Shown here in pieces: positions 1-64,000 of a stretch of DNA of 64,000 bases (the stretch's first letter is position 1; each line of letters starts with the position of its first letter). The stretch covers positions 1 to 64,000 of IMG/VR virus record IMGVR_UViG_3300032238_001058; one strand, written 5' to 3'. The notes below the pieces were generated by a model that saw nothing but the letters and a program-made list of their open reading frames with translations, did not search any database and was not told the DNA's origin. A program made the position numbers and the translations under genes. This DNA comes from a virus.

Positions 1-58
1 CCTCCAGCTCGGCGGCGATGGCGAGGAGTTCGTCGCGCACCTTATATCTAGTCTTCAT
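1..58 (-). CDS. Partial small CDS, paralogue of the gene at 1068-1319
   Basis: Runs off the left edge. Starts at ATG 58 and reads KVRDELLAIAAELE after five other residues. About 43 nt are identical to the 3' part of the gene at 1068-1319 (positions 1080-1122), so this is a second copy or a 5'-truncated fusion of that gene. Overlaps the end of the zinc-ribbon gene by 11 nt, a coupled arrangement. Function unknown. Confidence 0.5.
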   Translation of the reverse strand, partial: MKTRYKVRDELLAIAAELE

Positions 59-257
59 CTTCCCACAGGAACACGGCGTGGGCGTGTTCTTCGCTATCGG
101 CGAAGATCTGGCCGGTAGTACCGCACTCGGGGTCAATGCAACGCACCTTGTCACCATCGCAGGCCATGCCGTACTCGGGCTCATCACTGAACACTTGAAG
201 CGCCATTCCACACTCAGGGCATCCTTCTGGCCAGTCTTTCCAGGCGTAGTCAGCCAT
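48..257 (-). CDS. Small zinc-ribbon-like protein
   Basis: 69 aa with CPEC near residue 13 and a second cysteine pair (CIDPEC) near residue 40, the spacing of a zinc ribbon; the C-terminus is acidic. The ATG at 257 shares one base with the TGA of the upstream gene (TGATG), which favours it over the GTG one codon earlier. I do not recognise the family; a metal-binding or nucleic-acid-binding role is inference from the cysteines. Confidence 0.7.
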   Translation of the reverse strand: MADYAWKDWPEGCPECGMALQVFSDEPEYGMACDGDKVRCIDPECGTTGQIFADSEEHAHAVFLWEDED

Positions 258-571
258 CACTCAGCCCCCTGCTGCGGCACCGGCTCAATGGTGGGGCGGC
301 CCCAGCGAGTAAGTACAGCGCGAGCAAAGTCAACTATGGGAAGGTCCTCTCCATCATTGTTCGTACGCCATTCATCCTCCATCCATGTGTGCAGTTCAAT
401 GATCTCCATTACTGTCGGCCTCTGCGGCTCGGGCTGGGCCAGGGCGGCATCAGCACGACGCAGCAGAGCCTCAAGATCGTCGAAACCGTAGCCGTTGTCC
501 TCAATGTACCAGGACTGGTAGCGCTCCAAGTTGTCAAGCAGTTCAGCGCACAGTGTTCGATAGTCAGTCAT
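257..571 (-). CDS. Conserved cyanophage hypothetical (MTDYRTLCAEL family)
   Basis: 104 aa. The N-terminus MTDYRTLCAELL followed by an ALAQPEPQ segment resembles a small family I associate with cyanophages; function unknown. The ATG at 571 is chosen over an in-frame ATG five codons upstream because it carries the ATGACTGA context used by many neighbours, and because a shortened remnant of the same N-terminus lies at 798-845. Couples to the zinc-ribbon gene downstream by a TGATG overlap. Confidence 0.7.
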   Translation of the reverse strand: MTDYRTLCAELLDNLERYQSWYIEDNGYGFDDLEALLRRADAALAQPEPQRPTVMEIIELHTWMEDEWRTNNDGEDLPIVDFARAVLTRWGRPTIEPVPQQGAE

Positions 572-628
572 TGGTTGAATTCTCAAAGATAAAAGTAGCC
601 TGAGTGTCAGTAATCGGTGGTGGTAGGT

Positions 629-814
629 TCACTCCTCGTATTGCGGGTAGCCAAAAAGCTTTTCAATGCGTCTAACCTCAATCTCAAATTGTTCAGCCAT
701 ATCAAAAGGTTGGCAATCATGAGTTTCAGCTAGTTCGTTTAGCTGGAGACACGTTACCTCACGGAGTTTTTCAAGGAGGAAACAACGGAGGGCGCGTTTA
801 TGTTCTGGCTTCAT
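629..814 (-). CDS. Small hypothetical protein
   Basis: 61 aa, charged, probably helical, with three cysteines; no family recognised. Its ATG at 814 lies inside the 15-codon remnant ORF 798-845, so translation may depend on ribosomes finishing that remnant. The 57 nt between its stop and the next gene hold no other ORF. Confidence 0.6.
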   Translation of the reverse strand: MKPEHKRALRCFLLEKLREVTCLQLNELAETHDCQPFDMAEQFEIEVRRIEKLFGYPQYEE

Positions 815-845
815 TCTCAGCGCATAGTGTTCGGAAATCAGTCAT
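798..845 (-). pseudogene. 15-codon remnant of an MTDYRTLCAEL-family gene
   Basis: ATG 845 overlaps the stop of the upstream gene (ATGA) and reads MTDFRTLCAE, then leaves the family sequence and stops at 798-800. The intact paralogue at 257-571 starts MTDYRTLCAEL. The nucleotide match covers about 30 nt from the start codon, then breaks exactly where the next gene begins. It looks like a recombination scar, and might still act as a short coupling leader for the gene at 629-814. Confidence 0.55.
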
Positions 846-1075
846 CGCTTTAGTCTCCAGTCGCCGTTCTCGTCCTGCTCACCCCAGCGGCTGACTAGGG
901 TCAGGTTCTCAATCCTACTGGGATCCATGAAGGTTGATGGCGCATTGGGGTTGCCGTTCATGCTCCAGTAGCACTTCCAGTAGCCGGGATAAGCATCACG
1001 ATCTTCGTCGGTGACGTACAACAGGCCCATGCCTTCATGGCGCCAGATGTCGCCAGGCTGAAGGCGGTCAGTCAT
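842..1075 (-). CDS. Small hypothetical protein (GDIWRHEGMG... type)
   Basis: 77 aa, rich in Trp and Asp, beginning MTDRLQPGDIWRHEG; compact soluble protein, family unknown. Two ATGs are possible; 1075 is preferred because GGAGG lies 6 nt upstream and it forms the ATGACTGA overlap with the stop of the upstream gene (1068-1070). Confidence 0.65.
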   Translation of the reverse strand: MTDRLQPGDIWRHEGMGLLYVTDEDRDAYPGYWKCYWSMNGNPNAPSTFMDPSRIENLTLVSRWGEQDENGDWRLKR

Positions 1076-1319
1076 TGTCATCCTCCAGCTCGGCGGCGAT
1101 GGCGAGGAGTTCGTCGCGCACCTTGCAACGATTACGGATGGCGGCAAGCGACAGCGATTCTTTGTAAATGTCACTTGGCTCCGGCACCACCTGATCTGCA
1201 GCAGCACGCAGGGCGGCAGCAAGACGTGCATGTAACACTGGAGTGGCATTTCCGTATCCACCACCAGCTTCTACTGCTGCATTAACTATTGCTTGTGTTT
1301 GAAACGATAGTTCAGTCAT
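1068..1319 (-). CDS. Conserved cyanophage hypothetical (RDELLAIAAELE family)
   Basis: 83 aa, alanine-rich helical protein (ALRAAADQV in the middle, VRDELLAIAAELE near the end). Conserved small cyanophage gene of unknown role; a second copy of its 3' part is at 1-58. ATG 1319 has GGAG seven nt upstream; an ATG two codons earlier (1325) overlaps the upstream stop and is an alternative. Confidence 0.7.
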   Translation of the reverse strand: MTELSFQTQAIVNAAVEAGGGYGNATPVLHARLAAALRAAADQVVPEPSDIYKESLSLAAIRNRCKVRDELLAIAAELEDDND

Positions 1320-1321
1320 TG

Positions 1322-1624
1322 TCATTCTCCAAGTAATGCACAAGTTGCATCCATCAACTTAGGAAATACCTCGACAGGACAGATACGCATCTGCGCATGT
1401 TCAGTTGGTGTCTTGAGATGATCCCATTTAATCATCAACATCTTCATGGTTCGTTTACCTTTCAGTTGTTTGGTATGCACCTCAACCACAGTGCCATACC
1501 GTTGGCTACGGTATTGAGCAATGCGTTCCTTGACTTCATTGCGGATTGCAATCAAGCCATGGGTCTTGGGTCGTTCAGCAACACGATCACCAACCTGATA
1601 AGTGAATTGAGATTTGCTTGACAT
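1322..1624 (-). CDS. Hypothetical basic protein
   Basis: 100 aa, starting MSSKSQFTYQVGDRVAERP. The segments VGDRVAER and YGTVVEVHTK resemble a small beta-barrel (SH3/KOW-like), but this is a weak structural guess. ATG 1624 shares its last base with the TAA of the upstream zinc-ribbon gene (TAATG). Confidence 0.6.
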   Translation of the reverse strand: MSSKSQFTYQVGDRVAERPKTHGLIAIRNEVKERIAQYRSQRYGTVVEVHTKQLKGKRTMKMLMIKWDHLKTPTEHAQMRICPVEVFPKLMDATCALLGE

Positions 1625-1962
1625 TAGATGTGAGTCCAAACTTTGCGGTTAACAATACGAGAGACATGCCCTCGGTTGATTCCATAGATGATTGAGATGG
1701 CAAAATTAGTTTGGCCTTCTTGTTTCAATTGGCGAATGTCCAAGATGTTTTGTTCAGTCAACACAGAGAATCCATTCTTGGATCCTTGTGTATCAGCAAG
1801 TTTACCACCACGTTTGGGACCACGGCGGTAATGTTCATAACGCTCAATAGTACGAAACTTAAAGCCACAGTCAAGACAACGGCAGTAACGTTTGCTAAAC
1901 GTTTCGCTGTGATCAGTGCAAGTAACACGAGTGTTCTTGCTGTTACACGATTGGCATTTCAT
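1624..1962 (-). CDS. NrdR-like zinc ribbon fused to a helix-turn-helix
   Basis: 112 aa. Residues 1-42 follow the N-terminal zinc ribbon of the repressor NrdR: C3/C6 pair, TRV, then C29/C32 before a GFKFRTIERYE segment. The NrdR ATP-cone is absent; instead residues 68-110 (LTEQNILDIRQLKQ to HVSRIVNRKVW) look like the DNA-binding helix-turn-helix found at the ends of phage HNH proteins. This suggests a small phage DNA-binding regulator, or a homing nuclease that has lost its catalytic part. Overlaps the upstream gene by 20 nt. Confidence 0.7.
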   Translation of the reverse strand: MKCQSCNSKNTRVTCTDHSETFSKRYCRCLDCGFKFRTIERYEHYRRGPKRGGKLADTQGSKNGFSVLTEQNILDIRQLKQEGQTNFAISIIYGINRGHVSRIVNRKVWTHI

Positions 1963-2269
1963 TGGTAGGTTCTGGTTGCAATTGGTTTAGTTTAAGTGCA
2001 TCAAGAATATCCACAGTAATCTGCGGACCAATCAACTTGAATGAATCAAAAATTAAATCATGTTTGCGATATAGTGGCGTGTAATAATCAAGCAGAATTT
2101 CTTCTGCTAAATCAAAGTTGTCATAAGTTCCTGTTAGTTGTTCAAGTACAGAACCTGGCATGTCATCAACAATGGCAGGCACAAGCTTTTTGCAAACTGT
2201 ATCCCATGTTGAATCAGGTATGCACTTAACAATTTCTTTAATAAGTTCTAGATCGATGTGTTGTGTCAT
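1943..2269 (-). CDS. Hypothetical acidic protein
   Basis: 108 aa starting MTQHIDLELIKEIVKCIP; acidic, mainly helical, no recognised domain. ATG 2269 is preferred over ATG 2305 because the terminator hairpin 2278-2297 lies between them. The start follows an 8-nt leader right after that hairpin, with no Shine-Dalgarno. Confidence 0.6.
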   Translation of the reverse strand: MTQHIDLELIKEIVKCIPDSTWDTVCKKLVPAIVDDMPGSVLEQLTGTYDNFDLAEEILLDYYTPLYRKHDLIFDSFKLIGPQITVDILDALKLNQLQPEPTNEMPIV

Positions 2270-2271
2270 GG

Positions 2272-2297
2272 AGAAAAACCCCCGCTTGCGCAGGGGT
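2272..2297 (-). terminator. Rho-independent terminator / leader stem-loop
   Basis: On the minus strand an 8-bp stem (arms 2290-2297 and 2278-2285, one G-U) closes a GCAA tetraloop and is followed by a run of T. It ends the transcript of 2318-2680 and also sits directly before the ATG at 2269. Confidence 0.8.
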
Positions 2298-2317
2298 CTA
2301 AACATTCCTCAATTACT

Positions 2318-2680
2318 TTACGCTGCTTGTGCCTGTGTGTCTACCACCTGATCCAACATTCCGTTTTGCTTAAGACGGTCAAGCATACCGCACATGAGCG
2401 TGGCAGAAGCATGGGTCTGCTCCATAAACGCACGTGCCCGGTCAGCTGACATGGTATGCACAGCACCACAAGGGCTTACATACCGCCAGCTACCATCAGG
2501 CTGTGGATCTCCCTGGAGCGCAAGCCGCTCAGAGTTATGCACATACTTGATCTCTAAGTTGTGGTAGTCATGAAGACCATCCTGTGCAGTCCAGGTAGCA
2601 CCAATGTTGTACCGCTGGTCCTCATCCGAGTATGCATGGAACTCAGGAATGATGTGCTTGAAGCAACCAAAAATGTTCAT
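2318..2680 (-). CDS. Hypothetical protein
   Basis: 120 aa beginning MNIFGCFKHIIPEFHAYSD; mixed composition with DGSWRYVSPCG in the middle, no family recognised. The reading frame is open further upstream, but that would run into the tRNA; ATG 2680 follows a 23-nt A/C-rich leader that begins at the tRNA CCA end. Confidence 0.65.
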   Translation of the reverse strand: MNIFGCFKHIIPEFHAYSDEDQRYNIGATWTAQDGLHDYHNLEIKYVHNSERLALQGDPQPDGSWRYVSPCGAVHTMSADRARAFMEQTHASATLMCGMLDRLKQNGMLDQVVDTQAQAA

Positions 2681-2703
2681 GATGTTTGAGTTGAGTGTGT
2701 GGT

Positions 2704-2779
2704 TGGTACCCGAGGTGAGATTTGAACTCACGCTGGAGCGATTTTAAGTCGCTTGCCTCTTCCGCTGGGCTACTCGGGC
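2704..2779 (-). tRNA. tRNA-Leu (anticodon UAA), short variable loop
   Basis: 76-nt cloverleaf: acceptor GCCCGAG pairs with CTCGGGT, discriminator A, CCA encoded. The anticodon stem AGCGA/TCGCT closes the loop CTTAAAA (anticodon TAA, reads UUA). The T-arm is GTGAG/CTCAC; the D-stem has three good pairs. The acceptor and anticodon loop resemble bacterial tRNA-Leu(UAA), yet the variable region is only about 5 nt, whereas tRNA-Leu normally has a long class II arm. The 5' end overlaps the preceding CDS stop by 10 nt. It could supply UUA decoding to the AT-rich phage genes. Confidence 0.85.
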
Positions 2780-2988
2780 TGACTTGGACTTACATCAATT
2801 GATGTTGAATGCCAAGTGTGATCTCGTGGCAGTACTTCCATTCCATACTGCCAGCTATCGTAGTCATCCTCATTACGAGGATCATTAGAATCAATCAGTA
2901 CATAATCAGGTGTGCCATGAGTATGTATGTACTCACCAAGATTGGCAAGTGCTTGTGCCAGGAGTTGGTCGTCGGTGTACTCAATCAT
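2770..2988 (-). CDS. Small acidic hypothetical protein
   Basis: 72 aa, MIEYTDDQLLAQALANLGEY, very acidic; unknown. The TAG stop at 2770-2772 lies inside the tRNA, so the tRNA 5' end must be cut from an mRNA that also encodes this protein. The ATG is 7 nt after a strong stem-loop (2996-3027). Confidence 0.6.
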   Translation of the reverse strand: MIEYTDDQLLAQALANLGEYIHTHGTPDYVLIDSNDPRNEDDYDSWQYGMEVLPRDHTWHSTSIDVSPSQPE

Positions 2989-2995
2989 TGGTGAA

Positions 2996-3027
2996 TGCCA
3001 GCCCTAGTATCGAGGCTAAGGCTGGCA
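2996..3027 (-). promoter_or_regulatory. Leader stem-loop before the gene at 2770-2988
   Basis: Perfect 8-bp stem TGCCAGCC (2996-3003) / GGCTGGCA (3020-3027), 7 nt from the ATG. Confidence 0.6.
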
Positions 3028-3039
3028 AGCCTGTGCGGG

Positions 3040-4785
3040 CTACACAGATGTTAGCGCAGCATCCTGCAGTTGCAACGCCTTGCCAAAGGCTTCTGTGTAT
3101 GCATCCTTCTGCTCCTGCGTCAACCGTTGGTTGGATGTGCTAACAATCTGACTGACACTCATCATGCCCATGTCAACAGTAAGTTGAACAGTGAACTTAG
3201 GTTGACCATCAACCATACAAAGCACAATAAAATGTTTCTTCTTGCGTATGCCATCAGCATAACTACTTGCATTACCAACGCAGTTACGTACAGCCTGGCC
3301 CCATGCTGACAGTTGATGTGTGTCATGAGGCTGGAAAAATGACCAACGCTCATTGTTTACCTCAACCTTAACAGGTGATGGGAACAAATCTTGAGGCAAC
3401 TTGACATTAGCATGTTCAATCTTCCATGCTTCTGCTTGTACATGATCATGAAACTCAGTCAACCTCCAACGCCTTGGCGGATCAATAGCAATATCTTTAT
3501 CAAGTACTGAAGACAGCATGGATATTGTGTCATACCAATCGCCAAAGTAAAAAACTACAACACCAATGCACCTATCAATAGAACGATTAAGTTCACTGAT
3601 TGACATACTATCAATCTTGTCATTATAGAATTTTTTAAGGATGTTAAAGAAAGTAGCTGGTTGCATATGTTTGCACAACCACTCTTGTGTTTTTCTATCT
3701 GAGTGGCGATCAAAACGTGTGCCAAGTAATTGTTCAAGATGTGTTTGGTAAAAATCAACAGGACAATCTGGCCATATATCATTTACATACGCAATTGTGT
3801 TAACTAATGTTTCAATGCGTTGCCAAGGTTGTTTTACCTTAGCCAATAAACTATTATCTGGATCATTGAACATTGCAATAGATTCATCGCACTGTGCTTG
3901 AATCCATTTACGAAAGAATGGCTTACCAATAATATGCATAATCTTGTGAGCTATACGATAGAATTCTTCGTAGGAATAATCAATAGCATTTTTGTATATA
4001 TCAGCTAATGTATAAAACAAATCTGCTGATGGCACCATATCAATTTGAGCTTGCACAGGATCACTAAAAGTTTGCCAATATTTTTGAAGCCCACTCATCT
4101 CAAGTATCTTGGCAAAGCTTGTTAAAGTAAACCGATCAAAGAATCCATGCGAGTCTTCCCATTGAGGTATGGTATCTTTGAGTGCAGATTCAAAAGCCCT
4201 GATTGTATTCCTAATGTATTCACCCTTGTGATATTGAATATAAAAAAGATTCCACCACTTGTATGTCTTACCATTTGCAATAGCTTCTTTAGTTAAGTTC
4301 TTACGAACAACACGAAATTCGCTACGTCCATACTTAATGTATTCAATGTCTTGACTATCTGTATTCATGTGTATTGCAGTTGGAATAGATTGTTTCATTG
4401 AATCAAGATTCTTATAGGCATATGCATATCCATAAACATAATCCTTCTCTTGTCCCCTGGGTGGTAGCCATGCTGCATACCAAATCTTTTCGTAGTGATA
4501 GATAATGGCATGTGTAATAGAGCCAGCATTAGGATTAGTAGGATCTACTAACCTTTTAAACTGTGCGTGACGATGTTTTACTTCCCTGGAATTAATTTCA
4601 GTTACTACCCGTTGAAGTGTATCAGGATCAACTACATCAGCAGGAATTAAATCAAAGACTGCACCAAGTGGAAACTTAGGTTTGGCTTTGGGTTCAGTAG
4701 ATTTTTGCTCACGTTGCAAGTGCTTAAGCTTGGGATCATAAGCAAGCAGTTGCGTTTGAAGATTGGTTGGGAGACGGAATTCCAT
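3040..4785 (-). CDS. PcfJ-like protein
   Basis: 581 aa, the largest gene of the left arm and visibly more AT-rich than its neighbours. The C-terminal ~110 residues (QAVRNCVGNASSYADGIR, then a beta-rich stretch ending in a Q-containing segment) resemble the PcfJ-like domain found in plasmid, phage and cyanobacterial proteins, whose activity is unknown. The first ~450 residues are helical with no domain I can name. It is preceded by a stem-loop and a 29-nt SD-less leader. Confidence 0.6.
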   Translation of the reverse strand: MEFRLPTNLQTQLLAYDPKLKHLQREQKSTEPKAKPKFPLGAVFDLIPADVVDPDTLQRVVTEINSREVKHRHAQFKRLVDPTNPNAGSITHAIIYHYEKIWYAAWLPPRGQEKDYVYGYAYAYKNLDSMKQSIPTAIHMNTDSQDIEYIKYGRSEFRVVRKNLTKEAIANGKTYKWWNLFYIQYHKGEYIRNTIRAFESALKDTIPQWEDSHGFFDRFTLTSFAKILEMSGLQKYWQTFSDPVQAQIDMVPSADLFYTLADIYKNAIDYSYEEFYRIAHKIMHIIGKPFFRKWIQAQCDESIAMFNDPDNSLLAKVKQPWQRIETLVNTIAYVNDIWPDCPVDFYQTHLEQLLGTRFDRHSDRKTQEWLCKHMQPATFFNILKKFYNDKIDSMSISELNRSIDRCIGVVVFYFGDWYDTISMLSSVLDKDIAIDPPRRWRLTEFHDHVQAEAWKIEHANVKLPQDLFPSPVKVEVNNERWSFFQPHDTHQLSAWGQAVRNCVGNASSYADGIRKKKHFIVLCMVDGQPKFTVQLTVDMGMMSVSQIVSTSNQRLTQEQKDAYTEAFGKALQLQDAALTSV

Positions 4786-4814
4786 GTTGTGTTCAGAGTA
4801 AGTTCGTAGTTTGA

Positions 4815-4837
4815 TGGACAGTTTAACGTCATGTCCA
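4815..4837 (-). promoter_or_regulatory. Leader stem-loop before the PcfJ-like gene
   Basis: Stem TGGACA (4815-4820) / TGTCCA (4832-4837), leader 29 nt. The loop and 3' side contain a motif repeated at 10101-10125. Confidence 0.5.
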
Positions 4838-4849
4838 GGACGTATAGTG

Positions 4850-5098
4850 TCAGTCGTTATCTATTGGGAGTAGTTCCCAGTCAGGGTTGAGATCAGTAAG
4901 GTAGCTACAGAAGCCATCTTCGTCAAGAGGGATTTGTTCTCCCTCATCCATCTCAAAGCTAGCTCTGCATAATGCAGGAGCATACTCGGCAGGGTCAAGG
5001 TAAGTTGACTGATGGATGAGACGCATGTCATCAACCACTGCTGTAACTGTGACATCGTTACCATCAATGACTGTGTGTTCAATCGCTAACACGTTCAT
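4850..5098 (-). CDS. Conserved cyanophage hypothetical
   Basis: 82 aa, acidic; contains VTAVVDDMRLIHQ and a DPAEYAPALCRASF segment typical of a small protein I associate with cyanophages. Function unknown. Starts 3 nt after the stop of the gene at 5102-5299, so the two are probably co-translated. Confidence 0.7.
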   Translation of the reverse strand: MNVLAIEHTVIDGNDVTVTAVVDDMRLIHQSTYLDPAEYAPALCRASFEMDEGEQIPLDEDGFCSYLTDLNPDWELLPIDND

Positions 5099-5101
5099 GA
5101 G

Positions 5102-5299
5102 TTACACCTGTGTGAGTTGTTTGGCTTTAGCAAACTGACCTTCAGGTCCATACTTCTGGACAAGATCAGGGAATGCATCAAGCAAACGCTGCCGATTCTT
5201 TGGATCAGCAAAGCGTAGTGCCTGTGCAATTGAGGATACAAATGATCCACCATAACTGTCCATGCGGGCAATCATGGCGTGAAGTTCAGTCGGGTTCAT
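5102..5299 (-). CDS. Conserved phage hypothetical (ARMDSYGGSFV family)
   Basis: 65 aa; ARMDSYGGSFVSSIAQALRFADP is characteristic of a small phage protein family without known function. The start follows a 30-nt A/C-rich leader after the composite stem-loop at 5330-5386. Confidence 0.7.
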   Translation of the reverse strand: MNPTELHAMIARMDSYGGSFVSSIAQALRFADPKNRQRLLDAFPDLVQKYGPEGQFAKAKQLTQV

Positions 5300-5329
5300 G
5301 CTGTGAAGTTGAGTTGGATTTGATCAAAG

Positions 5330-5386
5330 CTGGGACTTACACTGCGTCTTTCTAAGCTCCAAGGCTTAACGACTACAGATGCCCAG
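5330..5386 (-). promoter_or_regulatory. Composite leader stem-loop
   Basis: Outer stem CTGGG/CCCAG (5330-5334 with 5382-5386), a middle helix of about 7 bp with one bulge, and an inner TAAGC/GCTTA hairpin. It is the most elaborate leader structure in the left arm. A tRNA was considered and rejected (no T-arm, no 7-nt anticodon loop). Confidence 0.5.
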
Positions 5387-5390
5387 TTTT

Positions 5391-5588
5391 TTAAAACAAC
5401 TTGATGTTACGTTTGCTTAAACCTGTACCAGGTAATGAGATAGATCCACGTACACCAGATTCTCTGGCGTTAAGTGTTACCTGGAATGGACCAAGTTTAA
5501 TTGACTTGGTAAATGATTTGATACCACGCTCGGTTATGTTAAACCCAGCGATGGTTCGATCAAAGTTGATAGGTGATCTGTCAGTCAT
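5391..5588 (-). CDS. DUF4236-like small protein
   Basis: 65 aa; SIKLGPFQVTLNARESGVRG followed by a glycine-rich end resembles the N-terminal part of DUF4236 proteins. Function unknown. ATG 5588 overlaps the TGA of the upstream paralogue by the ATGACTGA junction. The frame is open upstream only because it reads the neighbour's 3' end in another frame. Confidence 0.6.
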   Translation of the reverse strand: MTDRSPINFDRTIAGFNITERGIKSFTKSIKLGPFQVTLNARESGVRGSISLPGTGLSKRNIKLF

Positions 5589-5916
5589 TAAGTTGCTCCA
5601 GTGCTTGGCGGATGGTGTCATAAGCATGGCCGTCAATCTTCTCATCGTCATTAATATTGCTAAGTTCACGCAACGCTTGCTGCTTCAAGCTTGGTTGTTT
5701 GGGGCGTCGAGCAACTCGCAGTAATCGAGCGGTATCATAATCAATGTTTGATCCTCCATTAAGCCAAACACAACAAGCCTCTAGCTCTTGGTCAGCACCC
5801 CATTTAGCAGCCTCCAAAGCAATCCACTGATCACGAAACCAACCTGAAGCTGGAGCTTTACTGCGAAACTGTTGCAATACTTCTGGCATTAAAACAATCG
5901 GATGGTGGTCAGTCAT
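5581..5916 (-). CDS. Tandem paralogue F (ELEACC/QALEQLND family)
   Basis: 111 aa, start MTDHHPIVLMPEVLQQF. Shows the family marks: WGADQELEACCVWL near residue 40, VARRPKQPSLKQQAL near residue 70, ending TIRQALEQLND. The N-terminus is the most diverged of the array. The start overlaps the upstream stop as ATGA; the end overlaps the DUF4236-like gene. Confidence 0.75.
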   Translation of the reverse strand: MTDHHPIVLMPEVLQQFRSKAPASGWFRDQWIALEAAKWGADQELEACCVWLNGGSNIDYDTARLLRVARRPKQPSLKQQALRELSNINDDEKIDGHAYDTIRQALEQLND

Positions 5917-6374
5917 TCGGGCAGGGCCTCCAGTGCGCGGCGGATGATGTCGGCTTGGGTGGCAAAAAACGTCACGTAGTCAGTGCTCAGAGGTCTGCTA
6001 ACTCCTTGTTCAATCCACTGCTGCACCAGCTCCGGCGGTGGGGTGATTGGATGTTGGTCAGTCATTAAGTTGCTCCAGTGCTTGTCGGATGGTGATGAAG
6101 TCTTGATGCGGTCTAGTGCTTCCAACGCCTGTTCCCTCAAACTCGGTGGCTTGGGACGGCGTGCGGAGCGCAGATAAGAACTATCAAAGTGTAAACATGC
6201 ATCGTCCAGCCACTCACAGCAAGCATCCAGCTCGCAATCGGCACCCCATTGGGCGGCTCGGGTGGCGATATGTTCGTCGCTCAATCCAACTCGAACTGGT
6301 GTTCCTTCATGCCAGATTTCGGCCACCCACTGCTGCACCAGCTCCGGCGGTGGGGTAAGTTTGGGGTCAGTCAT
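5913..6374 (-). CDS. Tandem paralogues D+E fused by a frameshift
   Basis: 153 aa. The first ~100 residues are a normal family member (AAQWGADCELDACCEWL, ARRPKPPSLREQALEALDRI). Then the frame slips: instead of ending IRQALEQLND at 6058 it reads through as SDKHWSNLMTD into the next copy (internal ATG 6065). That copy has lost its central ELEACC-ARRPKP part and ends IIRRALEALPE. So one unit is frameshift-extended and the next internally deleted. Translation of E alone (6065-5913, 50 aa) is possible. Confidence 0.65.
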   Translation of the reverse strand: MTDPKLTPPPELVQQWVAEIWHEGTPVRVGLSDEHIATRAAQWGADCELDACCEWLDDACLHFDSSYLRSARRPKPPSLREQALEALDRIKTSSPSDKHWSNLMTDQHPITPPPELVQQWIEQGVSRPLSTDYVTFFATQADIIRRALEALPE

Positions 6375-6711
6375 TAAGTTGCTCCAGTGCTTGGCGGATG
6401 ATGTGTTTGTCATCTGCAGTAGGAAACTGATCCATACGGTCTAGTGCCTCAAACGCCTGCTCCTTCAAGCTTGGCGACTTGGGGCGGCGGGCATTGCGAA
6501 TATTAACAATAACCTCACCAGACCCTATCCCATACCAATCGTCAATCCACTCACAACACGCCTCCAACTCCTGGTCCGACCCCCATTGTGCCGCATAGTT
6601 AGCCAACCGCAGTGTCCAACTTTTTTCGCTGGATTTGTTTTCATTTGCAACTGCCGTATCAAACCATTGCTGCACCAGTTCCACTGGTGGAGTGAATTTA
6701 GGGTCAGTCAT
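6367..6711 (-). CDS. Tandem paralogue C
   Basis: 114 aa from ATG 6711 (ATGACTGA junction); the upstream open frame is the 3' end of copy B read in another frame. AAQWGSDQELEACCEWIDDW, ARRPKSPSLKEQAFEALDRM, then IIRQALEQLND. Unknown function; the conserved Trp/Cys core and charged helical tail suggest a small folded protein. Confidence 0.8.
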   Translation of the reverse strand: MTDPKFTPPVELVQQWFDTAVANENKSSEKSWTLRLANYAAQWGSDQELEACCEWIDDWYGIGSGEVIVNIRNARRPKSPSLKEQAFEALDRMDQFPTADDKHIIRQALEQLND

Positions 6712-7048
6712 TAAGTTGCTCCAGTGCTTGTCGGATGATGTCAGTGATCTCAGGGATGTAGTGGCCGTCGCGCGCAATCGTCCCCAGCATCTGCAGCGCA
6801 ATACTGTTCAGCGTTTGAGGTTTGGGGCGGCGTGCGGCGCGGAGTGCCGGAATGGCTTTGCCGTCATCGCCCCAGTAGTCCATGCGCTTCATCCAGTCGA
6901 TGCACGCCTCCAGCTCCTGGTCGGCGCCCCATTGGGCGGCTTGAGTGGCGAGGTTCCTCCAGAACTGATCGTAAGTTTCGTGCTTGTTGCTACGAACACA
7001 CCACTCACGCACCAGTTCCACTGGTGGAGTGAGTTTAGGGTCAGTCAT
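6704..7048 (-). CDS. Tandem paralogue B
   Basis: 114 aa from ATG 7048. Has AAQWGADQELEACIDWMKRM and ARRPKPQTLNSIALQML; the helix after ARRPKP diverges from the other copies before the common IIRQALEQLND end. ATGACTGA junctions on both sides. Confidence 0.8.
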   Translation of the reverse strand: MTDPKLTPPVELVREWCVRSNKHETYDQFWRNLATQAAQWGADQELEACIDWMKRMDYWGDDGKAIPALRAARRPKPQTLNSIALQMLGTIARDGHYIPEITDIIRQALEQLND

Positions 7049-7400
7049 TAAGTTGCTCCAGTGCTTGTCGGATAATACGTTGGTCATCGGCGGTAGGAAA
7101 CTGATCCATGCGGTTTAGTGCTTCCAGCGCCTGCTCCTTCAAGCTCGGCGGCTTGGGGCGGCGGACGGCGCGGAGTGACTCGCTGTAAGACCAATGCTCA
7201 GTGTCATAGCCTTTAGCCCACTCAAGACACGCCTCCAGCTCCTGCTCGGCGCCCCATTGGGCGGCCTCAATTAATCTTTGTGCATAGGCTTCATCTGGCA
7301 CGGATCGTGCTGCGTGACAGCCAAGACCGAGCCCATGTGGCGCATCTATCCACTGCTTTACCAGCTCAGGCGGCGGTGTGATGGGATGTTGGTCAGTCAT
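7041..7400 (-). CDS. Tandem paralogue A
   Basis: 119 aa, first full unit of the array in transcription order: MTDQHPITPPPELVKQW, AAQWGAEQELEACLEWAKGY, VRRPKPPSLKEQALEALNRM, IIRQALEQLND. The family is one I associate with cyanophage and picocyanobacterial sequences and has no known role. Confidence 0.8.
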   Translation of the reverse strand: MTDQHPITPPPELVKQWIDAPHGLGLGCHAARSVPDEAYAQRLIEAAQWGAEQELEACLEWAKGYDTEHWSYSESLRAVRRPKPPSLKEQALEALNRMDQFPTADDQRIIRQALEQLND

Positions 7401-7719
7401 CGTTCAAATCTACAGGGCGATAGGGGGGCATCAACTGTCCATTGGCATCAATAAAACCAAATTCCTGCAGGAACTGCCGGGCAGCAGCACAGTCACCATC
7501 TAAAGCACGTTGCAACAATGTTGGAGCAGCAAGTTCATCGGCTAAACTTTCAAGTGTTGCTACTGGAACGCCAACTAAACTTGCGTCATCGCAATCGCAG
7601 TACTCATCAAAGACACAAGCAAGATGCCTAAGCACATTGGCAATGCCTTCTCGAATACTTTCGCCTTCTTTAAACTCATCAATCAAACGCTGAGAACGGG
7701 ATGTGAGATGGTCAGTCAT
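7393..7719 (-). CDS. Hypothetical protein upstream of the paralogue array
   Basis: 108 aa from ATG 7719 (MTDHLTSRSQRLIDEF). No similarity to the array proteins is obvious, yet it begins and ends with the same ATGACTGA overlap. Acidic, with a C-terminal LLQRALDGDCAAARQFLQEF helix. Confidence 0.65.
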   Translation of the reverse strand: MTDHLTSRSQRLIDEFKEGESIREGIANVLRHLACVFDEYCDCDDASLVGVPVATLESLADELAAPTLLQRALDGDCAAARQFLQEFGFIDANGQLMPPYRPVDLNDD

Positions 7720-7939
7720 TGTCTTCCTCCATTTCTTGAGTAATCTTTGAGTGCCAGTACTGCCAACGTACAAGCGCTGGCACAGAAGATGGTTGAATGC
7801 CCATGTTTTCTAAAAGCAATTCAAACCATTGGGCCATTGCTTCAATTGTGGCATCAACTTTTGGATGACCCGGTGGATAATCCAAAGTTTCTCCAAGCAT
7901 GCATTGGAGCTTTGTGTAATTATTTTCATCATTAGTCAT
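7712..7939 (-). CDS. Small hypothetical protein
   Basis: 75 aa from ATG 7939 (MTNDENNYTKLQ). That ATG overlaps the upstream TAA as ATGACTAA, a variant of the common junction, and is preferred over ATG 7966. A later segment reads DATIEAMAQWFELLLENMG; family unknown. Confidence 0.6.
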   Translation of the reverse strand: MTNDENNYTKLQCMLGETLDYPPGHPKVDATIEAMAQWFELLLENMGIQPSSVPALVRWQYWHSKITQEMEEDND

Positions 7940-8234
7940 CATAGGAATCTGCATGGTGAAGTACAAACTTCAAATCAAAATACTCAGGATCATCTTTGTC
8001 TTTAGGATGGTATGTAGCTACAAATCCACCACTACTAACTTCCTTCTCAGCAATGCAGTCACGCAGTAAGTTACGTGCCATTGCTTTAAGTCTGGGCAGT
8101 GTTGGAACTGAACGTCCAATACTATCTGTTGTTGCCCATTGCCAGTCAAGTGCTGACATAGCAATGTGTACTTTTTCAAAATTGAATTTATCAATGACTT
8201 CATTAATCATTGATTCATGTACTTTATTAATCAT
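7932..8234 (-). CDS. Hypothetical protein
   Basis: 100 aa, MINKVHESMINEVIDKFNF, with VATYHPKDKDDPEYFDL near the end; unknown. ATGA overlap with the upstream gene. Confidence 0.65.
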   Translation of the reverse strand: MINKVHESMINEVIDKFNFEKVHIAMSALDWQWATTDSIGRSVPTLPRLKAMARNLLRDCIAEKEVSSGGFVATYHPKDKDDPEYFDLKFVLHHADSYDD

Positions 8235-8434
8235 TTGAGGTTGTCAGGCAGGAGTGCTTGGGCATCATCATCATCCATGTTGGTCATAATAAATTTCTGT
8301 CCATCGGGGGAGATAAATCCCCCGATGAAACCAACACCATGTTTGTCAGCTGATTCTTTCATCTTGGCTACAAGTTGCATAGCTTCAAGACGACGAGCGT
8401 CAATTGAATCTGGGATGCGTAGGTCGTCAGACAT
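8231..8434 (-). CDS. Small hypothetical protein
   Basis: 67 aa; a central GVGFIGGFISPDGQKFIMTN beta-like segment resembles a small nucleotide- or RNA-binding fold but no family is claimed. First gene of the coupled 8.4-5.4 kb series; its start follows a stem-loop and a 27-nt leader rich in CA. Confidence 0.65.
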   Translation of the reverse strand: MSDDLRIPDSIDARRLEAMQLVAKMKESADKHGVGFIGGFISPDGQKFIMTNMDDDDAQALLPDNLK

Positions 8435-8461
8435 TTGATGTGTGAGTGATGTGAGTTGAAT

Positions 8462-8504
8462 GTGGTCACGGCAAGTCTACCAGATGGCAGCAAGCCATGA
8501 CCAC
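8462..8504 (-). promoter_or_regulatory. Leader stem-loop before the gene at 8231-8434
   Basis: GTGGTCA (8462-8468) / TGACCAC (8498-8504), 7 bp plus an inner GGC/GCC; leader 27 nt. Confidence 0.6.
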
Positions 8505-8540
8505 TGGTCTTAATGTTTCCTTAATGTTGCGGTAGGGCTG

Positions 8541-8828
8541 TTACCGATGCATCTCCTGGTGCTGGTGCCATGCAGCAGTATGCATTTCATCAGCAGTCAT
8601 TGGTGGTTCACCGTCATTGCCAAGGTCTGCATCTGATGGTTCCCATTCCAATTCATTCTTAAGCAAAGGAATAATCTCATCTTCTAACAGGGATAGCATA
8701 GACATGTTGAGGTGCATGTCCATAAGATGACGTTTGTTCTCACGTTGAACAATAGCTTGTAGTTCTTCAAGGATGTCTGTGAGTTTGTGGTACTCATTAA
8801 GGTTGGGTTGACGGTAGGTAGGTGTCAT
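8541..8828 (-). CDS. Hypothetical acidic protein
   Basis: 95 aa, Met- and Leu-rich helices (LMDMHLNMSMLSLLEDEIIP) with an acidic His-containing C-terminus; no family recognised. Monocistronic by spacing: 106 nt separate its stop from the next start, and its own start follows a hairpin leader. Confidence 0.6.
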   Translation of the reverse strand: MTPTYRQPNLNEYHKLTDILEELQAIVQRENKRHLMDMHLNMSMLSLLEDEIIPLLKNELEWEPSDADLGNDGEPPMTADEMHTAAWHQHQEMHR

Positions 8829-8861
8829 GACTTGGGTTGGTAAGTGAATGAATGGTGTGTA

Positions 8862-8903
8862 GTACAGAGGTATCTCTTATAGATTAAGGTGCACCTCTGG
8901 TAC
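8862..8903 (-). promoter_or_regulatory. Leader stem-loop before the gene at 8541-8828
   Basis: Ten-bp stem with one bulged G (8862-8871 with 8893-8903); the minus-strand loop contains TATAAGAG, which also resembles a -10 box. Leader 33 nt. Confidence 0.6.
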
Positions 8904-8965
8904 TTTCTGCGGGGGGTTTGGGGGGTAGGCCAGTAGTTATCCGGCAATACCTTGGTACTACCATC

Positions 8966-8983
8966 CGCTATTCGCAAATAGCG
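8966..8983. promoter_or_regulatory. Inverted repeat, operator-like
   Basis: Perfect CGCTATT / AATAGCG arms with a 4-nt centre in the 190-nt gene-free gap 8829-9018. No T-run follows, so an operator or RNA hairpin is more likely than a terminator. Confidence 0.45.
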
Positions 8984-9018
8984 AATGTCATCATAACGCT
9001 AATGTTATGTGATGTAGG

Positions 9019-9378
9019 TTAGATCAAGCCGAGAACCCTAAGCCAGCTGTCGGGATGATCGGGTTCGACTTCATCTCCTGCTGGGGTAGGGCAGCAGCTG
9101 TCGAACGTCCACTCCTCGATGTCTTCGTTGTTTGGGATGTCGTACCAACCTTCGAGGTCTTCCTGCTCCTGCGCTGAGTAGTTACCACCGACTGGGATCC
9201 AGTAGCACCTGAGGACTCCACGCTTGTTTCGGTAGACGTTACCAGTGCAAGCGATGGCTCCTTTGGGTGCGTCTTGGAAGTCGCACTCCGCTTCGTACTG
9301 CTGCTCCCCTTCTTCTGAATCGAAGGGTTCGTAACCGAAGGCTGCAGCGATGAGTTGTTGTTCAGGTTGAAGAGACAT
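9019..9378 (-). CDS. Hypothetical acidic protein
   Basis: 119 aa, strongly acidic and rich in Trp/Tyr/Cys (GVLRCYWIPVGGNYSAQ, EEWTFDSCCP). ATG 9378 has GGAG 9 nt upstream. Function unknown. Overlaps almost entirely with the 3' part of the frame at 9024-9482. Confidence 0.65.
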   Translation of the reverse strand: MSLQPEQQLIAAAFGYEPFDSEEGEQQYEAECDFQDAPKGAIACTGNVYRNKRGVLRCYWIPVGGNYSAQEQEDLEGWYDIPNNEDIEEWTFDSCCPTPAGDEVEPDHPDSWLRVLGLI

Positions 9379-9482
9379 GAGATGAGATCTCCAATGAGTG
9401 TGATTGTGATTGAGATAAGGACCAGTGCAAGAATCACTGGATCCTCATCCCATACTTGAGTCTGTTGTGTTGCTTTAGACAT
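9024..9482 (-). CDS. Small membrane protein with frame overlapping the next gene
   Basis: Residues ~13-38 form a hydrophobic segment (VILALVLISITITLIGDLIS). The remaining ~110 residues are Ser/Thr/Lys-rich low complexity, read from the opposite frame of 9019-9378. The membrane part looks genuine because it lies outside the overlap; the tail may simply lack a stop. ATG 9482 follows the upstream gene by 2 nt. Confidence 0.4.
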   Translation of the reverse strand: MSKATQQTQVWDEDPVILALVLISITITLIGDLISCLFNLNNNSSLQPSVTNPSIQKKGSSSTKRSATSKTHPKEPSLALVTSTETSVESSGATGSQSVVTTQRRSRKTSKVGTTSQTTKTSRSGRSTAAALPQQEMKSNPIIPTAGLGFSA

Positions 9483-9484
9483 GG

Positions 9485-9691
9485 TCAGTCTCCGTTGTGA
9501 GTGAATGGATAAACGTAACGCTCATTGTAATGATCACAAGCATTACGTTCTTCATTTGAGATGTCAGGGATACCATCCCAACCATCCCAATCTTCTTGAT
9601 TAGATTCACGCATTGCTTGCTCTTGTTCATAGACAAGGTCTGCCATTGCATCAAGCAAGTCAGCACTGCGTTGCTCGTCAATGAAGTCCAT
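9485..9691 (-). CDS. Small acidic hypothetical protein
   Basis: 68 aa, MDFIDEQRSADLLDAMADL, acidic, ending YVYPFTHNGD; unknown. Its leader shares 29 nt with that of the gene at 9765-10028. Confidence 0.6.
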   Translation of the reverse strand: MDFIDEQRSADLLDAMADLVYEQEQAMRESNQEDWDGWDGIPDISNEERNACDHYNERYVYPFTHNGD

Positions 9692-9719
9692 GGTTGAATT
9701 GAGGTTGAGCTGTGGTTAC

Positions 9720-9740
9720 TTGCGTTTATAGGATGCGCAA
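9720..9740 (-). promoter_or_regulatory. Leader stem-loop before the gene at 9485-9691
   Basis: TTGCG / CGCAA, 5 bp, followed by the 28-nt leader. The hairpin at 13994-14014 is related and carries a compensatory T-A to C-G change. Confidence 0.45.
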
Positions 9741-9764
9741 CCCCCTGGTAATTAGCTAAGCAAT

Positions 9765-10028
9765 TTATTCATTACTTTCTGCGTGATTAGATTCTTCTTC
9801 TAATGATTCTTCCATTACATCAAGCATTGTTTCTATCCATATTAATATTTCGCTAGAAAGTTGAATAGGTGTGAAAGCGTGAATGATTACATCGGTTAAA
9901 CCATAAGGATTATAACCTTGATGTTTACCATCTTGCTTTAACTGTTGCATCTTTACAAGACAGCGAAATGTGTCAATTAAATTACAGTGAATAGCTTCGA
10001 CATCTTTGTCAGTCAGAGATTGATACAT
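9765..10028 (-). CDS. Hypothetical protein
   Basis: 87 aa, MYQSLTDKDVEAIHCNLIDTF, helical with an acidic C-terminus (EESLEEESNHAESNE); no family recognised. Confidence 0.6.
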   Translation of the reverse strand: MYQSLTDKDVEAIHCNLIDTFRCLVKMQQLKQDGKHQGYNPYGLTDVIIHAFTPIQLSSEILIWIETMLDVMEESLEEESNHAESNE

Positions 10029-10054
10029 GTTTGAATTGAGGTTGAGCTGTGGTT

Positions 10055-10095
10055 ACTTGTATTCCCAATAAACGAAACTTATTAGGAATACAAGT
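10055..10095 (-). promoter_or_regulatory. Strong leader stem-loop before the gene at 9765-10028
   Basis: 11 perfect bp (10055-10065 with 10085-10095) plus 5 more after one mismatch, 7-nt loop. It joins directly to the 26-nt leader; no T-run on the minus strand. Confidence 0.7.
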
Positions 10096-10163
10096 AGAGC
10101 AGTTTAACGTCATGCTTAGGACGTGTACCTATCTTATTGAGAATTAATCTCAATTGAATAGAG

Positions 10164-10610
10164 TTAGATCTTCACATGTTTCCAGGCAATGCCACGTGCA
10201 ATGTTGCCAATGGCACAGCCTGTCACATCGTATGCCTTACCGATTTCCCGGTAAGCTTGTGTTACTCCCTCAAACTTATTCATGATGTCTTTATCGGACA
10301 ACATAAGTTTGATTTCACGGACCTGATCATAGGTCAGCTTAGGTGTGGTACCACCGTACCTATAGTGTGTAGTACCAATACCACCAGGAGGTTTGATCCT
10401 CTCCCCTTCCTTCTTAACAGCCATCATCTGTGGTGCTGGCTGTTGAAGTGGGGGTCGGGGGGTAGTATTGAATACTCGTTCAGTACCAATAGGTAAGCCA
10501 ATGGTTACATCCGTATCATCCTTACGGATGGAGATGGTAACCCTGCCATTCCTTGTGATCACTGAAACGTGATCAGGGTTCTGAACGTCAAGCTGGTTGA
10601 TGAGTTCCAT
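10164..10610 (-). CDS. Putative HTH DNA-binding protein
   Basis: 148 aa. N-terminal ~50 residues are beta-rich (VSVITRNGRVTISIRKDD), then a proline-rich linker. The C-terminal part (KLTYDQVREIKLMLSD to IARGIAWKHVKI) follows the same helix-turn-helix pattern as the end of the gene at 1624-1962. Probably a regulator or an endonuclease-derived DNA-binding protein. Confidence 0.6.
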   Translation of the reverse strand: MELINQLDVQNPDHVSVITRNGRVTISIRKDDTDVTIGLPIGTERVFNTTPRPPLQQPAPQMMAVKKEGERIKPPGGIGTTHYRYGGTTPKLTYDQVREIKLMLSDKDIMNKFEGVTQAYREIGKAYDVTGCAIGNIARGIAWKHVKI

Positions 10611-10644
10611 GGAGTTGGTTGGAGCATGTCTAGGTTAGCTGCGG

Positions 10645-10661
10645 GTTGCTAGCTATGCAAC
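10645..10661 (-). promoter_or_regulatory. Leader stem-loop before the gene at 10164-10610
   Basis: GTTGC / GCAAC, 5 bp, loop 7 nt; leader 34 nt rich in CAAC. Confidence 0.4.
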
Positions 10662-10704
10662 AACGCATGTGGTGTGGCGTCAGGTCAGGACACTACCTGT
10701 GGTG

Positions 10705-11046
10705 TTACTTCATGTAGAGGTACGCTCCTGCATAGTCACAATTGTGTAAGCAGGTTTCAAATGATTGATCATCTAGTAGCTGGTATCTGGCATGTGCCGC
10801 TGGTGCTTTCCATGATGCAGGCTTGTAGACAGTCCCTGTTTGCCTTGCGACAAATGCATGGACTGACCTTCCTTCATATCTAGTACCAGGACTACAAACA
10901 TGGATAATCTTGTAGTATTTAACGCCCCGTTTAATTTCGTAAGCTACGGAACTGTTGTACTGTTTGTAAAACTTCTCCTGAAGCGTATCGCAAAGTTGTT
11001 GGATGCGCTCTTCAATGAGCTTGGTGCTAGCGCTGAGTGTTGTCAT
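10705..11046 (-). CDS. Conserved phage hypothetical (VYKPASWKAPA family)
   Basis: 113 aa from ATG 11046 (MTTLSASTKL). Contains KRGVKYYKI, SVHAFVARQTG and VYKPASWKAPA, a set seen in small phage proteins of unknown function. Overlaps the upstream gene by 20 nt. Confidence 0.65.
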   Translation of the reverse strand: MTTLSASTKLIEERIQQLCDTLQEKFYKQYNSSVAYEIKRGVKYYKIIHVCSPGTRYEGRSVHAFVARQTGTVYKPASWKAPAAHARYQLLDDQSFETCLHNCDYAGAYLYMK

Positions 11047-11224
11047 GTTGTTGTGTTGGAGTTGGATTAGTAATGTCAATGCCAACCACTGCAGTTGCAG
11101 TGATGCTGGCAATTACCAGTGTGATGGCTGCCATACAGATCTTACTAAGGCGAGTCTCATGAGACGCATAGTAAGAATCGAGGCAGATAAATCGCCCTGG
11201 TGATAGACGTACTGTGTGTTTCAT
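11027..11224 (-). CDS. Small single-pass membrane protein
   Basis: 65 aa; one hydrophobic helix at about residues 30-49 (CMAAITLVIASITATAVVGI), with basic residues before it and a polar C-terminus. ATG shares one base with the upstream TAA. Role unknown. Confidence 0.6.
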   Translation of the reverse strand: MKHTVRLSPGRFICLDSYYASHETRLSKICMAAITLVIASITATAVVGIDITNPTPTQQHDNTQR

Positions 11225-11484
11225 TAGTTGGTTGCAAGGATGTACTTAACGCATGCGTAAGTTGGTGCTACATAATCTGTAGGAATTTCGTGGTAATAAT
11301 ACCATTCACCTTTGCAGTCAATTGATATGCAAGAGTTTTCAGTTGCAAGTTGTAGTGCTTTGTCACCTGTGGTGCACCAAATCATGTAAACATTCTGATC
11401 AAACAACAGATAGTAATCATCCGGTTTGATGTCAAACTGTTTGAGTGCAGCTTGAATTTGACCGTGGTCAAGTGTGATTGGCAT
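11224..11484 (-). CDS. Hypothetical protein
   Basis: 86 aa from ATG 11484 (MPITLDHGQIQAALKQF); aromatic-rich middle (DYYLLFDQNVYMIWC, GEWYYYHE). ATG 11556 is rejected because the leader hairpin lies between. Unknown. Confidence 0.6.
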   Translation of the reverse strand: MPITLDHGQIQAALKQFDIKPDDYYLLFDQNVYMIWCTTGDKALQLATENSCISIDCKGEWYYYHEIPTDYVAPTYACVKYILATN

Positions 11485-11507
11485 AGGTGTGCAATTGGTT
11501 TGTGTGT

Positions 11508-11525
11508 GCAGACGGTGAGGTCTGC
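11508..11525 (-). promoter_or_regulatory. Leader stem-loop before the gene at 11224-11484
   Basis: GCAGAC / GTCTGC, 6 bp; leader 23 nt. A second hairpin toward 11550 shares the TGCA segment. Confidence 0.5.
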
Positions 11526-11559
11526 ATAGAAGGGAGTATACCTCCCCTCCAGGCAAACG

Positions 11560-11817
11560 TCAGTCTTCGATGCCGTACTCCTGTTCCCACTTCAGTAACG
11601 CACGGTTGAGATCAACCTTCGTCTTAAGGAAGATGCAAACAGGGATCAGGTCCTCGAACTTTGCCATGCCATCTTGCCAGGCAAAGAAAAGCTCAAGTGC
11701 TTTCTGCCTGCGGTCTTCAATAGACCAGTCAATGCATGGTAGCTCAGCAGTGGAATCCCTCCTGGCAAGCAGGCGAGATTCTTGCGTGAGCAGATATTCA
11801 ACGTATGAAGGAGTCAT
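11560..11817 (-). CDS. Hypothetical protein
   Basis: 85 aa, MTPSYVEYLLTQESRLL, helical and charged, ending WEQEYGIED; no family recognised. Confidence 0.65.
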   Translation of the reverse strand: MTPSYVEYLLTQESRLLARRDSTAELPCIDWSIEDRRQKALELFFAWQDGMAKFEDLIPVCIFLKTKVDLNRALLKWEQEYGIED

Positions 11818-11844
11818 GAATTGAGTCCTAGGTGAGTTGAGTTA

Positions 11845-11860
11845 CAGACCATGAGGTCTG
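11845..11860 (-). promoter_or_regulatory. Leader stem-loop before the gene at 11560-11817
   Basis: CAGACC / GGTCTG around ATGA, 6 bp; leader 27 nt. The GAGGG/CCCTC hairpin at about 11862-11885 competes for the CTGCA segment. Confidence 0.55.
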
Positions 11861-11892
11861 CAGAGAGGGCCCAAAGACCCTCAGTGCAAACG

Positions 11893-12093
11893 TCAGAGTG
11901 TACGTTTATCCAAGCAATAGTACTTATCTCCTAGCAAGTCATGCATGAAGATAAGTTGATGCCCTGGTTTTGCAGGACAATGCTTAAGATAATACTTGTT
12001 AAGTAACTGCTGTGCTCCAATAGATAGGAGCATGCCTGTTGCCGTGCCAATGGTAATGGCCAGAACAGAGTTTGCAAATGTGTTGTCGTTCAT
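11893..12093 (-). CDS. Small membrane protein
   Basis: 66 aa with an N-terminal hydrophobic helix (SVLAITIGTATGMLLSIGAQ, about residues 9-28) and a Cys/His-containing tail outside it. ATG shares one base with the upstream TGA. Role unknown. Confidence 0.6.
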   Translation of the reverse strand: MNDNTFANSVLAITIGTATGMLLSIGAQQLLNKYYLKHCPAKPGHQLIFMHDLLGDKYYCLDKRTL

Positions 12094-12338
12094 CAGATGG
12101 TGTCTGCGAGTGTGTCAAGATGCAGTTGAGTAATGTGCTGATAGTAATCAGACATTGCAGTTAGTAATTCCTTGGTGCCACAAGGTATACCTCCCATCAA
12201 AGTCTGGGAGTAACGTTCAATCCAGTCGGGATTGCCCGCCCAATCATCTACTTGCACCTGGTAGTGAAGCATGGTTGATTCTCCACCATGCCAAGTGATG
12301 CGTTGAGTGGCACCTTCGTAAGGGTAATAACAGAGCAT
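12093..12338 (-). CDS. Hypothetical protein
   Basis: 81 aa, MLCYYPYEGATQRITWHGG; aromatic-rich, unknown. ATG 12338 is chosen because it follows the CAACTCA-type leader. Confidence 0.6.
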   Translation of the reverse strand: MLCYYPYEGATQRITWHGGESTMLHYQVQVDDWAGNPDWIERYSQTLMGGIPCGTKELLTAMSDYYQHITQLHLDTLADTI

Positions 12339-12363
12339 TGAGTTGAACTCAATAGATTTGATA

Positions 12364-12380
12364 CAGGATGTTGAGTCCTG
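12364..12380 (-). promoter_or_regulatory. Leader stem-loop before the gene at 12093-12338
   Basis: CAGGA / TCCTG, 5 bp; leader 25 nt. The alternative stem CCTGCA (12377-12382) / TGCAGG (12405-12410) excludes it. Confidence 0.45.
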
Positions 12381-12412
12381 CAGAGAAGGCCCGTAGGCCC
12401 TCAGTGCAGGAG

Positions 12413-12601
12413 TCAGACTTCAGTCTTAGGAGTAATAACGAATGCCATATCTTTCGGCATAATGAGTGCCGCTGCCCGAGTTCTGTACTCGTTCAGCTTT
12501 ACATCAATAGCCCCCTTGGCAGGTATCTTGGCATTCTCTACGAATGTTGCTGCACCCTGGAGGAATGCAGCAGTGTTCTTACGCAGGTTAAGTGCAGTCA
12601 T
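12413..12601 (-). CDS. Small hypothetical protein
   Basis: 62 aa from ATG 12601 (MTALNLRKNTAAFLQGAATF); amphipathic, Ala-rich, ends MAFVITPKTEV. Unknown. Confidence 0.6.
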   Translation of the reverse strand: MTALNLRKNTAAFLQGAATFVENAKIPAKGAIDVKLNEYRTRAAALIMPKDMAFVITPKTEV

Positions 12602-12622
12602 GTTGAGTTGGTGTTGTGTAGG

Positions 12623-12640
12623 TGCCACAGAATTGTGGCA
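12623..12640 (-). promoter_or_regulatory. Leader stem-loop before the gene at 12413-12601
   Basis: TGCCACA / TGTGGCA, 7 bp, 4-nt loop; leader 21 nt ending CCAACTCAAC. Confidence 0.6.
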
Positions 12641-12680
12641 ATAGTTGTGTGGGGCATACGATGCCCCGGCTCACACCTGG

Positions 12681-12881
12681 TCAGCTGACCATCACAACGT
12701 CGTCTGCTTCCATCATCTCCTGAAAAGACATGATCCGTACGTCATGCTTACCTTGGATACCATCGTTCAACTCTGGCGAGTTAAGCATGTGATCTAGTTG
12801 TGCAGCCTCGATTAGTGCTTCTTCCCATTGAAGGGAAGAACCATGTTGTACGTCGTCAATAACAATGTAGTACATTTGCAT
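12681..12881 (-). CDS. Small acidic hypothetical protein
   Basis: 66 aa from ATG 12881 (MQMYYIVIDDVQHGSS), acidic, Met-rich C-terminus. Unknown. Confidence 0.55.
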   Translation of the reverse strand: MQMYYIVIDDVQHGSSLQWEEALIEAAQLDHMLNSPELNDGIQGKHDVRIMSFQEMMEADDVVMVS

Positions 12882-12889
12882 TGAGTGGA

Positions 12890-12907
12890 TGCCACGGGAT
12901 TGTGGCA
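12890..12907 (-). promoter_or_regulatory. Leader stem-loop before the gene at 12681-12881
   Basis: TGCCAC / GTGGCA, 6 bp; leader only 8 nt. The sequence 5' of it (12910-12950) is related to 13190-13232. Confidence 0.5.
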
Positions 12908-12952
12908 ATACTGAAGGCAGGGATTGCACCTGCCAATGCCGCTTATACGGAC

Positions 12953-13144
12953 TCAGTTGGTTGCGTAACCGTTAGAACGGCACCAATCCATGTGGATTCG
13001 GTGTGCTTCTACCGGCCAATCATGAGTACGGCATTGCTTAGCTGTTGCATCAACCAAGCGGTTAATGGTTAGCTGGCTGCCTACTGCCATGATGATGCCC
13101 ATCACAACAACCACTGGTGCAAATGTTGCAAATGAAGTTTTCAT
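12953..13144 (-). CDS. Small exported or membrane-anchored protein
   Basis: 63 aa; residues ~5-27 (FATFAPVVVVMGIIMAVGS) form one hydrophobic segment after a single Lys, followed by a polar domain with two cysteines. Could be a signal anchor or cleaved signal peptide; role unknown. Confidence 0.6.
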   Translation of the reverse strand: MKTSFATFAPVVVVMGIIMAVGSQLTINRLVDATAKQCRTHDWPVEAHRIHMDWCRSNGYATN

Positions 13145-13168
13145 GGTACTGAACTGAAGTTTGTGCGG

Positions 13169-13189
13169 TGCCTATCTCCGCTGAAGGCA
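13169..13189 (-). promoter_or_regulatory. Leader stem-loop before the gene at 12953-13144
   Basis: TGCCT / AGGCA, 5 bp; leader 24 nt. Weak on its own. Confidence 0.35.
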
Positions 13190-13232
13190 ATAACTGTGGG
13201 AGGGTTTGCACCTCCCAACCCGCTTTAACGGA

Positions 13233-13460
13233 TCAGTTGTTCTCCAGCATCTCATCCACGTAGGACTTGATGACTCGGAGATGCTGCTCACCAAGAGTTT
13301 GGCTATGACCATGCTCAAGGAGATCAAGGATCTCAAGCATGATCTTGTCGCCAACCTCTTCGCGAGAGAGCAGCTTGGTGGGGTTGATGGTCACGGTGTT
13401 ACTCCGTAGGGTGAGCTTGGTCTTACACTGCTGGAGTGCAGCTGCCAAGGTCGTGACCAA
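13233..13460 (-). CDS. Small hypothetical protein
   Basis: About 75 aa, coiled and charged (LLSREEVGDKIMLEILDLLE, YVDEMLENN). No good ATG: the first in-frame starts are TTG (13460 or a few codons in), so the N-terminus is uncertain. Confidence 0.5.
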   Translation of the reverse strand: MVTTLAAALQQCKTKLTLRSNTVTINPTKLLSREEVGDKIMLEILDLLEHGHSQTLGEQHLRVIKSYVDEMLENN

Positions 13461-13503
13461 CCGCCGAGTTGTCTGCTGCGTTTAACGTCCAGCTTGACGA
13501 GTT

Positions 13504-13528
13504 AATCCCGACCTTTCACATCGGGATT
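13504..13528 (-). promoter_or_regulatory. Leader stem-loop before the gene at 13233-13460
   Basis: AATCCCGA / TCGGGATT, perfect 8 bp, 9-nt loop; no T-run, leader 43 nt. Confidence 0.55.
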
Positions 13529-13585
13529 TAGATCACTATTCTTGGTGACCAACCCAGCGCGTCGTGGCCAGCACTTCCTGTGTGC

Positions 13586-13601
13586 GATACGAATTCGTAT
13601 C
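13586..13601. promoter_or_regulatory. Perfect 16-bp palindrome, operator-like
   Basis: GATACGAATTCGTATC in the gene-free gap 13461-13678, between the terminator at 13646-13666 and the 13233-13460 gene. Position fits a dimeric repressor site over that gene's promoter. Confidence 0.5.
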
Positions 13602-13645
13602 AATAGGCATAAATACCTAGTGGAAAACGGTAGTGAGGGCTACAT

Positions 13646-13666
13646 AAACCCCTGGTTGCCCAGGGG
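13646..13666 (-). terminator. Rho-independent terminator
   Basis: Minus-strand stem CCCCTGG/CCAGGGG with a GCAA tetraloop, followed by TTTAT; 13 nt after the stop of 13679-13972. Confidence 0.65.
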
Positions 13667-13678
13667 AAGAGGTAACCG

Positions 13679-13972
13679 TCAACCAATGCAGGTTGCTTGT
13701 ATCACAAAGGTATGATCAGGCTTACGTGTGATCATTACTCGCCACTCTCGTGGCTTAATGTAATCACACTTGACGCCATACTCAGACTGGATCATCTCCA
13801 GCTCATGGCAACGTAGATGGTTAAGAAGAGTTTGCATCAAGTGCTTCGGTGTTGTACCGCTGGCGCGAAACACTCCAGCTTTCATGTTTACCTTCTTACC
13901 CGCAAATAACGCGTAGCTTGCTTCCTCAATACGGTAATCAAGCTCACGCTCGCTGATTGTTGTTGTTGTCAT
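13679..13972 (-). CDS. Hypothetical protein
   Basis: 97 aa, MTTTTISERELDYRIEEASY; contains AGVFRASGTTPKHLMQTLLN and a beta-rich WRVMITRKPDHTFVIQ. Unknown. Upstream (about 14020) is TATATAAGAG, a good minus-strand -10 candidate. Confidence 0.65.
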   Translation of the reverse strand: MTTTTISERELDYRIEEASYALFAGKKVNMKAGVFRASGTTPKHLMQTLLNHLRCHELEMIQSEYGVKCDYIKPREWRVMITRKPDHTFVIQATCIG

Positions 13973-13993
13973 TGAATTGAATGCGATGGTAAC

Positions 13994-14014
13994 CTGCGTT
14001 CTACGGATGCGCAG
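13994..14014 (-). promoter_or_regulatory. Leader stem-loop before the gene at 13679-13972
   Basis: CTGCG / CGCAG, 5 bp, leader 21 nt; covaries with 9720-9740. The rest of the gap to 14200 holds poly-T tracts and no ORF. Confidence 0.45.
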
Positions 14015-14205
14015 CCCCCGATACTCTTATATACCCATCACGCATTCTTTTTTTCTATACGTATCTCGTTACGCACGGGTTGCTGGAGAAGCGTCAGTAA
14101 ATTTTTTCTCCTTTTTTGGTCCATATAGGGCCGACCTTTTGGTATAACAGTGTACTTAACACAAATTAGTGTGGTCTAATCAGTGTTCTTGCCCAAAAAA
14201 ACAGA

Positions 14206-14233
14206 CAAAAATGCCGGGGTTTGCGGCCCCGGC
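14206..14233 (-). terminator. Rho-independent terminator
   Basis: Perfect 7-bp GCCGGGG/CCCCGGC stem with a 7-nt loop, then ATTTTT on the minus strand; ends the 14265-14468 transcript. Confidence 0.8.
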
Positions 14234-14264
14234 TGTGTATTAAACTAAACTTCTGTTTTTCTTC

Positions 14265-14468
14265 TTAACTGTTCCTAACTTTTTTGGCGGCTTTAGCTGC
14301 TTTGCGGTAGGTTCCAGTATCTGGACTTTGTCTTACAAGTTCTTTTCGTGCTCCAGAGACAAATGCATGTACATCCAAAGAGTCTGCACCACTGGCAGCC
14401 AGGTTATTTGCTTCTTTTTGAATTGTATCTAACGCAACAATGCGCTCGGCTTTGTTCTCGGGGTTCAT
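14265..14468 (-). CDS. Small basic hypothetical protein
   Basis: 67 aa, helical, Ala/Lys-rich C-terminus (YRKAAKAAKKVRNS), possibly nucleic-acid binding. It diverges from the 14582 gene; the 113-nt gap must carry promoters in both directions. Confidence 0.6.
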   Translation of the reverse strand: MNPENKAERIVALDTIQKEANNLAASGADSLDVHAFVSGARKELVRQSPDTGTYRKAAKAAKKVRNS

Positions 14469-14581
14469 CTTGGTACTTACAACCCTTGTTCCGTTGTATT
14501 AATCTTAGTTTACCTTATCTTTTCATGTTTTTATGACGTAAAATACCAATATCAGGTAAACGATAGACGGTAGTTAAACCC

Positions 14582-17575
14582 ATGGCGCTGGCACCTGCAG
14601 ATTTTGCCGCATACAGTCGGGCTACTGGCGCCCCATACCCCGAAGATTCCGAAGAAATGGCGCAAATGGCTCCTGCTGTAGCCGAATTTCGCCGTAATCA
14701 ACTCAAAGCTCCACGTCAGGAGTCAAATCCCCTTGCTGCCCTTGGTGCTGCTGCCCTTGGTGCTGGTGCATTAGCTGGTGCGTTCTTTGGTGCTCGTCAT
14801 TTACTCAAGGCTCCACAAGAAGTTAGGCAGGCGGGCCGTAAATTAACTGATTTACCCAGTGCTGAAGCAGCTCTTAACACTGCTGCACGCTACAAACCAG
14901 CAGATGCCACGCCACCCCCCTCAAAACCTGCAATTCCCCAGGCAACGGTTGATCTTGCAGAATTACAAAAACCTAAAGAACCAGCAACTTTATTAGGATT
15001 TTTGCAAGATGTGCAAGAGCAAGAAAATTTCCGTGGTATTCCACGTCCTGCAACTCAGTATCGCCCTGGTAGTATTGCAGACCGTGTTACAAAAGAGCAA
15101 CAACAACGTGTTCAATCTGAAGTAGATGGTAATAATCCTGAAACTCAAACATACGTTTCAAAACTCAATGAACGTCGTCAAGTACGTGCAGCTCAAGCAC
15201 AAGAACTTGCGGATAAAGTTAAAAATGCTTTAATTTCTGGCGGCGAACAACAAGCATATGATTTATCAACTCCACAAATAGATGCAGTGGGTTCAACTGC
15301 AGCTTCTGCTTTTGCCGAGGCTAAAGAACGTGAGCAGCAACGTAAACCAGCACCAGTCACTAAAAGCTGGCAAGACAAATTATTTGATGAACGAGGCATG
15401 CTTCGTTCAGATGTAATTGCAATGCACCTTGGAGATGAAAATGTAATTCCCAAAAACATTGCTGAAGAATTAATTGCCAGCGCTGAGGTTGACCGCCGTG
15501 GAAACATATTAGGTTTTACTAACTCTCCTGCAATTTTCCAAGCAACTAAACATGTTCGCGAAAATCTGCTTGCCCATGATTATCAAAACTCTATTAAAAA
15601 CTATCTAGCAGGTGAAGAACCTGGAGACCTGCAAGCTGCACAGAGTCGTGGGTACGGTTGGTCTGCAAAAAGCACAGCTCCCACTGATGTAATTACAGTT
15701 CAAACAAATGAAGGGGAAACTCCAAAAATTTCAGTAGCACGTCGTTCTTCTGCTAAATATGATATCAGTGATTTAGAGCCTTTATTTTTAGATCCAGAAA
15801 CAAAAACTTTAGTACGTAAAGCTGACATTGGTTCAAGTGGAACACCAGATGCTGAATCTGGTACTGGTATTGGAGAAGAAATTGGACAAGCTGTTGCTTT
15901 TGTTCCAAGGGAAGAATTAAGTTCTTTTGTATCTACACCTGGTGTTTCTGGTTCTGGCACTGAGCAGTATAAAAATCAAGGCGCAGGATATGCCATTGGG
16001 GGTGTAAAAGAATTTGGTGGTTCTAGTGGCGCTGGCTACAAAGCACAAGATCCTTCGCTTCCCGTACTTTCTGTAGATGAACATATTTCCAATAAAAATA
16101 TTGGAGTAAGTTCTAATGGAAACTTATACGCAAAAGTAAAACCTATTGCATTAACTGGTGATCCGCGTTTATCCAAACGTCTTAATCAAGATTACGGAAA
16201 TACTTTCTATCGGCACCCAGTTACCAATAAACCCTGGAACTCAGCAGAAGAAGCTGCTGCATTTATTAACCAAGTTCACGAGCAATTCAATGAAAATCAA
16301 CTGGCTAAAATTCAATCTCAAATGGAAACCAAAGAGCTATACCGTGGTCCCATGGAAGCCGCATTAGTCGGCCGTGATCCTGAAGGCAGGCAAAGGAAAA
16401 CCTGGTTAGATCCATATCAAAAACTTTCAGATATTGGGGAAGCAACTTTGTCTTCACAAATTCAAAGTATGTTGCTGCAAAAAGGTGTTATACAAGAAGC
16501 ACAAACAGAAGAAGGTGGTAAATACTTAAGGCAAACCCGTTATTCAGTGCCGGATGTTATTGATGGGAACGAGACCAAAGCCTGGGTACTTGGCCCTGAA
16601 CACAGTGGTGTTTTTCCTACAACAACAGATCAAGGAAAACGGAATCACTATGAATATTTACAAGCAGTTCAGAAGGCATACCAAGAAATCACAGGTAATG
16701 CATTGGCTGATATTGACGTTGCATTGACGCTTCGCCAACAAAAAGTAGGCCCATACCTTGGCGGTCCCAATAGCAATCCTTACCTAAACAAAGCTTTAAC
16801 TGTTGCCAACACTTTGACTCAAGTTGCTGAACCAACTAGACAACGCGCCCTGGAGCCAGGCTCTAACGAAGGTTTAGGCGAGCGATATGGTTTAGGTGCA
16901 ACTGTTTCCGCACGTCCGTCACGTACAATCCCCAGCAGGCAAAAAACTGTTCCGTTAGTTTCTGCGTCTTTTGAACCTGTTTATGAGTGGAATGAAGAAA
17001 AAGGAATGATGGAGTACCTTGGTGAGCAAGCCAAATACTCAACAACAACAAAAGAACTTCACCCCAGTGAGATCGGTGGTAAACGCCTTGCCGCTGCCCT
17101 TGTTGATTACCGTGAACGCTCTGGTCGTCCAATGCGCCGTACTGATTTCCTTCAGTTTGCATCATCTATTGCACAACAGGAAGGAGCGGATATTAATGAT
17201 GTAATTAAACAAGCATCTGCTTTCTCCCGTGGAGCAGGACAACAAGCTGTTATTGGTAGGACAATGCAACAAGGTAGGCGCGGATTGTCTGCCATGGATC
17301 GCCTGTCTCCTGCAGAAGAAGTTGCACAAACAGTAGCCGAATATGATTTTGGTGAAACCATTGGATCTGATATTGAGGAATTAACACAAAGGTCTCAGAT
17401 GCCTCGCCCCTTTGATAAAGAATTAGCAGCACGCCAAAGCCAACGTGCTAAAGTAGAGCCAATGGGATCAACGGAAACGTTTGGAGTTAATGAACAGATG
17501 CTTTCTGGCTTGATGGGTAAATTAAGAGCGCAAGCTGATCGCCGTGCAGGCAAACATCGCAATCGTTACTCATGA
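14582..17575 (+). CDS. Large putative virion/ejection protein
   Basis: 997 aa, opening the plus-strand block. Residues ~48-75 form an Ala/Gly-rich hydrophobic segment (ALGAAALGAGALAGAFFGA) followed by basic residues, as in membrane-active ejection proteins. The rest is polar, Gln/Glu-rich, with no recognised enzyme motif. Size, position and the chain of coupled small genes after it suggest an internal virion protein; this is inference. Confidence 0.65.
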   Translation: MALAPADFAAYSRATGAPYPEDSEEMAQMAPAVAEFRRNQLKAPRQESNPLAALGAAALGAGALAGAFFGARHLLKAPQEVRQAGRKLTDLPSAEAALNTAARYKPADATPPPSKPAIPQATVDLAELQKPKEPATLLGFLQDVQEQENFRGIPRPATQYRPGSIADRVTKEQQQRVQSEVDGNNPETQTYVSKLNERRQVRAAQAQELADKVKNALISGGEQQAYDLSTPQIDAVGSTAASAFAEAKEREQQRKPAPVTKSWQDKLFDERGMLRSDVIAMHLGDENVIPKNIAEELIASAEVDRRGNILGFTNSPAIFQATKHVRENLLAHDYQNSIKNYLAGEEPGDLQAAQSRGYGWSAKSTAPTDVITVQTNEGETPKISVARRSSAKYDISDLEPLFLDPETKTLVRKADIGSSGTPDAESGTGIGEEIGQAVAFVPREELSSFVSTPGVSGSGTEQYKNQGAGYAIGGVKEFGGSSGAGYKAQDPSLPVLSVDEHISNKNIGVSSNGNLYAKVKPIALTGDPRLSKRLNQDYGNTFYRHPVTNKPWNSAEEAAAFINQVHEQFNENQLAKIQSQMETKELYRGPMEAALVGRDPEGRQRKTWLDPYQKLSDIGEATLSSQIQSMLLQKGVIQEAQTEEGGKYLRQTRYSVPDVIDGNETKAWVLGPEHSGVFPTTTDQGKRNHYEYLQAVQKAYQEITGNALADIDVALTLRQQKVGPYLGGPNSNPYLNKALTVANTLTQVAEPTRQRALEPGSNEGLGERYGLGATVSARPSRTIPSRQKTVPLVSASFEPVYEWNEEKGMMEYLGEQAKYSTTTKELHPSEIGGKRLAAALVDYRERSGRPMRRTDFLQFASSIAQQEGADINDVIKQASAFSRGAGQQAVIGRTMQQGRRGLSAMDRLSPAEEVAQTVAEYDFGETIGSDIEELTQRSQMPRPFDKELAARQSQRAKVEPMGSTETFGVNEQMLSGLMGKLRAQADRRAGKHRNRYS

Positions 17576-17787
17576 CTAAAGAAAAAAAGAAAGACAAAGA
17601 ATGGATTCAAGGTGCCGACATCAAAGAAGGTGCCTTTACTGCCAAAGCCAAACGCAAAGGTATTACCTCTGCTCAGCTTCAAGAAAACGTACTGTCTGAC
17701 CCAGATAAGTACGATGAAAAAACAGTTAAGCAGGCAAGGCTTCGCCAAACCTTGGTAGGATTAAAACAAAAGAAGAATAAAAAGTAA
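17572..17787 (+). CDS. Small very basic protein
   Basis: 71 aa with lysine runs at both ends (TKEKKKDKEW, LKQKKNKK). ATGA overlap with the 997-aa gene and TAATG overlap with the next, so it is translationally coupled on both sides. May bind packaged DNA; no family recognised. Confidence 0.7.
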   Translation: MTKEKKKDKEWIQGADIKEGAFTAKAKRKGITSAQLQENVLSDPDKYDEKTVKQARLRQTLVGLKQKKNKK

Positions 17788-18383
17788 TGGCTAAAGATCA
17801 TCGGCTGGCGTTAGACCGTTACATTAATTACGCTCAAGATCCGTTTATTAAACAACGTAAGCTTAATTTTGACGATTCATTTCTATCTAAAGCGTCCAGC
17901 GGAACAGCTCCCTGGACCCCCAGTAGATTTGATGAGTCTGATTTGTTGCGGCGTATTCAAACACGTAAGTTACAACTCAACCCAACGCTTAACTTTGTTG
18001 GAGACACACCTGAAGAATATGAGGTGTTTGCCCATATTGGTAGGTTTACCCGCAAAGAAGGATATGATTTTTCAGAGGGCCGTGCTAAAACTGCTTTGCG
18101 TCCCGAAGACCAACCTGGATTCTCTCCTATATGGGTAGAAGCTTACCGCATTAGTCCTACCGTTAAACCGGAAAAACGTGCGTCTAACCCAATGCCTCGC
18201 ATGAGCAACCCTGATCCCAAGGGTTACATGATGGCAGCAGCAGAAAAACGTGCAGAGAACGAAGTGAAAGGTAGCAAGTCGGTTGCACAGCTCTTGAGTT
18301 CTTCTAAAGAACCACCTAAAGAATTGACCAAAAAATCTACTGATAAAAAAGGAGAAGTTATTGAAGATCCAGAAATCGCCTAG
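17787..18383 (+). CDS. Hypothetical, probably structural
   Basis: 198 aa. First ~125 residues look folded (YNYAQDPF-like aromatic stretches, IGRFTRKEGYDFSEG); the last 60 are Lys/Glu/Pro-rich and disordered. Coupled to the basic protein before it. TATAAT at 18387, just after its stop, marks a promoter for the next gene. Confidence 0.7.
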   Translation: MAKDHRLALDRYINYAQDPFIKQRKLNFDDSFLSKASSGTAPWTPSRFDESDLLRRIQTRKLQLNPTLNFVGDTPEEYEVFAHIGRFTRKEGYDFSEGRAKTALRPEDQPGFSPIWVEAYRISPTVKPEKRASNPMPRMSNPDPKGYMMAAAEKRAENEVKGSKSVAQLLSSSKEPPKELTKKSTDKKGEVIEDPEIA

Positions 18384-18412
18384 GTTTATAATGAAAACAA
18401 AAGGATAGATAA

Positions 18413-18952
18413 GTGTCATTCCAGCGGCTGTTAAATTTTGTTGGACGTAACGCAAAAGATGTCGTTAAGTCTGTGCTACCTGGTGCCACTCTTTCTGCTG
18501 GTTTTGGTTTGCTTGAAAGCCCACAGGCTGCAGCAGCGTACGGACTTAGTGATATTGCGTTATCTGTACCAACCACGCTTGCCGCACGTGGCCTTGGCTC
18601 CAGGATCACTAAACCAGTTCTTGGTGTCAAACCAGAACATCTTAGAACTGGCATAGAACATGCTGCAAATATTGGATCCCAACTTGGATCCACCATGGTA
18701 GCAGGTAATTTACTTTATGGTGGACAACAAGCAACATCTCCAATGATGTTACAAGAGCAGCAAACAATGCAACGAGCTGCTATTAATAATCTTCAAGAAC
18801 AACTGGTTTCCCCTGGTACTCAATTTCAAATGACAGGGTTGCCTTCACCAGAGCATTTTCAACAGTTGCTTAATCAAAAAAATAATTGGGCCCAGGATTT
18901 ACCAATTGAGGACCAACTATTACTTCAACAGGTACAGAGGCCAATCGGATGA
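18413..18952 (+). CDS. Gly/Ala-rich putative virion protein
   Basis: 179 aa from a GTG start with AGGATAG upstream. Residues 15-55 and 75-105 alternate small residues (GATLSAGFGLLESPQAAAAY), suggestive of membrane-interacting helices. Overlaps the next gene by 4 nt. Confidence 0.65.
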   Translation: MSFQRLLNFVGRNAKDVVKSVLPGATLSAGFGLLESPQAAAAYGLSDIALSVPTTLAARGLGSRITKPVLGVKPEHLRTGIEHAANIGSQLGSTMVAGNLLYGGQQATSPMMLQEQQTMQRAAINNLQEQLVSPGTQFQMTGLPSPEHFQQLLNQKNNWAQDLPIEDQLLLQQVQRPIG

Positions 18953-19830
18953 ATAAACTACAGCAAGGTTATCAAACAGCCGAAAGGCTGATGAAAGAAC
19001 CAGACAGTTACAACCTGTCTATTGGCTCACCAACTTTTAAAAAACGTTTAGCTTTAGAAAAAATTACATTTAGACAAGCACCTCAAGAATTTATTGGTGC
19101 TTATACAGCGCGTCTACTTGCTGATGTAACGAATGACGGTACTAGAACGCTTTGGTGGCGTTACAATCATCCTGAAGCAATTAAACAACAAACAGCACTA
19201 ACGGCCCTTGGAACAGAAGTCGCAAAAGAATTTGGCCCCATTAAAACAGGCCTTGCTCTTGCGGCAGCACTTGCGCCTTCTGCTGCGTTAACTGGTGCTT
19301 ATGACATCACAAATATCGGGCAACAGTTTAGGCCTGAGGGTTTTGCTCAAAGGTACGCAGAAGAAGGTTCAGAAGACCGTAGAGAATCTACTCAACCAGG
19401 GCTTGAATTATTTGAGCGCATGTTCTTGGGACGTTCTGGTGGCCCATTAAAATACGCAACTGCCAAAGCAGAAATTCCTAGCCTGACTCCAGAGCGTTAT
19501 GGTAACTACATGAGAACGTATTACCAAGACCCTGGTTTACTTGGTGTACTTAAAGCCACACCCGAGAATTTGCAAGGTTACCCAGAAGCACGTCTGCTTG
19601 GCTTCCCAATTACTATCCCGTCAACTACTGCAGCATTAGGTGGTATTGCAGGCATGGCAGCTGGCGCTCGCATTGGTGGGCCTAAGGGTCGCGCAAGGAG
19701 AACGGTAGCTACTGCACTTGCAGGATCTCTCAGTGGGGCATTGACCGGAAATGTTATTAACGAAGTAATTGCTACTGCTAATCGTCCAAAATTACCGACG
19801 ATCGGAGAATACACGCAAGACATGCAATGA
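18949..19830 (+). CDS. Putative virion protein with C-terminal glycine-rich membrane segment
   Basis: 293 aa. A hydrophobic stretch near residue 105 (LALAAALAPSAALTGAY) and a C-terminal one with GGIAGMAAGARIGG and SLSGALTGNVI resemble glycine-zipper segments. No named domain. Followed by TAGAAT at 19831. Confidence 0.65.
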   Translation: MNKLQQGYQTAERLMKEPDSYNLSIGSPTFKKRLALEKITFRQAPQEFIGAYTARLLADVTNDGTRTLWWRYNHPEAIKQQTALTALGTEVAKEFGPIKTGLALAAALAPSAALTGAYDITNIGQQFRPEGFAQRYAEEGSEDRRESTQPGLELFERMFLGRSGGPLKYATAKAEIPSLTPERYGNYMRTYYQDPGLLGVLKATPENLQGYPEARLLGFPITIPSTTAALGGIAGMAAGARIGGPKGRARRTVATALAGSLSGALTGNVINEVIATANRPKLPTIGEYTQDMQ

Positions 19831-19860
19831 TAGAATTTATAAAAAGGCAACGTTAGTGAA

Positions 19861-20802
19861 GTGAATTATTATTCTGGTTACGGAGTTACTCCAGGAAATG
19901 TTCAGCTCGGTGTTCAAGCCCCCGCAAGCCAATTAACGCCAGAGCAAATAGCTGAAATCAATCGAATTAGAGGCCTTGGTGGCCAACAAAATTTTACTAG
20001 CAACCTGAATATTGGCGGGCCAACAGCTCCTGCGGCGCCAACTTTAGGACAACAAGCTAGTGAAACCTGGGAAAAAGCTAAACAAGGAACAAAAGATGTT
20101 TACCAAAAAAGTAAGCAAGGCGCAAAAAATTTCTTAGCTAATTATCCGCAAGCAGCGGGATATGGCCGTGCAGGCCTTGCTATTGCCGGGGCCCTTCCAG
20201 CAGCTGCTACTGCATTCTCAGAGATTGAAGCTGGCCGTCCTGTAGGAGCACTTGGTGCTCTTGCTCCAGCTGGTTTATCTGCTGCGGGTGCTGCATTACT
20301 TGGCAAAGGTCCCATTGGCACTGCAGTCGGTGTCGGCCTCATGGGACTTGGCGCAATTCTCCCTGGCGCTGCTGCGTCAGGTGCTGAGTCTGTTCGTCAA
20401 AAAGTAACAGGCGATCCCACTAAAGGTAAAGAGGGTGAGTTCAGCACCCAAATGGCAATCAATAAGCAGCTTGCTGAACTTGGTGCAACGCAATACCGCA
20501 ATAACATGGGTGTTTACACCAGTGCAATGCGTGACCTGAGTCGTGATGCTTCCAATCAAGCATATCTTGATTTACAACGGAATCTCCCATTACTCAACCA
20601 GGCAAAAAATGCCGACCTAACCCGTCAGCAAGCATTGCTTAACACTCAAAGCCAGGCTTACATGCAGCAAGGTGTTGTTGCAACTGCTGGTGCCCTGGCA
20701 CAAGGTCAACAAGCTGGTAGTTTTAACCTGGCACAGAGTTATTTGCAGAACAATCCATATGCCAACTCTGTGATGCAGGCTCCTCAAATTCGTTTTGGTT
20801 GA
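19861..20802 (+). CDS. Gly/Ala-rich putative ejection protein
   Basis: 313 aa from GTG. A long hydrophobic core (residues ~105-180, including GLMGLGAILPGAAASG) lies between a polar N-terminus and a Gln/Asn-rich helical C-terminus with repeats of QQ/LNQA. Consistent with an internal pore-forming virion protein; inference only. Confidence 0.65.
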   Translation: MNYYSGYGVTPGNVQLGVQAPASQLTPEQIAEINRIRGLGGQQNFTSNLNIGGPTAPAAPTLGQQASETWEKAKQGTKDVYQKSKQGAKNFLANYPQAAGYGRAGLAIAGALPAAATAFSEIEAGRPVGALGALAPAGLSAAGAALLGKGPIGTAVGVGLMGLGAILPGAAASGAESVRQKVTGDPTKGKEGEFSTQMAINKQLAELGATQYRNNMGVYTSAMRDLSRDASNQAYLDLQRNLPLLNQAKNADLTRQQALLNTQSQAYMQQGVVATAGALAQGQQAGSFNLAQSYLQNNPYANSVMQAPQIRFG

Positions 20803-20808
20803 TAGATT

Positions 20809-21243
20809 ATGGCATACACTTGGGGTGACACAAGCCAGCTGGGTGCAATTCAAGGGACTCAAACCATGCCAATTGCTGGTGGATTCATGGATCAATTAGG
20901 TTCTGTATTTAATAGCATCCCTTCCAATTTGCCGGAAGACTACAAAGGTTTAGCGGCATTTGGCGGCATGCAAAATCTTTTTGCACAGCAGAATAATGAG
21001 AGCAATCGTCAATTCATTCGTGAAATGTTTGCTGCTCAAAAAGAAGCTGCAAAAGAAGCAAATGAAATGGGTATTCGCAACCAAGTGATTGGTTCATTCC
21101 TTAAAGATGTACCTGCAGCACTTGGTCGTGCAGCTGGCGCACGCAACGATTATTTACCACAACAAGTTGAAATTGCAGGCCGTTCCATGCAAATGGGGGG
21201 CCCTGGATTTACTCCCAGAAACTACTATGGTTTTGTCGGGTAA
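20809..21243 (+). CDS. Hypothetical structural protein
   Basis: 144 aa; helical middle (REMFAAQKEAAKEANEMGI), ends in aromatic FTPRNYYGFVG. Starts 6 nt after the previous stop. Unknown. Confidence 0.65.
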   Translation: MAYTWGDTSQLGAIQGTQTMPIAGGFMDQLGSVFNSIPSNLPEDYKGLAAFGGMQNLFAQQNNESNRQFIREMFAAQKEAAKEANEMGIRNQVIGSFLKDVPAALGRAAGARNDYLPQQVEIAGRSMQMGGPGFTPRNYYGFVG

Positions 21244-21268
21244 AATAAAAGAAATATAGGTAATAAAT

Positions 21269-21664
21269 ATGATTCCTTTCTCATCAGCAATGTCGATGCC
21301 TCTACTTGCTGGAGGAGGAGGTGGAGCAGCAGGTGGAATGGCAGCCTTTGGTCCCTTAGGATTGGCTGCTGCTGGCCTTCAAGCAGGTGCATCAGTCTTT
21401 GGTGCCACACAAGCCAGAGCGGGTGCTCAAGACGCCATCAGAGCAGCAGAAGAAGGTAAAGCTCGTGATTGGGGCATGAATATGTTCATGCTAGATCGTG
21501 ATAAAGCAAAACAAATGGAAGCCCTTCGTGAAGGGTTGGGTGTTATGCAAAGTCCTTTATTCCAACAGAATAAAGCTCAAGAATATGGAAGAGCTTTTAG
21601 TATGGCCGGTAAATACTTTAATCCATATACTGCGGGCACTGCAATCAGGATGTTTGGCAGTTGA
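21269..21664 (+). CDS. Small Gly/Ala-rich virion-type protein
   Basis: 131 aa; N-terminal GGGGGAAGGMAAFGPLGLAA then AGLQAGASVFGA, an amphipathic glycine-zipper layout, followed by a polar helical half. TAAAAT at 21242 precedes it. Confidence 0.65.
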   Translation: MIPFSSAMSMPLLAGGGGGAAGGMAAFGPLGLAAAGLQAGASVFGATQARAGAQDAIRAAEEGKARDWGMNMFMLDRDKAKQMEALREGLGVMQSPLFQQNKAQEYGRAFSMAGKYFNPYTAGTAIRMFGS

Positions 21665-21704
21665 TGCTTCTGTTGTAAAATTGATATAACGCAAGGTTTT
21701 GAGT

Positions 21705-22274
21705 ATGGGTATTTCATTAGCGGGGGTAGCGCCAAGTCAAGGTGTTGATACTGGTTTAAGTATCTTTGAACAATATCCTGCTGCCTCATCTAGGTTAAAA
21801 AAAGGTGAGATCAAGAGTATTAAAAGGTATGCTCGTACCCTTAGTGAAACCAGCCCCAGTGATGCAGCTTCTTATTTAGCTCAAACTAGAGGTTATACCA
21901 ACTGGCGTCCAGAATCGTTTATTGCTAAACTCGGCTCTCAACCTGTTGATTACAATAAATACAGGGACCTTGGCGCGTCAGCTTTCCAAGATTTCTTGGG
22001 ACGCCAAATGTCTGATGCGGAGTGGAATCAAACTTCTAGCCTGGCAAAAACAAAAGGCATCAAAGATCCTGCTGCATTTGATGCCTTTTTAAGTCAACGA
22101 ATTGCATCGACTCCAGAAGGTCAAGCCAAGATGAAAACAGAAGCTGATATTGCGTGGGAATCACAGTATGGCACCATGCCACGTGATGCGCAGGGTAACT
22201 TGATTCGTGGTCAAGTACATTTTAATCCTGCTGCTGTTCGTAGCATGGCCAACACCATGCTTGGCATAGCTTAA
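21705..22274 (+). CDS. Hypothetical structural protein
   Basis: 189 aa from ATG 21705 (a TTG two codons earlier is less likely). Helical body with FQDFLGRQMSDAEWNQ; no family named. TAAAAT at 21676. Confidence 0.65.
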   Translation: MGISLAGVAPSQGVDTGLSIFEQYPAASSRLKKGEIKSIKRYARTLSETSPSDAASYLAQTRGYTNWRPESFIAKLGSQPVDYNKYRDLGASAFQDFLGRQMSDAEWNQTSSLAKTKGIKDPAAFDAFLSQRIASTPEGQAKMKTEADIAWESQYGTMPRDAQGNLIRGQVHFNPAAVRSMANTMLGIA

Positions 22275-22298
22275 AATAAAACAAAGTAGATAAATAAA

Positions 22299-22922
22299 AT
22301 GGCAACTGCAAAGCAGCTAATTCAAAACGCAGGCAAGAATCTTAGCGCAAGCGAAGTAAAAAGTATTGCTGAAAAAACAGGCCTTACGCCTGCAAGTATT
22401 GTTGCAAGGGCGGAACAGGCTAATGTAAATGTTCGGCCATCTGCCCAAACTTTTGTACAACAAGCTGTTCAAGCGCAGACTGCTGCAGCAGAAACAAGAG
22501 CTACAGCCGCAGCTAATCCTGGTACAACACCAACATTTAGTTACAGCCCGCAGGGCAATATTGCTTCTGTAACTTACACTCCTATTACACCTCCTAGCGG
22601 AGGTGGTGGAGGCGGCGGAGGCGGAGGTGGTGGGGGTACTTCCGATGCTCCAGCAACGCCTGTTACACCAACAACCCCTGCTGCTCCAGCTGCTTCTACA
22701 TCAAGCCTTACTGACGTTAATTCAGCAAATGAACTAACTCGCAGTTTAATTGAAGAGCGAATTAAAAGATTTGAAATAGAAAACAAAATTCCTCAGATTC
22801 AAGCAGAGTCTCAAGGTAAAATTGACCTACAAAAAATCATTAATTCCGGATATAAGCAGATTTCTCAAATTGAACGTGTGCCTAAGATGATGTCCAATAT
22901 TACTACTATGTTTAATTTTTAA
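22299..22922 (+). CDS. Protein with a 13-glycine linker
   Basis: 207 aa. A helical N-terminal half with an LTPASIVARAEQ helix-turn-helix-like segment, then a run of 13 glycines and an Ala/Pro/Thr linker, then a helical C-terminus. Built like two domains on a flexible tether; probably a virion component. TAAAAT at 22272. Confidence 0.65.
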   Translation: MATAKQLIQNAGKNLSASEVKSIAEKTGLTPASIVARAEQANVNVRPSAQTFVQQAVQAQTAAAETRATAAANPGTTPTFSYSPQGNIASVTYTPITPPSGGGGGGGGGGGGGTSDAPATPVTPTTPAAPAASTSSLTDVNSANELTRSLIEERIKRFEIENKIPQIQAESQGKIDLQKIINSGYKQISQIERVPKMMSNITTMFNF

Positions 22923-22963
22923 GCTGAACGTACTAAAATTAAGCAGTAGAGTTTTATTAACAA

Positions 22964-23242
22964 ATGTCTTACAGTATTCCGGGTTCTGCCTACAACCGTT
23001 CTGGTGCAACCAAGGCACAGCTTGTGGCTGCTGGCATGAGCGAAACTGAAGCCCAGCAACTGTTGGATCAGCAGCAGGAACGTGAGTATGGCGGTGGCAT
23101 GTCCAAGGCTGAACTTCAAGATTTTGATACCCTGATCAATCGTCTTGAAGGTTCTAAAATGCGTCAGGCTGCACAAACCAACCGTGCACGTCAACGTGAT
23201 ACCATGGCTGCAGGTCTCGCTGGTATGATGGGTAACTTCTGA
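22964..23242 (+). CDS. Small helical hypothetical protein
   Basis: 92 aa, MSYSIPGSAYNRSGATKAQL, Gln/Met-rich helices, ends LAGMMGNF. TAAAAT at 22934. Unknown. Confidence 0.6.
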   Translation: MSYSIPGSAYNRSGATKAQLVAAGMSETEAQQLLDQQQEREYGGGMSKAELQDFDTLINRLEGSKMRQAAQTNRARQRDTMAAGLAGMMGNF

Positions 23243-23263
23243 TCTGCTTAATGTTTCCCGGTA

Positions 23264-23437
23264 ATGTCTGAAACAGATTCCGACACTAACGAAAGTTTTG
23301 ATCTTGCACGTTACCGGCAAGCTGCTGATGTAGCATATCGCTATGCAAAAGATAAAGTAGAAAAAGAAGACTCACCTGCCGCATCAAAAAAAGAAGATGC
23401 CTTTGGTAAAGAAGGCAAACAAGGTATGACATCATGA
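23264..23437 (+). CDS. 57-aa hypothetical protein
   Basis: Reads MSETDSDTNESFDLARYR and ends with a charged Lys/Glu tail and GMTS. The stop overlaps the next start as ATGA, which supports it despite its size. Confidence 0.6.
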   Translation: MSETDSDTNESFDLARYRQAADVAYRYAKDKVEKEDSPAASKKEDAFGKEGKQGMTS

Positions 23438-23724
23438 CCGACTCCGCCTCCGCATTTGATTGGGAGAATCCAAAGAACCCAGATCCGTATGATTTGTTGT
23501 TTGACGAGGACCAGGCCCGTAAAGCCGCGTCTGCAGTCAAGATCTTTCAGGATGTTTCCGTTGGATCTTCTAAAGAAAAAATGAAAGAGGCAGGTGAGCA
23601 AGAACGTGCATCCATCGGAAAAACAAGTGAAGAGCAAAGAACTTCTGCAGAGCAAGCCCAGCGTTTCGCTCAAAGCGACGAAGACCGAGATTACGCCCAA
23701 GCCCAAAGAGCATATCGATATTGA
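23434..23724 (+). CDS. Acidic hypothetical protein
   Basis: 96 aa; DWENPKNPDPYDLLFDEDQA then a long charged helix ending QAQRAYRY. Its last 131 nt are also the start of the next gene in another frame. Confidence 0.6.
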   Translation: MTDSASAFDWENPKNPDPYDLLFDEDQARKAASAVKIFQDVSVGSSKEKMKEAGEQERASIGKTSEEQRTSAEQAQRFAQSDEDRDYAQAQRAYRY

Positions 23725-24211
23725 TATCTTTGAGCAATGGGTTGATAATTTAGATTCACCAACTGAACAAGCTTTCAGAGCGTTCTGTGCAGAAAACTAC
23801 TCCGTTGTTGAGTGTTATTTATATGCACGATTTTTACGGTATAACGGCACCATAATTGGCTGTGACCTTTGGGTCCAACAGAACTATCCTAAGCCTGATC
23901 ACAGGAAAGTTCTGTTGCGTGAAATTGATGAGATGCAAGAAGATATTAGAAAACTACGGAATGATATTGATGACGGCATTGTTAAACGTGATGCTGGTGT
24001 CGCAAGGATTGCAGGAATGCAAAAAGAACTACGTGGCACCATTGTACAAATGAGTCTGTTTACTGCCAACAGGGACCGTAAGGGTTTGTTGATGGCAGGT
24101 GCAGATCGTGCCATACGTGAACTGCTTACTATTTTTAAAGATGATCCCATTGAGATTCCTCTTGAAGAAGCTTCAATGAGTGTGTGGTCCCATATGCAGA
24201 TGGAAGAGTAA
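23594..24211 (+). CDS. Candidate terminase small subunit
   Basis: 205 aa from a GTG preceded by GAGG; the folded part begins near residue 38 (DIDIFEQWVDNLD). Residues ~100-140 are a heptad-like coiled coil (LLREIDEMQEDIRKLRNDID). Position two genes before TerL and the helical/coiled-coil layout fit TerS, but no motif proves it. The first 40 residues overlap the upstream gene out of frame and look disordered. Confidence 0.5.
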   Translation: MSKNVHPSEKQVKSKELLQSKPSVSLKATKTEITPKPKEHIDIDIFEQWVDNLDSPTEQAFRAFCAENYSVVECYLYARFLRYNGTIIGCDLWVQQNYPKPDHRKVLLREIDEMQEDIRKLRNDIDDGIVKRDAGVARIAGMQKELRGTIVQMSLFTANRDRKGLLMAGADRAIRELLTIFKDDPIEIPLEEASMSVWSHMQMEE

Positions 24212-24229
24212 CCATCTTAGAATAACGCA

Positions 24230-24502
24230 ATGCAGAAACCACCACCGCAACCACCGCAATACGGTGAAAATATAGCTGGTCGATTATTTGATGTTGCTCG
24301 TCAACTTCAAAAAAATCGCGAATCTTATGCTGGTGTACGGCGACCAACACCCCTGGCACAAAAAGTTTCTCAAGGCCAAGAGGTGATGAATGCATTAACC
24401 GAAAAAAAACAAAATGAACAAAGAAAAGGGACCGCTCCAGCTCTTGGGGCACCTGAAGAAAAAGGAAGCGAAGAACAAAGACGGGACCGAAATGTCCGAT
24501 AA
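24230..24502 (+). CDS. Small hypothetical protein
   Basis: 90 aa, proline-rich start (MQKPPPQPPQYGENIAG), helical middle, disordered end. TAGAAT at 24218. Its last 89 nt overlap the next small ORF. Confidence 0.6.
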   Translation: MQKPPPQPPQYGENIAGRLFDVARQLQKNRESYAGVRRPTPLAQKVSQGQEVMNALTEKKQNEQRKGTAPALGAPEEKGSEEQRRDRNVR

Positions 24503-24578
24503 GGAAAAACGAAAAGCAGCCTTAGATAAATCTCGTAAATACAAAGCACAGAATAAAAACAACAACGTTAAAGAATGA
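24414..24578 (+). CDS. 54-aa Lys-rich protein
   Basis: ATG 24414 gives MNKEKGPLQLLGHLKKKEA and a long basic tail; an internal ATG (24492) gives a 28-aa version. Overlaps 24230-24502 in the +1 frame; composition resembles the basic protein at 17572. Either start is possible. Confidence 0.4.
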   Translation: MNKEKGPLQLLGHLKKKEAKNKDGTEMSDKEKRKAALDKSRKYKAQNKNNNVKE

Positions 24579-24613
24579 AGTAGTATTCAGTAATACACTG
24601 AGTAATACTGATC

Positions 24614-26140
24614 GTGCCTGCATACCAGCATCTTGCATATCGACGTAACGCACAAGCTGCTGCCCGCAAGCAACAAATTCGTGTCCCACGGAATCTTGAA
24701 ACTCTTCAGAGAGCAAGGGATGATTTTGGTTTTTTCTGTGATTACGTAGCTGATAAACCACCGGCAGAACATCACAAAGAATGGCATCGTCACTTTGTTA
24801 CCAACGAAGACAGTAGCTGCCTTCTTAAGATTGCTGGTCCCAACGTAGATCTACTTGCCCCCCGTGGCTCGGCTAAATCCACAGTATTGGGTTTGTTTAC
24901 TGCATGGGCAATTGGTGTGCATACCATGGCCAAGATGCCACTACAGATTCTTTACTTGTCATACACGGTTGACATTGCGCGTTCAAAATCTGCAACCATT
25001 AAACGCATCATTGAAAGCAAGCGATACCAAGAAGTTTTTCCAAAAGTCCGTCTTCTTAAGAACGTAACCAGTAACGAGTATTGGTCAATCGATCACAAGT
25101 TTGCTTCTATTGACACTACAGGTGAAGAACAATTTACGCTTTGTGCCGCAGGCCTTAAAGGTTCAGTTACCTCCAAGCGTTCACACCTTGTAATCATCGA
25201 TGACGCTATCAAGTCTGCTGCTGACATTTCAAACCCTGACATCCGTAAACAGATGCAGGACAACTGGAATGCTGTGATTGCACCAACCATGTTTGAAGGT
25301 GCACGCGCCATCTGCCTTGGTACCCGCTTCAGACATGATGACATTCATTCCACTACATTTAATCCACAAAACAATTGGATGCAGATTGTGTTGTCGGCAA
25401 TTTTAACTGATCCAAAAACAGGGGATGAACTGTCGTATTGGCCTGATATGTGGTCATTGGACTACCTAAAAGAAAAGAAACGACAAGCACCAATTGCTTT
25501 TTCTTTCCAATACATGAACCAGGTAGTTCGACAAAACGAACTTTCCTTGGCACCAGAACTGATTGTTAAAGCGGAGATTGCAACGGAGTTTGATTGTCTT
25601 GCTGTAGGGGTTGATCTATCTGCTGGCACCAAAGAGAAAAATGATTACACAGTGATGGTATTGGGTGGACGGATTGGCGATTGTATTCACATCATTGATT
25701 ACAGGCGCATCCGCGTGATGGGTAACCTAGAAAAACTAGATGCACTTAAAGAACTTCTTAGTGATTGGTCAGTTCTTGGCTGCGACCAAAACGGTGTTTA
25801 TTTCCCTACTTATTCAACATGTGATATTTACTCAGAAGCTGTGCAGTACCAAGCATCACTGGAGGCCGATTTTAAACGGGTCTGTTTGAATGGTGAAAAT
25901 CTTTACAACCTTAATTGGCATGCCGTTAAAGGTTTCCGTGCAGATAAATTGGCGCGTTTTCGTGGTTGCATGGGTTTATTTGAAGACCGCAAAATTATCT
26001 TTAATCGATTCAGAAACTTCACTGCAATGTTTGAAGAGATGACTAACTTTGGTGTTAGTAGTCACGACGACTGTGTGGATGCATTGGTCTGGTTGATTAA
26101 CGGTTTAATGCGCAAAGGCAAACTTCAACTCGATTACTGA
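24614..26140 (+). CDS. terL: Terminase large subunit
   Basis: 508 aa ATPase-nuclease that packages DNA through the portal. Walker A APRGSAKST at residues 82-90, Walker B LVIIDDA at 192-198. The RNase H-like nuclease has GVDLSAG near 333 and the acidic SHDDCVDAL near 485. Length is usual for TerL. The start is GTG 24614 (VPAYQHLAY). Comes right after the small packaging-region genes and before the portal module. Confidence 0.95.
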   Translation: MPAYQHLAYRRNAQAAARKQQIRVPRNLETLQRARDDFGFFCDYVADKPPAEHHKEWHRHFVTNEDSSCLLKIAGPNVDLLAPRGSAKSTVLGLFTAWAIGVHTMAKMPLQILYLSYTVDIARSKSATIKRIIESKRYQEVFPKVRLLKNVTSNEYWSIDHKFASIDTTGEEQFTLCAAGLKGSVTSKRSHLVIIDDAIKSAADISNPDIRKQMQDNWNAVIAPTMFEGARAICLGTRFRHDDIHSTTFNPQNNWMQIVLSAILTDPKTGDELSYWPDMWSLDYLKEKKRQAPIAFSFQYMNQVVRQNELSLAPELIVKAEIATEFDCLAVGVDLSAGTKEKNDYTVMVLGGRIGDCIHIIDYRRIRVMGNLEKLDALKELLSDWSVLGCDQNGVYFPTYSTCDIYSEAVQYQASLEADFKRVCLNGENLYNLNWHAVKGFRADKLARFRGCMGLFEDRKIIFNRFRNFTAMFEEMTNFGVSSHDDCVDALVWLINGLMRKGKLQLDY

Positions 26141-26177
26141 TCTTAAAATAAATAAAGAAAAATCAAGCTTTATACCA

Positions 26178-26471
26178 GTGGGTCCAGAATATTTAGCCCT
26201 CGGCTTAACAGCTATTGTTTCCGCGTTGACCGGGGGCGGCTGGGCGGCCAATCGAATACTAGACCGACAACATGAGCGTTTAAAAAACGCTCAAGAATAT
26301 ATCAGCTCACAAAAAAGAAGGATTGACCTCCTGGAAGATCAGATCAATCGCATGCCTTTGGAGTATGTGTTGAAGGTGGACTTCTTAAGAGAAATTAAAG
26401 AAATGCATGATAATTTTAAGCAGATCAACGACAAGCTTGATAAGCTGGTGGAAAAGCTTTTGTCAAAATGA
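26178..26471 (+). CDS. Single-TM coiled-coil protein (holin/spanin-like candidate)
   Basis: 97 aa from GTG. N-terminal hydrophobic helix (ALGLTAIVSALTGGGWAA), then a coiled coil running to the C-terminus (IDLLEDQINRM, INDKLDKLVEKLL). This layout is common in cyanophage small membrane proteins. A lysis role is a guess. TAAAAT at 26144; ATGA overlap with the next gene. Confidence 0.65.
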   Translation: MGPEYLALGLTAIVSALTGGGWAANRILDRQHERLKNAQEYISSQKRRIDLLEDQINRMPLEYVLKVDFLREIKEMHDNFKQINDKLDKLVEKLLSK

Positions 26472-26650
26472 GTTACATTCTTGAAGTTCAGGAAGACGAA
26501 AATGGTGATCCATACATTGTGCTCCCTGACGAAATAATTGAAGAGCTAGGCTGGCAGGATGGCGATGTTCTTAACTGGGATGTACGTGGCACTGGTATTT
26601 GCTTGACTAAAGTTAATGACTCTGCTGGCTACGAAGTAATAGAAGAGTAA
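26468..26650 (+). CDS. AbrB/SpoVT-like small DNA-binding protein
   Basis: 60 aa; YIVLPDEIIEELGWQDGD followed by VLNWDVRG matches the swapped-hairpin AbrB/MazE fold, which binds DNA as a dimer. No toxin partner is adjacent, so a regulator rather than an antitoxin is likely. Acidic tail. Confidence 0.7.
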   Translation: MSYILEVQEDENGDPYIVLPDEIIEELGWQDGDVLNWDVRGTGICLTKVNDSAGYEVIEE

Positions 26651-26674
26651 AATAGAAACAACAGCGAAAGGCAA

Positions 26675-27055
26675 ATGCGATTTTACGGTGGTGGTCCAGT
26701 AGGCGTGGGAAACGCAGGTGTTTTTAACAATGCAACAATGGCAGGTAATCCCTTTGGGGAACAATTTGTAATTCCTAATAAACGTCCTGTGGGTCAACCC
26801 ATTCTTCCGGGAGAACAACGTGAGGCTGTAGAAGGAGTTTATGGTACACCCGGACCAAAACCCATGCAAGGTACACCTCCCTTGGGACTACCAATGGCAT
26901 CTATTGGAAACATGGGCGGAATGATTGCGCAAGCTCAACCTCCTGCTCAAGAAGATCTAAGTAAGTTTCAACAGTTATTAGATCAAATGACTGAAACAAC
27001 AGGAACTCAGATGAGAGGCCAACAGATGTGGCCGTATCCCCCCAGTTCTTACTAA
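26675..27055 (+). CDS. Gly/Pro-rich hypothetical protein
   Basis: 126 aa; low-complexity N-terminus (GGGPVGVGNAGVFNN), PGPKPMQGTPPLGLP in the middle, short helix near the end. Just before the portal; perhaps a minor virion protein. TAAAAT at 26648. Confidence 0.6.
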   Translation: MRFYGGGPVGVGNAGVFNNATMAGNPFGEQFVIPNKRPVGQPILPGEQREAVEGVYGTPGPKPMQGTPPLGLPMASIGNMGGMIAQAQPPAQEDLSKFQQLLDQMTETTGTQMRGQQMWPYPPSSY

Positions 27056-27086
27056 GCTGTTACTATTAAAAGGAAAGGCATAGTTA

Positions 27087-29372
27087 ATGGCTGACGCTAA
27101 AGCACGACTTCAAGAAATTATCGATGCCTATCTCAATAAAGATAGTAGCGTTGTAGTTGATACAAGTATCGTTGCAGCCCACGTTGCTCAGATGAAGCTT
27201 TTTGGCATCCGCCAAGGAGTTGAATTTTTTCCAACACAAGATAACTTTGGAGCACAACGCAAAGATTTTCTCGACCGTGTGCTTAAATACAATAAATTAG
27301 ATACGCGCCTTGATTCGATCTGGGAGTATTTCCTGTGTGATGGCAAAGGCCTTTTTTACATTCGACCCACTAAACAAAACTATCGGCTTTATTATTTTCG
27401 TGAACATGAATACCGTGCTTATTACAATGTTGATGGCGAGCTGGACGAAGTTGTAATTATCTACAGCTACAAGGTTCGCAAAGGAAATGGATTTGGGGAT
27501 CAACTGAATACAACAAATCTTACAGGAACGCAAAGTACTTATAACCCTGGGGCTAAGCGTTATATCCGTTTATCTATTAAAGCTAAACAGATTGAAGAAA
27601 CTCACTCCGATTCGGAGATGACTTTCGACATGCCCACCTACGCTTTAACTGGGAGCACCAAACAGCTTAAGAACAGTCTTGGTTTTATTCCTTGCGTAGA
27701 GATTATCAATAATACTCAAGGATTCTCTAACGAAGGTTCAGGAGAATTCGACTCAGTAGCAAATCATATTTGTACACATGATGAATTGATGCGCACTATG
27801 CGCAAAAATATTACGTTCTTTGGTAACCCAACACTTCTTTCTTCTCGTCCCAAGACGGACTTGATGGAAGCAGGTGGGGATTCTGTAGTTCAGCGCCCGT
27901 CTATTGCCGCTAATTCGGGCTTCACAAGTCCTGCTGCATTAAGTCGATCTACTTTTAAAGCTGATCCGGTTAGCCGTGGTGTAGATGGACAGATCCGAGT
28001 TCCACGCGTAATTGCAAACCTAGAGCCCAACGACCGAGTTGGATACATTGTTCCAGATGCCATCACTGGTGACCAAAACTCATTTGCTCGTCAATATCGT
28101 GAAGAGATCCGCACTGCTTTGGGTGGTGTCGATGAACTGTCCATTTCCGCAGGCGTTACCGCAACAGAATACAAATCATTATTTGGTCGTGTTGCAGCGA
28201 CATCTAAGAAAAAAGCAAATGCTATTTATACTCATGGCATCTCTCGTTGTCTTGAGTTAATTATTTACCAAGAAGAACAATTGTTCAAGACAACTCTTGG
28301 TATCGCAGCAGGCCTTGAGAAACCCGTGGATCTGGCAGATGGAGCAACTCCGGAAGAAGAATCTGCTTATCAAGAAGCGATGAAAAAATACAACGAGATG
28401 TTGAAAAAACTTATGATGGCTTGTGTGGAAACACAACAGATCCCACCCAAAGTTATTGGTCTTATTCCTGACGGTGATGTAACAGTGTTATGGCGCTGGT
28501 TGGGTCCTGTTTATGAAGACTCTACGCAGGACATCCTTAACAACTCCATCGTGGTACGCAACCTACAAGAATTAGGTGTTGATAGCATTGAAGCACTGAA
28601 ATACCTCTTCCCGTCTAAGACGGATGAGGAAAGGGCCGAGATGTTATCTGGGTTCCCTTTCAGGATGGTGAACGAATTGCAGGGTGCTTATTCTCAATTC
28701 GCTCGCTTAGTGGGGGGCATGATGCAGACCCCTCACCCACAGGCGCCGGATTTACCGATGGCTGCGGATCCAAGATTGGATTTAACTCCGTATCTGTATC
28801 GAACTTTAGAAGCTTTACAAAAGGAGATGAGTTATGCAGGACGCTACCGTCCAATCGATCCCACAGACGAGCCAATCACCAGTGGCGGTGGCTCCGAGCA
28901 GCTACGTGGTTCCGGCCCAAGCTCCGGCACCTCAAGCTCCGGTGGGGATGCCGGTTCAGTATCAGGTGGGTACCAGCTACCCCCAAGCAGTACCACAGGC
29001 GGCCCCCAATTACCAATCAGCCCCTACGCAGTACGCCCCCCAATCCCAACCGGCAGCTCCGACCAACCCCTGGGAGTCGGCGTTCAACAAAGTAGTGGGA
29101 CTGTTGAGCAGTCCAGTTCAATCCCCGTTCCAGGGTCAGTCATCTCCGACGACGCAATACGCCCCGGCGAATTACGGTCAGCAGTACAGCAACCCAGCTA
29201 CGCAACAATCGGCTCCGCAGACCTGGTCACCCAACCAGGACTACTCGCCCAGCTCTTCCCAAACCTCCTCGGGTCCGTCCTTGGCGGAAGTAGCGGATTA
29301 CCTGGGGTGGAGCAACGAAACGCGCCAAGTAATCGACGCGTACGGTCTAGAAGCACCCGCAATCCTAAATAA
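27087..29372 (+). CDS. Portal protein
   Basis: 761 aa. The first ~590 residues have portal features: N-terminal helix, LDSIWEYFLCDGKGLFYIRP, a long central helix region (EEESAYQEAMKKYNEML) and a crown-like helical end (YLYRTLEALQKEMSYAG). Position between TerL and scaffold fits. After about residue 583 the frame continues for ~180 Ser/Gly/Pro-rich residues that overlap the scaffold gene out of frame; whether this tail is made is unclear. Confidence 0.85.
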   Translation: MADAKARLQEIIDAYLNKDSSVVVDTSIVAAHVAQMKLFGIRQGVEFFPTQDNFGAQRKDFLDRVLKYNKLDTRLDSIWEYFLCDGKGLFYIRPTKQNYRLYYFREHEYRAYYNVDGELDEVVIIYSYKVRKGNGFGDQLNTTNLTGTQSTYNPGAKRYIRLSIKAKQIEETHSDSEMTFDMPTYALTGSTKQLKNSLGFIPCVEIINNTQGFSNEGSGEFDSVANHICTHDELMRTMRKNITFFGNPTLLSSRPKTDLMEAGGDSVVQRPSIAANSGFTSPAALSRSTFKADPVSRGVDGQIRVPRVIANLEPNDRVGYIVPDAITGDQNSFARQYREEIRTALGGVDELSISAGVTATEYKSLFGRVAATSKKKANAIYTHGISRCLELIIYQEEQLFKTTLGIAAGLEKPVDLADGATPEEESAYQEAMKKYNEMLKKLMMACVETQQIPPKVIGLIPDGDVTVLWRWLGPVYEDSTQDILNNSIVVRNLQELGVDSIEALKYLFPSKTDEERAEMLSGFPFRMVNELQGAYSQFARLVGGMMQTPHPQAPDLPMAADPRLDLTPYLYRTLEALQKEMSYAGRYRPIDPTDEPITSGGGSEQLRGSGPSSGTSSSGGDAGSVSGGYQLPPSSTTGGPQLPISPYAVRPPIPTGSSDQPLGVGVQQSSGTVEQSSSIPVPGSVISDDAIRPGELRSAVQQPSYATIGSADLVTQPGLLAQLFPNLLGSVLGGSSGLPGVEQRNAPSNRRVRSRSTRNPK

Positions 29373-29796
29373 TTATGGTCTTCAGCTTGAAGCCATGCTG
29401 GACAGTGCTGTTGCCTGGGGCGGCAAAGCAACTGAAACTCTGAACCGTTATGCCAACTTCTCTGTTGCTGAGCATCAAGAGAATCTGGCTTACAACGAAA
29501 TCCTGACAAATCCCGACGTACTTAGCGATTACACGCTGAAGTTCTTTGGTCCTGAAGGTCCGTACCCTGTGTACGAAGATGAGTCCCAGCTTGAAACCCG
29601 TGGTTATCCGACTGCTGCTGTTCAAGATTACATGAGCAACTTCCCCGCACCTCCTGCTGCTTCTGCTCCCCAACAGCCTGAAAACTTCTGGGGCAGTTTC
29701 AAGCAACAAATGGATGTAAACCCTGAGAATGCTTGGCGTCTTCTGAACCAAGCCCAACCTCAAGTCGTTGCCAACAAACTGTTTGTAATGGAGTAG
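28834..29796 (+). CDS. Scaffolding/capsid assembly protein
   Basis: 320 aa. AGGAG lies 8 nt before ATG 28834. The first ~140 residues are Pro/Gln/Ala-rich; from SLAEVADYLGWSNETRQV the chain is helical and acidic, ending LLNQAQPQVVANKLFVME. That is a typical scaffold layout, directly between portal and capsid. Its first 539 nt overlap the portal frame. Confidence 0.75.
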   Translation: MQDATVQSIPQTSQSPVAVAPSSYVVPAQAPAPQAPVGMPVQYQVGTSYPQAVPQAAPNYQSAPTQYAPQSQPAAPTNPWESAFNKVVGLLSSPVQSPFQGQSSPTTQYAPANYGQQYSNPATQQSAPQTWSPNQDYSPSSSQTSSGPSLAEVADYLGWSNETRQVIDAYGLEAPAILNNYGLQLEAMLDSAVAWGGKATETLNRYANFSVAEHQENLAYNEILTNPDVLSDYTLKFFGPEGPYPVYEDESQLETRGYPTAAVQDYMSNFPAPPAASAPQQPENFWGSFKQQMDVNPENAWRLLNQAQPQVVANKLFVME

Positions 29797-29800
29797 GCAA

Positions 29801-30412
29801 ATGCAAGCACTAGGGAAAAAACACCCTTTACTTGCATATGGAGTTCCCGCCGGTATTGGCATTGCCGCCGGCGGCCTTCTTGCTGGGCAAGGTGAAGATC
29901 CAGGAAGTATTGCTTTAGGTGGCGCCGCTGCTGCTTTAGGCGCTCGTGGTGCTTTGGGGACAGGACGCGTACTTGCTGGTAAATACAATCCAGAATTAAT
30001 TGCCGCTGCACAAAAACAAGTAACAGGTCTTGGTAATCGTCTTAGCGATGCCATGAGAAACTTGCCTGAAACCAGTAATGTAAGGCGGGCTGTTGGTAAT
30101 GTTGCTGCCGACGTTGTTGCCGGAGCAGATGCGCGTTTGTTTGGTAACCCAAATTCTGGCCGCAACGCTTTAATTCCTTTTCCCACAAAAAATGTGCAAG
30201 GAAATATTGCTAAAGGGCTTACTGCTTTAGCGGTGCCTACATCCGCACTTGCTGCTGGTTTAGGTGGTGTCGCACTCGGTGCCGTACCTGGTGCCATGGG
30301 AATTCCTGGTTTCCAAGAAAAATACATAGATCCCGAGCAATACGGCTCGAGTAATACAAGGGGTGCACTTGCAACCACTAATGGATCTATGACAACTGCG
30401 CAGTATATGTAA
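29801..30412 (+). CDS. Gly/Ala-rich membrane-type virion protein
   Basis: 203 aa with two glycine-zipper hydrophobic stretches (VPAGIGIAAGGLLAG, GLGGVALGAVPGAMG). Starts 4 nt after the scaffold stop. Unknown; in this place a minor head protein is plausible. Confidence 0.65.
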   Translation: MQALGKKHPLLAYGVPAGIGIAAGGLLAGQGEDPGSIALGGAAAALGARGALGTGRVLAGKYNPELIAAAQKQVTGLGNRLSDAMRNLPETSNVRRAVGNVAADVVAGADARLFGNPNSGRNALIPFPTKNVQGNIAKGLTALAVPTSALAAGLGGVALGAVPGAMGIPGFQEKYIDPEQYGSSNTRGALATTNGSMTTAQYM

Positions 30413-30446
30413 TTGAATAAATTACAGCCTGCTAAAATTTGTGTTA

Positions 30447-30469
30447 GATAAGACATATGTGTCTTTATC
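30447..30469 (+). promoter_or_regulatory. Hairpin upstream of the major capsid gene
   Basis: GATAAGACA pairs with TGTCTTTATC (9 bp, one bulge) around a 4-nt loop, just after TAAAAT at 30433; 41 nt before the capsid GTG. Probably in the 5' leader of the capsid mRNA. Confidence 0.5.
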
Positions 30470-30510
30470 TTTCACCCGATAAAAACACTGACACTGGAGG
30501 ATAAACCAAG

Positions 30511-31674
30511 GTGTTTATTGACAACGACTTTCCAAAGATTCTAGGGGCTGAGCTGTATCGTCCTCACCCTGCGTACATTACCGAAATGGCAGTAGAGCCT
30601 GTGGTTGTCCACGACTTTACTCGTCAACCCGGCCAAACTGTTCAGTTAGACCGCTATAAGTTCTGGGGTACCCCTGGCACTAAGGACAGCCGTGAGCGTA
30701 TTGCCGACCAAACTATCGGTACCGCTAACAGCCGTAACATCACCAAGGAAAAGGTGTTGGTTGTGTTGAAAGAGTACACCGGCCCTGCAGACCCCGGCGA
30801 TCCCACCCAGCCTAGCACTTTCAAGATTGCGCGTGAGACCTTGATCACCGCTCAGCGACTGCTTTTGGACAGCGGGAACCTTAATATGTTCCACCAGTCC
30901 ATCGGTAGCCTGACGCTGCTTGATGACTACCGTCGTTGGCGCGACCGCGTCTTCATTGACGAACTTGCTAAAGCTGAAGCTAACGGTCAGGCTAGCACAA
31001 GCCAGGGTGGTTACTACTTCCCCGGCGGTAAAGCAAAGGATAGCTCTGGCCGCATCTCGTACACTTCCACTGAGTACACCGCTGATGTTCAGCAGTTCTC
31101 GGTGCGTACCGACCTGTTGAACATTGTTAAGGACCTGCGCAAGCGTAACGTCCCCACCTTTGCTGATGGTCTGTATCGCTGCATTTGCGATCCCACTTTC
31201 ATGATGCACCTGCGTCGTGACCCTGACTTCCGCGAAATTGCTCGTTACGCTGGTAATCCTGGCCAAGGTATGTACATGGGTAACCCCATGCTGCCTAACA
31301 ACGCTAGTTTCTACCAAGGTCCCCAAGCTGGTCAAGGTTACTTCCTGGCTGGCGAACCTGTCATGCCTACTGGCGTGCAGTTTGAAGGTGTCAAGTTCTT
31401 CGAGTCGACTAACTTCCCGACCAAGAACATCAACACTTCTTTCAATGGTGGTTCCACCTATGCTTCCCAAGAAGTTGCCCAAGGTTACTTCTTTGGTCCT
31501 CAATCGATCGGCGTGGGTATTGGCGGTCCCAATGCTCAAGTGCTGATCAACAACAACGACGATTTCAGCCGCTTTATCATATTAATTTGGCAACTTTACG
31601 CCGGTTTTGAAATTCTGAATAAGGATTTTGTTACGACCGCGTTTAGCTTTGTGTCCGATGATGGTGGCGTCTGA
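30511..31674 (+). CDS. Major capsid protein
   Basis: 387 aa from GTG with GGAGG upstream. No sequence motif names the fold, but position after scaffold, length, and a strong shift to C-ending, CTG- and GGT-type codons typical of very high expression make it the capsid protein. Long helices (FKIARETLITAQRLLLD) and a C-terminal hydrophobic end fit HK97-type subunits. Antisense frames are open here only because of this codon use. Confidence 0.85.
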   Translation: MFIDNDFPKILGAELYRPHPAYITEMAVEPVVVHDFTRQPGQTVQLDRYKFWGTPGTKDSRERIADQTIGTANSRNITKEKVLVVLKEYTGPADPGDPTQPSTFKIARETLITAQRLLLDSGNLNMFHQSIGSLTLLDDYRRWRDRVFIDELAKAEANGQASTSQGGYYFPGGKAKDSSGRISYTSTEYTADVQQFSVRTDLLNIVKDLRKRNVPTFADGLYRCICDPTFMMHLRRDPDFREIARYAGNPGQGMYMGNPMLPNNASFYQGPQAGQGYFLAGEPVMPTGVQFEGVKFFESTNFPTKNINTSFNGGSTYASQEVAQGYFFGPQSIGVGIGGPNAQVLINNNDDFSRFIILIWQLYAGFEILNKDFVTTAFSFVSDDGGV

Positions 31675-31706
31675 TAGTTAACCATACACTTACATAGGAA
31701 AAATAA

Positions 31707-32510
31707 ATGACCTATTTGTCTGCCAAGAAAATCTATCCCGGCAACTGGGCTGAACCCCTGAACGGCTGGTATAAGAATATCGACAATAGCCAAGACGGTA
31801 CCAATGATGGTTCCAAAGGCGGCCCCACTTCTGTGCTGGCTACCCCTGGCTATCGTTATTTCCAACAGCGTGGTTACGTGGCAATTACTGCTACCTCTGG
31901 CACTGGCGCTGTTGCCTCTGCTGATGTGATCGTTCCCTCGCCTTACCGCCAGGACGACACCCGTACCGACATCACCGGCATGGTGATCTCTGGTACCAGC
32001 ACCCTCCCTGCTTACGTGTACCGCACCGCAATCTCCGTGGCTTCTGGCTGGGGTGATAACCGCGTGGCCTCTGGTGTGTATGCAGCTACTGGTAACGTCA
32101 TCTCCTTCGGTCGTAACAACAGTGGCAGCCCCACCGCTGCTTCCGGTGTTGGCGAAGGTGTGATTCAGGCTAACCTCACCTCCACCGTGTCTGGTACCCA
32201 AGCTGGCGAAATCTACTTCGCTGGTGGCACCGCTGGTTACGGCTCTGCTCCGTTCTTAATCGCCAGTGGTGCTGCTGGTGTTACTGCTGGTAACGTCAAC
32301 TACGCTGCTACCGCTGCTACCACCCTGAAGGTATTCGCCAAAGAAACTGTTAACAGTACTTCTACTTCCGGTGGTTTCTATATCTCCAGTGGTGATTCCG
32401 CTGCTGGCCTTACTGGGTACCTGGTGGTTGAAGTGTGCTACATTCAACCTGATGTGGCCCCTGGTTACGAAGATATTGATGGTTACCTGACGGGTCGCAC
32501 CGTTAGTTGA
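31707..32510 (+). CDS. Abundant structural protein (decoration/head)
   Basis: 267 aa; same high-expression codon use as the capsid gene. Ser/Thr/Gly/Ala-rich beta protein (YVAITATSGTGAVASADVIV, YLVVEVCYIQPDVAPG). Probably decorates the head; a tail-tube role cannot be excluded. Confidence 0.7.
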   Translation: MTYLSAKKIYPGNWAEPLNGWYKNIDNSQDGTNDGSKGGPTSVLATPGYRYFQQRGYVAITATSGTGAVASADVIVPSPYRQDDTRTDITGMVISGTSTLPAYVYRTAISVASGWGDNRVASGVYAATGNVISFGRNNSGSPTAASGVGEGVIQANLTSTVSGTQAGEIYFAGGTAGYGSAPFLIASGAAGVTAGNVNYAATAATTLKVFAKETVNSTSTSGGFYISSGDSAAGLTGYLVVEVCYIQPDVAPGYEDIDGYLTGRTVS

Positions 32511-32521
32511 TTAGGTTAAAC

Positions 32522-32546
32522 TAGGACCAGGTAAATACTGGTCCTA
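32522..32546 (+). promoter_or_regulatory. Perfect hairpin ending at the start codon
   Basis: TAGGACCAG / CTGGTCCTA, 9 bp, 7-nt loop; its last base is the A of ATG 32546. Likely to control ribosome access to the HhH gene. Confidence 0.6.
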
Positions 32547-32974
32547 TGACAACCCTTCCGTCAATGCTTTATCAGCACAAAAAAACCGGCGCACGCGTCA
32601 AGGTTGTAAGTGAATGGGATAACGGTGACTGGTTCATGGTCGAAGATCAGGACGGTCGTCTTTTCACCGCATACAAAACTGAGCTTGTGCCTGATGAAGA
32701 AGCCACGAAAAAAGTAAAAACTCTTCAGGTAAAAGATAAAGCTGCACAAGAAGAACCACGTACCTTTCCACCGGACGTGCGTTTAAACATTAATTCAGCT
32801 ACCGCACAAATGATCGCTGATCATATCAAAGGAGTTGGATTAAAAACAGCAAGAGAAATTAAAGACCTTCAAATGTCCTTATCGGGTGAAAGGTTCAACA
32901 CTCTCGAACAACTACGACAGGTTGGACGCATTGATTGGGACGCAGTGTTTGCTGCTGATTTAATAAGGGTTTAG
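32546..32974 (+). CDS. ComEA-like helix-hairpin-helix protein
   Basis: 142 aa. Residues ~75-140 (RLNINSATAQMIADHIKGVG, LKTAREIKDL) match the DNA-binding HhH repeat of ComEA-type proteins; the N-terminus is a small beta domain (GARVKVVSEWDNGDWFMVED). A non-specific DNA binder in the head region, perhaps at the connector. Confidence 0.75.
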   Translation: MTTLPSMLYQHKKTGARVKVVSEWDNGDWFMVEDQDGRLFTAYKTELVPDEEATKKVKTLQVKDKAAQEEPRTFPPDVRLNINSATAQMIADHIKGVGLKTAREIKDLQMSLSGERFNTLEQLRQVGRIDWDAVFAADLIRV

Positions 32975-32990
32975 TTCTCATCTTCAAGTG

Positions 32991-33014
32991 CCCCTGGGAA
33001 ACCGGGGGTTTTTT
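32991..33014 (+). terminator. Rho-independent terminator
   Basis: Stem CCCCTGG/CCGGGGG (one G-U) with a GAAA loop followed by six T; ends the capsid-HhH transcript. TAAAAT at 33020 restarts transcription. Confidence 0.9.
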
Positions 33015-33043
33015 AATCTTAAAATAGAGAATAAAACTAGATA

Positions 33044-33679
33044 ATGGCTAATCGCTCTATTGTTGATGTTGGCAAGTACCTCCAAAGATTTGGGTTAAAT
33101 GTTGGTGAAAACCCAGCGTTTGGCGGTGTTAGTAGTGGGCATTCTTTAACGGGATACCATCCTTCTGGTGAAGCAATTGATATACGTGATTGGCGTCCAG
33201 ATGTGGCACCTGCTTATGAAGGAGGTAAGCCAATTCCCTGGAAACAACGCACAGGTGAACTGTCATGGCGTGCAAAACAACTTAACAAATTAGGAATCTT
33301 TAACGAAGTTTTAGGCCCTGGTGACCAAGGTCATGACACTCATGTTCACTTAGCATTACAAGGTCAACAGGCAATTACTGATCCACAACTTGAATGGCTT
33401 GCTACCGGTCGCTATAAAACACCAGAAGGCAAACTGACGGATGTAATGCCAGGTGCTACACAAACTGGTTTTGGATCAACGGCATCTACAAGTACAGGCA
33501 CGGATCCAAAAGAATTTTTAGTTGGTTATTTACTTGGTACTGGATTAAGTGGTAATCCAAAAGAAAGTCCACAAACAACAATGAAACGTCAATTTGTACA
33601 GCAACTATTGCAGCCGCCTGATTCATCTGATATGATGATGCAATTTCTTTCAACTATGCCAAATCCGTACGCTGTTTAA
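33044..33679 (+). CDS. M15-like peptidoglycan peptidase
   Basis: 211 aa. H33/H39 with D46 (SGHSLTGYHPSGEAIDI) and H97/H100/H102 (HDTHVHL) give the metal-site pattern of the hedgehog/DD-peptidase superfamily, which cuts stem peptides. The last ~80 residues are Thr/Ser/Gln-rich. Among head-tail genes, so perhaps virion-borne for entry. Confidence 0.7.
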   Translation: MANRSIVDVGKYLQRFGLNVGENPAFGGVSSGHSLTGYHPSGEAIDIRDWRPDVAPAYEGGKPIPWKQRTGELSWRAKQLNKLGIFNEVLGPGDQGHDTHVHLALQGQQAITDPQLEWLATGRYKTPEGKLTDVMPGATQTGFGSTASTSTGTDPKEFLVGYLLGTGLSGNPKESPQTTMKRQFVQQLLQPPDSSDMMMQFLSTMPNPYAV

Positions 33680-33718
33680 TTCACTACATCTATAATTAAA
33701 AACATACGGAAGTAAGCT

Positions 33719-34180
33719 GTGCAGCTCAGCGATTTTGACAAAAGTAGAGTCCGGTACCACCTGGGCTACTTCACGGTTTCCGTGCCGGCGGGTGACTATG
33801 CTCGTTTAGAAGAAGCTCTTAACACGGTACCTGATTCTTATTTTTACGACAAAATTGCAATTCAAATTGGCCGTTGCGATACAGCTGAAAAGAAAACTGA
33901 AGTTGCCACTTCACCTTCTACTCGCCTTGAAAGCATTGCTGGTGACGTTGACCGTACTATTCGGTCAAGTAATGCCAAAGAAGCATTAAAAGTTTGGGAT
34001 GAAATCTACCTTTACGAAACAAATCGTTTAGCTGGTATTCTTTACGTTCCCAACTACAAAGATCCGTTCCAGGCTCGTTACCGTTACGAACGCTCTGGTG
34101 CAGAATTTATCCAGGCATTACCTGGACCAGCTGATGTTTCCGTTGGCACCCGCATCTATTTACATGAGGTTTGGAGGTAA
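33719..34180 (+). CDS. Putative head-tail connector protein
   Basis: 153 aa from GTG; helical, YDKIAIQIGRCDTAEK then IAGDVDRTIRSSNAKEAL, ending VGTRIYLHEVWR. Place and size fit an adaptor; inference. TATAAT at 33691. Confidence 0.6.
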   Translation: MQLSDFDKSRVRYHLGYFTVSVPAGDYARLEEALNTVPDSYFYDKIAIQIGRCDTAEKKTEVATSPSTRLESIAGDVDRTIRSSNAKEALKVWDEIYLYETNRLAGILYVPNYKDPFQARYRYERSGAEFIQALPGPADVSVGTRIYLHEVWR

Positions 34181-34182
34181 TT

Positions 34183-34992
34183 ATGGCAGGATTTAATCCT
34201 TCTTTTCGCCCAGGTAGTCAAGGCAACTTAGGCACTTCTCTCAATCAACTGGGAAGTAATTTAATGGGACTTGTGCGCCCGTTTCTACAACCAACTCCGT
34301 ATGGCACAAATCCCTGGGCGTCATCCGGAGCGCAGGGTGGCCATGTAAATGTTAAATCAGGCGGCCTTAGGAACTATGGTGCCAACTATAAACAGTCTGA
34401 ACAGGCCGCTGGTGCAGCCGCTGAACGTTTCCGTCCAGGTGCCGGGTTCCCTGGTCAACAAGGAAGTTCTTCTCTTGCCGCTGAACGTGCATATCAACAA
34501 GAAGCATCTCGCGTTGCACAGCTCACTGCACAAGACCCCGAGCTTAAGCGTTACGAATTAGCTCGTCAGAAAGCAGTTGCTGCAGGTCCTGGTTCTGCAG
34601 CCGAACAATCTGCAGAAGACCTCGGTATGCAGATGTGGGCAAAAGCAAACCCCACTCTTGCCGCAAATGTAAAACCTGGTCAAGCAGGATACGATGCAAT
34701 TCAAGGAACTTTAGCCGGCAATGCTGCGCGTGCAGGGCAAGGTTTTAAAATGCAGGAACAATTAGTCCCTACCCCCCAGGGATTTCCTACTAATGTGCCG
34801 GCCATGCCACAAGGATCAGGCTATGCCACAGGGTACAATATTACACAGCCCCTGGCGCAAACACCTGCCATTTCTTTTGGTGGTCAACAGCAGGCACCGG
34901 CTTCTACTCCTGCCACCGAAAGTATTTTTGGCCAGCCTTCGGTTATGGATGAAAAAATGTTTGAGCAATTCCTTAAACAAATTAAAAAATAA
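34183..34992 (+). CDS. Gly/Gln/Ala-rich structural protein
   Basis: 269 aa from ATG 34183 (GGAGG 5 nt upstream). Low complexity ends, a helical middle (AAERAYQQEASRVAQL, SAEDLGMQMWAKANPTL) and an acidic C-terminus. Unknown virion role. Confidence 0.65.
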   Translation: MAGFNPSFRPGSQGNLGTSLNQLGSNLMGLVRPFLQPTPYGTNPWASSGAQGGHVNVKSGGLRNYGANYKQSEQAAGAAAERFRPGAGFPGQQGSSSLAAERAYQQEASRVAQLTAQDPELKRYELARQKAVAAGPGSAAEQSAEDLGMQMWAKANPTLAANVKPGQAGYDAIQGTLAGNAARAGQGFKMQEQLVPTPQGFPTNVPAMPQGSGYATGYNITQPLAQTPAISFGGQQQAPASTPATESIFGQPSVMDEKMFEQFLKQIKK

Positions 34993-35041
34993 ACATCTGG
35001 CATTGCAACGCATGTAAGACCAGCCAACTGGACGCAGATCT

Positions 35042-35194
35042 ATGATCTATGGGTGCCAGTGTTGTCGCTTTAAACCAATGATTCTCTGCCCTAAGTTTGT
35101 TAAACGTACTTTGACTTATCTAGCTACGGCCCTTGCGCTGCAAACCGTATTTATCCCTGGTCTCAAAGCAAGTTCAAATTGGGTAGGAGAATAA
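35042..35194 (+). CDS. 50-aa membrane or exported microprotein
   Basis: MIYGCQCCRF start, then LTYLATALALQTVFIPGL, one hydrophobic helix after Lys/Arg, and a polar end ASSNWVGE. Lies 10 nt before the GH104 gene in an otherwise empty 212-nt gap. Holin, spanin or signal-peptide protein all possible. Confidence 0.45.
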   Translation: MIYGCQCCRFKPMILCPKFVKRTLTYLATALALQTVFIPGLKASSNWVGE

Positions 35195-35204
35195 GGCAAT
35201 CAAG

Positions 35205-35906
35205 ATGACTGAACGCGAACTATTACAAAGTTACGTATCAAAACCAGCCACTCAAAATGCATTGCGTGTTATTCGCTTTGCAGAAGGTACTGAACGTGGC
35301 GGGCCTGATTCTTATCGCGTTATGCTTGGCGGCGGTCTCGCTCCAGATTTAAAACAACATCCGGGCAAAGTTATCAAAAGCGGTCGTTACGCAAGTGACG
35401 CTGCAGGTGCTTATCAGTTTTTATCAACAACTTGGGACGCACAAGCAAAAGCTTTGGGGCTATCTGATTTCAGTGCTCCGAATCAAGATCTTGCCGCAAC
35501 TCGACTTCTACGAAATCGGTTAATGCCGATTGGGGGGTTATCCACTTTAGAAAAAGAAGGATTCAGTCCTCGCGTATCTGCAGCATTGGCACCTGAGTGG
35601 GCATCTTTACCTACTGAAAGCGGCAAAAGCTATTACGGACAACCTGTCAAAAATCTTTCTGAATTACAGAAAGTTTATGGGCAAGTTGCCACACCTTCTT
35701 CCACTGCGCAACAACAATCTGGTAGTGGGCAGGACACATCTTCTGGTAGTTTTCTTCAAGGGTTTTTGTCGGCAATGACTGATAATCAACCTAAGGAACT
35801 TTCTGTTACAGATTTGGTAAAGCAAGAACTAATGGCAAAACTTCTGTCGCCTCCTTCAGAAATGAACCCACTTGATTTTTTAGCTAATATGAGACCTTAT
35901 GGTTAA
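35205..35906 (+). CDS. GH104-like muramidase (lambda R type)
   Basis: 233 aa. RVIRFAEGTERGG, then SDAAGAYQFLSTTWDAQAKA, LGLSDFSAPNQDLAA and APEWASLPTESGKSYYGQP are the marks of the lambda-endolysin/GH104 family, which cleaves glycan strands. A ~70-residue extension follows. Its place among structural genes suggests a virion-associated enzyme. Confidence 0.8.
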   Translation: MTERELLQSYVSKPATQNALRVIRFAEGTERGGPDSYRVMLGGGLAPDLKQHPGKVIKSGRYASDAAGAYQFLSTTWDAQAKALGLSDFSAPNQDLAATRLLRNRLMPIGGLSTLEKEGFSPRVSAALAPEWASLPTESGKSYYGQPVKNLSELQKVYGQVATPSSTAQQQSGSGQDTSSGSFLQGFLSAMTDNQPKELSVTDLVKQELMAKLLSPPSEMNPLDFLANMRPYG

Positions 35907-35948
35907 ATCACGTTAGAATTGGAAAATCAGTAAAAGCGCAGTAGAACA

Positions 35949-36728
35949 TTGAGTTCGACATCGACAAACAAACAACCTCTGTTGGTTGATCGCCCACTGT
36001 TTGATTCAGTGCGTGTAACTACTCAAACCGTAGGTAGTGCATCTTCTAATACGTTGTTTGTCCAGGGGGGCCAAGCACCTTCCATCTTGGTGGACATGGA
36101 TGCTTCCTTGAGTGAAGATAATAACAGTGGTGGTGTGGTTGATTCCATCAGTATTGTCCGCAATGATTACTACCGTGATCCGGACTATACGGTAGCCACC
36201 ACAACTTCTGGCACGCCCATTTCGTTGACCAGTGGTCAAATTGTTTTTATTTCTCAAACTGGCGTTCTTGCTACTCCTGCGCAAAGCGGGTATGGTTATT
36301 ACACTTACACAGGGGCAACCACTTTAACGGGCATCAACACCAGCTTGATTTATTCAGGCGGTATTGCCAGTGGATTTAGTTACAACGGAATTAAATACGG
36401 ATACCAGCCTGAAGTTACCTTTGTGGTTTATCAAACCCGTGGTACAACTACGCCAATCCCTGCTTCTGGCGACTACAAAATTGTGTTTGCCAAACGACTG
36501 CCGGCCGATGCTCAAGAGGTTGATTGCTCTGACGTAATGCCTCAATTGGCTACACCTGTTGTTTCCGCAGGTAATACAAATGGACTTGGTCAAACTGCGC
36601 CTTTACGCAATAAAGGAATCTATCTAGAACGTGGCGATCGTCTTTATGTAGGTGTATTCCCTGATGGTCCCAATATTTCTGGATATACCCCTGGTGCGCA
36701 CGTTTATGCGCAAGGCGGATTTTTCTAA
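35949..36728 (+). CDS. Beta-rich structural protein
   Basis: 259 aa; the only available start is TTG 35949 (next TAGAAT at 35914). Ser/Thr/Gly/Tyr-rich (SIVRNDYYRDPDYTV), ends AHVYAQGGFF. Similar in style to the 31707 protein; unknown. Confidence 0.6.
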   Translation: MSSTSTNKQPLLVDRPLFDSVRVTTQTVGSASSNTLFVQGGQAPSILVDMDASLSEDNNSGGVVDSISIVRNDYYRDPDYTVATTTSGTPISLTSGQIVFISQTGVLATPAQSGYGYYTYTGATTLTGINTSLIYSGGIASGFSYNGIKYGYQPEVTFVVYQTRGTTTPIPASGDYKIVFAKRLPADAQEVDCSDVMPQLATPVVSAGNTNGLGQTAPLRNKGIYLERGDRLYVGVFPDGPNISGYTPGAHVYAQGGFF

Positions 36729-36731
36729 ACT

Positions 36732-38192
36732 ATGTCGCCCAAGAAAGGTGATCTTTTTGGTAACTTCAACCAAAAAATCGAATTTCAACCAGCGTCTATC
36801 AAACCAATAACTACCGAGTTTTCTCGTGGTGCCGTACCTGACTCCATTGTTGCAATGGATAGGGAATCATCTTGGGCACGGTGGCGTCGTGGATATGAAC
36901 TGTCTGTAACGGTAGGAATTCAACGGGGATTAACATTCCCCTTCCGTTACACAATGCCAACACCACCAGGAACTACGGTACCCCCTGGCAACCAACCGTT
37001 AATTGTTGGTGTTGTACAAGGATTTCCAACTTCAAACAGAGAGTTTGCAATTCATTGGACCGGCTGTCGTGTTGGTGCTTTACTCCGTTTTGATAATGTT
37101 TTTGATTCCACTGGTACTAGGGCAAGCGTTGCTTCCATAACTGAAGACGCAGATAACTGGTATGTACAACTGGCTGGCACCTGGAGCAGCAGCAACCCGC
37201 TCCCAGCCCCTCTCTACGTGCCCCCAGTGGGCGGCAATGCGGCACTTAAACCACTGAACGGCGAGATCGTTGAGGACCGCCTCCTGGAGCCTGGTGGGAC
37301 TCCTCTGACAAGTGATACGTTAAACGCCGCCACCAACAAAAAATATGGGTATGTACAGGCTTTACTTCTGGATGTAAATGGAACATCTGGTGTTCTTACA
37401 TTAAAGAAAGCAGGATCTTTTGAATCAACGCCAGACGGTGTTTTTATTACACCAGCAAGCCGCCCTCCGGCCATCAATAGATTCTTGACACTTGGTACAA
37501 GGTACGCATGTACTTGCCAAGATTTTAGTCGTCGTAGCTATGCGTATTTCCGTGACATGTTAGGGAGTTCTACCAAGAGATTTCCTTATACAAAACCTTC
37601 ATCTTTAAAGTACGGCCGGCACGAGTTAATTACAAACTCTGATGGCAGCATCAATAACAATGCTGTCACTAATGAAGACGTAAATAGAAAACTTACTCTT
37701 ACTTTTGAATCTCTTGATAACCCTGGTTTGTTTAGGGATTTTGGTGGACGATATCTTCGTAATGTTCCAAGTGCAGGAGCAGCAGAAGGCCCTGGTACTT
37801 TTGTTGACTACAAGGCAGTTAACAATCAGATTGTTAGTTTTGATGATTACTGGACGCCGTTGTTAGATGAGATGCGTTACTGCAAACACATCTACGCATT
37901 ACGTTTCCAAGAAGGTATCATCCTTCCAGAACCGTCTGACGTACCTATTGACATGGAGGAGGGAATGGTGCGATGGGAGCAAAAGCTAGTTAATGAATCA
38001 AGTGTTATGAAAAAACATGCTGAATATGTTGATTCTGTTAATGGCCTTAAGTACATGGATTTGCCTCCAAGTAATTTCCAATCTCCACAAGTACTTCCAA
38101 TGATGCAAAAACTTTTAAACGTTCCGACTAGTTTTATTAAACGTGCTAACTTTGAAATACAACGAAAAGACGGAGCGTTCACCAGTGGCTGA
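36732..38192 (+). CDS. Structural protein, probably tail
   Basis: 486 aa. WARWRRGYELSVTVG near residue 50, a GC-richer stretch around residues 150-195, CTCQDFSRRSYAYFRD near 260, and a helical acidic end. Starts 3 nt after the previous stop. No family recognised. Confidence 0.65.
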   Translation: MSPKKGDLFGNFNQKIEFQPASIKPITTEFSRGAVPDSIVAMDRESSWARWRRGYELSVTVGIQRGLTFPFRYTMPTPPGTTVPPGNQPLIVGVVQGFPTSNREFAIHWTGCRVGALLRFDNVFDSTGTRASVASITEDADNWYVQLAGTWSSSNPLPAPLYVPPVGGNAALKPLNGEIVEDRLLEPGGTPLTSDTLNAATNKKYGYVQALLLDVNGTSGVLTLKKAGSFESTPDGVFITPASRPPAINRFLTLGTRYACTCQDFSRRSYAYFRDMLGSSTKRFPYTKPSSLKYGRHELITNSDGSINNNAVTNEDVNRKLTLTFESLDNPGLFRDFGGRYLRNVPSAGAAEGPGTFVDYKAVNNQIVSFDDYWTPLLDEMRYCKHIYALRFQEGIILPEPSDVPIDMEEGMVRWEQKLVNESSVMKKHAEYVDSVNGLKYMDLPPSNFQSPQVLPMMQKLLNVPTSFIKRANFEIQRKDGAFTSG

Positions 38193-38406
38193 ATTTGGAG
38201 ATGTAGTAGAAACTAAATACGTTTTATCCCCTGAACAATTAGGTACTAGTGCCTTTGGTAACAGCACGGTTTACTACAGTGGCAGTCCAATTGTCTATTC
38301 TCCTGGAGATGTGGTTAATTTTCCCTATACCAGTGGAGAACTTTCTACAATGGAAGCAGTTGGTTTAGCCTGGAGCGCATATGCAAGCGGCATTGAACCA
38401 GCATAA
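38185..38406 (+). CDS. Small structural-type protein
   Basis: 73 aa from GTG 38185 (GGAG upstream, 8-nt overlap with the previous stop); an ATG at 38143 would overlap by 50 nt. Beta-rich start, helical end (MEAVGLAWSAYASGIEPA). Confidence 0.6.
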   Translation: MAEFGDVVETKYVLSPEQLGTSAFGNSTVYYSGSPIVYSPGDVVNFPYTSGELSTMEAVGLAWSAYASGIEPA

Positions 38407-38435
38407 AAAAACAGCCCCGAATTAACGGAGCTGTT
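38404..38435. terminator. Bidirectional terminator
   Basis: AACAGC/GCTGTT plus CCG/CGG across one mismatch; seven T on the minus side and TCTTTTT on the plus side, between convergent genes. Confidence 0.8.
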
Positions 38436-38454
38436 GTTCCCCTCTTTTTAGGAC

Positions 38455-38688
38455 TTACGCAACGGCGGTAAGCTCTTTTTGTTTAGCAAGGTGTTTACGT
38501 ACTGCATTTACATTCCACAGATAGCTATCCCTGGAGCGAGTAGAAGGAAATGCTGCAAAATGCGGGCCAAGCTTTAAGGTGCCGTCATCGCGGTATTTAA
38601 AAAGCGTCTTGCGGTCAATGCCAAGAAGCTCCTCTGCTTGCTGAACAGAGACCCAGCCCGGATGCTTAGCCATAAAGGTGGCAGTCAT
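38455..38688 (-). CDS. Excisionase/MerR-like HTH protein
   Basis: 77 aa; WVSVQQAEELLGIDRKTLFKY is a winged-helix start as in excisionase-type proteins. AGAGG lies 5 nt before ATG 38688. A lone minus-strand gene among late genes, hence a likely transcription regulator. Confidence 0.75.
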   Translation of the reverse strand: MTATFMAKHPGWVSVQQAEELLGIDRKTLFKYRDDGTLKLGPHFAAFPSTRSRDSYLWNVNAVRKHLAKQKELTAVA

Positions 38689-38809
38689 TACCTCTGTACC
38701 TTACACGACAAGACTGATCCGTCAACCGTCTTAAACAAATTTTTATCTTTTGTCTTTTGAAGGAAAAACGCATAGGGAAATTAGAATCAATTAACGGCAA
38801 TTGAAGAGC

Positions 38810-39166
38810 ATGTTTTGCAGCCAGCACGAGCCCCTTGCCCTGCTAGTTGAATTAACCCCAAAACTTGCCAAGAAACGATTTAGAGAAAGTATATATCAAG
38901 CTTGGGATTGTAAATGTGTTTATTGCGAAGAACAGGCCACAAGCCTGGATCATGTTGTACCACGATTTAAATCTGGCTGCTCTAATAGGAATAACCTGGT
39001 GCCTGCATGTACTAAATGCAATGCAAATAAAGCATCATCTGAAATGGAACTATGGTACCGTCAACAGTCTTTTTTTACGGAAGAAAAGCTAAGTAGAATA
39101 AAAGCTTGGATGAAGCCCGAAGGTTTCACTTTGATTGATTTACAGCTACATAAAGAAGCATCATGA
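38810..39166 (+). CDS. HNH endonuclease
   Basis: 118 aa. CVYCEEQATSLDHVVPRF, GCSNRNNLVPACTKCN and KAS give the complete HNH/zinc pattern (two CxxC, DH, N). A TTG three codons upstream is possible. ATGA overlap with the next gene. A free-standing homing-type nuclease; TAGAAT at 38782. Confidence 0.85.
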   Translation: MFCSQHEPLALLVELTPKLAKKRFRESIYQAWDCKCVYCEEQATSLDHVVPRFKSGCSNRNNLVPACTKCNANKASSEMELWYRQQSFFTEEKLSRIKAWMKPEGFTLIDLQLHKEAS

Positions 39167-41376
39167 TTCGTTTTGAAAACGTAGGCGGTTTATTAAAACC
39201 TGTTCTGCCTAATGACGCAACAAACGATGAAGTTACGGTTGCGGAAACGATTGCACAACGCTTTAACGGCATTCAAGGCCCTGGCGAAAACTATAAAACA
39301 TTAATGGAGTCTCTTGATCAGACTCTTCAAAAAAACAACAGCAATGCCAAAAACTATATTGATGATGAAACAATTGCAACGGTTGAGAATTTTTACCAAA
39401 AAGCAACTGGTATACAGCCATGGGATTCTTCTAAACAAGGAGTTTCACTTGACAAATTTGATCCAAAGTTCTATGCAAAGCAAGTTCCAAAAGAAGTTCA
39501 GAGCTGGAATAATGCATCTACCTCTGTTTCATTTGCTGGCAAAAAAATTCCAGACATTGACATTACAAAAAAGTATCCGGATTTAGATTCATTTTTGCAC
39601 GCAGACTATACATTTGTTGGCGCTCCTGCTGGGCGTTTAGGTAAACCTAAACCCCTGGAAACTTACACAGAAACTTTACGGCCTCCTACTGATGCCGAGC
39701 GACAAATACTACGTGAAATATTGTTGAGCAAAACAACTGAAAGACCTACTTCTATTGCTGAGTTAGCCACGCAAAAGTACGTTGATACACAAGGAGAAAA
39801 AACATTTGGCGCTTTGTCAGCTGATGTTTTAAAACAAACTCTTGATGAATACGGTAAAGCTCTTAAAGAACAAGGCATGGTTGACATGCTTCAAGGCATG
39901 GGCATGCCCAATGTCAACAACTTTAAGCAAGACATTAAGAACTCAATTCTTGGGGATGTGGGCGCTGGTGGGTACATGGGCTTTGGAAGTGATTCCAAAT
40001 CAGGTAAAAAATTATCAGACAGTTTGGACCGCAGTCTTGGCATAGGTTCATCCGTCCAATACAACTGGCAGAAATGGTTTGACGAAACCTTGACAAAACG
40101 ATATCAAACAATTTCTGAAGTCAGGGACCCAGTGGATGCATCTAAGGTTTACAAGATTGAAAAAGAATTTGCTAACTCTTTTGTTCAAAATTACTTGAAG
40201 CCTAGATTTGATACGTCAAAATCCATAGCTGAGTTTGTTAGTTACATGGACGTTAAAAATAACGAGCAAAATGTTTTGCAAACACAACTTGCCTCAAGTG
40301 CTTTAAAAGATTTTGCCAATAACCAAGCGCAAGCATATATTAATCAACTTGGTTCCAAAGCAACACAAAAAGAATTTGACCCTAGTTTCTACTGGAATCC
40401 CGAACTGCTTTCAGGAACTGATCAAACAGGTAAAAGTAATTTATATACACAGCAAAAACAAGAAGTTCAAAGTTCCTGGGACGCACGCAACAGTGATCAA
40501 GTTATAAAAGACGGAAAAACCTGGGGTCAACTTGCTTATGAATATGGAATTAATCTAGAAGATAAAAATGATTTTGCCCGTCTACATTATGTTGTACTTG
40601 GTAAAGATAAAAACTATGACCCAGTTGCTGACTCATATTCCACAAAAGATTTAGCTGCATTTATTCAGGGTCCTCTTGCAGATGCTTTACAGAGTCAAAA
40701 AACTTCTTTTGGTAATCCTGTATTTCTTGGTTTTGTTTCAGCAGAACAAAAAGCTAAGGAATTTGTAGACAAGTTAAATGTTTCAAGCTTGCCAGCAGAT
40801 CTTCAAACAAAATTAACAGATCTTGGCTACAACACAAAAACAGATTCTACTGATGAAATTAAAAGCGCTTTGGTGAATATTTTAAGTACTGATCCAGCGA
40901 TTGATATCCGTGCACGCATTAAAGAGTTAAACGAACAAAAGATTAAACCAACGCAAGAACAACTTGGGGCAGGATATATTCAACGTGATACCGATCAAAA
41001 AGTTGAAGCGCCTGCAGGGGGTAGCGCACTGTTTAAGATCTTTCAAAAAGCAGGGTATGGTGGAAATGAATCGGAGTTTTATACTGAGTTTTTTCCCGAC
41101 GCCACTGAAGAGGATAAGAGTTTGAATATTTTGAGTTCAGGACAAAAAAGCTCGTCTAAAGATTTGCAAAACTTGATGGGATTTAATTTACCTGACCTTT
41201 CAGATCCGTTTGTTGCAATGACTTCAATTGATAACATGCTTTCTGATGATACTATAAAAAAGAAAGAAACGTATAAACCGACTCGCTCTAGTTACTTTGA
41301 TTACTTTACAGACGAAAAAGATGAAGGTGCTCCTTCTCTCTTTGGTGGAACTGGCCTTGGTTCATTCTTTGGTTAA
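39163..41376 (+). CDS. Large putative virion protein
   Basis: 737 aa, Lys/Gln/Asp-rich, mostly helical, no enzyme motif. It contains a QTGKSN stretch but no Walker context. C-terminus ends FGGTGLGSFFG. Could be an internal or tail protein. Confidence 0.65.
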   Translation: MIRFENVGGLLKPVLPNDATNDEVTVAETIAQRFNGIQGPGENYKTLMESLDQTLQKNNSNAKNYIDDETIATVENFYQKATGIQPWDSSKQGVSLDKFDPKFYAKQVPKEVQSWNNASTSVSFAGKKIPDIDITKKYPDLDSFLHADYTFVGAPAGRLGKPKPLETYTETLRPPTDAERQILREILLSKTTERPTSIAELATQKYVDTQGEKTFGALSADVLKQTLDEYGKALKEQGMVDMLQGMGMPNVNNFKQDIKNSILGDVGAGGYMGFGSDSKSGKKLSDSLDRSLGIGSSVQYNWQKWFDETLTKRYQTISEVRDPVDASKVYKIEKEFANSFVQNYLKPRFDTSKSIAEFVSYMDVKNNEQNVLQTQLASSALKDFANNQAQAYINQLGSKATQKEFDPSFYWNPELLSGTDQTGKSNLYTQQKQEVQSSWDARNSDQVIKDGKTWGQLAYEYGINLEDKNDFARLHYVVLGKDKNYDPVADSYSTKDLAAFIQGPLADALQSQKTSFGNPVFLGFVSAEQKAKEFVDKLNVSSLPADLQTKLTDLGYNTKTDSTDEIKSALVNILSTDPAIDIRARIKELNEQKIKPTQEQLGAGYIQRDTDQKVEAPAGGSALFKIFQKAGYGGNESEFYTEFFPDATEEDKSLNILSSGQKSSSKDLQNLMGFNLPDLSDPFVAMTSIDNMLSDDTIKKKETYKPTRSSYFDYFTDEKDEGAPSLFGGTGLGSFFG

Positions 41377-41381
41377 CAACT

Positions 41382-41753
41382 ATGTCAGATAAATCACGTA
41401 AAGCAGCCAGTGCCGCCAAGCTCCACAAAGACTCTATGGAGTGCAACAAACCAAGGAAAACTCCAAGTCATCCAACTAAAAGCCATGTTGTAAAAGCATG
41501 TAAAGACGGCAAAGAAAAAATTATTCACTTTGGTCAACAAGGTGTAGTGGGCGCTGGTAAACATCCAAAAACAGAAAAGGACAAGGCACGCAAAAGATCT
41601 TATTACGCCAGGCATAACGCACAAGATGCAAACCCGGATATCATGTCAGCTCGGTACTGGAGCAATAAAGTAAAGTGGATGATCCTAGGTGGTATACTAG
41701 GGGCTGATGCAATTACCCAATGTCTTCACAGCATTGGAACTATGTTGACGTAA
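41382..41753 (+). CDS. Conserved hypothetical (HFGxxG ... RH family)
   Basis: 123 aa; KEKIIHFGQQGVVGAGKHP and KRSYYARHNAQDANPD follow a family shared by cyanophages and large algal viruses, of unknown function. A C-terminal hydrophobic end (WMILGGILGADAITQ). The last 34 nt overlap the next gene. Confidence 0.7.
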   Translation: MSDKSRKAASAAKLHKDSMECNKPRKTPSHPTKSHVVKACKDGKEKIIHFGQQGVVGAGKHPKTEKDKARKRSYYARHNAQDANPDIMSARYWSNKVKWMILGGILGADAITQCLHSIGTMLT

Positions 41754-42145
41754 GGTGTTTTACCTGTGCTAAAGAAGCAAAAATAAGAATAGATCAATTT
41801 AATCGTCGAGGAAAAACCTGGGAATGCAGATCTTGCGCTTACAAAGGAAAAAAACTTAGCGTGCAAAATCCTTCCGCTCGCCATGATTCAATTAAAAAAG
41901 GAGCCTGGAGCAGTTATTACAAAGCAAAAAGGAGGTGCACTTCGGGTCATTATGGTTATTACACAAACATCGAGTTCAGATTTGATTCTTTTGACGAGTT
42001 TTATGCAGAATTGGGGCCAAGAACAGAGGGGATGAGCCTAGATCGTATCGATAACTTTGGGCATTACGAACCAGGTAACGTTAGATGGGCCACTCATCAA
42101 GAGCAGTGTAACAACCGGCGTGCTCGCGGCTCTGTTTCCAGGTAA
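41720..42145 (+). CDS. HNH-type protein with zinc ribbon
   Basis: 141 aa. Two CxxC pairs (CFTC, CRSC) and the C-terminal GMSLDRIDNFGHYEPGNVRW plus EQCNNRR, typical of phage HNH proteins that bind and nick DNA. Second HNH gene flanking the 737-aa gene. Confidence 0.75.
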   Translation: MSSQHWNYVDVRCFTCAKEAKIRIDQFNRRGKTWECRSCAYKGKKLSVQNPSARHDSIKKGAWSSYYKAKRRCTSGHYGYYTNIEFRFDSFDEFYAELGPRTEGMSLDRIDNFGHYEPGNVRWATHQEQCNNRRARGSVSR

Positions 42146-42171
42146 AGTAGTGACGCCAACTCCTTTCCGTC

Positions 42172-42294
42172 ATGGCAAAACCCAAATCAGTCACAGTCCG
42201 TCTTGAGTCCAAACCGAAGCGCACCAGACAAGGTCAGGGCAGGCACTCCTTGCCTAGCCACGGACGTAAACTGTCTCGCGGTCAAGGCAGGTAA
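42172..42294 (+). CDS. 40-aa basic conserved cyanophage protein
   Basis: MAKPKSVTVRLESKPKRTRQ and an RKLSRGQGR end; I recognise this as a short basic protein common in cyanophages, function unknown. Confidence 0.7.
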   Translation: MAKPKSVTVRLESKPKRTRQGQGRHSLPSHGRKLSRGQGR

Positions 42295-42307
42295 ATTGTG
42301 TATGATT

Positions 42308-42329
42308 GGAAGTAATAGTAGTTACTTCC
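42308..42329 (+). promoter_or_regulatory. Perfect hairpin abutting the endolysin start codon
   Basis: GGAAGTAA / TTACTTCC, 8 bp, 6-nt loop; the next base is A of ATG 42330. Confidence 0.6.
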
Positions 42330-42989
42330 ATGACGGATTTTTCGCATGCCGTTAACCTAATTCGTAAATACGAAGGGTTTAACGAAAAAGCGTACTCTAA
42401 TCTGTCGTCAGGTGGCGAACCATATACCATCGGGTTTGGAACTCAGTTCTATCCCGATGGTTCTCCTGTTAAACGCGGCCAATGCTGTAGCCAAGAGAAA
42501 GCTTTAGAGTATCTTTACCATGAGCTTTCTGTCATTGATACACAGCTTTCTAAATTAAACCTTGGCTTGGACAGCAGTATGCGGCAAGCGCTTCTTTCGT
42601 TTGTGCATTCAGTTGGCTGGGAAGCATTTTTGTATGGGCGGATAATTGATTGTATTGAGCATGAAAATTTTTATGCTGCTACAGAAGAGATGGGCCGTTG
42701 GGTTTTTGATGAGGACCATCAAGTAATCGGAGGTTTACTTCACAGGCGTCGTGAAGAGGTCCAGCTTTTTCTTAAAGAGATTGACGTAAACCCTTGGTCT
42801 TCCACAGACGTACTGCTTGCGGCATTCCGAAACTACACTGCTGCCCCGCACCAAGTAAAAGCCATTCGCTCCCTGGAGCAAAACCTTAGTCCTTACGTCA
42901 TAGCACAGTTTGCTAACGAGTTTCAAATAGATGATGACCCCTGGGACGACTACACCAACGATGACGTTCCTTTAGAATTCAGTAGCTAG
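42330..42989 (+). CDS. GH24 endolysin (T4-lysozyme type)
   Basis: 219 aa. IRKYEGF with catalytic Glu15, then EPYTIGFGT, and a helical lobe (SFVHSVGWEAFLYGRII; RRREEVQLFL). An extra ~70-residue acidic C-terminus follows. The start is 42330, since frames upstream run through the hairpin. No adjacent holin is certain. Confidence 0.85.
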   Translation: MTDFSHAVNLIRKYEGFNEKAYSNLSSGGEPYTIGFGTQFYPDGSPVKRGQCCSQEKALEYLYHELSVIDTQLSKLNLGLDSSMRQALLSFVHSVGWEAFLYGRIIDCIEHENFYAATEEMGRWVFDEDHQVIGGLLHRRREEVQLFLKEIDVNPWSSTDVLLAAFRNYTAAPHQVKAIRSLEQNLSPYVIAQFANEFQIDDDPWDDYTNDDVPLEFSS

Positions 42990-43013
42990 GTTTAGAATAC
43001 TTGCAGTAAAAAG

Positions 43014-43316
43014 ATGCAGAGCGGAATGGAGCGGTCAGTTGAGCCCAGGGAATTTGAACTTCCTTTGGAACTCCAGTTTGCAATGCGTAAAGCAGAACTT
43101 CAGGCTCAAGAGATGACCTGGGACGAGCTTCACGCCGCTTTGTTAAATCTGTACCACCAACGTTTGATGGAATGGTACGCCATTCGAGACATCATGGCGT
43201 CTGAAAACATTGAAATCGATTGGGATCACCCAACTGATATTGAGTTAGCTGAACTCGCCGCCACATGTTTTTACGACGACGAGGATGATGATGAGGAAAA
43301 GTTACAGCCGTTTTGA
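43014..43316 (+). CDS. NblA-like phycobilisome degradation protein
   Basis: 100 aa. Residues 13-62 (EFELPLELQFAMRKAELQ, MTWDELHAALLNLY, LMEWYAIRDIM) follow the NblA pattern: short start, LxLExQF helix, turn, second helix. NblA marks phycobilisomes for Clp proteolysis. The acidic ~40-residue tail is not part of classical ~60-aa NblA. TAGAAT at 42993. Family call from pattern only. Confidence 0.5.
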   Translation: MQSGMERSVEPREFELPLELQFAMRKAELQAQEMTWDELHAALLNLYHQRLMEWYAIRDIMASENIEIDWDHPTDIELAELAATCFYDDEDDDEEKLQPF

Positions 43317-43317
43317 A

Positions 43318-43794
43318 CTACTCTAGTTCAATTAGACGTGTTAGGTACCACTGCGCTTTCTTCAGTGATTCTGTCCCGCCTTTATATTTCTCACGCCAAA
43401 CATACTTGGCAATATTACCCTTTAGGTATCCGCGATATTCTTCGGCGGTTAGCTGTGCCTCGATTGCTTCGATGCATTCAATCTCTCCGTCAGTGTAATG
43501 TGAAGGGTGATTAACTACATCTTTTTGGATGGAAGGGGTTGAACTTGTTGTTATTGCCCAGGGGACTGGGCAGACTCCATCTTTGCATTCATCACTTTCT
43601 ATCGGAGCAAACCACGCCGTTTCGCCGAAAACAGCTGTTCCTTTTCGTCCGGTGCTCCCAAATCCAGCACTAACGTCTTGGGTTTTGGTGACGCTCCCAT
43701 CGCCATCCCCTGCTCCATCGAAGGGATGTAACCCGTCGTTCCGAGCCGTGCTCCCTCTAGATTCAGTGGATTCCTTTCCAGACCTTGCTCGCAT
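43318..43794 (-). CDS. DUF3310-domain protein
   Basis: 158 aa. The last ~60 residues (VNHPSHYTDGEIECIEAIEA, LKGNIAKYVWREKYKGG) are the DUF3310 domain frequent in phages, possibly nucleotide-related. The N-terminal ~90 residues are disordered and lie in the frame opposite to 43599-43943; no closer start codon exists in frame. Convergent with the NblA-like gene. Confidence 0.75.
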   Translation of the reverse strand: MRARSGKESTESRGSTARNDGLHPFDGAGDGDGSVTKTQDVSAGFGSTGRKGTAVFGETAWFAPIESDECKDGVCPVPWAITTSSTPSIQKDVVNHPSHYTDGEIECIEAIEAQLTAEEYRGYLKGNIAKYVWREKYKGGTESLKKAQWYLTRLIELE

Positions 43795-43943
43795 AACGCC
43801 AGACCCCTGTTGTACATGTCATACAATGGTACATCATTTTCTTCGTTGGCGAGAGGAGCTTCAAAATCTTCCTCATTAAGACAACGGCAATCCAATTCAT
43901 CTTGTACAAAACTATCTAAAAACCCTGCGGCAGAATGCATCAT
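43599..43943 (-). CDS. Hypothetical protein overlapping the DUF3310 gene
   Basis: 114 aa, MMHSAAGFLDSFVQDELD, acidic first half that is not overlapped and looks folded; the rest overlaps 43318-43794 by 196 nt. Unknown. Confidence 0.5.
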   Translation of the reverse strand: MMHSAAGFLDSFVQDELDCRCLNEEDFEAPLANEENDVPLYDMYNRGLALCEQGLERNPLNLEGARLGTTGYIPSMEQGMAMGASPKPKTLVLDLGAPDEKEQLFSAKRRGLLR

Positions 43944-43979
43944 GGTGTTTAAGCGATTTACGTCTCTTACAATGATAAG

Positions 43980-44456
43980 ATGGCAAACACTCCTCCACCT
44001 AATTCCGTAAAAAATCTAGGTACCTCTGGAAACGAGGACTCAGATTTAACGCCCGCATCTGGTTACAACGTAGACCTTAGATACGGAAACGCAAAAGAAG
44101 AGGAATATAAAAAAAGGGCGGATGTTCCAACAGTAACCCCTGGTTCTTGGCCCGAAAGACCGTCCTACACAAAAGAAGGAGATGTTATTAACCAGCAGAA
44201 AGCAGAAAAATTTATTAAATCAGCTAAAGCTGCTGGTCGTTTTCAAGTTGCAAGGGATTTAAACGAGTATACGCTCAAAGGCAAGACACCAAGAAATGCA
44301 ACATACACGAATGTTTCTTCTTTTGGCCAGCCTTTTGGAGGATTACAAACGCCCTCGATGGGAGAATCTGGTGGCAAAGGCGGGTACGTTGGATATGCCG
44401 ACAAACCAACGTCATCTGCCGGCAAACCATTCTCTTGGTTAGATAGGTTTGGTTGA
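43980..44456 (+). CDS. Hypothetical protein
   Basis: 158 aa, Pro/Gly/Ser-rich, one helix (QQKAEKFIKSAKAAGRFQVA), ending FSWLDRFG. Ends exactly where the dCTP deaminase gene ends on the other strand. Confidence 0.6.
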   Translation: MANTPPPNSVKNLGTSGNEDSDLTPASGYNVDLRYGNAKEEEYKKRADVPTVTPGSWPERPSYTKEGDVINQQKAEKFIKSAKAAGRFQVARDLNEYTLKGKTPRNATYTNVSSFGQPFGGLQTPSMGESGGKGGYVGYADKPTSSAGKPFSWLDRFG

Positions 44457-45044
44457 TTAAACCTGAGAGAATACTACGTTATTTGGTTGATCTTGATACT
44501 TGCCCTTTCGGTCCTGGTAACTAACCTCACAAGGGTTACCACGATAGAAAAGTAATTGAGTGATCCCTTCGTTTGCGTATATACGATTAAAAAGTCCAGT
44601 GCAGTTACTTATTTCCAATGTCAAGTAACCTTCCCAACCGCTTTCGGCTGGCGTAATGTTTACAAGGATTCCTGAACGAGCGTACGTAGACTTACCAACT
44701 GCAACTACGGTCACATCTCGTGGTAATTGCAACCGTTCTTGCGCAACGCCAAGGCAATAACCGTATGGAGGAAGTAAAAAATATTGACCGCGTTCGTCTT
44801 CTAAAAGATCCGCAGGTTTCAAAATGGTTGGATCAAAGTTCTTTGGATCACAATCACCACCTTGGATCTTACCAAAAATTAAACACTGACTAGGTGAGAG
44901 CCGGATATCGTAACCGTATGAACTCAGTCCGTAACTAAGGAGCTTGCGTCCGTTTTCTTTGTTGACAAGGTGATCAACAAAGGGTTCGATCATTCCTTTT
45001 TTTTCGGCAAGTTGCTTGATCTCCCAGTCGGCCAGTACGCTCAT
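44457..45044 (-). CDS. dcd: dCTP deaminase
   Basis: 195 aa. Converts dCTP to dUTP, the first step to dTTP. GKSTYARSG at 117-125, TPAESGWEG at 131-139 with the catalytic Glu, and a C-terminal GKYQDQ lid are all present; length is normal. Last gene of a minus-strand operon starting at 46925. Confidence 0.95.
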   Translation of the reverse strand: MSVLADWEIKQLAEKKGMIEPFVDHLVNKENGRKLLSYGLSSYGYDIRLSPSQCLIFGKIQGGDCDPKNFDPTILKPADLLEDERGQYFLLPPYGYCLGVAQERLQLPRDVTVVAVGKSTYARSGILVNITPAESGWEGYLTLEISNCTGLFNRIYANEGITQLLFYRGNPCEVSYQDRKGKYQDQPNNVVFSQV

Positions 45045-45077
45045 GATTTTTTGTAATCGTATTTCAGTATACTCGGC

Positions 45078-45671
45078 TCAAGAAAGGATGTGCCCACGTT
45101 CCGAGTAGATGTCTATGAATCGTTCCGTTGCCTCGCTTGCACAATCCATGGGAGGAAGGTACACAAGGAAAGAAGTACACGTAGTTGCAACTTCAACTTT
45201 TCCTTGGCGATGACGATTGAGCTTTGGCACCGTCCTTAAAATACACATTGGAAATTCAAAAATTTTAGGTTCGTAACGAATCATGTCAGGACAATTACTA
45301 AAATAAAGACCTTGCTTTACTTGACCTGACAACCATTCATGGTACAAACGCCGAAACCATACGGCATGAGAAGAGGTCAATGATAAAGCAGAGGCTCGTG
45401 TCATTTTCCATCGTTCATGTTTCTTATCCCAAAAATATGCTCCAGCGGGGGGAAACAAATATACATTTCCATACCAAAGTTGCGTATTTAATGCATCATC
45501 TGATGGTGTGTAAAACTGTTTAGCTTGTACATATTCGTTGGCAATTTTGGAACTTGCTACATCTAGATCAATTCCACTCATCAATTCGTTAGCAGCACAT
45601 ACAAGATCCGAGCTAGTGATCCACTCAATTTCTTCGGACTTGGATTTAATCTTGCGAGCGCCTCCGGTCAT
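45078..45671 (-). CDS. Divergent N6-adenine methyltransferase homologue
   Basis: 197 aa. LDVASSKIANEYVQA (36-50) and the WYGNVYLFPPAGAYFWDK region follow phage Dam-type enzymes, but the catalytic (D/N)PPY motif reads FPPA at 73-76. So it is either inactive or a subfamily with altered chemistry. The C-terminal half has conserved Cys (FSNCPDM, MCILRT). ATGA overlap with the upstream gene. Confidence 0.65.
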   Translation of the reverse strand: MTGGARKIKSKSEEIEWITSSDLVCAANELMSGIDLDVASSKIANEYVQAKQFYTPSDDALNTQLWYGNVYLFPPAGAYFWDKKHERWKMTRASALSLTSSHAVWFRRLYHEWLSGQVKQGLYFSNCPDMIRYEPKIFEFPMCILRTVPKLNRHRQGKVEVATTCTSFLVYLPPMDCASEATERFIDIYSERGHILS

Positions 45672-46060
45672 TTTTTTTCATCCACTTTGTTGTAATCAAT
45701 TTCTAAATAACGCATGCCGTCACGATCGTTAATCAAGTATCCTGCTTTTTCCAGGGGATTAATCTTTTGTGCGGCTTCAAGAATACGTCTAAATGTTTCA
45801 GCTAGATCTCCATTATTTTCATGTTCACACTCCTCTTGTGCTGAGTGCAACTCTTTGAGTGTCATGAAAAACATTGAACGTTCTTTGTTTTTAGGTTGAA
45901 AGACCATGATACCTGGCCCCTCAACTTCCCACATTTTGCAGTAATGCTGCCCCATGTCACTCAGAATTAATTTCAAAGTGCCGTCAAGGATCTTGGCTTT
46001 TGTTTCATCCATCTCTGGACCAATAACAGAAGCAATTAACTTTTCACGTCGGTTTGACAT
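45668..46060 (-). CDS. Hypothetical protein
   Basis: 130 aa; beta then helical (GPGIMVFQPKNKERSMFFMT), charged. Overlaps its neighbours on both sides, so co-translated with the methyltransferase homologue. Unknown. Confidence 0.65.
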   Translation of the reverse strand: MSNRREKLIASVIGPEMDETKAKILDGTLKLILSDMGQHYCKMWEVEGPGIMVFQPKNKERSMFFMTLKELHSAQEECEHENNGDLAETFRRILEAAQKINPLEKAGYLINDRDGMRYLEIDYNKVDEKK

Positions 46061-46515
46061 TTTTCTATTAACCCTTGGCGTTGTAATGATTCTAGAAGTT
46101 TTTCGGTAGGTTGGTACAAGACAACTAACTTGCCAAGGATGCCACGTTTTTTGACAAGTTTCCCCGCTTGGTCTCGTACCTTGTTAAATTCACCAGATCG
46201 AATCAAGTATTCCGCAACGCATCGAAGCCTTCTTTTCAATGGTAATTCGGCTTGCGGAAATTTACCACAGATTGTGTCTGCTTGTAAATCTTGGAATACA
46301 AGACGTAAACGATTGGCTAAAGTCATGCCAGAATTAATGTCTTCTTCTTCATACTTTTTTAAGTTTTCCAGGTAACGGCGCAGACACCCGTCATCAAATG
46401 ATCCACTGGGAGGGAGAAACATCTCCACTTGATTTGCCAAAGATTCCGGTAGTGTTTCCTGGTAATTCTTAATGGCAACCTTGTTGATATTTACGGTTTG
46501 AAATCGATGTGCCAT
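46036..46515 (-). CDS. Hypothetical protein
   Basis: 159 aa, helical, basic; ELPLKRRLRCVAEYLIRSG and LVKKRGILGKLVV might contact DNA, without a recognised domain. Adjoins the HTH gene at 46515. Confidence 0.65.
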   Translation of the reverse strand: MAHRFQTVNINKVAIKNYQETLPESLANQVEMFLPPSGSFDDGCLRRYLENLKKYEEEDINSGMTLANRLRLVFQDLQADTICGKFPQAELPLKRRLRCVAEYLIRSGEFNKVRDQAGKLVKKRGILGKLVVLYQPTEKLLESLQRQGLIEKCQTDVKS

Positions 46516-46925
46516 TATTTAAGGAACGCGTTGGTTGACTGATACATATCTGCGCGGCCTCGTAAATCCACCGAAGTTAACTCACGGTTTTTGGCAAAAG
46601 ATTGAATAAGTTGATTCCAAGGGATACGAAGGACTGCTTTACGGTTTGTTCCGGGGGATATGTTGACGTAATGAATGCCCTCGACCCAGCCTTTTGCCGG
46701 TTCTTTTCTTCCAATTGCAATCCAATTTCTAATGGTTTGATCGGATACTCCAAGACGTCGTCCACATTCTTCGGTTGAAACATATTCATCAGCATAAGCA
46801 TCTGGACATAAAGCGTCTGTTTCTTCGTTTGAATATCGGCTGTGCCACATAGAAGCAAGGATATTTCGTATCCCTTTTAGTTCTTGTGCAATGTCCTCAA
46901 GGCCCTTTCTGATTCCGTAACTCAT
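46515..46925 (-). CDS. HTH (excisionase/MerR-like) protein
   Basis: 136 aa. N-terminal helix, then VSTEECGRRLGVSDQTIRNW, a clear helix-turn-helix, and a beta wing (VNISPGTNRKAVLRIP). First gene of the operon, so it may regulate its own operon or the divergent 46979 gene; 53 nt separate the two starts. Confidence 0.7.
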   Translation of the reverse strand: MSYGIRKGLEDIAQELKGIRNILASMWHSRYSNEETDALCPDAYADEYVSTEECGRRLGVSDQTIRNWIAIGRKEPAKGWVEGIHYVNISPGTNRKAVLRIPWNQLIQSFAKNRELTSVDLRGRADMYQSTNAFLK

Positions 46926-46978
46926 AACTACAGGCGTTCTGTTTATATGTTAGTCTGTCAACAAAACCATTTGTGACG

Positions 46979-47275
46979 ATGGAAGAGCAAGTTTTACCTA
47001 GCCAAGTACCAGTGCAACCTCCCCTGGAGCCACAGATCACACCTGAGCAGTTGGCTGAAATGAAAGCAATGGCGCGAGAACGTGCCATCCAGCAAACCAT
47101 TGCTCAACGTGCAGTTTTACCGCAACAACCGCAGGTGGTTTATGTGCGCCGCAACCTTACGGTTGCAGAATTACTGCTTGTGATCTTGCTTTCTTGTGGA
47201 ATTGTAACAGGACTTCAAGTATCGTGGAACTTTATTTCTAACTTGTTGCCACGAATCGAGGTTAAGATGCGCTAA
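46979..47275 (+). CDS. Small C-terminally anchored membrane protein
   Basis: 98 aa from ATG 46979. Pro/Gln-rich N-terminus, then a hydrophobic helix (VAELLLVILLSCGIVTGLQ) near the end. A holin-like role is only a guess. Confidence 0.65.
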   Translation: MEEQVLPSQVPVQPPLEPQITPEQLAEMKAMARERAIQQTIAQRAVLPQQPQVVYVRRNLTVAELLLVILLSCGIVTGLQVSWNFISNLLPRIEVKMR

Positions 47276-47322
47276 GTAAAACGCTTTATAATTAAAGCAT
47301 AGGTATTCTGTACGAATAGCAG

Positions 47323-48942
47323 GTGGCAAATAGAAGGATTTCCGAATTTCCGTCAATTAACGGCACTGCTATTGATGAGCAGGACTTGCTAACGCTTGTC
47401 CATGTATTTGAGGTAGACCCTACTCTGCGTAATAAAAAGATTACCTTTACGCAGTTCAAAGAATACCTCAATTTGTACTATGCTCCAGCAAGCGGTGCAA
47501 CCTTTAGTGGCAACGTAACTATTGCTGGAAATCTTACCGTAACTGGTACGAGTACTTTTGCAGCACTCAACAGTTCAAGCCTTGGAACTTTTAGTGGAAT
47601 CCTTGTACAAAATAATGCAACTGTAAGTGGAACTGTAAGCGGCACAACAATCACTGGTACCAATCTTCAAGGTACCAATGTCAACGCTATTACTGTCACA
47701 ACAACAACTGCGACCGGAACTACGGCCAACTTTACGAGTGGGCGTTTTCAATCTTTATCAGGCGCAACAATCACAGGTGGACAAGTCACTGCTACCTCTG
47801 GTACCTACACCACATTAAGTGGAACAACAATTACAGGCACCACTGTTGCGGCAACTACAGGTACATTCCAAACTCTTTCGACTCCCATTCTCACCGTTAG
47901 CGGCAACTTGTCCGTTGCAAGTGGACTAACAGTAACTGGTCTTGCTCAATTTGCATCTGGTGTACAAGTAACTGGTACGTTATCTGGTACTACCGTTACT
48001 GGGACAACTGCAAGTTTTAGCACTGTAAGTGGTGTATCTGGGATATTCACTACCCAAGTTTCAGGTGCAACCATAACCGGAAACAATGTACTTGCATCTA
48101 ATGTCACGGGAGTTTCTGGCGTATTTACTACAAGGGTTTCAGGTGCCACCGTAACTGGCAACACAGGATCCTTTGGTAACGTAAACGGAATCTCTGGCGT
48201 CTTTACCCAGTCTCTGTCTGGGGCCATGATCACAGGTGACGCTGGTCGTTTTTCTGTAATCACTGGTGTATCCGGTGTTTATACAAACATATCCGGTACC
48301 ACAATCACTGGAGATACCGCTCTAGTTACAAATATCACTGGTGTATCCGGTGTGTTCACCAGCCGTGTGTCTGGTACCACCGTTACAGGTACTACGGCTG
48401 CATTTACAAACATTACTGGTGTATCTGGCGTTTTTACCACCAGTGTTTCAGGTGCAACCGTAACTGGTATAAGCGGGCAATTTGTCAACGTTACAGCAGG
48501 CACTGGAATATTTACACTTGTTTCCGGTACCACTGTTACAGGTGACACAGGTTCTTTTACTAACCTCACTGGTATTGTTGGTATTTTTACCACGAGTGTC
48601 TCAGGTGTAACCGTAGCAGGCACGACAGTTACTGGTGCAACAGGCATCTTTACTTACGTGACCGGCACCACAATTACCGGCGTAACTATAAATGCTGCAA
48701 CAGGTGTATTTACTACGCTTCAAGCAACCAACCTTAGTTTTACCAACACAACAGTCTCTGGTAACTTAACAGTTGTTGGATCTGGTTTTTTTGGTTCTGG
48801 TGTTTCTATTACAGGTGCCGTTACTGGCGTAAGCGGTGTATTTACCGCTCCTTCTGGCGCCACACCTACTTTGATTTCCTCTGGTGTAATTTCAGGGGAT
48901 GCAGGTTTAATTATTCGTGGAACCATCACGGTTCTTCCGTAA
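47323..48942 (+). CDS. Repeat-rich tail fibre protein
   Basis: 539 aa from GTG (TATAAT at 47287). Residues 1-55 (RISEFPSINGTAIDEQDL) look like the attachment domain I associate with cyanophage fibres. The rest is Thr/Ser/Gly/Val repeats of 25-26 residues (SGATVTG, NITGVSGVFTT), best explained as a trimeric beta-solenoid shaft. Ends with a short distinct tip. Confidence 0.8.
   Translation: MANRRISEFPSINGTAIDEQDLLTLVHVFEVDPTLRNKKITFTQFKEYLNLYYAPASGATFSGNVTIAGNLTVTGTSTFAALNSSSLGTFSGILVQNNATVSGTVSGTTITGTNLQGTNVNAITVTTTTATGTTANFTSGRFQSLSGATITGGQVTATSGTYTTLSGTTITGTTVAATTGTFQTLSTPILTVSGNLSVASGLTVTGLAQFASGVQVTGTLSGTTVTGTTASFSTVSGVSGIFTTQVSGATITGNNVLASNVTGVSGVFTTRVSGATVTGNTGSFGNVNGISGVFTQSLSGAMITGDAGRFSVITGVSGVYTNISGTTITGDTALVTNITGVSGVFTSRVSGTTVTGTTAAFTNITGVSGVFTTSVSGATVTGISGQFVNVTAGTGIFTLVSGTTVTGDTGSFTNLTGIVGIFTTSVSGVTVAGTTVTGATGIFTYVTGTTITGVTINAATGVFTTLQATNLSFTNTTVSGNLTVVGSGFFGSGVSITGAVTGVSGVFTAPSGATPTLISSGVISGDAGLIIRGTITVLP
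47960..48720 (+). repeat. In-gene tandem repeats of the fibre shaft
   Basis: About ten imperfect 75-78-bp units, each coding SG(A/T)T(V/I)TG and GVSG(V/I)FT; a natural substrate for unequal recombination. Confidence 0.75.
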
Positions 48943-48987
48943 ACCTATCTATTTATTTGTACAGTAAAATAAAGAAAAAAGATTATC

Positions 48988-50910
48988 ATGGCGTACGGCA
49001 CCATCAAGGTAGATAACATTACTTTCACCAATGCTGGAAGTGATCAAACTATTACGGTCTCTGGTTTATTTGCATCTACTTCTGGAAACCTGACAGTCAC
49101 TGGTACTGTATCTGGTAATACAATTAAAGGTCAAACAATTTCAGGTGTTACGGTCACTGGCACGACTGCAAACTTTACCAGTGGCAACTTTACCAATATC
49201 AGTGGTGGCACCTATACAATTACTTCGGGTGTGTTTGCTGCAGGTAGTGCAGCAGCTCCATCAATTAGTTTTGCGTCTTATCCTAATACGGGGTTGTATC
49301 GCCCTGGTGCAGATCAAATCGCCATTGCAACTAGTGGCACTGGGCGTTTATTTGTTGATGCAAATGGAAACATTGCGATAGGCACTTCTGCCACATCTAA
49401 TTTTGGTTCAACGGCTAGAAGTTTTGATATTAACTCAGCCGGCGGTGTAGCCAATTTATATGTAAAAACAGGCACGGTTGGTGGCGGCCTAATGGCTGAT
49501 GCCGGCAACGGTTACATACAAGTTTGGACAGCAACAAGTCATCCAATTGCATTTAACATTGCTTTTTCGGAAAAGATGAGGCTTGATACCTCAGGCCGCC
49601 TAGGTCTGGGGGCTACTACAGCTCCAGGAAGTATTGATGCCAAAATGTGGATTGATCAATCTTCGACCAGTGATTACGGTTTAGAGATTAACTCAAGTGG
49701 TGGCGTAAAAAGACCGGGTCTTTGGTTCAGAGATGCCTCAGGTGCGCTTGCAGGCCGAATTGTCGGACAAGCGGGTCTAGAACTTGCAACCACTGCCAGC
49801 GCCACTCCTGCAGTAACTATTGACGCATCACAGCGAGTAGGGATTGGGACCAGTAGTCCTGGCAAAACACTTGATGTAAGTGGCGATGCGCGTTTTTATA
49901 GTGATTCAAGTAACGTAGACGTTTCAATTAATCGCCAAGGTAATGGTATATATAATCCAGCTCTGACAATATGGTCTGCATATAGTTTAACCGTTCCTAG
50001 CTTTAGGTTTACTATAGACACCAACGGCACTGCCATTCAGTATCTCAATAAACTGCGGTTTATGGATACTTATGCCAGTAACACAGAACGCGCCCGCATC
50101 GACGGCTCCGGCAGGTTGTTGGTGGGGACTTCTACCAGCCGTAATGCTCGAATTGCCTATGGACCTAGCGGTGGATCACTATCTAGCGACCCTTTCCCCA
50201 TTCAAAATGAATCAGGCAGTGTTGCTGGAGCCTCGTTTATTACTAATCGCAACGCCGATCCAAGTGGTTCTTATGTGGTGCTTGGGAGGTCCAGGGGGCC
50301 AAGTCCAGGTGGTACAGACATTGTCAACGCTGGCGATAACTTGGGTTCTATTTCATTTAACGGTGCTGATGGTACTAATTTAGAAATCGCCGCTACTATT
50401 CGATGCGATGTAGATGGTACCCCTGGCACTGGGGATATGCCGGGCCGCCTCGTTTTTTCCACAACGAGCGATGGTGCGAGCAGCCCAACGGAACGGATGA
50501 GGATCGACAGCTCAGGCAAGTTGTTGGTTGGTACTTCTACAAGCACTATGTCAGGTGCTACTGTTCAGCAAAATGGACTTCATGGTGTTGTTACCAATAC
50601 AGCACTCCTTGCATTGAATGGTACTTTAGATATTACTATTGCTAGTGGTGGCGTCTCTTTTACAGGATTTTTAATTGTTGAAAACACCTATGCACCCTCT
50701 GCAAGTACAAGAACACAAACCTTGTATGCAGTTATGGGCAGGGGAACTACTGCAACATTCACTTCTTTAGCAACTACCAATGGAAGCGTTTCTGCCGCTC
50801 CGTTTACTTTGACTGTTCCTAGTGCTGGCGTAATTCGTTTTACAAACACTACAACAGGAGGAGGTAGTTCTAATTGTAATTTAGTTTGGATGGGTCCTGC
50901 GGGCTACTAA
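48988..50910 (+). CDS. Second tail fibre/receptor-binding protein
   Basis: 640 aa. The N-terminus repeats the shaft style of the previous fibre (TVSGNLTVTG-like). The main part has four or more copies of a (I/L)D.SGRL.(V/I)GTS motif common in phage fibres, and the last ~110 residues form a beta-rich Thr/Ser tip likely to bind the receptor. TAAAAT at 48965. Confidence 0.8.
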   Translation: MAYGTIKVDNITFTNAGSDQTITVSGLFASTSGNLTVTGTVSGNTIKGQTISGVTVTGTTANFTSGNFTNISGGTYTITSGVFAAGSAAAPSISFASYPNTGLYRPGADQIAIATSGTGRLFVDANGNIAIGTSATSNFGSTARSFDINSAGGVANLYVKTGTVGGGLMADAGNGYIQVWTATSHPIAFNIAFSEKMRLDTSGRLGLGATTAPGSIDAKMWIDQSSTSDYGLEINSSGGVKRPGLWFRDASGALAGRIVGQAGLELATTASATPAVTIDASQRVGIGTSSPGKTLDVSGDARFYSDSSNVDVSINRQGNGIYNPALTIWSAYSLTVPSFRFTIDTNGTAIQYLNKLRFMDTYASNTERARIDGSGRLLVGTSTSRNARIAYGPSGGSLSSDPFPIQNESGSVAGASFITNRNADPSGSYVVLGRSRGPSPGGTDIVNAGDNLGSISFNGADGTNLEIAATIRCDVDGTPGTGDMPGRLVFSTTSDGASSPTERMRIDSSGKLLVGTSTSTMSGATVQQNGLHGVVTNTALLALNGTLDITIASGGVSFTGFLIVENTYAPSASTRTQTLYAVMGRGTTATFTSLATTNGSVSAAPFTLTVPSAGVIRFTNTTTGGGSSNCNLVWMGPAGY

Positions 50911-51011
50911 TTCTACTGATACCAGGGGGCAACCGGCCTACTCAACAGGTTGCACTCGGTTTATTAGCACAACATATGTTTCCCTGGTAAAATAAAAGAA
51001 AACAATGCGTT

Positions 51012-51335
51012 ATGGCTAACACTGTTTGGGATATTTCCAACATGGAGCGTCATCTTCCTGATGGCGAAACTTGTCCTGATGGCGCTGTCTACACTGTGCA
51101 CTGGACTGCTTCCCTGGAAGAAGACGGTGAAACTGTAGGTGCATATGGTAGCGTCGGTCTTGGTGCTCCTGACCCCACTTCCTTTGTTCCTTTCGATCAA
51201 CTGACCAAAGAAGAAGTTATTGGTTGGGTACTCTCCACCCTTGGCGTGGATCAAGTTGTTTCCATTGAGGAATCACTGTATAACCAAATCCAGCAGAAAG
51301 CTAACCCCACTTCGGCTGCTGGTGTTCCTTGGTGA
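51012..51335 (+). CDS. Conserved phage hypothetical (YGSVGLG family)
   Basis: 107 aa; YTVHWTASLEEDGETVGAYG, EEVIGWVLSTLG and the GVPW end mark a small phage family seen near tail genes. TAAAAT at 50988. A GCAACC/GGTTGC hairpin (50929-50953) lies in the gap before it. Confidence 0.75.
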   Translation: MANTVWDISNMERHLPDGETCPDGAVYTVHWTASLEEDGETVGAYGSVGLGAPDPTSFVPFDQLTKEEVIGWVLSTLGVDQVVSIEESLYNQIQQKANPTSAAGVPW

Positions 51336-51370
51336 TTAGTTGCTATACTTTTTAAAGTCACTTGTTTAAC

Positions 51371-51547
51371 ATGACCTGCAAGAAGTCTGAACTTGTCTCG
51401 GCAATTAATTCCTTTGGTTCTGCCCGTGCTACCGGCGACGGTAACCTTATTGCTTTTGCTGGTAACCTCATTGGTCAACTCCTGGAAACCATTGAGTTTG
51501 CACCGGAAGAACCGACTGAAACTACCGAGACTGAAGTCGTTGAGTGA
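51371..51547 (+). CDS. Small acidic hypothetical protein
   Basis: 58 aa from ATG 51371; helical with an acidic PEEPTETTETEVVE end. TATACT at 51344. Unknown. Confidence 0.6.
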   Translation: MTCKKSELVSAINSFGSARATGDGNLIAFAGNLIGQLLETIEFAPEEPTETTETEVVE

Positions 51548-51559
51548 TTTGGTACACTT

Positions 51560-51587
51560 GACTTAGAGTTAAGAAAACCTCTAGGTC
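51560..51587 (+). promoter_or_regulatory. Hairpin one base before the wall-hydrolase start
   Basis: GACTTAGAG / CTCTAGGTC, 9 bp with one G-U, 10-nt loop; ATG at 51589. Confidence 0.55.
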
Positions 51588-51588
51588 G

Positions 51589-52701
51589 ATGTCCATAAAA
51601 CTTGTTGACGCAGCGCGGTACTTCAAAGAAGAACCACATCAAATTGAAGCGTGGGAATGGCTCCAGACTCAGGTTCCTCCTGAGACTCTGGAGTCTTTTG
51701 CTGTCAAGTATCGCACAACATCAAAACAAGAAAGCCTCTACACAAATACTTGGGATGGTGTAGTAGCAATAGCCAAGAATGCGGGTGCAAAATATCCAGA
51801 GTGTGTTGCTGCTCAATGGGCACTTGAATCAAATTGGGGGAAAGACACTTCAGGAACTCATAACTATTACGGCCTCAAAGGAGCAGGTTCTGCGGTTGAT
51901 ACCAAGGAGTTTGTCAATGGTCAATGGGTAACAATTAAAGCAGGTTTTATTGATTTTCCAGATCTTGGCACTTGTACTTACTACCTTGTTAATCGTTGGT
52001 ACAAGGACTTTGGTGGATATAAGGGTGTGAACAGGGCAACGAGTAGGAATGAATGCGCAAAACTATTGGTTGATGAAGGGTACGCAACTGACCCAAGCTA
52101 TAGTACCAAGTTAATTCAAATCATGGATAAACAACTTGGTACTCCAGGCATCAATGTCAAGGATGCAACCACAACCAAAATTTTGTCCGTTCCATACTTC
52201 TATCAACTTGATAACGTCTCTGGTAAAGGATATCGCGAATGTTTTTCGTCGTCTTGTGCCATGCTTGCTGCTTATTATGGCAAGGTCAAGACTGATGATG
52301 AGTATTGTAAAATCCGTGCTAAATACGGAGATACAACTGATAAAGATGCACAGCTCGCTGCTCTACGCTCCCTGGGACTAGAGCCAACATTCATTACCAA
52401 CTGCAATGCAGCTAGGTTGGAAAATGAGTTACGCAATGACCGACCGGCAGCCGTTGGTTGGTTACATAAAGGCGGTGTCACTGTTCCTACAGGTGGTGGC
52501 CACTGGACTTGTTGCATTGGTTTTACGCCAACTGCATTTGTTCACAACGATCCGAATGGAGAAGCAGACATGTTGTATGGCGGATACACCAGCAATTCTG
52601 CCGCGAGTGGTAAAGGTGTTAAGTACAGTAGGAAAAATTGGTTACGTCGTTGGGAATGCGACGGTCCTAATTCAGGTTGGGCAATCTTTATCTCAAAGTG
52701 A
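51589..52701 (+). CDS. Two-domain wall hydrolase: glucosaminidase + C39-like peptidase
   Basis: 370 aa. Residues ~60-185 (AAQWALESNWGKDTSG, YYGLKGAG, VNRWYKDFGGYKGV) are a GH73-type glucosaminidase with the catalytic Glu in LESNWG. Residues ~198-370 (SVPYFYQLDN, ECFSSSCAML, GGHWTCC, HNDPNGE) are a papain-like C39-type fold with Cys, His and Asp in order. It would cut both glycan and peptide. GTGA overlap with the next gene. Confidence 0.8.
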   Translation: MSIKLVDAARYFKEEPHQIEAWEWLQTQVPPETLESFAVKYRTTSKQESLYTNTWDGVVAIAKNAGAKYPECVAAQWALESNWGKDTSGTHNYYGLKGAGSAVDTKEFVNGQWVTIKAGFIDFPDLGTCTYYLVNRWYKDFGGYKGVNRATSRNECAKLLVDEGYATDPSYSTKLIQIMDKQLGTPGINVKDATTTKILSVPYFYQLDNVSGKGYRECFSSSCAMLAAYYGKVKTDDEYCKIRAKYGDTTDKDAQLAALRSLGLEPTFITNCNAARLENELRNDRPAAVGWLHKGGVTVPTGGGHWTCCIGFTPTAFVHNDPNGEADMLYGGYTSNSAASGKGVKYSRKNWLRRWECDGPNSGWAIFISK

Positions 52702-52859
52702 AACGTAACAAAGATTTAAAGCTTCGCATCAATATGTGCTGGGAAGTTGGCGACGAAAAAAAATGCGCAACCCTCAGTAAAGAAGAGGCTTACGCAACAA
52801 GGAAATGGGTTGAAGATAATGATGGCGTTATATTTTGGACTCAGGTATTACCTGATTGA
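52698..52859 (+). CDS. 53-aa hypothetical protein
   Basis: GTG 52698, VKRNKDLKLRIN then MCWEVGDEKKCATLS; compact, two Cys. Co-translated with the wall hydrolase. Converges on the next gene with no gap. Confidence 0.6.
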   Translation: MKRNKDLKLRINMCWEVGDEKKCATLSKEEAYATRKWVEDNDGVIFWTQVLPD

Positions 52860-53024
52860 TCAGCGTTGTTTAGCGCGACCAATCACAAGACCGCCAATCT
52901 CAATTAATTTGTACAGCTTGCGCAAGAACTGGTCATCACGCGGGTTGGGAGTCAAAGCGCAAATTGCAGAACATGCTGCGTGAATGGCAAGAGCCACTTC
53001 AAAGTACTGGTTAATGTGGGCCAT
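52860..53024 (-). CDS. 54-aa conserved cyanophage protein
   Basis: MAHINQYFEVALAIHAACSA then LTPNPRDDQFLRKLYKLIE; helical, weakly hydrophobic. I recognise the type from cyanophages (position near structural genes); role unknown. Confidence 0.65.
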   Translation of the reverse strand: MAHINQYFEVALAIHAACSAICALTPNPRDDQFLRKLYKLIEIGGLVIGRAKQR

Positions 53025-53053
53025 GGGTGTGTACCGTTTCTTTTATTGTAGGG

Positions 53054-53188
53054 TCATACTTCATACATGCGACACTCCAAAGCTCCTGGATTTTCGTCGC
53101 AGTATTTTTGCCAGGCCAATGTTGGTGAGTGTTTTGTTTTTGGGCTTGGTTTTGATTTTTTTAACAGCCTAAGAAGTTGTTTGATCAT
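53054..53188 (-). CDS. 44-aa conserved cyanophage protein
   Basis: Basic N-terminus (MIKQLLRLLKKSKPSPKTK), then WQKYCDENPGALECRMYEV, a short cyanophage family with a conserved YC..NP...ECR end. ATGA overlap with the structural gene upstream. Confidence 0.65.
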   Translation of the reverse strand: MIKQLLRLLKKSKPSPKTKHSPTLAWQKYCDENPGALECRMYEV

Positions 53189-54102
53189 TGTCTGTTGGTT
53201 AAAGGTACAAAAATTTCAGGGAAACGATTGGTGTCTTGATGCTCATTCTGCCATGCAATTTTCCATTCGGATAGCGAGTGATCGTGTACGGTGTTGAAAT
53301 ACGCATCATCGCCGACTTCTACAGTGATTCCATACTGTCCATACGTAGATGGAGGAATAGTACCCCCAACATCCATTACTGATGTAGCAGATATTTCAAC
53401 ACTGCCTGTGTTTTGAATGATAAAAGGAGTTTCAGTAACAATGTATAGATCTGATGGGATAACAACTGTTGTCAATACAGGACTTACAACAGCTTGTGAC
53501 TGTTGTGCACTTTCTTGAATAAAAATACTTCCATCTAAATCTTCCAGTTCAAACAACATTTCTGCATCTGGAAACTCAATAACAACTCCTAGTTCATAGG
53601 CAAGAGGTTCATTGCGTGTGGTAGAAACACAAATTAAATAGCTTCCTGCTTCCAATGGGTAGTACCGTTCGTCCCCACGGTCAAGACGCAAACGATCAAA
53701 AGTATTGTACAAATCAGACTGCGCACTCATCACCGTATTTAAATACGGAATATATAGTTGTCCATCAGCATACGTAGTGATAGAGTCAGCACCAAAAATT
53801 TCTTGACCTTGGATTGGATTTTTGTTTAAGTCATAGGCAGAAATCTGAATGTAATTAGGACGCGGCGGCCCCTTGGCAAGAATCAACCATGCAGGAGACG
53901 CAATGTTTATCTGAAACCAATGATTGTACGTGCCACCACCAAAACCGCCATTTGAATTTTGGTTTGTATCCGCACGCCCAACAACTTTATTTTGCGGTCC
54001 CAGGGTTCCTTTTAAGTATCGAAGTGATGTGGAACTAAACGTACCAAGTACTAAAGGGTTATTAAAAGTTCTTTGTGCTTGCGTAGCTGTACTGCGAGAC
54101 AT
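53185..54102 (-). CDS. Structural protein, probably tail/baseplate
   Basis: 305 aa, beta-rich (ISAYDLNKNPIQGQ, AYELGVVIEFPDAEML), without catalytic motifs; NHWFQINIASPAWLILA suggests a carbohydrate-binding-like sandwich. Conserved type in cyanophages as far as I can tell. Confidence 0.65.
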   Translation of the reverse strand: MSRSTATQAQRTFNNPLVLGTFSSTSLRYLKGTLGPQNKVVGRADTNQNSNGGFGGGTYNHWFQINIASPAWLILAKGPPRPNYIQISAYDLNKNPIQGQEIFGADSITTYADGQLYIPYLNTVMSAQSDLYNTFDRLRLDRGDERYYPLEAGSYLICVSTTRNEPLAYELGVVIEFPDAEMLFELEDLDGSIFIQESAQQSQAVVSPVLTTVVIPSDLYIVTETPFIIQNTGSVEISATSVMDVGGTIPPSTYGQYGITVEVGDDAYFNTVHDHSLSEWKIAWQNEHQDTNRFPEIFVPLTNRQ

Positions 54103-54126
54103 TATTGGATTTGTATTTATTGTATT

Positions 54127-54804
54127 TCAATCATAATCGGGGGTGTTTTTATGAGCCAATGGATGTTGAATAGTCTGTTTGTATTCACGTTTTGTCAGTA
54201 TTTCTGGCACACCACGACGACATGCTTCGCTATAAAGCATTAGTTTTTCATACTCAAACTCAGGGAAGAACGGATGAATATTAGCTGGTGGAAAAATTCT
54301 GTTCCAACTTGTAATCAAATGTAAAGGATTAAGGCAGTTTTTGTTATTGCAAGTGCGTGTCACTCGCATAGAACCAACGTCACCCCATGCACATTGATAG
54401 ATTAATTTATGGGCTGTTTGATTGTTGTTTGTTTTGTTGTTCGCCAGGTTTCTATAGGAAGGTAATCCGTAACGAGAACGCGCAACTCCTGGTGCCTCCC
54501 AACAATCTTCCGCATGTCCTACTGGGATCTGCTTCCAAATTCGGGCATATTGGTGTTTGCAATCGTTACTTAAATAATTAACGTCAAATCCACAGATATT
54601 GCTACGGATTTTTTGTGCACAGTGATAGCACCAATGCTTAGTTTTTTCTCTGATGGAATGATTGTGAAGACATGGATACCCTTTGTAGTAACCGTGGGAA
54701 TCAAGTTCTTCTTTTGACAACTTATCAATCTCAGGAATTGGTGGGTAATCAGAAGGCGCTAAGACTGCTTGTCGTAGTGGACGGTTGTCTAGTGTGTTTG
54801 CCAT
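54127..54804 (-). CDS. HNH/zinc-binding protein
   Basis: 225 aa. Two Cys/His clusters: CLHNHSIREKTKHWCYHC (residues ~45-63) and TCNNKNCLNPLHL, the latter as in HNH or His-Cys homing nucleases. Separated by 3 nt from another HNH gene. Confidence 0.65.
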   Translation of the reverse strand: MANTLDNRPLRQAVLAPSDYPPIPEIDKLSKEELDSHGYYKGYPCLHNHSIREKTKHWCYHCAQKIRSNICGFDVNYLSNDCKHQYARIWKQIPVGHAEDCWEAPGVARSRYGLPSYRNLANNKTNNNQTAHKLIYQCAWGDVGSMRVTRTCNNKNCLNPLHLITSWNRIFPPANIHPFFPEFEYEKLMLYSEACRRGVPEILTKREYKQTIQHPLAHKNTPDYD

Positions 54805-54807
54805 GAT

Positions 54808-55215
54808 TCACACCTCCTGCAATTTATTGTTCATTGCAATGACCTCTGCATCGGTCAAACCGACTTTGATTGCAGCTCGACAGTAAGAACGTTTGACGGA
54901 ATTACGTGCCTTTCTCTGGCGCAATACCAACTCTTTTCTGTTGTCTTTCTCCAAGTTGTCTTCACCATGTACTACGTCTGCTGCCCCAGGGTCCTCGCCA
55001 GTGCGTAGGTAGTACACGATTCGGTGTGCCACGTAAGGAGTGCCGCAGAGCCAAACCTTGTACACCCCATGGACTCGGTCCAACCTGCCAGCCATCTCTC
55101 CTGCCTTGTGGCGTTGAAAAGACATCGTCCATACCAGGGCACTGGGGAACTCATCCGAAAGTGCCAAGCGTTCTTGGATGTACCAGAGGGGCATCTGGTC
55201 GGTGTAGGTGCGCAT
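54808..55215 (-). CDS. HNH endonuclease-like protein
   Basis: 135 aa. VYKVWLCGTPYVAHRIVYYL, LRTGEDPGAADVVHGEDN and DNRKEL follow the phage HNH pattern (HR, H, N). Start follows the iteron-rich region directly. Confidence 0.75.
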   Translation of the reverse strand: MRTYTDQMPLWYIQERLALSDEFPSALVWTMSFQRHKAGEMAGRLDRVHGVYKVWLCGTPYVAHRIVYYLRTGEDPGAADVVHGEDNLEKDNRKELVLRQRKARNSVKRSYCRAAIKVGLTDAEVIAMNNKLQEV

Positions 55216-55240
55216 TGAAGTGAGCTGAGCGGCTTACGAC

Positions 55241-55623
55241 ATACCAAGTATAGCGGCAAACGTCAGTGAAAGTACGGTATAGCGGGTAAATTCTCGATTT
55301 ATTTCCCGCTATACGCTTAATTGAACTTATCCTAGAGAAAAACGAACTTATGGAAAAGTTAGGTTTTCTGGAAAAGTTATGTATGTATAGCGGGAAAGTT
55401 CTGACTTTTACTTGTAGTACATTTGTTTCCCCCGGACCCCCGGTGTTCTCACCACCGTCTCATCTTAAGACTGAAACCCCCAGAACTTTCCACCTATACA
55501 TGGCCAACCTGGTGACCAAACCTAACTTTTCCATAAGTTCGTTTTTCCTAATAACAAGATGAATTAAGCGTATAGCAGGAAATAACAGGGGGTGTTTTCC
55601 AGCTATACCGTGTTTTTGCCCAC
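55241..55623. repeat. Gene-free long inverted repeat with iteron-like motifs
   Basis: Arms at about 55273-55402 and 55482-55611 are imperfect inverted copies, including a stretch of ~30 identical bases (around 55339-55367 and 55519-55547). The motif GTATAGC(G/A/T)GG, in either orientation, occurs about seven times (near 55250, 55278, 55305, 55385, 55492, 55569, 55602). No ORF. Candidate replication origin or complex operator; a transcript would fold into a long hairpin. Confidence 0.75.
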
Positions 55624-55650
55624 AAAAAAGCCCCCACTTACTGTGGAGGC
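55624..55650 (-). terminator. Rho-independent terminator
   Basis: 8-bp stem (55630-55637 with 55643-55650, one G-U), 5-nt loop and six T; ends the glycosyltransferase transcript. Confidence 0.85.
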
Positions 55651-55672
55651 CCTGGCACCAGTACCTCTGTAC

Positions 55673-56944
55673 TTACGCAGCACTTCCCCCAACGATGCGT
55701 TTGTTTTGTTTATTGCGTGCCTTCTTTGGTTTTGGTGTCTCAACCGAGACTGCCTTATTCCCTTGGCTCAGCACGTCCTCAAAGATGCCGCCAAACTGAG
55801 ACGCAACTGTGTCCCATGAGAACTGTGGGTCTGTAGCACGTTCTTTACATTTGCTGCCAACATGGTTGTGATAGACCTTGTCTTCGTACAGCTCATTCAA
55901 CAGTTCAGTAAGGTGCTCTGAGGATGGGCATGGCATTTCCCTTCCGTAGTTGGTATCCACATCAACGTGGTCACAACGAATCAACGATCCATACCCTTCA
56001 AAAATCTCTTTACACGACGTATGGTCTGGCACCACTTGTGGCACACCACATGCAGCGTGTTCAAAGTTGACTAGACCCCAGCCCTCACCTTTACAGGTAT
56101 TGACGCCAACGTCAACAGCGTTGTAGATCGTATTGAGCATCTCAACTGAGACGTTTGGAGGTCCTTCCGTTTGCGTGGTCATGATGATGCGGTTGTTAGG
56201 GTTGAGGCCAACACGTTGCATCTCACGTCCAAAGATCTGCATTACTTCCCAACCCTGGTCTTTGAGGCCCATGTGCAGGTACAGTTTTGCTTCTGGTTTA
56301 TCTATGGCAAACTTTGCAAATCCCTGGATAGTAATGTCAATTCGTTTACGGAATTGATTCCTATTTCCGTTAAACACAATAAAATCATCAGGCGACAGCC
56401 CAAGAGCTTTACGACACTCAACTTTGTCTTTGGGATAGAACTGCCCTGGTGTTACACCATGAGGAATTACAGTAATTGGCTTAGTAATACCTCCTTTAAT
56501 AAATTCGTATGCGCCAAATTCTGTGTAAGAAATTACAGCATCCCAATCATTAGCTGTATCTGCTAAACACCCTGTCCAACCATACGAATCCATTGGCGCA
56601 TATCCAACAAATTTAAAGCTGCCAGCCTGATGCAGATCTTTAATTTGGCTGTACTGCTCATTAATGATCCACATATCGTTAATTGTGAATACAATGTCAG
56701 GCCGTTCACGCTCAACAATTTCACGAATCCGTTGCTCACCAAACGGCGCAGTTTGAAAACGATTCGACGAAGGATACATTTTGTATTCCTTTTGTTGCTC
56801 ACAGGGATCTCCCCACCAGTTGTGACCTAACACAACAATGTCAAAGGTATCTTTTAAATGTTTCAACACGTTTTCCGTGACACGCGCAAAACCTGTCATG
56901 GCAACAATGTCACCACACCACAGTAATTTAGGTTTGTTTTCCAA
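55673..56944 (-). CDS. GT-B glycosyltransferase (GT4-like)
   Basis: 423 aa. N-terminal Rossmann-like half (LLWCGDIVAMTGFARVTENV), C-terminal donor-binding half with NGNRNQFRKR and CKGEGWGLVNFEHAACG (the E-x7-E pattern). Transfers a sugar from a nucleotide donor; target could be virion protein, DNA or host surface. Ends with a basic tail. Confidence 0.85.
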   Translation of the reverse strand: MENKPKLLWCGDIVAMTGFARVTENVLKHLKDTFDIVVLGHNWWGDPCEQQKEYKMYPSSNRFQTAPFGEQRIREIVERERPDIVFTINDMWIINEQYSQIKDLHQAGSFKFVGYAPMDSYGWTGCLADTANDWDAVISYTEFGAYEFIKGGITKPITVIPHGVTPGQFYPKDKVECRKALGLSPDDFIVFNGNRNQFRKRIDITIQGFAKFAIDKPEAKLYLHMGLKDQGWEVMQIFGREMQRVGLNPNNRIIMTTQTEGPPNVSVEMLNTIYNAVDVGVNTCKGEGWGLVNFEHAACGVPQVVPDHTSCKEIFEGYGSLIRCDHVDVDTNYGREMPCPSSEHLTELLNELYEDKVYHNHVGSKCKERATDPQFSWDTVASQFGGIFEDVLSQGNKAVSVETPKPKKARNKQNKRIVGGSAA

Positions 56945-57015
56945 GGTAGTTAGTAATGCCTTGGCTCACTATACCAAAAAATTAAAGGAACGTAGACTAG
57001 AAAAAAAGATTGATC

Positions 57016-57909
57016 ATGAACGGGCAAGCGCTTGCTGGTAAGTTTATGCAGCTTCAACAAAATGAATTGTTTAACGAATTTCAGGAAGGCCTGATGACGG
57101 GTGTCCCGGCAGGCTTGAGTCTTCTTGGTACAGATAATAGTTTGCCTCAGGTTGCTCTTCAGACTGTTGGTGCTGTTGCCGGCGGCTTTGGCATTGGCAT
57201 GTTAGGTAAATCTATCGGAGCAGCAATTGGAAAACGTCTTCATCCACAAGCTTTAAAAAACCAACAAGGACTTGGCGCAAGTTTTGGTAGGGTTGCCGGC
57301 CAACAAACACTTGCTCAAGGCGGTGCAGAAACATTGCGTTTTGCAAAAGGTCAAATCAAACAAGAGCTAAAACAACAAACTTCTTCTCAACTTCTCAATG
57401 AAGCATTGCAAAACCCACAGGCATTTGCAACTAAATATGGAGTTGACCCAGAAACATTTAAAAAATACCATACAGTTGTTGGTGCAACGGGACAAGCACG
57501 TGCTGGCCTAGAGACGCTTGAAAACATGTCGCCTGAACAACGCAAGCAAATGGGTGCTGCAGCACAAAAGTTAATGGATCAAGGCTTTAATCAAGTTGAA
57601 AATTTAATTAACGTACAAGCTGCTGCTTCCATGGACAATAACATTGCAAAAATGGCAATGCTTCAAAAAGGAACAGTAGTACCGGGCACTGACTTAGACC
57701 TTGGCCAAGCATTTGAATCATTGCTTAAAGAACCCAAAGCCATTACTGGAGAGCACGTTGGCCGTGCAGTAGGACGTTTTATTGGTGATGAAGTTGGGGT
57801 TGTAACAGGTATTGGGCTTACGGGTGCGTTAGCTGGAGCCCTTGGAATGAAGACAGAAAAAGACAAAAAGATTGAAGAGTTACAACAACAAGTTGGGCGG
57901 CGTTACTGA
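57016..57909 (+). CDS. Gly/Ala-rich putative virion protein
   Basis: 297 aa from ATG 57016. Glycine-zipper stretch AGGFGIGMLGKSIGAAIG near residue 60 and another near the end (VGVVTGIGLTGALAGALG), with helical Gln-rich parts between. Like the 19861 and 29801 proteins. Its last 30 nt overlap speD on the other strand. Confidence 0.65.
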   Translation: MNGQALAGKFMQLQQNELFNEFQEGLMTGVPAGLSLLGTDNSLPQVALQTVGAVAGGFGIGMLGKSIGAAIGKRLHPQALKNQQGLGASFGRVAGQQTLAQGGAETLRFAKGQIKQELKQQTSSQLLNEALQNPQAFATKYGVDPETFKKYHTVVGATGQARAGLETLENMSPEQRKQMGAAAQKLMDQGFNQVENLINVQAAASMDNNIAKMAMLQKGTVVPGTDLDLGQAFESLLKEPKAITGEHVGRAVGRFIGDEVGVVTGIGLTGALAGALGMKTEKDKKIEELQQQVGRRY

Positions 57910-58242
57910 TCGAGTTAACTCTTTTTCTTCCGCAGTTTTTGCTTTGAGTTTTGTTTTTAAAAACTCAGCTGCTCGATGTGTTTGTGTTGTATCGCCACAC
58001 GTATACAAGTCGATTGCTGCATACCCAATCTCTGGCCAGGTATGGATTGATGCATGGGACTCAGCCAATAAAGCAAGTAGTGTCACACCTTGTGGTTTAA
58101 ACTTCTCACCAATGATGCGAAGAATATTTGCCTTTGCCATAACAAGAGAAGCCTCAAGCAAACGTTGAAGCTCCTCATAGTCATTCAAGACCTTTGGATC
58201 ACAGTCATATAGATCCAGGATTAAATGGCGTCCGTTACTCAC
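57880..58242 (-). CDS. speD: S-adenosylmethionine decarboxylase proenzyme
   Basis: 120 aa, normal bacterial class. ESHASIHTWPE at 61-71 holds the Glu-Ser self-cleavage site that makes the pyruvoyl group, His67, and Cys82 (TCG). Supplies decarboxylated SAM for polyamine synthesis; common in cyanophages. ATGA overlap with the primase-helicase. Confidence 0.95.
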   Translation of the reverse strand: MSNGRHLILDLYDCDPKVLNDYEELQRLLEASLVMAKANILRIIGEKFKPQGVTLLALLAESHASIHTWPEIGYAAIDLYTCGDTTQTHRAAEFLKTKLKAKTAEEKELTRSVTPPNLLL

Positions 58243-60878
58243 ATCTCGGCAGGCATATCCTCTATCTTCGCATCATTAGCTTTGATTTTTACTGCACCAT
58301 AGAAAGCTCGGTACTCATCTGGGTTTGCAGCCAACTCAACAATCGAAGGATAATCTTCATATTTGCCGTTGCTGTCCCTAATTCCTATGTTATTGACACG
58401 AAGACCTGCCGTATTCTTCATGGTGTAGGCATTTAGTTTTAACTGGTGTTGAATGATGTCCATCAACAGCACTTCAAAACGAGCACGTGAAATAATACCT
58501 ACATTACAGCTACGACAGAACTCTGCATAACTTGGATACAACCATGTCCCCCAATTGATATAAACACCGGACCCACCACCTGCTGCAACCTTACAGTATC
58601 CAACAGGAGTTGAAGCATTTGGCTCAAACACAATCTTGTTATCAAGCCAATCAAGCATGGGGTTAGAACGTAGAGACTGTGCTTTCTCATACTTTTGAAA
58701 GAACGGTACATGTGTACTGGTTTCCATCAGAAGGGAACGCATGTCATCTTCACTCATATCCAGGACCCAATTAACAAGCCCTGGTAGCAATGGCGCAAAC
58801 ACACCCTGCGGATTCCCCTTGGCATCAAATTTAATTAGTTCTTTTTGCTCTGCTTGTCCACCTTCAAATGGACGATCGAACGGAATGGTGAGACGGCGAC
58901 GAGCAAGGCCAGAAGTATAGTCAGTTGATTGGATGGCTTCATTGGCAGTAATAATGACAACACCGTGGTACTGGAAGGGATCCATTGCATCTCCCTGATA
59001 TTTGCGCTCGGCACGAATCCAGTCACATCCTGTGATTGCTTTTAGTTTTGATACAGAGCCACCCCAACGGTCTGCATCCTGGAACAGCAACAGCTTTTTA
59101 TTAAAACAGTACGCAGCTTCAAACCTATTTTTTTCTAGGTTCTCCATATCAGTGGAGTAGCAATTTGCTTTACCAACCAATGCAACAGCAAGGTTTGCAT
59201 ACGTGGACTTACCTGATTTTCCTGGGCCTACAATCTCAAGAAACTTTTGGATTTCATAACGACCCAAGAGTGTTGCCCTTAGCCATGCCCGCAGCACTTG
59301 CGTACGATTCCAACTGTCATGTTGGGTATGCTTCAGCCATTGGACAATGGCTTCACAAGTAGCAGACGGATCATACTCATATGGCATTTGCTGAGTCATG
59401 TACATATTCCGTTTAAACGGAAGTAGTTCACGCGTTTCAACATTTAAAATGCCATTTGTAAATAACAAGTAGTCAGTGCCGTCATACCATTCACTAAATG
59501 CCAAGGCCGCTTGAAGTTGAATAAAAACGTCATTCATCATGTTTGACGTAAAACCCTTTGGAAGAAACTTGCCAAGCATTGTGAGGTCTTGACGAATCTT
59601 ACCCAGTGCTTCGATTTTTGTTAGGGGCGTCCAGACATGACAACGTGTGTCATAAATAAAGAATTGATTATGCGGCAAGCTGTACAACACGCCACCTTTG
59701 TATTTACCTAGAAGTACATCAACAATTTCAGAAGTAGACGGATTCCTTTTCCCATCTTTATCAGTGTTAACATCCTCACCCATGGCAATAGCATCTTCGA
59801 GTGAGTTTGCAATATGCCCAATGGTGGACATAGCTTGTTCTTCTTTTTCTTTTGGAATTGTTACAACCATCCCATCAGCGTCTTCAATGGCCTTCAGTGC
59901 TGCAGCCGCAGCCTCAAGCGTCTCATCATCTACACTCTCTGCCCGGTAGTCCTGGGGCACCACAAAGCCGTGCTCCTGGGCAGTCTGGATGAGCGTACCA
60001 ATACCACGACCACCGCCCTTGCTAAAGGAAAGCCACCGTTTGTGGCATTCACCTTCCCGATACTTATTCGACTGTTGTGACCAGTTATCCCAGTCATCTA
60101 GCAGGGATTCGTCTAAACTGTGGAGTGACTGACCGATCATGATCCAGATGTCATAATCGTCTGCAGCTTCCGAAGGCAAAGCCCACATTGCCTTGACGGC
60201 TAGCTTCATGTCACGGTCAACAGTGATCACACTGTGAACAACGCTGCTTGGCATTACGACACGACTGATCTCAGTCGAGGGGATTCCCTGCTTGACATTC
60301 TTGTTAATGATGGCTGTCAACAACCATTCCGGAAATTCAGGCAATTGCTGGGACCACTCAAACCCACAGTTTTCACCGGTAAAATACCCATCAGTTTCAG
60401 GGTGCAAACCCATTAACACACCTTGGTGTTTTTTCCACAGGATTTCAAGTTTTTCTTTGTCTTCTTCTGCATGCCACGTATATTTGTTACGCGCAAAATG
60501 CTTGTGTTTTTCTCGGTCTAACCGATATAGTTTCCGTTCACGTCCAATTTTGCCACTAAAAATTGTTAAGGTTGGTGGCAGTGCGTCTTGTAAGGGTAAT
60601 CCGGAGATGTCTTCGAGTAACTTGTAGACACTCGGGCCATCAACATCCACCCACACCAAACCATAAGGATGGTTGTAAACAGGCCCACCCAGTAGCCCGA
60701 TGGCTTTACAGTTTCCTGTAATGATTTCTTCTTCAATTTCTCGTACACTAAAAGGTTTGTTTTGCCAACCCGCAACATAAGGATCTTTGTTCCCACCTAA
60801 TGGGGTTAAGGGCCAATCAATGGGGATGTAGTCAAGACGAATTTCACCGGGCTTGAGGAGTTGTTGGTTTGCGTTCAT
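58239..60878 (-). CDS. P4-type DNA primase-helicase
   Basis: 879 aa. N-terminal PrimPol-like domain (YGLVWVDVDG, Asp78/Asp80), a primase C-terminal domain (DIWIMIGQSLHSLD) near residue 245, and a superfamily 3 helicase with GPGKSGKST (~residue 552), LLLFQDADRWGG (~597) and VIITANEAIQS. Primes and unwinds DNA at the fork. Confidence 0.9.
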   Translation of the reverse strand: MNANQQLLKPGEIRLDYIPIDWPLTPLGGNKDPYVAGWQNKPFSVREIEEEIITGNCKAIGLLGGPVYNHPYGLVWVDVDGPSVYKLLEDISGLPLQDALPPTLTIFSGKIGRERKLYRLDREKHKHFARNKYTWHAEEDKEKLEILWKKHQGVLMGLHPETDGYFTGENCGFEWSQQLPEFPEWLLTAIINKNVKQGIPSTEISRVVMPSSVVHSVITVDRDMKLAVKAMWALPSEAADDYDIWIMIGQSLHSLDESLLDDWDNWSQQSNKYREGECHKRWLSFSKGGGRGIGTLIQTAQEHGFVVPQDYRAESVDDETLEAAAAALKAIEDADGMVVTIPKEKEEQAMSTIGHIANSLEDAIAMGEDVNTDKDGKRNPSTSEIVDVLLGKYKGGVLYSLPHNQFFIYDTRCHVWTPLTKIEALGKIRQDLTMLGKFLPKGFTSNMMNDVFIQLQAALAFSEWYDGTDYLLFTNGILNVETRELLPFKRNMYMTQQMPYEYDPSATCEAIVQWLKHTQHDSWNRTQVLRAWLRATLLGRYEIQKFLEIVGPGKSGKSTYANLAVALVGKANCYSTDMENLEKNRFEAAYCFNKKLLLFQDADRWGGSVSKLKAITGCDWIRAERKYQGDAMDPFQYHGVVIITANEAIQSTDYTSGLARRRLTIPFDRPFEGGQAEQKELIKFDAKGNPQGVFAPLLPGLVNWVLDMSEDDMRSLLMETSTHVPFFQKYEKAQSLRSNPMLDWLDNKIVFEPNASTPVGYCKVAAGGGSGVYINWGTWLYPSYAEFCRSCNVGIISRARFEVLLMDIIQHQLKLNAYTMKNTAGLRVNNIGIRDSNGKYEDYPSIVELAANPDEYRAFYGAVKIKANDAKIEDMPAEM

Positions 60879-61063
60879 TGTGCTTCCTTGTTGTTTTGTA
60901 GTTCTACTTTAAAGTCTCGCTCGGCAAACATCCCTTCTTTCAAAATGGTAAATGCATGGAGGTGCATGTATGTAGGCAAGAGAAAACAATCTCCATCCAT
61001 CGCAGTTGTCATGCGATTTTGGAGCGTGCTCATCCACTCGCCTACGGAAACCGGGATTTCCAT
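60875..61063 (-). CDS. 62-aa conserved cyanophage protein
   Basis: MEIPVSVGEWMSTLQNRMTT, then LLPTYMHLHAFTILKEGMF; a small family I link to cyanophage replication regions. Coupled to the primase-helicase (ATGA). Confidence 0.7.
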   Translation of the reverse strand: MEIPVSVGEWMSTLQNRMTTAMDGDCFLLPTYMHLHAFTILKEGMFAERDFKVELQNNKEAQ

Positions 61064-61137
61064 AGGAGGCTTGACTTGTGTGTCTTCTTATCCTACGGCT
61101 GGCAATCCAGCCTCACCTTCAAATCGACATAAAATTA

Positions 61138-61317
61138 CTAAGTCTTATGGGACTCATCCAAAGTAGTAGGTTTGTTCTTATCTTCTTCATCCCATTCCTG
61201 CATTATTTGATTGTAGACATCTACAGGATCTCTTCTGCTTTCAATGCAAGATGAAGTTGCGACAGACCAAGCAATGCGCTTGCGTCGTTCCATTGGGTCA
61301 TCGATATTCCAGGGCAT
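61138..61317 (-). CDS. 59-aa hypothetical protein
   Basis: MPWNIDDPMERRKRIAWSV, then a short linker and acidic DEEDKNKPTT tail. Starts 3 nt after the nuclease stop, hence same operon. A GGCTGG/CCAGCC hairpin (61097-61112) lies after it. Confidence 0.6.
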   Translation of the reverse strand: MPWNIDDPMERRKRIAWSVATSSCIESRRDPVDVYNQIMQEWDEEDKNKPTTLDESHKT

Positions 61318-61320
61318 AAT

Positions 61321-62175
61321 TCAAATCAAATCAGGATCATACACATTGCAGCGTTCAATCTGACTGTAGTATTCTTCTACTACTTTCAACCAGTCACCCC
61401 TCAAAGAATCTAAAAACTTCCTGGAAATCTTAAAAACTTGAGTGCGAACAGGCGTTGACACCAGAATGGCTGCCTGCTGGACCCGCATACCAAGAGTCTG
61501 TTCAATCCCAAGGTCGTATGCAGCTAGTTGTTTGCAGGTTTTTTTAAATTTCATGTGCCCACCAAGGAGATCTCTCCATTCAGGCGATCCCTTCTCCAAG
61601 TCCTTGGGCCATTTCCTGCTATAAGGTTTGACACTGGTCTTTAAATCAGCCAGTGTCAGCTTGTTATTCACCACACCAATGATGTCAGGTGAGCCAACCC
61701 AAGCCCTGCCTTCCTCATCATGGGCCCACACCCTACCAATTCCATCATCTGATAAAGTGAATTGATGTTTGTCCAGTAGAGGAGTTTCTGCCCACAACAC
61801 CTCGTCAAACTGATCAAGAATCCCTGGCATACCAGCCCAAAAGTCCTGGTACTCTTCAGCAATCTCAGGGTTTTTATCCCCTTTTAGGTAACACTCCATG
61901 CCATAGTGGATAGCTGTACCACGTTCAGCAGCAGCTTCTTTAACACCTGGATTGTTTTTACTCCACATCTCCAGCTTCCGTTTGTTTGCTTCGGAGGCTG
62001 TTTCTGAAATTATGGTTGTGACCGATGGCGCCGGCCCAGTTACAAACGGGGTATGGTAATGTCGCTTTCCGTTAATTGTAATACGGGCGGGGCGGCTGTT
62101 CAGCTCCCGCATCAACTCTGGTTGCTCTTGATATTTCAGCGACCATGGATCGCCTGCTTCAATTTTAGCAACCAT
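61321..62175 (-). CDS. PD-(D/E)XK nuclease (RecB/Cas4-like)
   Basis: 284 aa. ERGTAIHYGMECYLKG near residue 85, the catalytic AWVGSPDIIGV...LADLKTSV (D, then DxK) near 155-180, and KTCKQLAAYDLG as the downstream Q-motif. An exonuclease of this kind helps recombination or host-DNA breakdown. First gene of the replication operon. Confidence 0.8.
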   Translation of the reverse strand: MVAKIEAGDPWSLKYQEQPELMRELNSRPARITINGKRHYHTPFVTGPAPSVTTIISETASEANKRKLEMWSKNNPGVKEAAAERGTAIHYGMECYLKGDKNPEIAEEYQDFWAGMPGILDQFDEVLWAETPLLDKHQFTLSDDGIGRVWAHDEEGRAWVGSPDIIGVVNNKLTLADLKTSVKPYSRKWPKDLEKGSPEWRDLLGGHMKFKKTCKQLAAYDLGIEQTLGMRVQQAAILVSTPVRTQVFKISRKFLDSLRGDWLKVVEEYYSQIERCNVYDPDLI

Positions 62176-62208
62176 TGACGGTTTTGTATATTACGATTAT
62201 CTTAACGC

Positions 62209-62331
62209 ATGTGTCAACAAGCTTGTATGGACGGTTTCAATTACGCCATTGCTTCCATCCTTGGGGCAATGCTAGTGGTCGTTAGCATGGATGCCTACTT
62301 GTTTTTCATGGAAGTTTTGTCGCGCAAGTGA
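62209..62331 (+). CDS. 40-aa single-pass membrane microprotein
   Basis: Short polar start, then YAIASILGAMLVVVSMDAYL, one transmembrane helix, and a basic end. GTGA overlap with hli suggests the two are made together at the thylakoid; that role is inference. Confidence 0.6.
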   Translation: MCQQACMDGFNYAIASILGAMLVVVSMDAYLFFMEVLSRK

Positions 62332-62543
62332 ACAACTTTCTTATCAAGGCCCACGGTTTGGTTGAGTGCATGACTACAATGCTGCCTGAATTAAAAAGTT
62401 GGGAACGCCACAAAAATCTGGATGATCACCTCTGGTATGCCGAACGCGTAAACGGACGCATTGCCATGCTTACCCTCACTACCCTTTTAATCTTGGAAGC
62501 TATCACCCATCAAAACGTTTGGGAGTTAATCCATGTCTTCTAA
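62328..62543 (+). CDS. hli: High-light-inducible protein (Hlip)
   Basis: 71 aa from GTG. ERVNGRIAMLTLTTLLILEA is the chlorophyll-binding helix with the ExxNxR motif. Hlips bind chlorophyll and protect photosystems; phage copies keep photosynthesis running during infection. The N-terminal ~40 residues are soluble. Confidence 0.9.
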   Translation: MNNFLIKAHGLVECMTTMLPELKSWERHKNLDDHLWYAERVNGRIAMLTLTTLLILEAITHQNVWELIHVF

Positions 62544-62694
62544 CTTGACACGTTTTTATTACGATGTAGATGAAGACTTACGCACTGGTTGTTTTCAAGG
62601 AAAAATATTTGAAGATGTTGAAACAATTGAAGCAGATGCGTTTGAGCAACAGCTAGTATCTAAAGATATTCCCTACACCAGAGTAGATATTTAA
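62533..62694 (+). CDS. 53-aa hypothetical protein
   Basis: MSSNLTRFYYDVDEDLRTGC, then FQGKIFEDVETIEAD; overlaps the hli stop by 11 nt, ends 2 nt before the next gene. Acidic, unknown. Confidence 0.65.
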   Translation: MSSNLTRFYYDVDEDLRTGCFQGKIFEDVETIEADAFEQQLVSKDIPYTRVDI

Positions 62695-62696
62695 CC

Positions 62697-63272
62697 ATGG
62701 CCGACTGGAAAAAATATTTTGACCCAATCAAGGTTCGTCTTGGAGCAAGGCAAACAGGTTTTGAAACAATCTTTAACTACCTTGATGACTTCAAAAATCC
62801 TGTAATTATTGAAACTGGTACGTACCGAGAGGAAAACAATTACACGGGTGATGGTTGCTCCACTTTACTTTTTGACAACTATGTTGATACTCATGGAGGC
62901 CAGTTGATCTCTATTGATATTGACCCCAATGCTTGTAGCCTGGCAAAGGACAGCACTAAACATGCCGAAGTAATTGAATGCGATTCGGTTGAGTATCTGA
63001 GCACACTCACTGGTTACTGCAACTTATTGTACTTAGATTCTTACAACATTACAGATTGGAATAATGATTGGGCTCCTGCCGCCCACCACTTAAAAGAATT
63101 GTTTGCAGCCAAAGATATTATTGGTCCCAATACTTTGATTGTTATTGATGACAACATTAAGACGCCAGATGGTCGCCGCCTTGGCAAAGGACGGTTAGTA
63201 TATGAACTAATGGAATCACTTGGCATTGAACCCTGGTTTGATTATTATCAGATTGGTTGGGTTTGGTGTTAG
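62697..63272 (+). CDS. SAM-dependent methyltransferase-like protein
   Basis: 191 aa. IIETGTYRE near residue 38, ISIDIDPNACSLAK near 80, and NLLYLDSYNITDW near 110 give a Rossmann methyltransferase core of the Methyltransf_24 type, often acting on sugars or small molecules. Target unknown. Confidence 0.7.
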   Translation: MADWKKYFDPIKVRLGARQTGFETIFNYLDDFKNPVIIETGTYREENNYTGDGCSTLLFDNYVDTHGGQLISIDIDPNACSLAKDSTKHAEVIECDSVEYLSTLTGYCNLLYLDSYNITDWNNDWAPAAHHLKELFAAKDIIGPNTLIVIDDNIKTPDGRRLGKGRLVYELMESLGIEPWFDYYQIGWVWC

Positions 63273-63369
63273 TATCCACACTTTCTTTGTAGCTTTAGTT
63301 GCTACATAATTAGTACATGCCCGGTTGTCAGCCATGTACATTGCACTAAGAACACCAAAGGAATCTGAA

Positions 63370-63576
63370 ATGGCTATTTCTAACCAAGTCAAAGAATCTA
63401 TTGAGCAAGCTGCCAGTCATTTGAGGGAAGCCTTGGCATTTGCATCCCGCACTGAGCATCCAATTACAATCAATACACTATCTGATTTGTTAATCCGTTT
63501 AGATTCAATTGAGCAGATGGATCAGATCATGCAAAAAATGGGGAACAAAAGTGAAAACTTACCGCACACCTTCTGA
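63370..63576 (+). CDS. Small helical hypothetical protein
   Basis: 68 aa from ATG 63370 (AGGA upstream); coiled LREALAFASRTEH, DSIEQMDQIMQKMG. The gap before it holds a TGTAGC/GCTACA hairpin (63288-63306). Confidence 0.6.
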   Translation: MAISNQVKESIEQAASHLREALAFASRTEHPITINTLSDLLIRLDSIEQMDQIMQKMGNKSENLPHTF

Positions 63577-63703
63577 GGCTGAACGCCTTGAAAAATACTT
63601 TGTTGATCTTGAGGGGAAGATTCCACTTCCCCCTAAGGATTGGGCGCGATCTTGCAAAGAATGTAGGTGGCTTAAACTGTTAACAGAAAAGAATAACAGT
63701 TGA
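63551..63703 (+). CDS. 50-aa hypothetical protein
   Basis: GTG 63551, VKTYRTPSEAERLEKYFVDL, then SCKECRWLKLL with CxxC. Overlaps the preceding gene by 26 nt and abuts the next. Perhaps metal-binding. Confidence 0.55.
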   Translation: MKTYRTPSEAERLEKYFVDLEGKIPLPPKDWARSCKECRWLKLLTEKNNS

Positions 63704-63991
63704 GTGGCTCAAGACGATAGTAAATACTCAAAACCCGAATTGCGTGAACGTATTAAAGATCGCGTAATGGATGGTTCTAAGGGTGGGAAGCCTGGGCAGT
63801 GGTCAGCCCGTAAGGCTCAGATTGTTGCGCAGGAATACAAAGAAGCAGGCGGTGGATACAAAGGAGGTAAAGGTGAAAACCAAAAGTCACTAGAGAAGTG
63901 GGGTGAGGAAAAGTGGCAAACCAAAGACGAATACGAAAAACGTTCTAAGGCTAAAACTGCGGCCAAGAGGCATAAAGATGGCAGCCGATAA
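63704..63991 (+). CDS. DUF5872-like protein
   Basis: 95 aa from GTG. GGKPGQWSARKAQIVAQEYK, GGGYKGGKGENQKSLEKWG mark a family found in cyanophages and algal viruses; very basic, function unknown. Confidence 0.75.
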   Translation: MAQDDSKYSKPELRERIKDRVMDGSKGGKPGQWSARKAQIVAQEYKEAGGGYKGGKGENQKSLEKWGEEKWQTKDEYEKRSKAKTAAKRHKDGSR

Positions 63992-64000
63992 AGCAATCCA
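63978..64000 (+). CDS. Possible start of the next gene (partial)
   Basis: ATG 63978 reads MAADKAI to the window edge, overlapping the previous stop by 14 nt. Too short to judge. Confidence 0.3.

What the first reader, a model, noticed from the sequence alone, without database searches (positions are those of the whole stretch)
55241..55623. 340-bp inverted repeat with seven iteron-like motifs in a gene-free gap
Two ~130-nt arms are inverted imperfect copies with a fully identical core of about 30 bases, and GTATAGCGGG-like motifs are spaced through both. It lies after a strong terminator, so it is not just a 3' UTR. Iterons, inverted symmetry and lack of genes fit a replication origin; the primase-helicase lies 3-6 kb away. 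A long dsRNA-like transcript or master operator are alternatives.
Basis: partly seen in the sequence, partly recalled or inferred. Interest (0 to 1): 0.65.

Follow-up and report, generated by a model that had tools for sequence, protein, structure and literature searches.

The report
Cyanophage inverted-repeat probable replication origin
In a family of viruses that infect freshwater cyanobacteria, a short gene-free stretch keeps a large mirror-image layout although its letters keep changing; it is probably where the virus starts copying its DNA, and it changes together with DNA-cutting enzymes encoded next to it.

Summary
Window 55274-55611 is a long inverted repeat (IR) with seven GTATAGCGGG-like boxes that are essentially confined to it in the 82.6 kb record. 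The phage belongs to the Synechococcus phage S-EIV1 lineage. In 163 of 173 loci the gene order is primase-helicase, glycosyltransferase, IR, HNH-type endonuclease gene(s). A significant IR occurs in about 80% of relatives, S-EIV1 included, although its sequence is mostly replaced.

The symmetry is kept in DNA, not RNA: arm mismatches are 166 G.U to 164 A.C, against 47:1 in the neighbouring terminator stems. The primase has PrimPol-PriCT2-D5-SF3 domains, and its C-terminal model best matches the phage P4 origin-binding domain. In pRN1 and SaPI replicons such proteins use a stem-loop or iteron origin just downstream of their gene.

Best reading: a bidirectional replication origin (about 0.62). 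Against certainty: GC skew does not mark an origin there, and IR divergence follows the adjacent HNH genes rather than the primase. The box-binding protein is therefore unproven, and an origin-versus-nuclease arms race or an operator role remains open. No experiment was possible.

The parts
55274..55611 (.). large inverted repeat, dyad symmetric; single-stranded DNA folds at -82 kcal/mol (z -11)
55337..55366 (.). perfect 30-nt core of one arm (B-box region)
   Evidence: sequence; arms
55518..55547 (.). perfect 30-nt core of the other arm
   Evidence: sequence; arms
55302..55314 (-). A-box GTATAGCGGGAAA (pairs with 55570-55582 across the dyad)
55570..55582 (+). A-box GTATAGCAGGAAA
55277..55289 (+). 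outer A-box GTATAGCGGGTAA (pairs with 55596-55608)
55596..55608 (-). outer A-box GTATAGCTGGAAA
55385..55397 (+). inner A-box GTATAGCGGGAAA (pairs with 55487-55499)
55487..55499 (-). inner A-box GTATAGGTGGAAA
55248..55260 (+). extra A-box outside the dyad, about 30 bp upstream of the downstream HNH gene's start; operator-like position
   Evidence: S-EIV1 has an equivalent copy just before its endonuclease gene
55457..55462 (+). central GTCTCA (TGAGAC); some copy lies within +-130 bp of the IR centre in 45 of 54 divergent loci (about 5 expected)
55624..55650 (-). intrinsic terminator of the glycosyltransferase gene (stem GCCTCCAC/GTGGGGGC plus T6)
55673..56944 (-). glycosyltransferase gene upstream of the IR
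   Evidence: PHROG 2170, 2.6e-60
58239..60878 (-). primase-helicase: Prim-Pol, PriCT_2, D5_N, DUF5906 (SF3 helicase region), C-terminal domain modelled like the P4 origin-binding domain
54808..55215 (-). HNH_3-type endonuclease gene directly downstream of the IR; its divergence tracks IR divergence best
54127..54804 (-). second endonuclease gene ('MAN' type, zinc-knuckle and HNH), in 82 of 83 relatives

Best explanation
The inverted repeat is the phage's replication origin, of the kind used by self-loading PrimPol/SF3 helicase initiators, in an enlarged dyad-symmetric form. Inferred steps: the primase-helicase encoded upstream binds the region through its C-terminal winged-helix domain; two helicase rings assemble, one per arm; the A+T-richer segments beside the central TGAGAC core melt; primers are laid down and two forks leave. 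The box sequences turn over quickly while the layout is kept. Shown: the layout, its conservation, its DNA-level nature, its uniqueness, the gene neighbourhood and the initiator's domain make-up. Not shown: binding, melting, initiation, direction, or which protein reads the A-boxes.
For: IR with scores above shuffles in about 66 of 81 loci, centred mostly 150-240 bp after the glycosyltransferase stop, and in 68 of 83 unique loci at score 50 or more. Top large IR genome-wide in 9 of 13 whole records, S-EIV1 included. Primase upstream in the same orientation in nearly all loci. In four rearranged loci the IR stays after the primase and before the endonuclease, not after the glycosyltransferase. 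Arms G.U 166 against A.C 164, control terminator stems 47 against 1. Primase C-terminal model: best PDB match 1KA8, phage P4 origin-binding domain, prob 1.00, E 4e-3; only PDB sequence match 7OLA/7OM0, a DNA primase. GTCTCA near the IR centre in 45 of 54 loci; genome mean 0.33 per kb against 2-5 per kb around the IR centre. A+T peaks at -80 and +40 to +80 from the centre. Literature: pRN1, same domain architecture, needs a symmetric, sequence-variable stem-loop downstream of its replication gene (PMC4234260); SaPI/PICI origins lie directly 3' of rep with two iteron sets flanking an AT-rich stretch (PMC6092414; PMC7581432).
Against: IR divergence follows the HNH_3 gene (partial rank correlation 0.75) and the second endonuclease (0.49), not the primase C-terminus (0.06) or the glycosyltransferase (0.07). 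L054, L056 and L059 have 98-99% identical primases, yet their A-boxes differ in every copy. Local GC skew falls across the IR, the sign of a cumulative maximum rather than the usual origin minimum, and whole-genome extremes lie elsewhere. Roughly a fifth of relatives have only weak symmetry. No replication data exist here. The P4 match is on a model of moderate confidence (pLDDT 74).
Confidence: 0.62

Rival explanations
1. The boxes are the target of the HNH endonucleases encoded next door. These home into, or cut, the same region of competing phages or satellites, as the origin-directed nuclease Odn cuts satellite origin iterons. Each phage's own boxes are changed so that it is spared, giving rapid joint evolution. 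This is compatible with the region also being the origin.
For: IR divergence tracks the HNH_3 gene with partial correlation 0.75 over 35 pairs. L054/L056/L059: HNH_3 72-81% identical while the other conserved genes are mostly 88-99%. Odn precedent: a homing-endonuclease-like protein cuts origin iterons and selects for iteron change (PMC8263062).
Against: About 17 of 83 unique loci lack HNH_3 yet keep the IR. In L071/L073/L157 against L156 the IR differs (75-77%) while HNH_3 is 90-92% identical. The pairs are not independent, and a joint recombination tract could give the same pattern. It does not explain why dyad symmetry over about 340 bp is kept.
Confidence: 0.2
2. The region is mainly a regulatory hub: an operator array that a phage DNA-binding protein, perhaps one of the downstream HNH proteins, uses to control the downstream genes.
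For: An extra A-box lies just upstream of the first downstream gene in the window, and in S-EIV1 it lies between a TATAAT and the endonuclease start. IR and downstream genes co-diverge.
Against: A promoter-operator needs no two-fold symmetry over about 340 bp; the mirrored half faces the 3' end of the upstream gene. No sigma-70-like promoter was found by consensus scan. Boxes occur nowhere else in the genome, so it is no master operator.
Confidence: 0.13
3. The IR acts as a folded RNA or long dsRNA-like transcript.
For: It folds far better than shuffles, z -11 with DNA parameters.
Against: G.U is no commoner than A.C among arm mismatches (166:164), whereas real RNA stems next to it show 47:1. 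No Rfam family above threshold.
Confidence: 0.02
4. A replication terminus, resolution or other DNA-processing site rather than an origin.
For: Local GC skew falls across the IR in 54 loci, also at four-fold sites: the sign usual for a terminus.
Against: The IR is not the global cumulative maximum in most of 13 genomes; the shift could be a compositional property of the HNH genes. The IR-initiator neighbourhood fits origins better.
Confidence: 0.05

Closest known systems
pRN1-family plasmid origin (Sulfolobus), and the stem-loop proposed for phage BIP-1 (PMC4234260)
   Same: Initiator with PrimPol, SF3 helicase and winged-helix domains; noncoding symmetric element after the replication gene and a terminator; sequence not conserved but symmetry conserved.
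   Different: About 100 nt with a 21-bp stem against about 340 bp here; directly after the replication gene there, separated by one or two genes here; no iteron-like box sets described there; origin function in pRN1 supported genetically, here only inferred.
SaPI/PICI replication origins (PMC6092414, PMC7581432)
   Same: Self-loading D5/primase-C-terminal type helicase; origin downstream of rep; two sets of short repeats flanking an AT-richer stretch; repeat sequences differ between elements.
   Different: Here the two sets form one long inverted repeat with further paired blocks and a conserved central TGAGAC; the carrier is a cyanophage, not a satellite island; repeat changes do not follow the helicase C-terminus.
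Phage P4 alpha protein and its iteron origin
   Same: Primase-helicase with a C-terminal origin-binding domain; the window protein's C-terminal model best matches 1KA8.
   Different: From memory, P4 uses two separate sites (ori and crr) of type I iterons, not one dyad; iteron sequence unrelated.
ICP1 Odn, origin-directed nuclease (PMC8263062)
   Same: Homing-type nuclease whose specificity is tied to origin repeats, with fast repeat diversification.
   Different: Odn acts on a satellite and is not an HNH enzyme of the kind seen here; here HNH genes sit beside the phage's own IR and no cutting is known.

Membership tests
pRN1-type stem-loop origin | replication protein with PrimPol, SF3 helicase and C-terminal winged-helix domain | tested here: met
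   Pfam Prim-Pol, PriCT_2, D5_N, DUF5906; C-terminal model with best match P4 origin-binding domain
pRN1-type stem-loop origin | symmetric noncoding element directly 3' of the replication gene | tested here: inconclusive
   Element always 3' of the primase and in the same order, but 1.5-2.7 kb away, with the glycosyltransferase usually between; about 0.5 kb away in the rearranged loci
pRN1-type stem-loop origin | symmetry conserved although sequence is not | tested here: met
pRN1-type stem-loop origin | element needed for replication; restoring stem symmetry restores it | not testable with these tools
   needs genetics
[quoted passage not shown]
   Paired box sets in mirror order; central A+T 0.58-0.68 against background 0.55, only modestly AT-rich
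SaPI/PICI origin | cognate helicase C-terminus binds the iterons | tested here: inconclusive
   Winged-helix match, but box changes do not track the C-terminus; no binding assay
Structured RNA / dsRNA element | G.U pairs tolerated over A.C in stems | tested here: not met
   166:164 against 47:1 in control terminators
Bidirectional origin by GC skew | cumulative skew minimum at the site | tested here: not met
   local fall at the IR; global extremes elsewhere
Master operator (dispersed sites) | sites in several promoters of the genome | tested here: not met
   boxes confined to this gap
Homing or origin-directed nuclease target | nuclease gene next to its target, and target cut in nuclease-free relatives | not testable with these tools
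   adjacency and co-divergence seen; cutting needs assays

The most novel reading that the evidence does not exclude
The replication origin of a whole cyanophage lineage is locked in rapid coevolution with origin-adjacent HNH nucleases. The nucleases read the A/B boxes, either to attack rival origins or to nick their own as an initiator, while the primase-helicase recognises only the dyad layout and the constant central TGAGAC core.
Probability: 0.22. Interest if true: 0.82.

Novelty: new variant of a known kind. Interest (0 to 1): 0.6.

Why it matters
My literature searches found no replication origin described for this freshwater cyanophage lineage, which the matching contigs show is common in metagenomes. 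A dyad origin whose layout is kept while its sequence is replaced, next to co-diverging nucleases, would give a natural series of origin/nuclease pairs to test how phages tell their own origin from a rival's, and would extend the pRN1/SaPI class of self-loading initiators to large phages of cyanobacteria.

Tried and rejected
RNA element: rejected by the G.U/A.C test with terminator control and no Rfam match. Sequence search for the IR in annotated phages and for its core in viral contigs: no match, explained by turnover. GC skew as proof of origin: local shift found but wrong sign, genome-wide pattern unclear. Covariation with primase windows: inconclusive on all pairs; on close pairs the signal lies with HNH_3 and MAN. 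Telomere-resolution site: considered, not favoured because the centre is a non-palindromic 77-nt spacer (from memory, such sites have a perfect palindrome at the centre). Packaging site: considered, not favoured because, from memory, such sites usually lie near the terminase genes; not tested. An association with the glycosyltransferase itself: rejected by four rearranged loci.

Full report
OBSERVATION. The self-inverted match spans 55274-55611 and scores 132 against at most 32 in 30 dinucleotide shuffles. Two 105-nt arms are 79% complementary and share a perfect 30-nt core (55337-55366 / 55518-55547). Seven GTATAGCGGGAAA-like boxes lie in the gap, one more in the rest of the window and none in the remaining 18.6 kb. 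Six boxes pair across the dyad; the seventh (55248-55260) lies outside it, next to the start of the downstream gene. The terminator is that of the minus-strand glycosyltransferase gene.

WHAT IT BELONGS TO. The record is an 82.6 kb viral contig. Its closest annotated relative is Synechococcus phage S-EIV1 (KJ410740, 79.2 kb, circular record): glycosyltransferase 65%, primase 56%, second endonuclease 47%. The neighbourhood, in the direction of transcription, is primase-helicase, S-adenosylmethionine decarboxylase-like gene (identified in L152), glycosyltransferase, terminator, IR, HNH_3-type gene (often), second 'MAN' endonuclease, then a 305-aa gene of unknown function. Of 173 loci examined, 163 show this order, five of them cut before the primase and 26 lacking HNH_3. 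Loci from different searches overlap in contigs.

CONSERVATION. About 66 of 81 loci fetched by the glycosyltransferase have an IR above shuffles, mostly centred 150-240 bp after its stop; by a score cut-off, 68 of 83 unique loci are strong. In whole records the IR is the top large inverted repeat in 9 of 13, S-EIV1 included. Sequence turns over almost completely between subgroups while layout stays: outer paired A-box, A+T-richer stretch, B-box, inner segment. In L050/L054/L056/L059 the A-box copies read CGGAATGAA, CACTATGAA, CACAATGAA and CGGAATGAA, changed together within each phage.

DNA, NOT RNA. Among mismatches inside the arms of 42 dereplicated loci there are 166 G.U and 164 A.C; an RNA stem should tolerate G.U far better. 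The same count on the adjacent terminator stems, a genuine RNA hairpin, gives 47 to 1. So the symmetry is kept in double-stranded DNA, as for protein sites in mirror order, or in extruded DNA.

CENTRAL MOTIF. GTCTCA/TGAGAC occurs within 130 bp of the IR centre in 45 of 54 divergent loci against about 5 expected. It peaks at the centre; genome-wide density is 0.33 per kb against 2-5 per kb around the IR centre, and it is also raised 3-5 kb upstream. It is the most widely shared sequence in an otherwise variable element.

THE INITIATOR CANDIDATE. The window primase has Prim-Pol, PriCT_2, D5_N and DUF5906 domains. Its only PDB sequence match is 7OLA/7OM0, a DNA primase (from memory, SaPI5 Rep1). 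The C-terminal 190 residues, modelled from 38 relatives (pLDDT 74), match best the phage P4 origin-binding domain 1KA8 (prob 1.00, E 4e-3, TM 0.68 by target length). In pRN1, a protein of this architecture needs a symmetric, sequence-variable stem-loop just downstream of its gene, and the authors proposed the same for a phage (PMC4234260). SaPI/PICI origins lie directly 3' of rep, with two iteron sets around an AT-rich stretch (PMC6092414; PMC7581432). This is the basis for calling the IR an origin; it is inference by architecture, not a demonstration.

WHAT DOES NOT FIT. Over 35 close pairs (not independent) IR divergence tracks the HNH_3 protein (partial rank correlation 0.75, given whole-primase identity) and the MAN protein (0.49), but not the primase C-terminus (0.06), glycosyltransferase (0.07) or 305-aa protein (-0.07). 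An all-pairs analysis was inconclusive. L054, L056 and L059 share primases at 98-99% but differ in A-box and in HNH_3. Either the primase does not read the A-boxes, or it tolerates their change. Exceptions exist: in L071/L073/L157 against L156 the IR differs although HNH_3 is 90-92% identical. A shared recombination tract could also produce the pattern. The Odn nuclease of ICP1, which cuts satellite origin iterons and selects for iteron change, is a precedent for nuclease-driven origin diversification (PMC8263062).

SKEW. In 54 loci GC skew falls across the IR centre with gene direction unchanged, also at four-fold sites: about 0 in primase and glycosyltransferase, -0.10 to -0.18 in the genes after the IR. 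The sign is that of a cumulative maximum. Whole-genome extremes in 13 records are mostly elsewhere. Skew therefore does not support an origin here and may reflect composition of the HNH genes.

LINKAGE. In L127, L133, L134 and L152 the order is primase, endonuclease gene(s), glycosyltransferase, and in the three whose IR position was checked (L127, L133, L152) the IR lies between primase and endonuclease. The IR is thus tied to the primase and/or the endonuclease genes, not to the glycosyltransferase; moving either the glycosyltransferase or the IR-endonuclease block explains it.

VERDICT. Observation confirmed; origin reading likely but unproven (0.62), as an enlarged dyad variant of the pRN1/SaPI kind. 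The most novel open reading is an origin coevolving with adjacent HNH nucleases (0.22). Counts of loci and the rank correlations come from related sequences and should be read as descriptive.

Noticed in passing
L084 8100-8145 (S-EIV1, KJ410740): A third copy of S-EIV1's own box (ATCTTACATATCC) lies between a TATAAT and the start of the endonuclease ORF near locus position 8140; the annotated start of that gene (8377) looks too late.
   Followed up: partly
53185-54102 (-): 305-aa protein of unknown function, with a relative in 81 of 83 unique loci, directly after the endonuclease gene; no PHROG, Pfam or NCBIfam match.
   Followed up: no
54127-54804 (-): The second endonuclease ('MAN' type) has among annotated phages a relative only in S-EIV1; its conserved CxHxHxIR...HxCYxC region resembles a zinc knuckle.
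   Followed up: partly
IR and the 5 kb upstream, 13 genomes and 54 loci: GTCTCA is concentrated around the IR and also 3-5 kb upstream of it, in the primase region, but is not over-represented genome-wide.
   Followed up: partly
L060, L064 (arms about 840 bp apart) and L077 (about 890 bp apart): In these loci the inverted arms lie far apart, suggesting an insertion inside the IR; not examined.
   Followed up: no
L061, L067, L070, L074, L080: Extra coding-looking sequence, cupin-like by eye in L061, lies between the glycosyltransferase and the IR in these loci.
   Followed up: no
61612-61624 (-): The only stray A-box-like site (two mismatches) outside the gap, inside the exonuclease gene; probably chance.
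   Followed up: no
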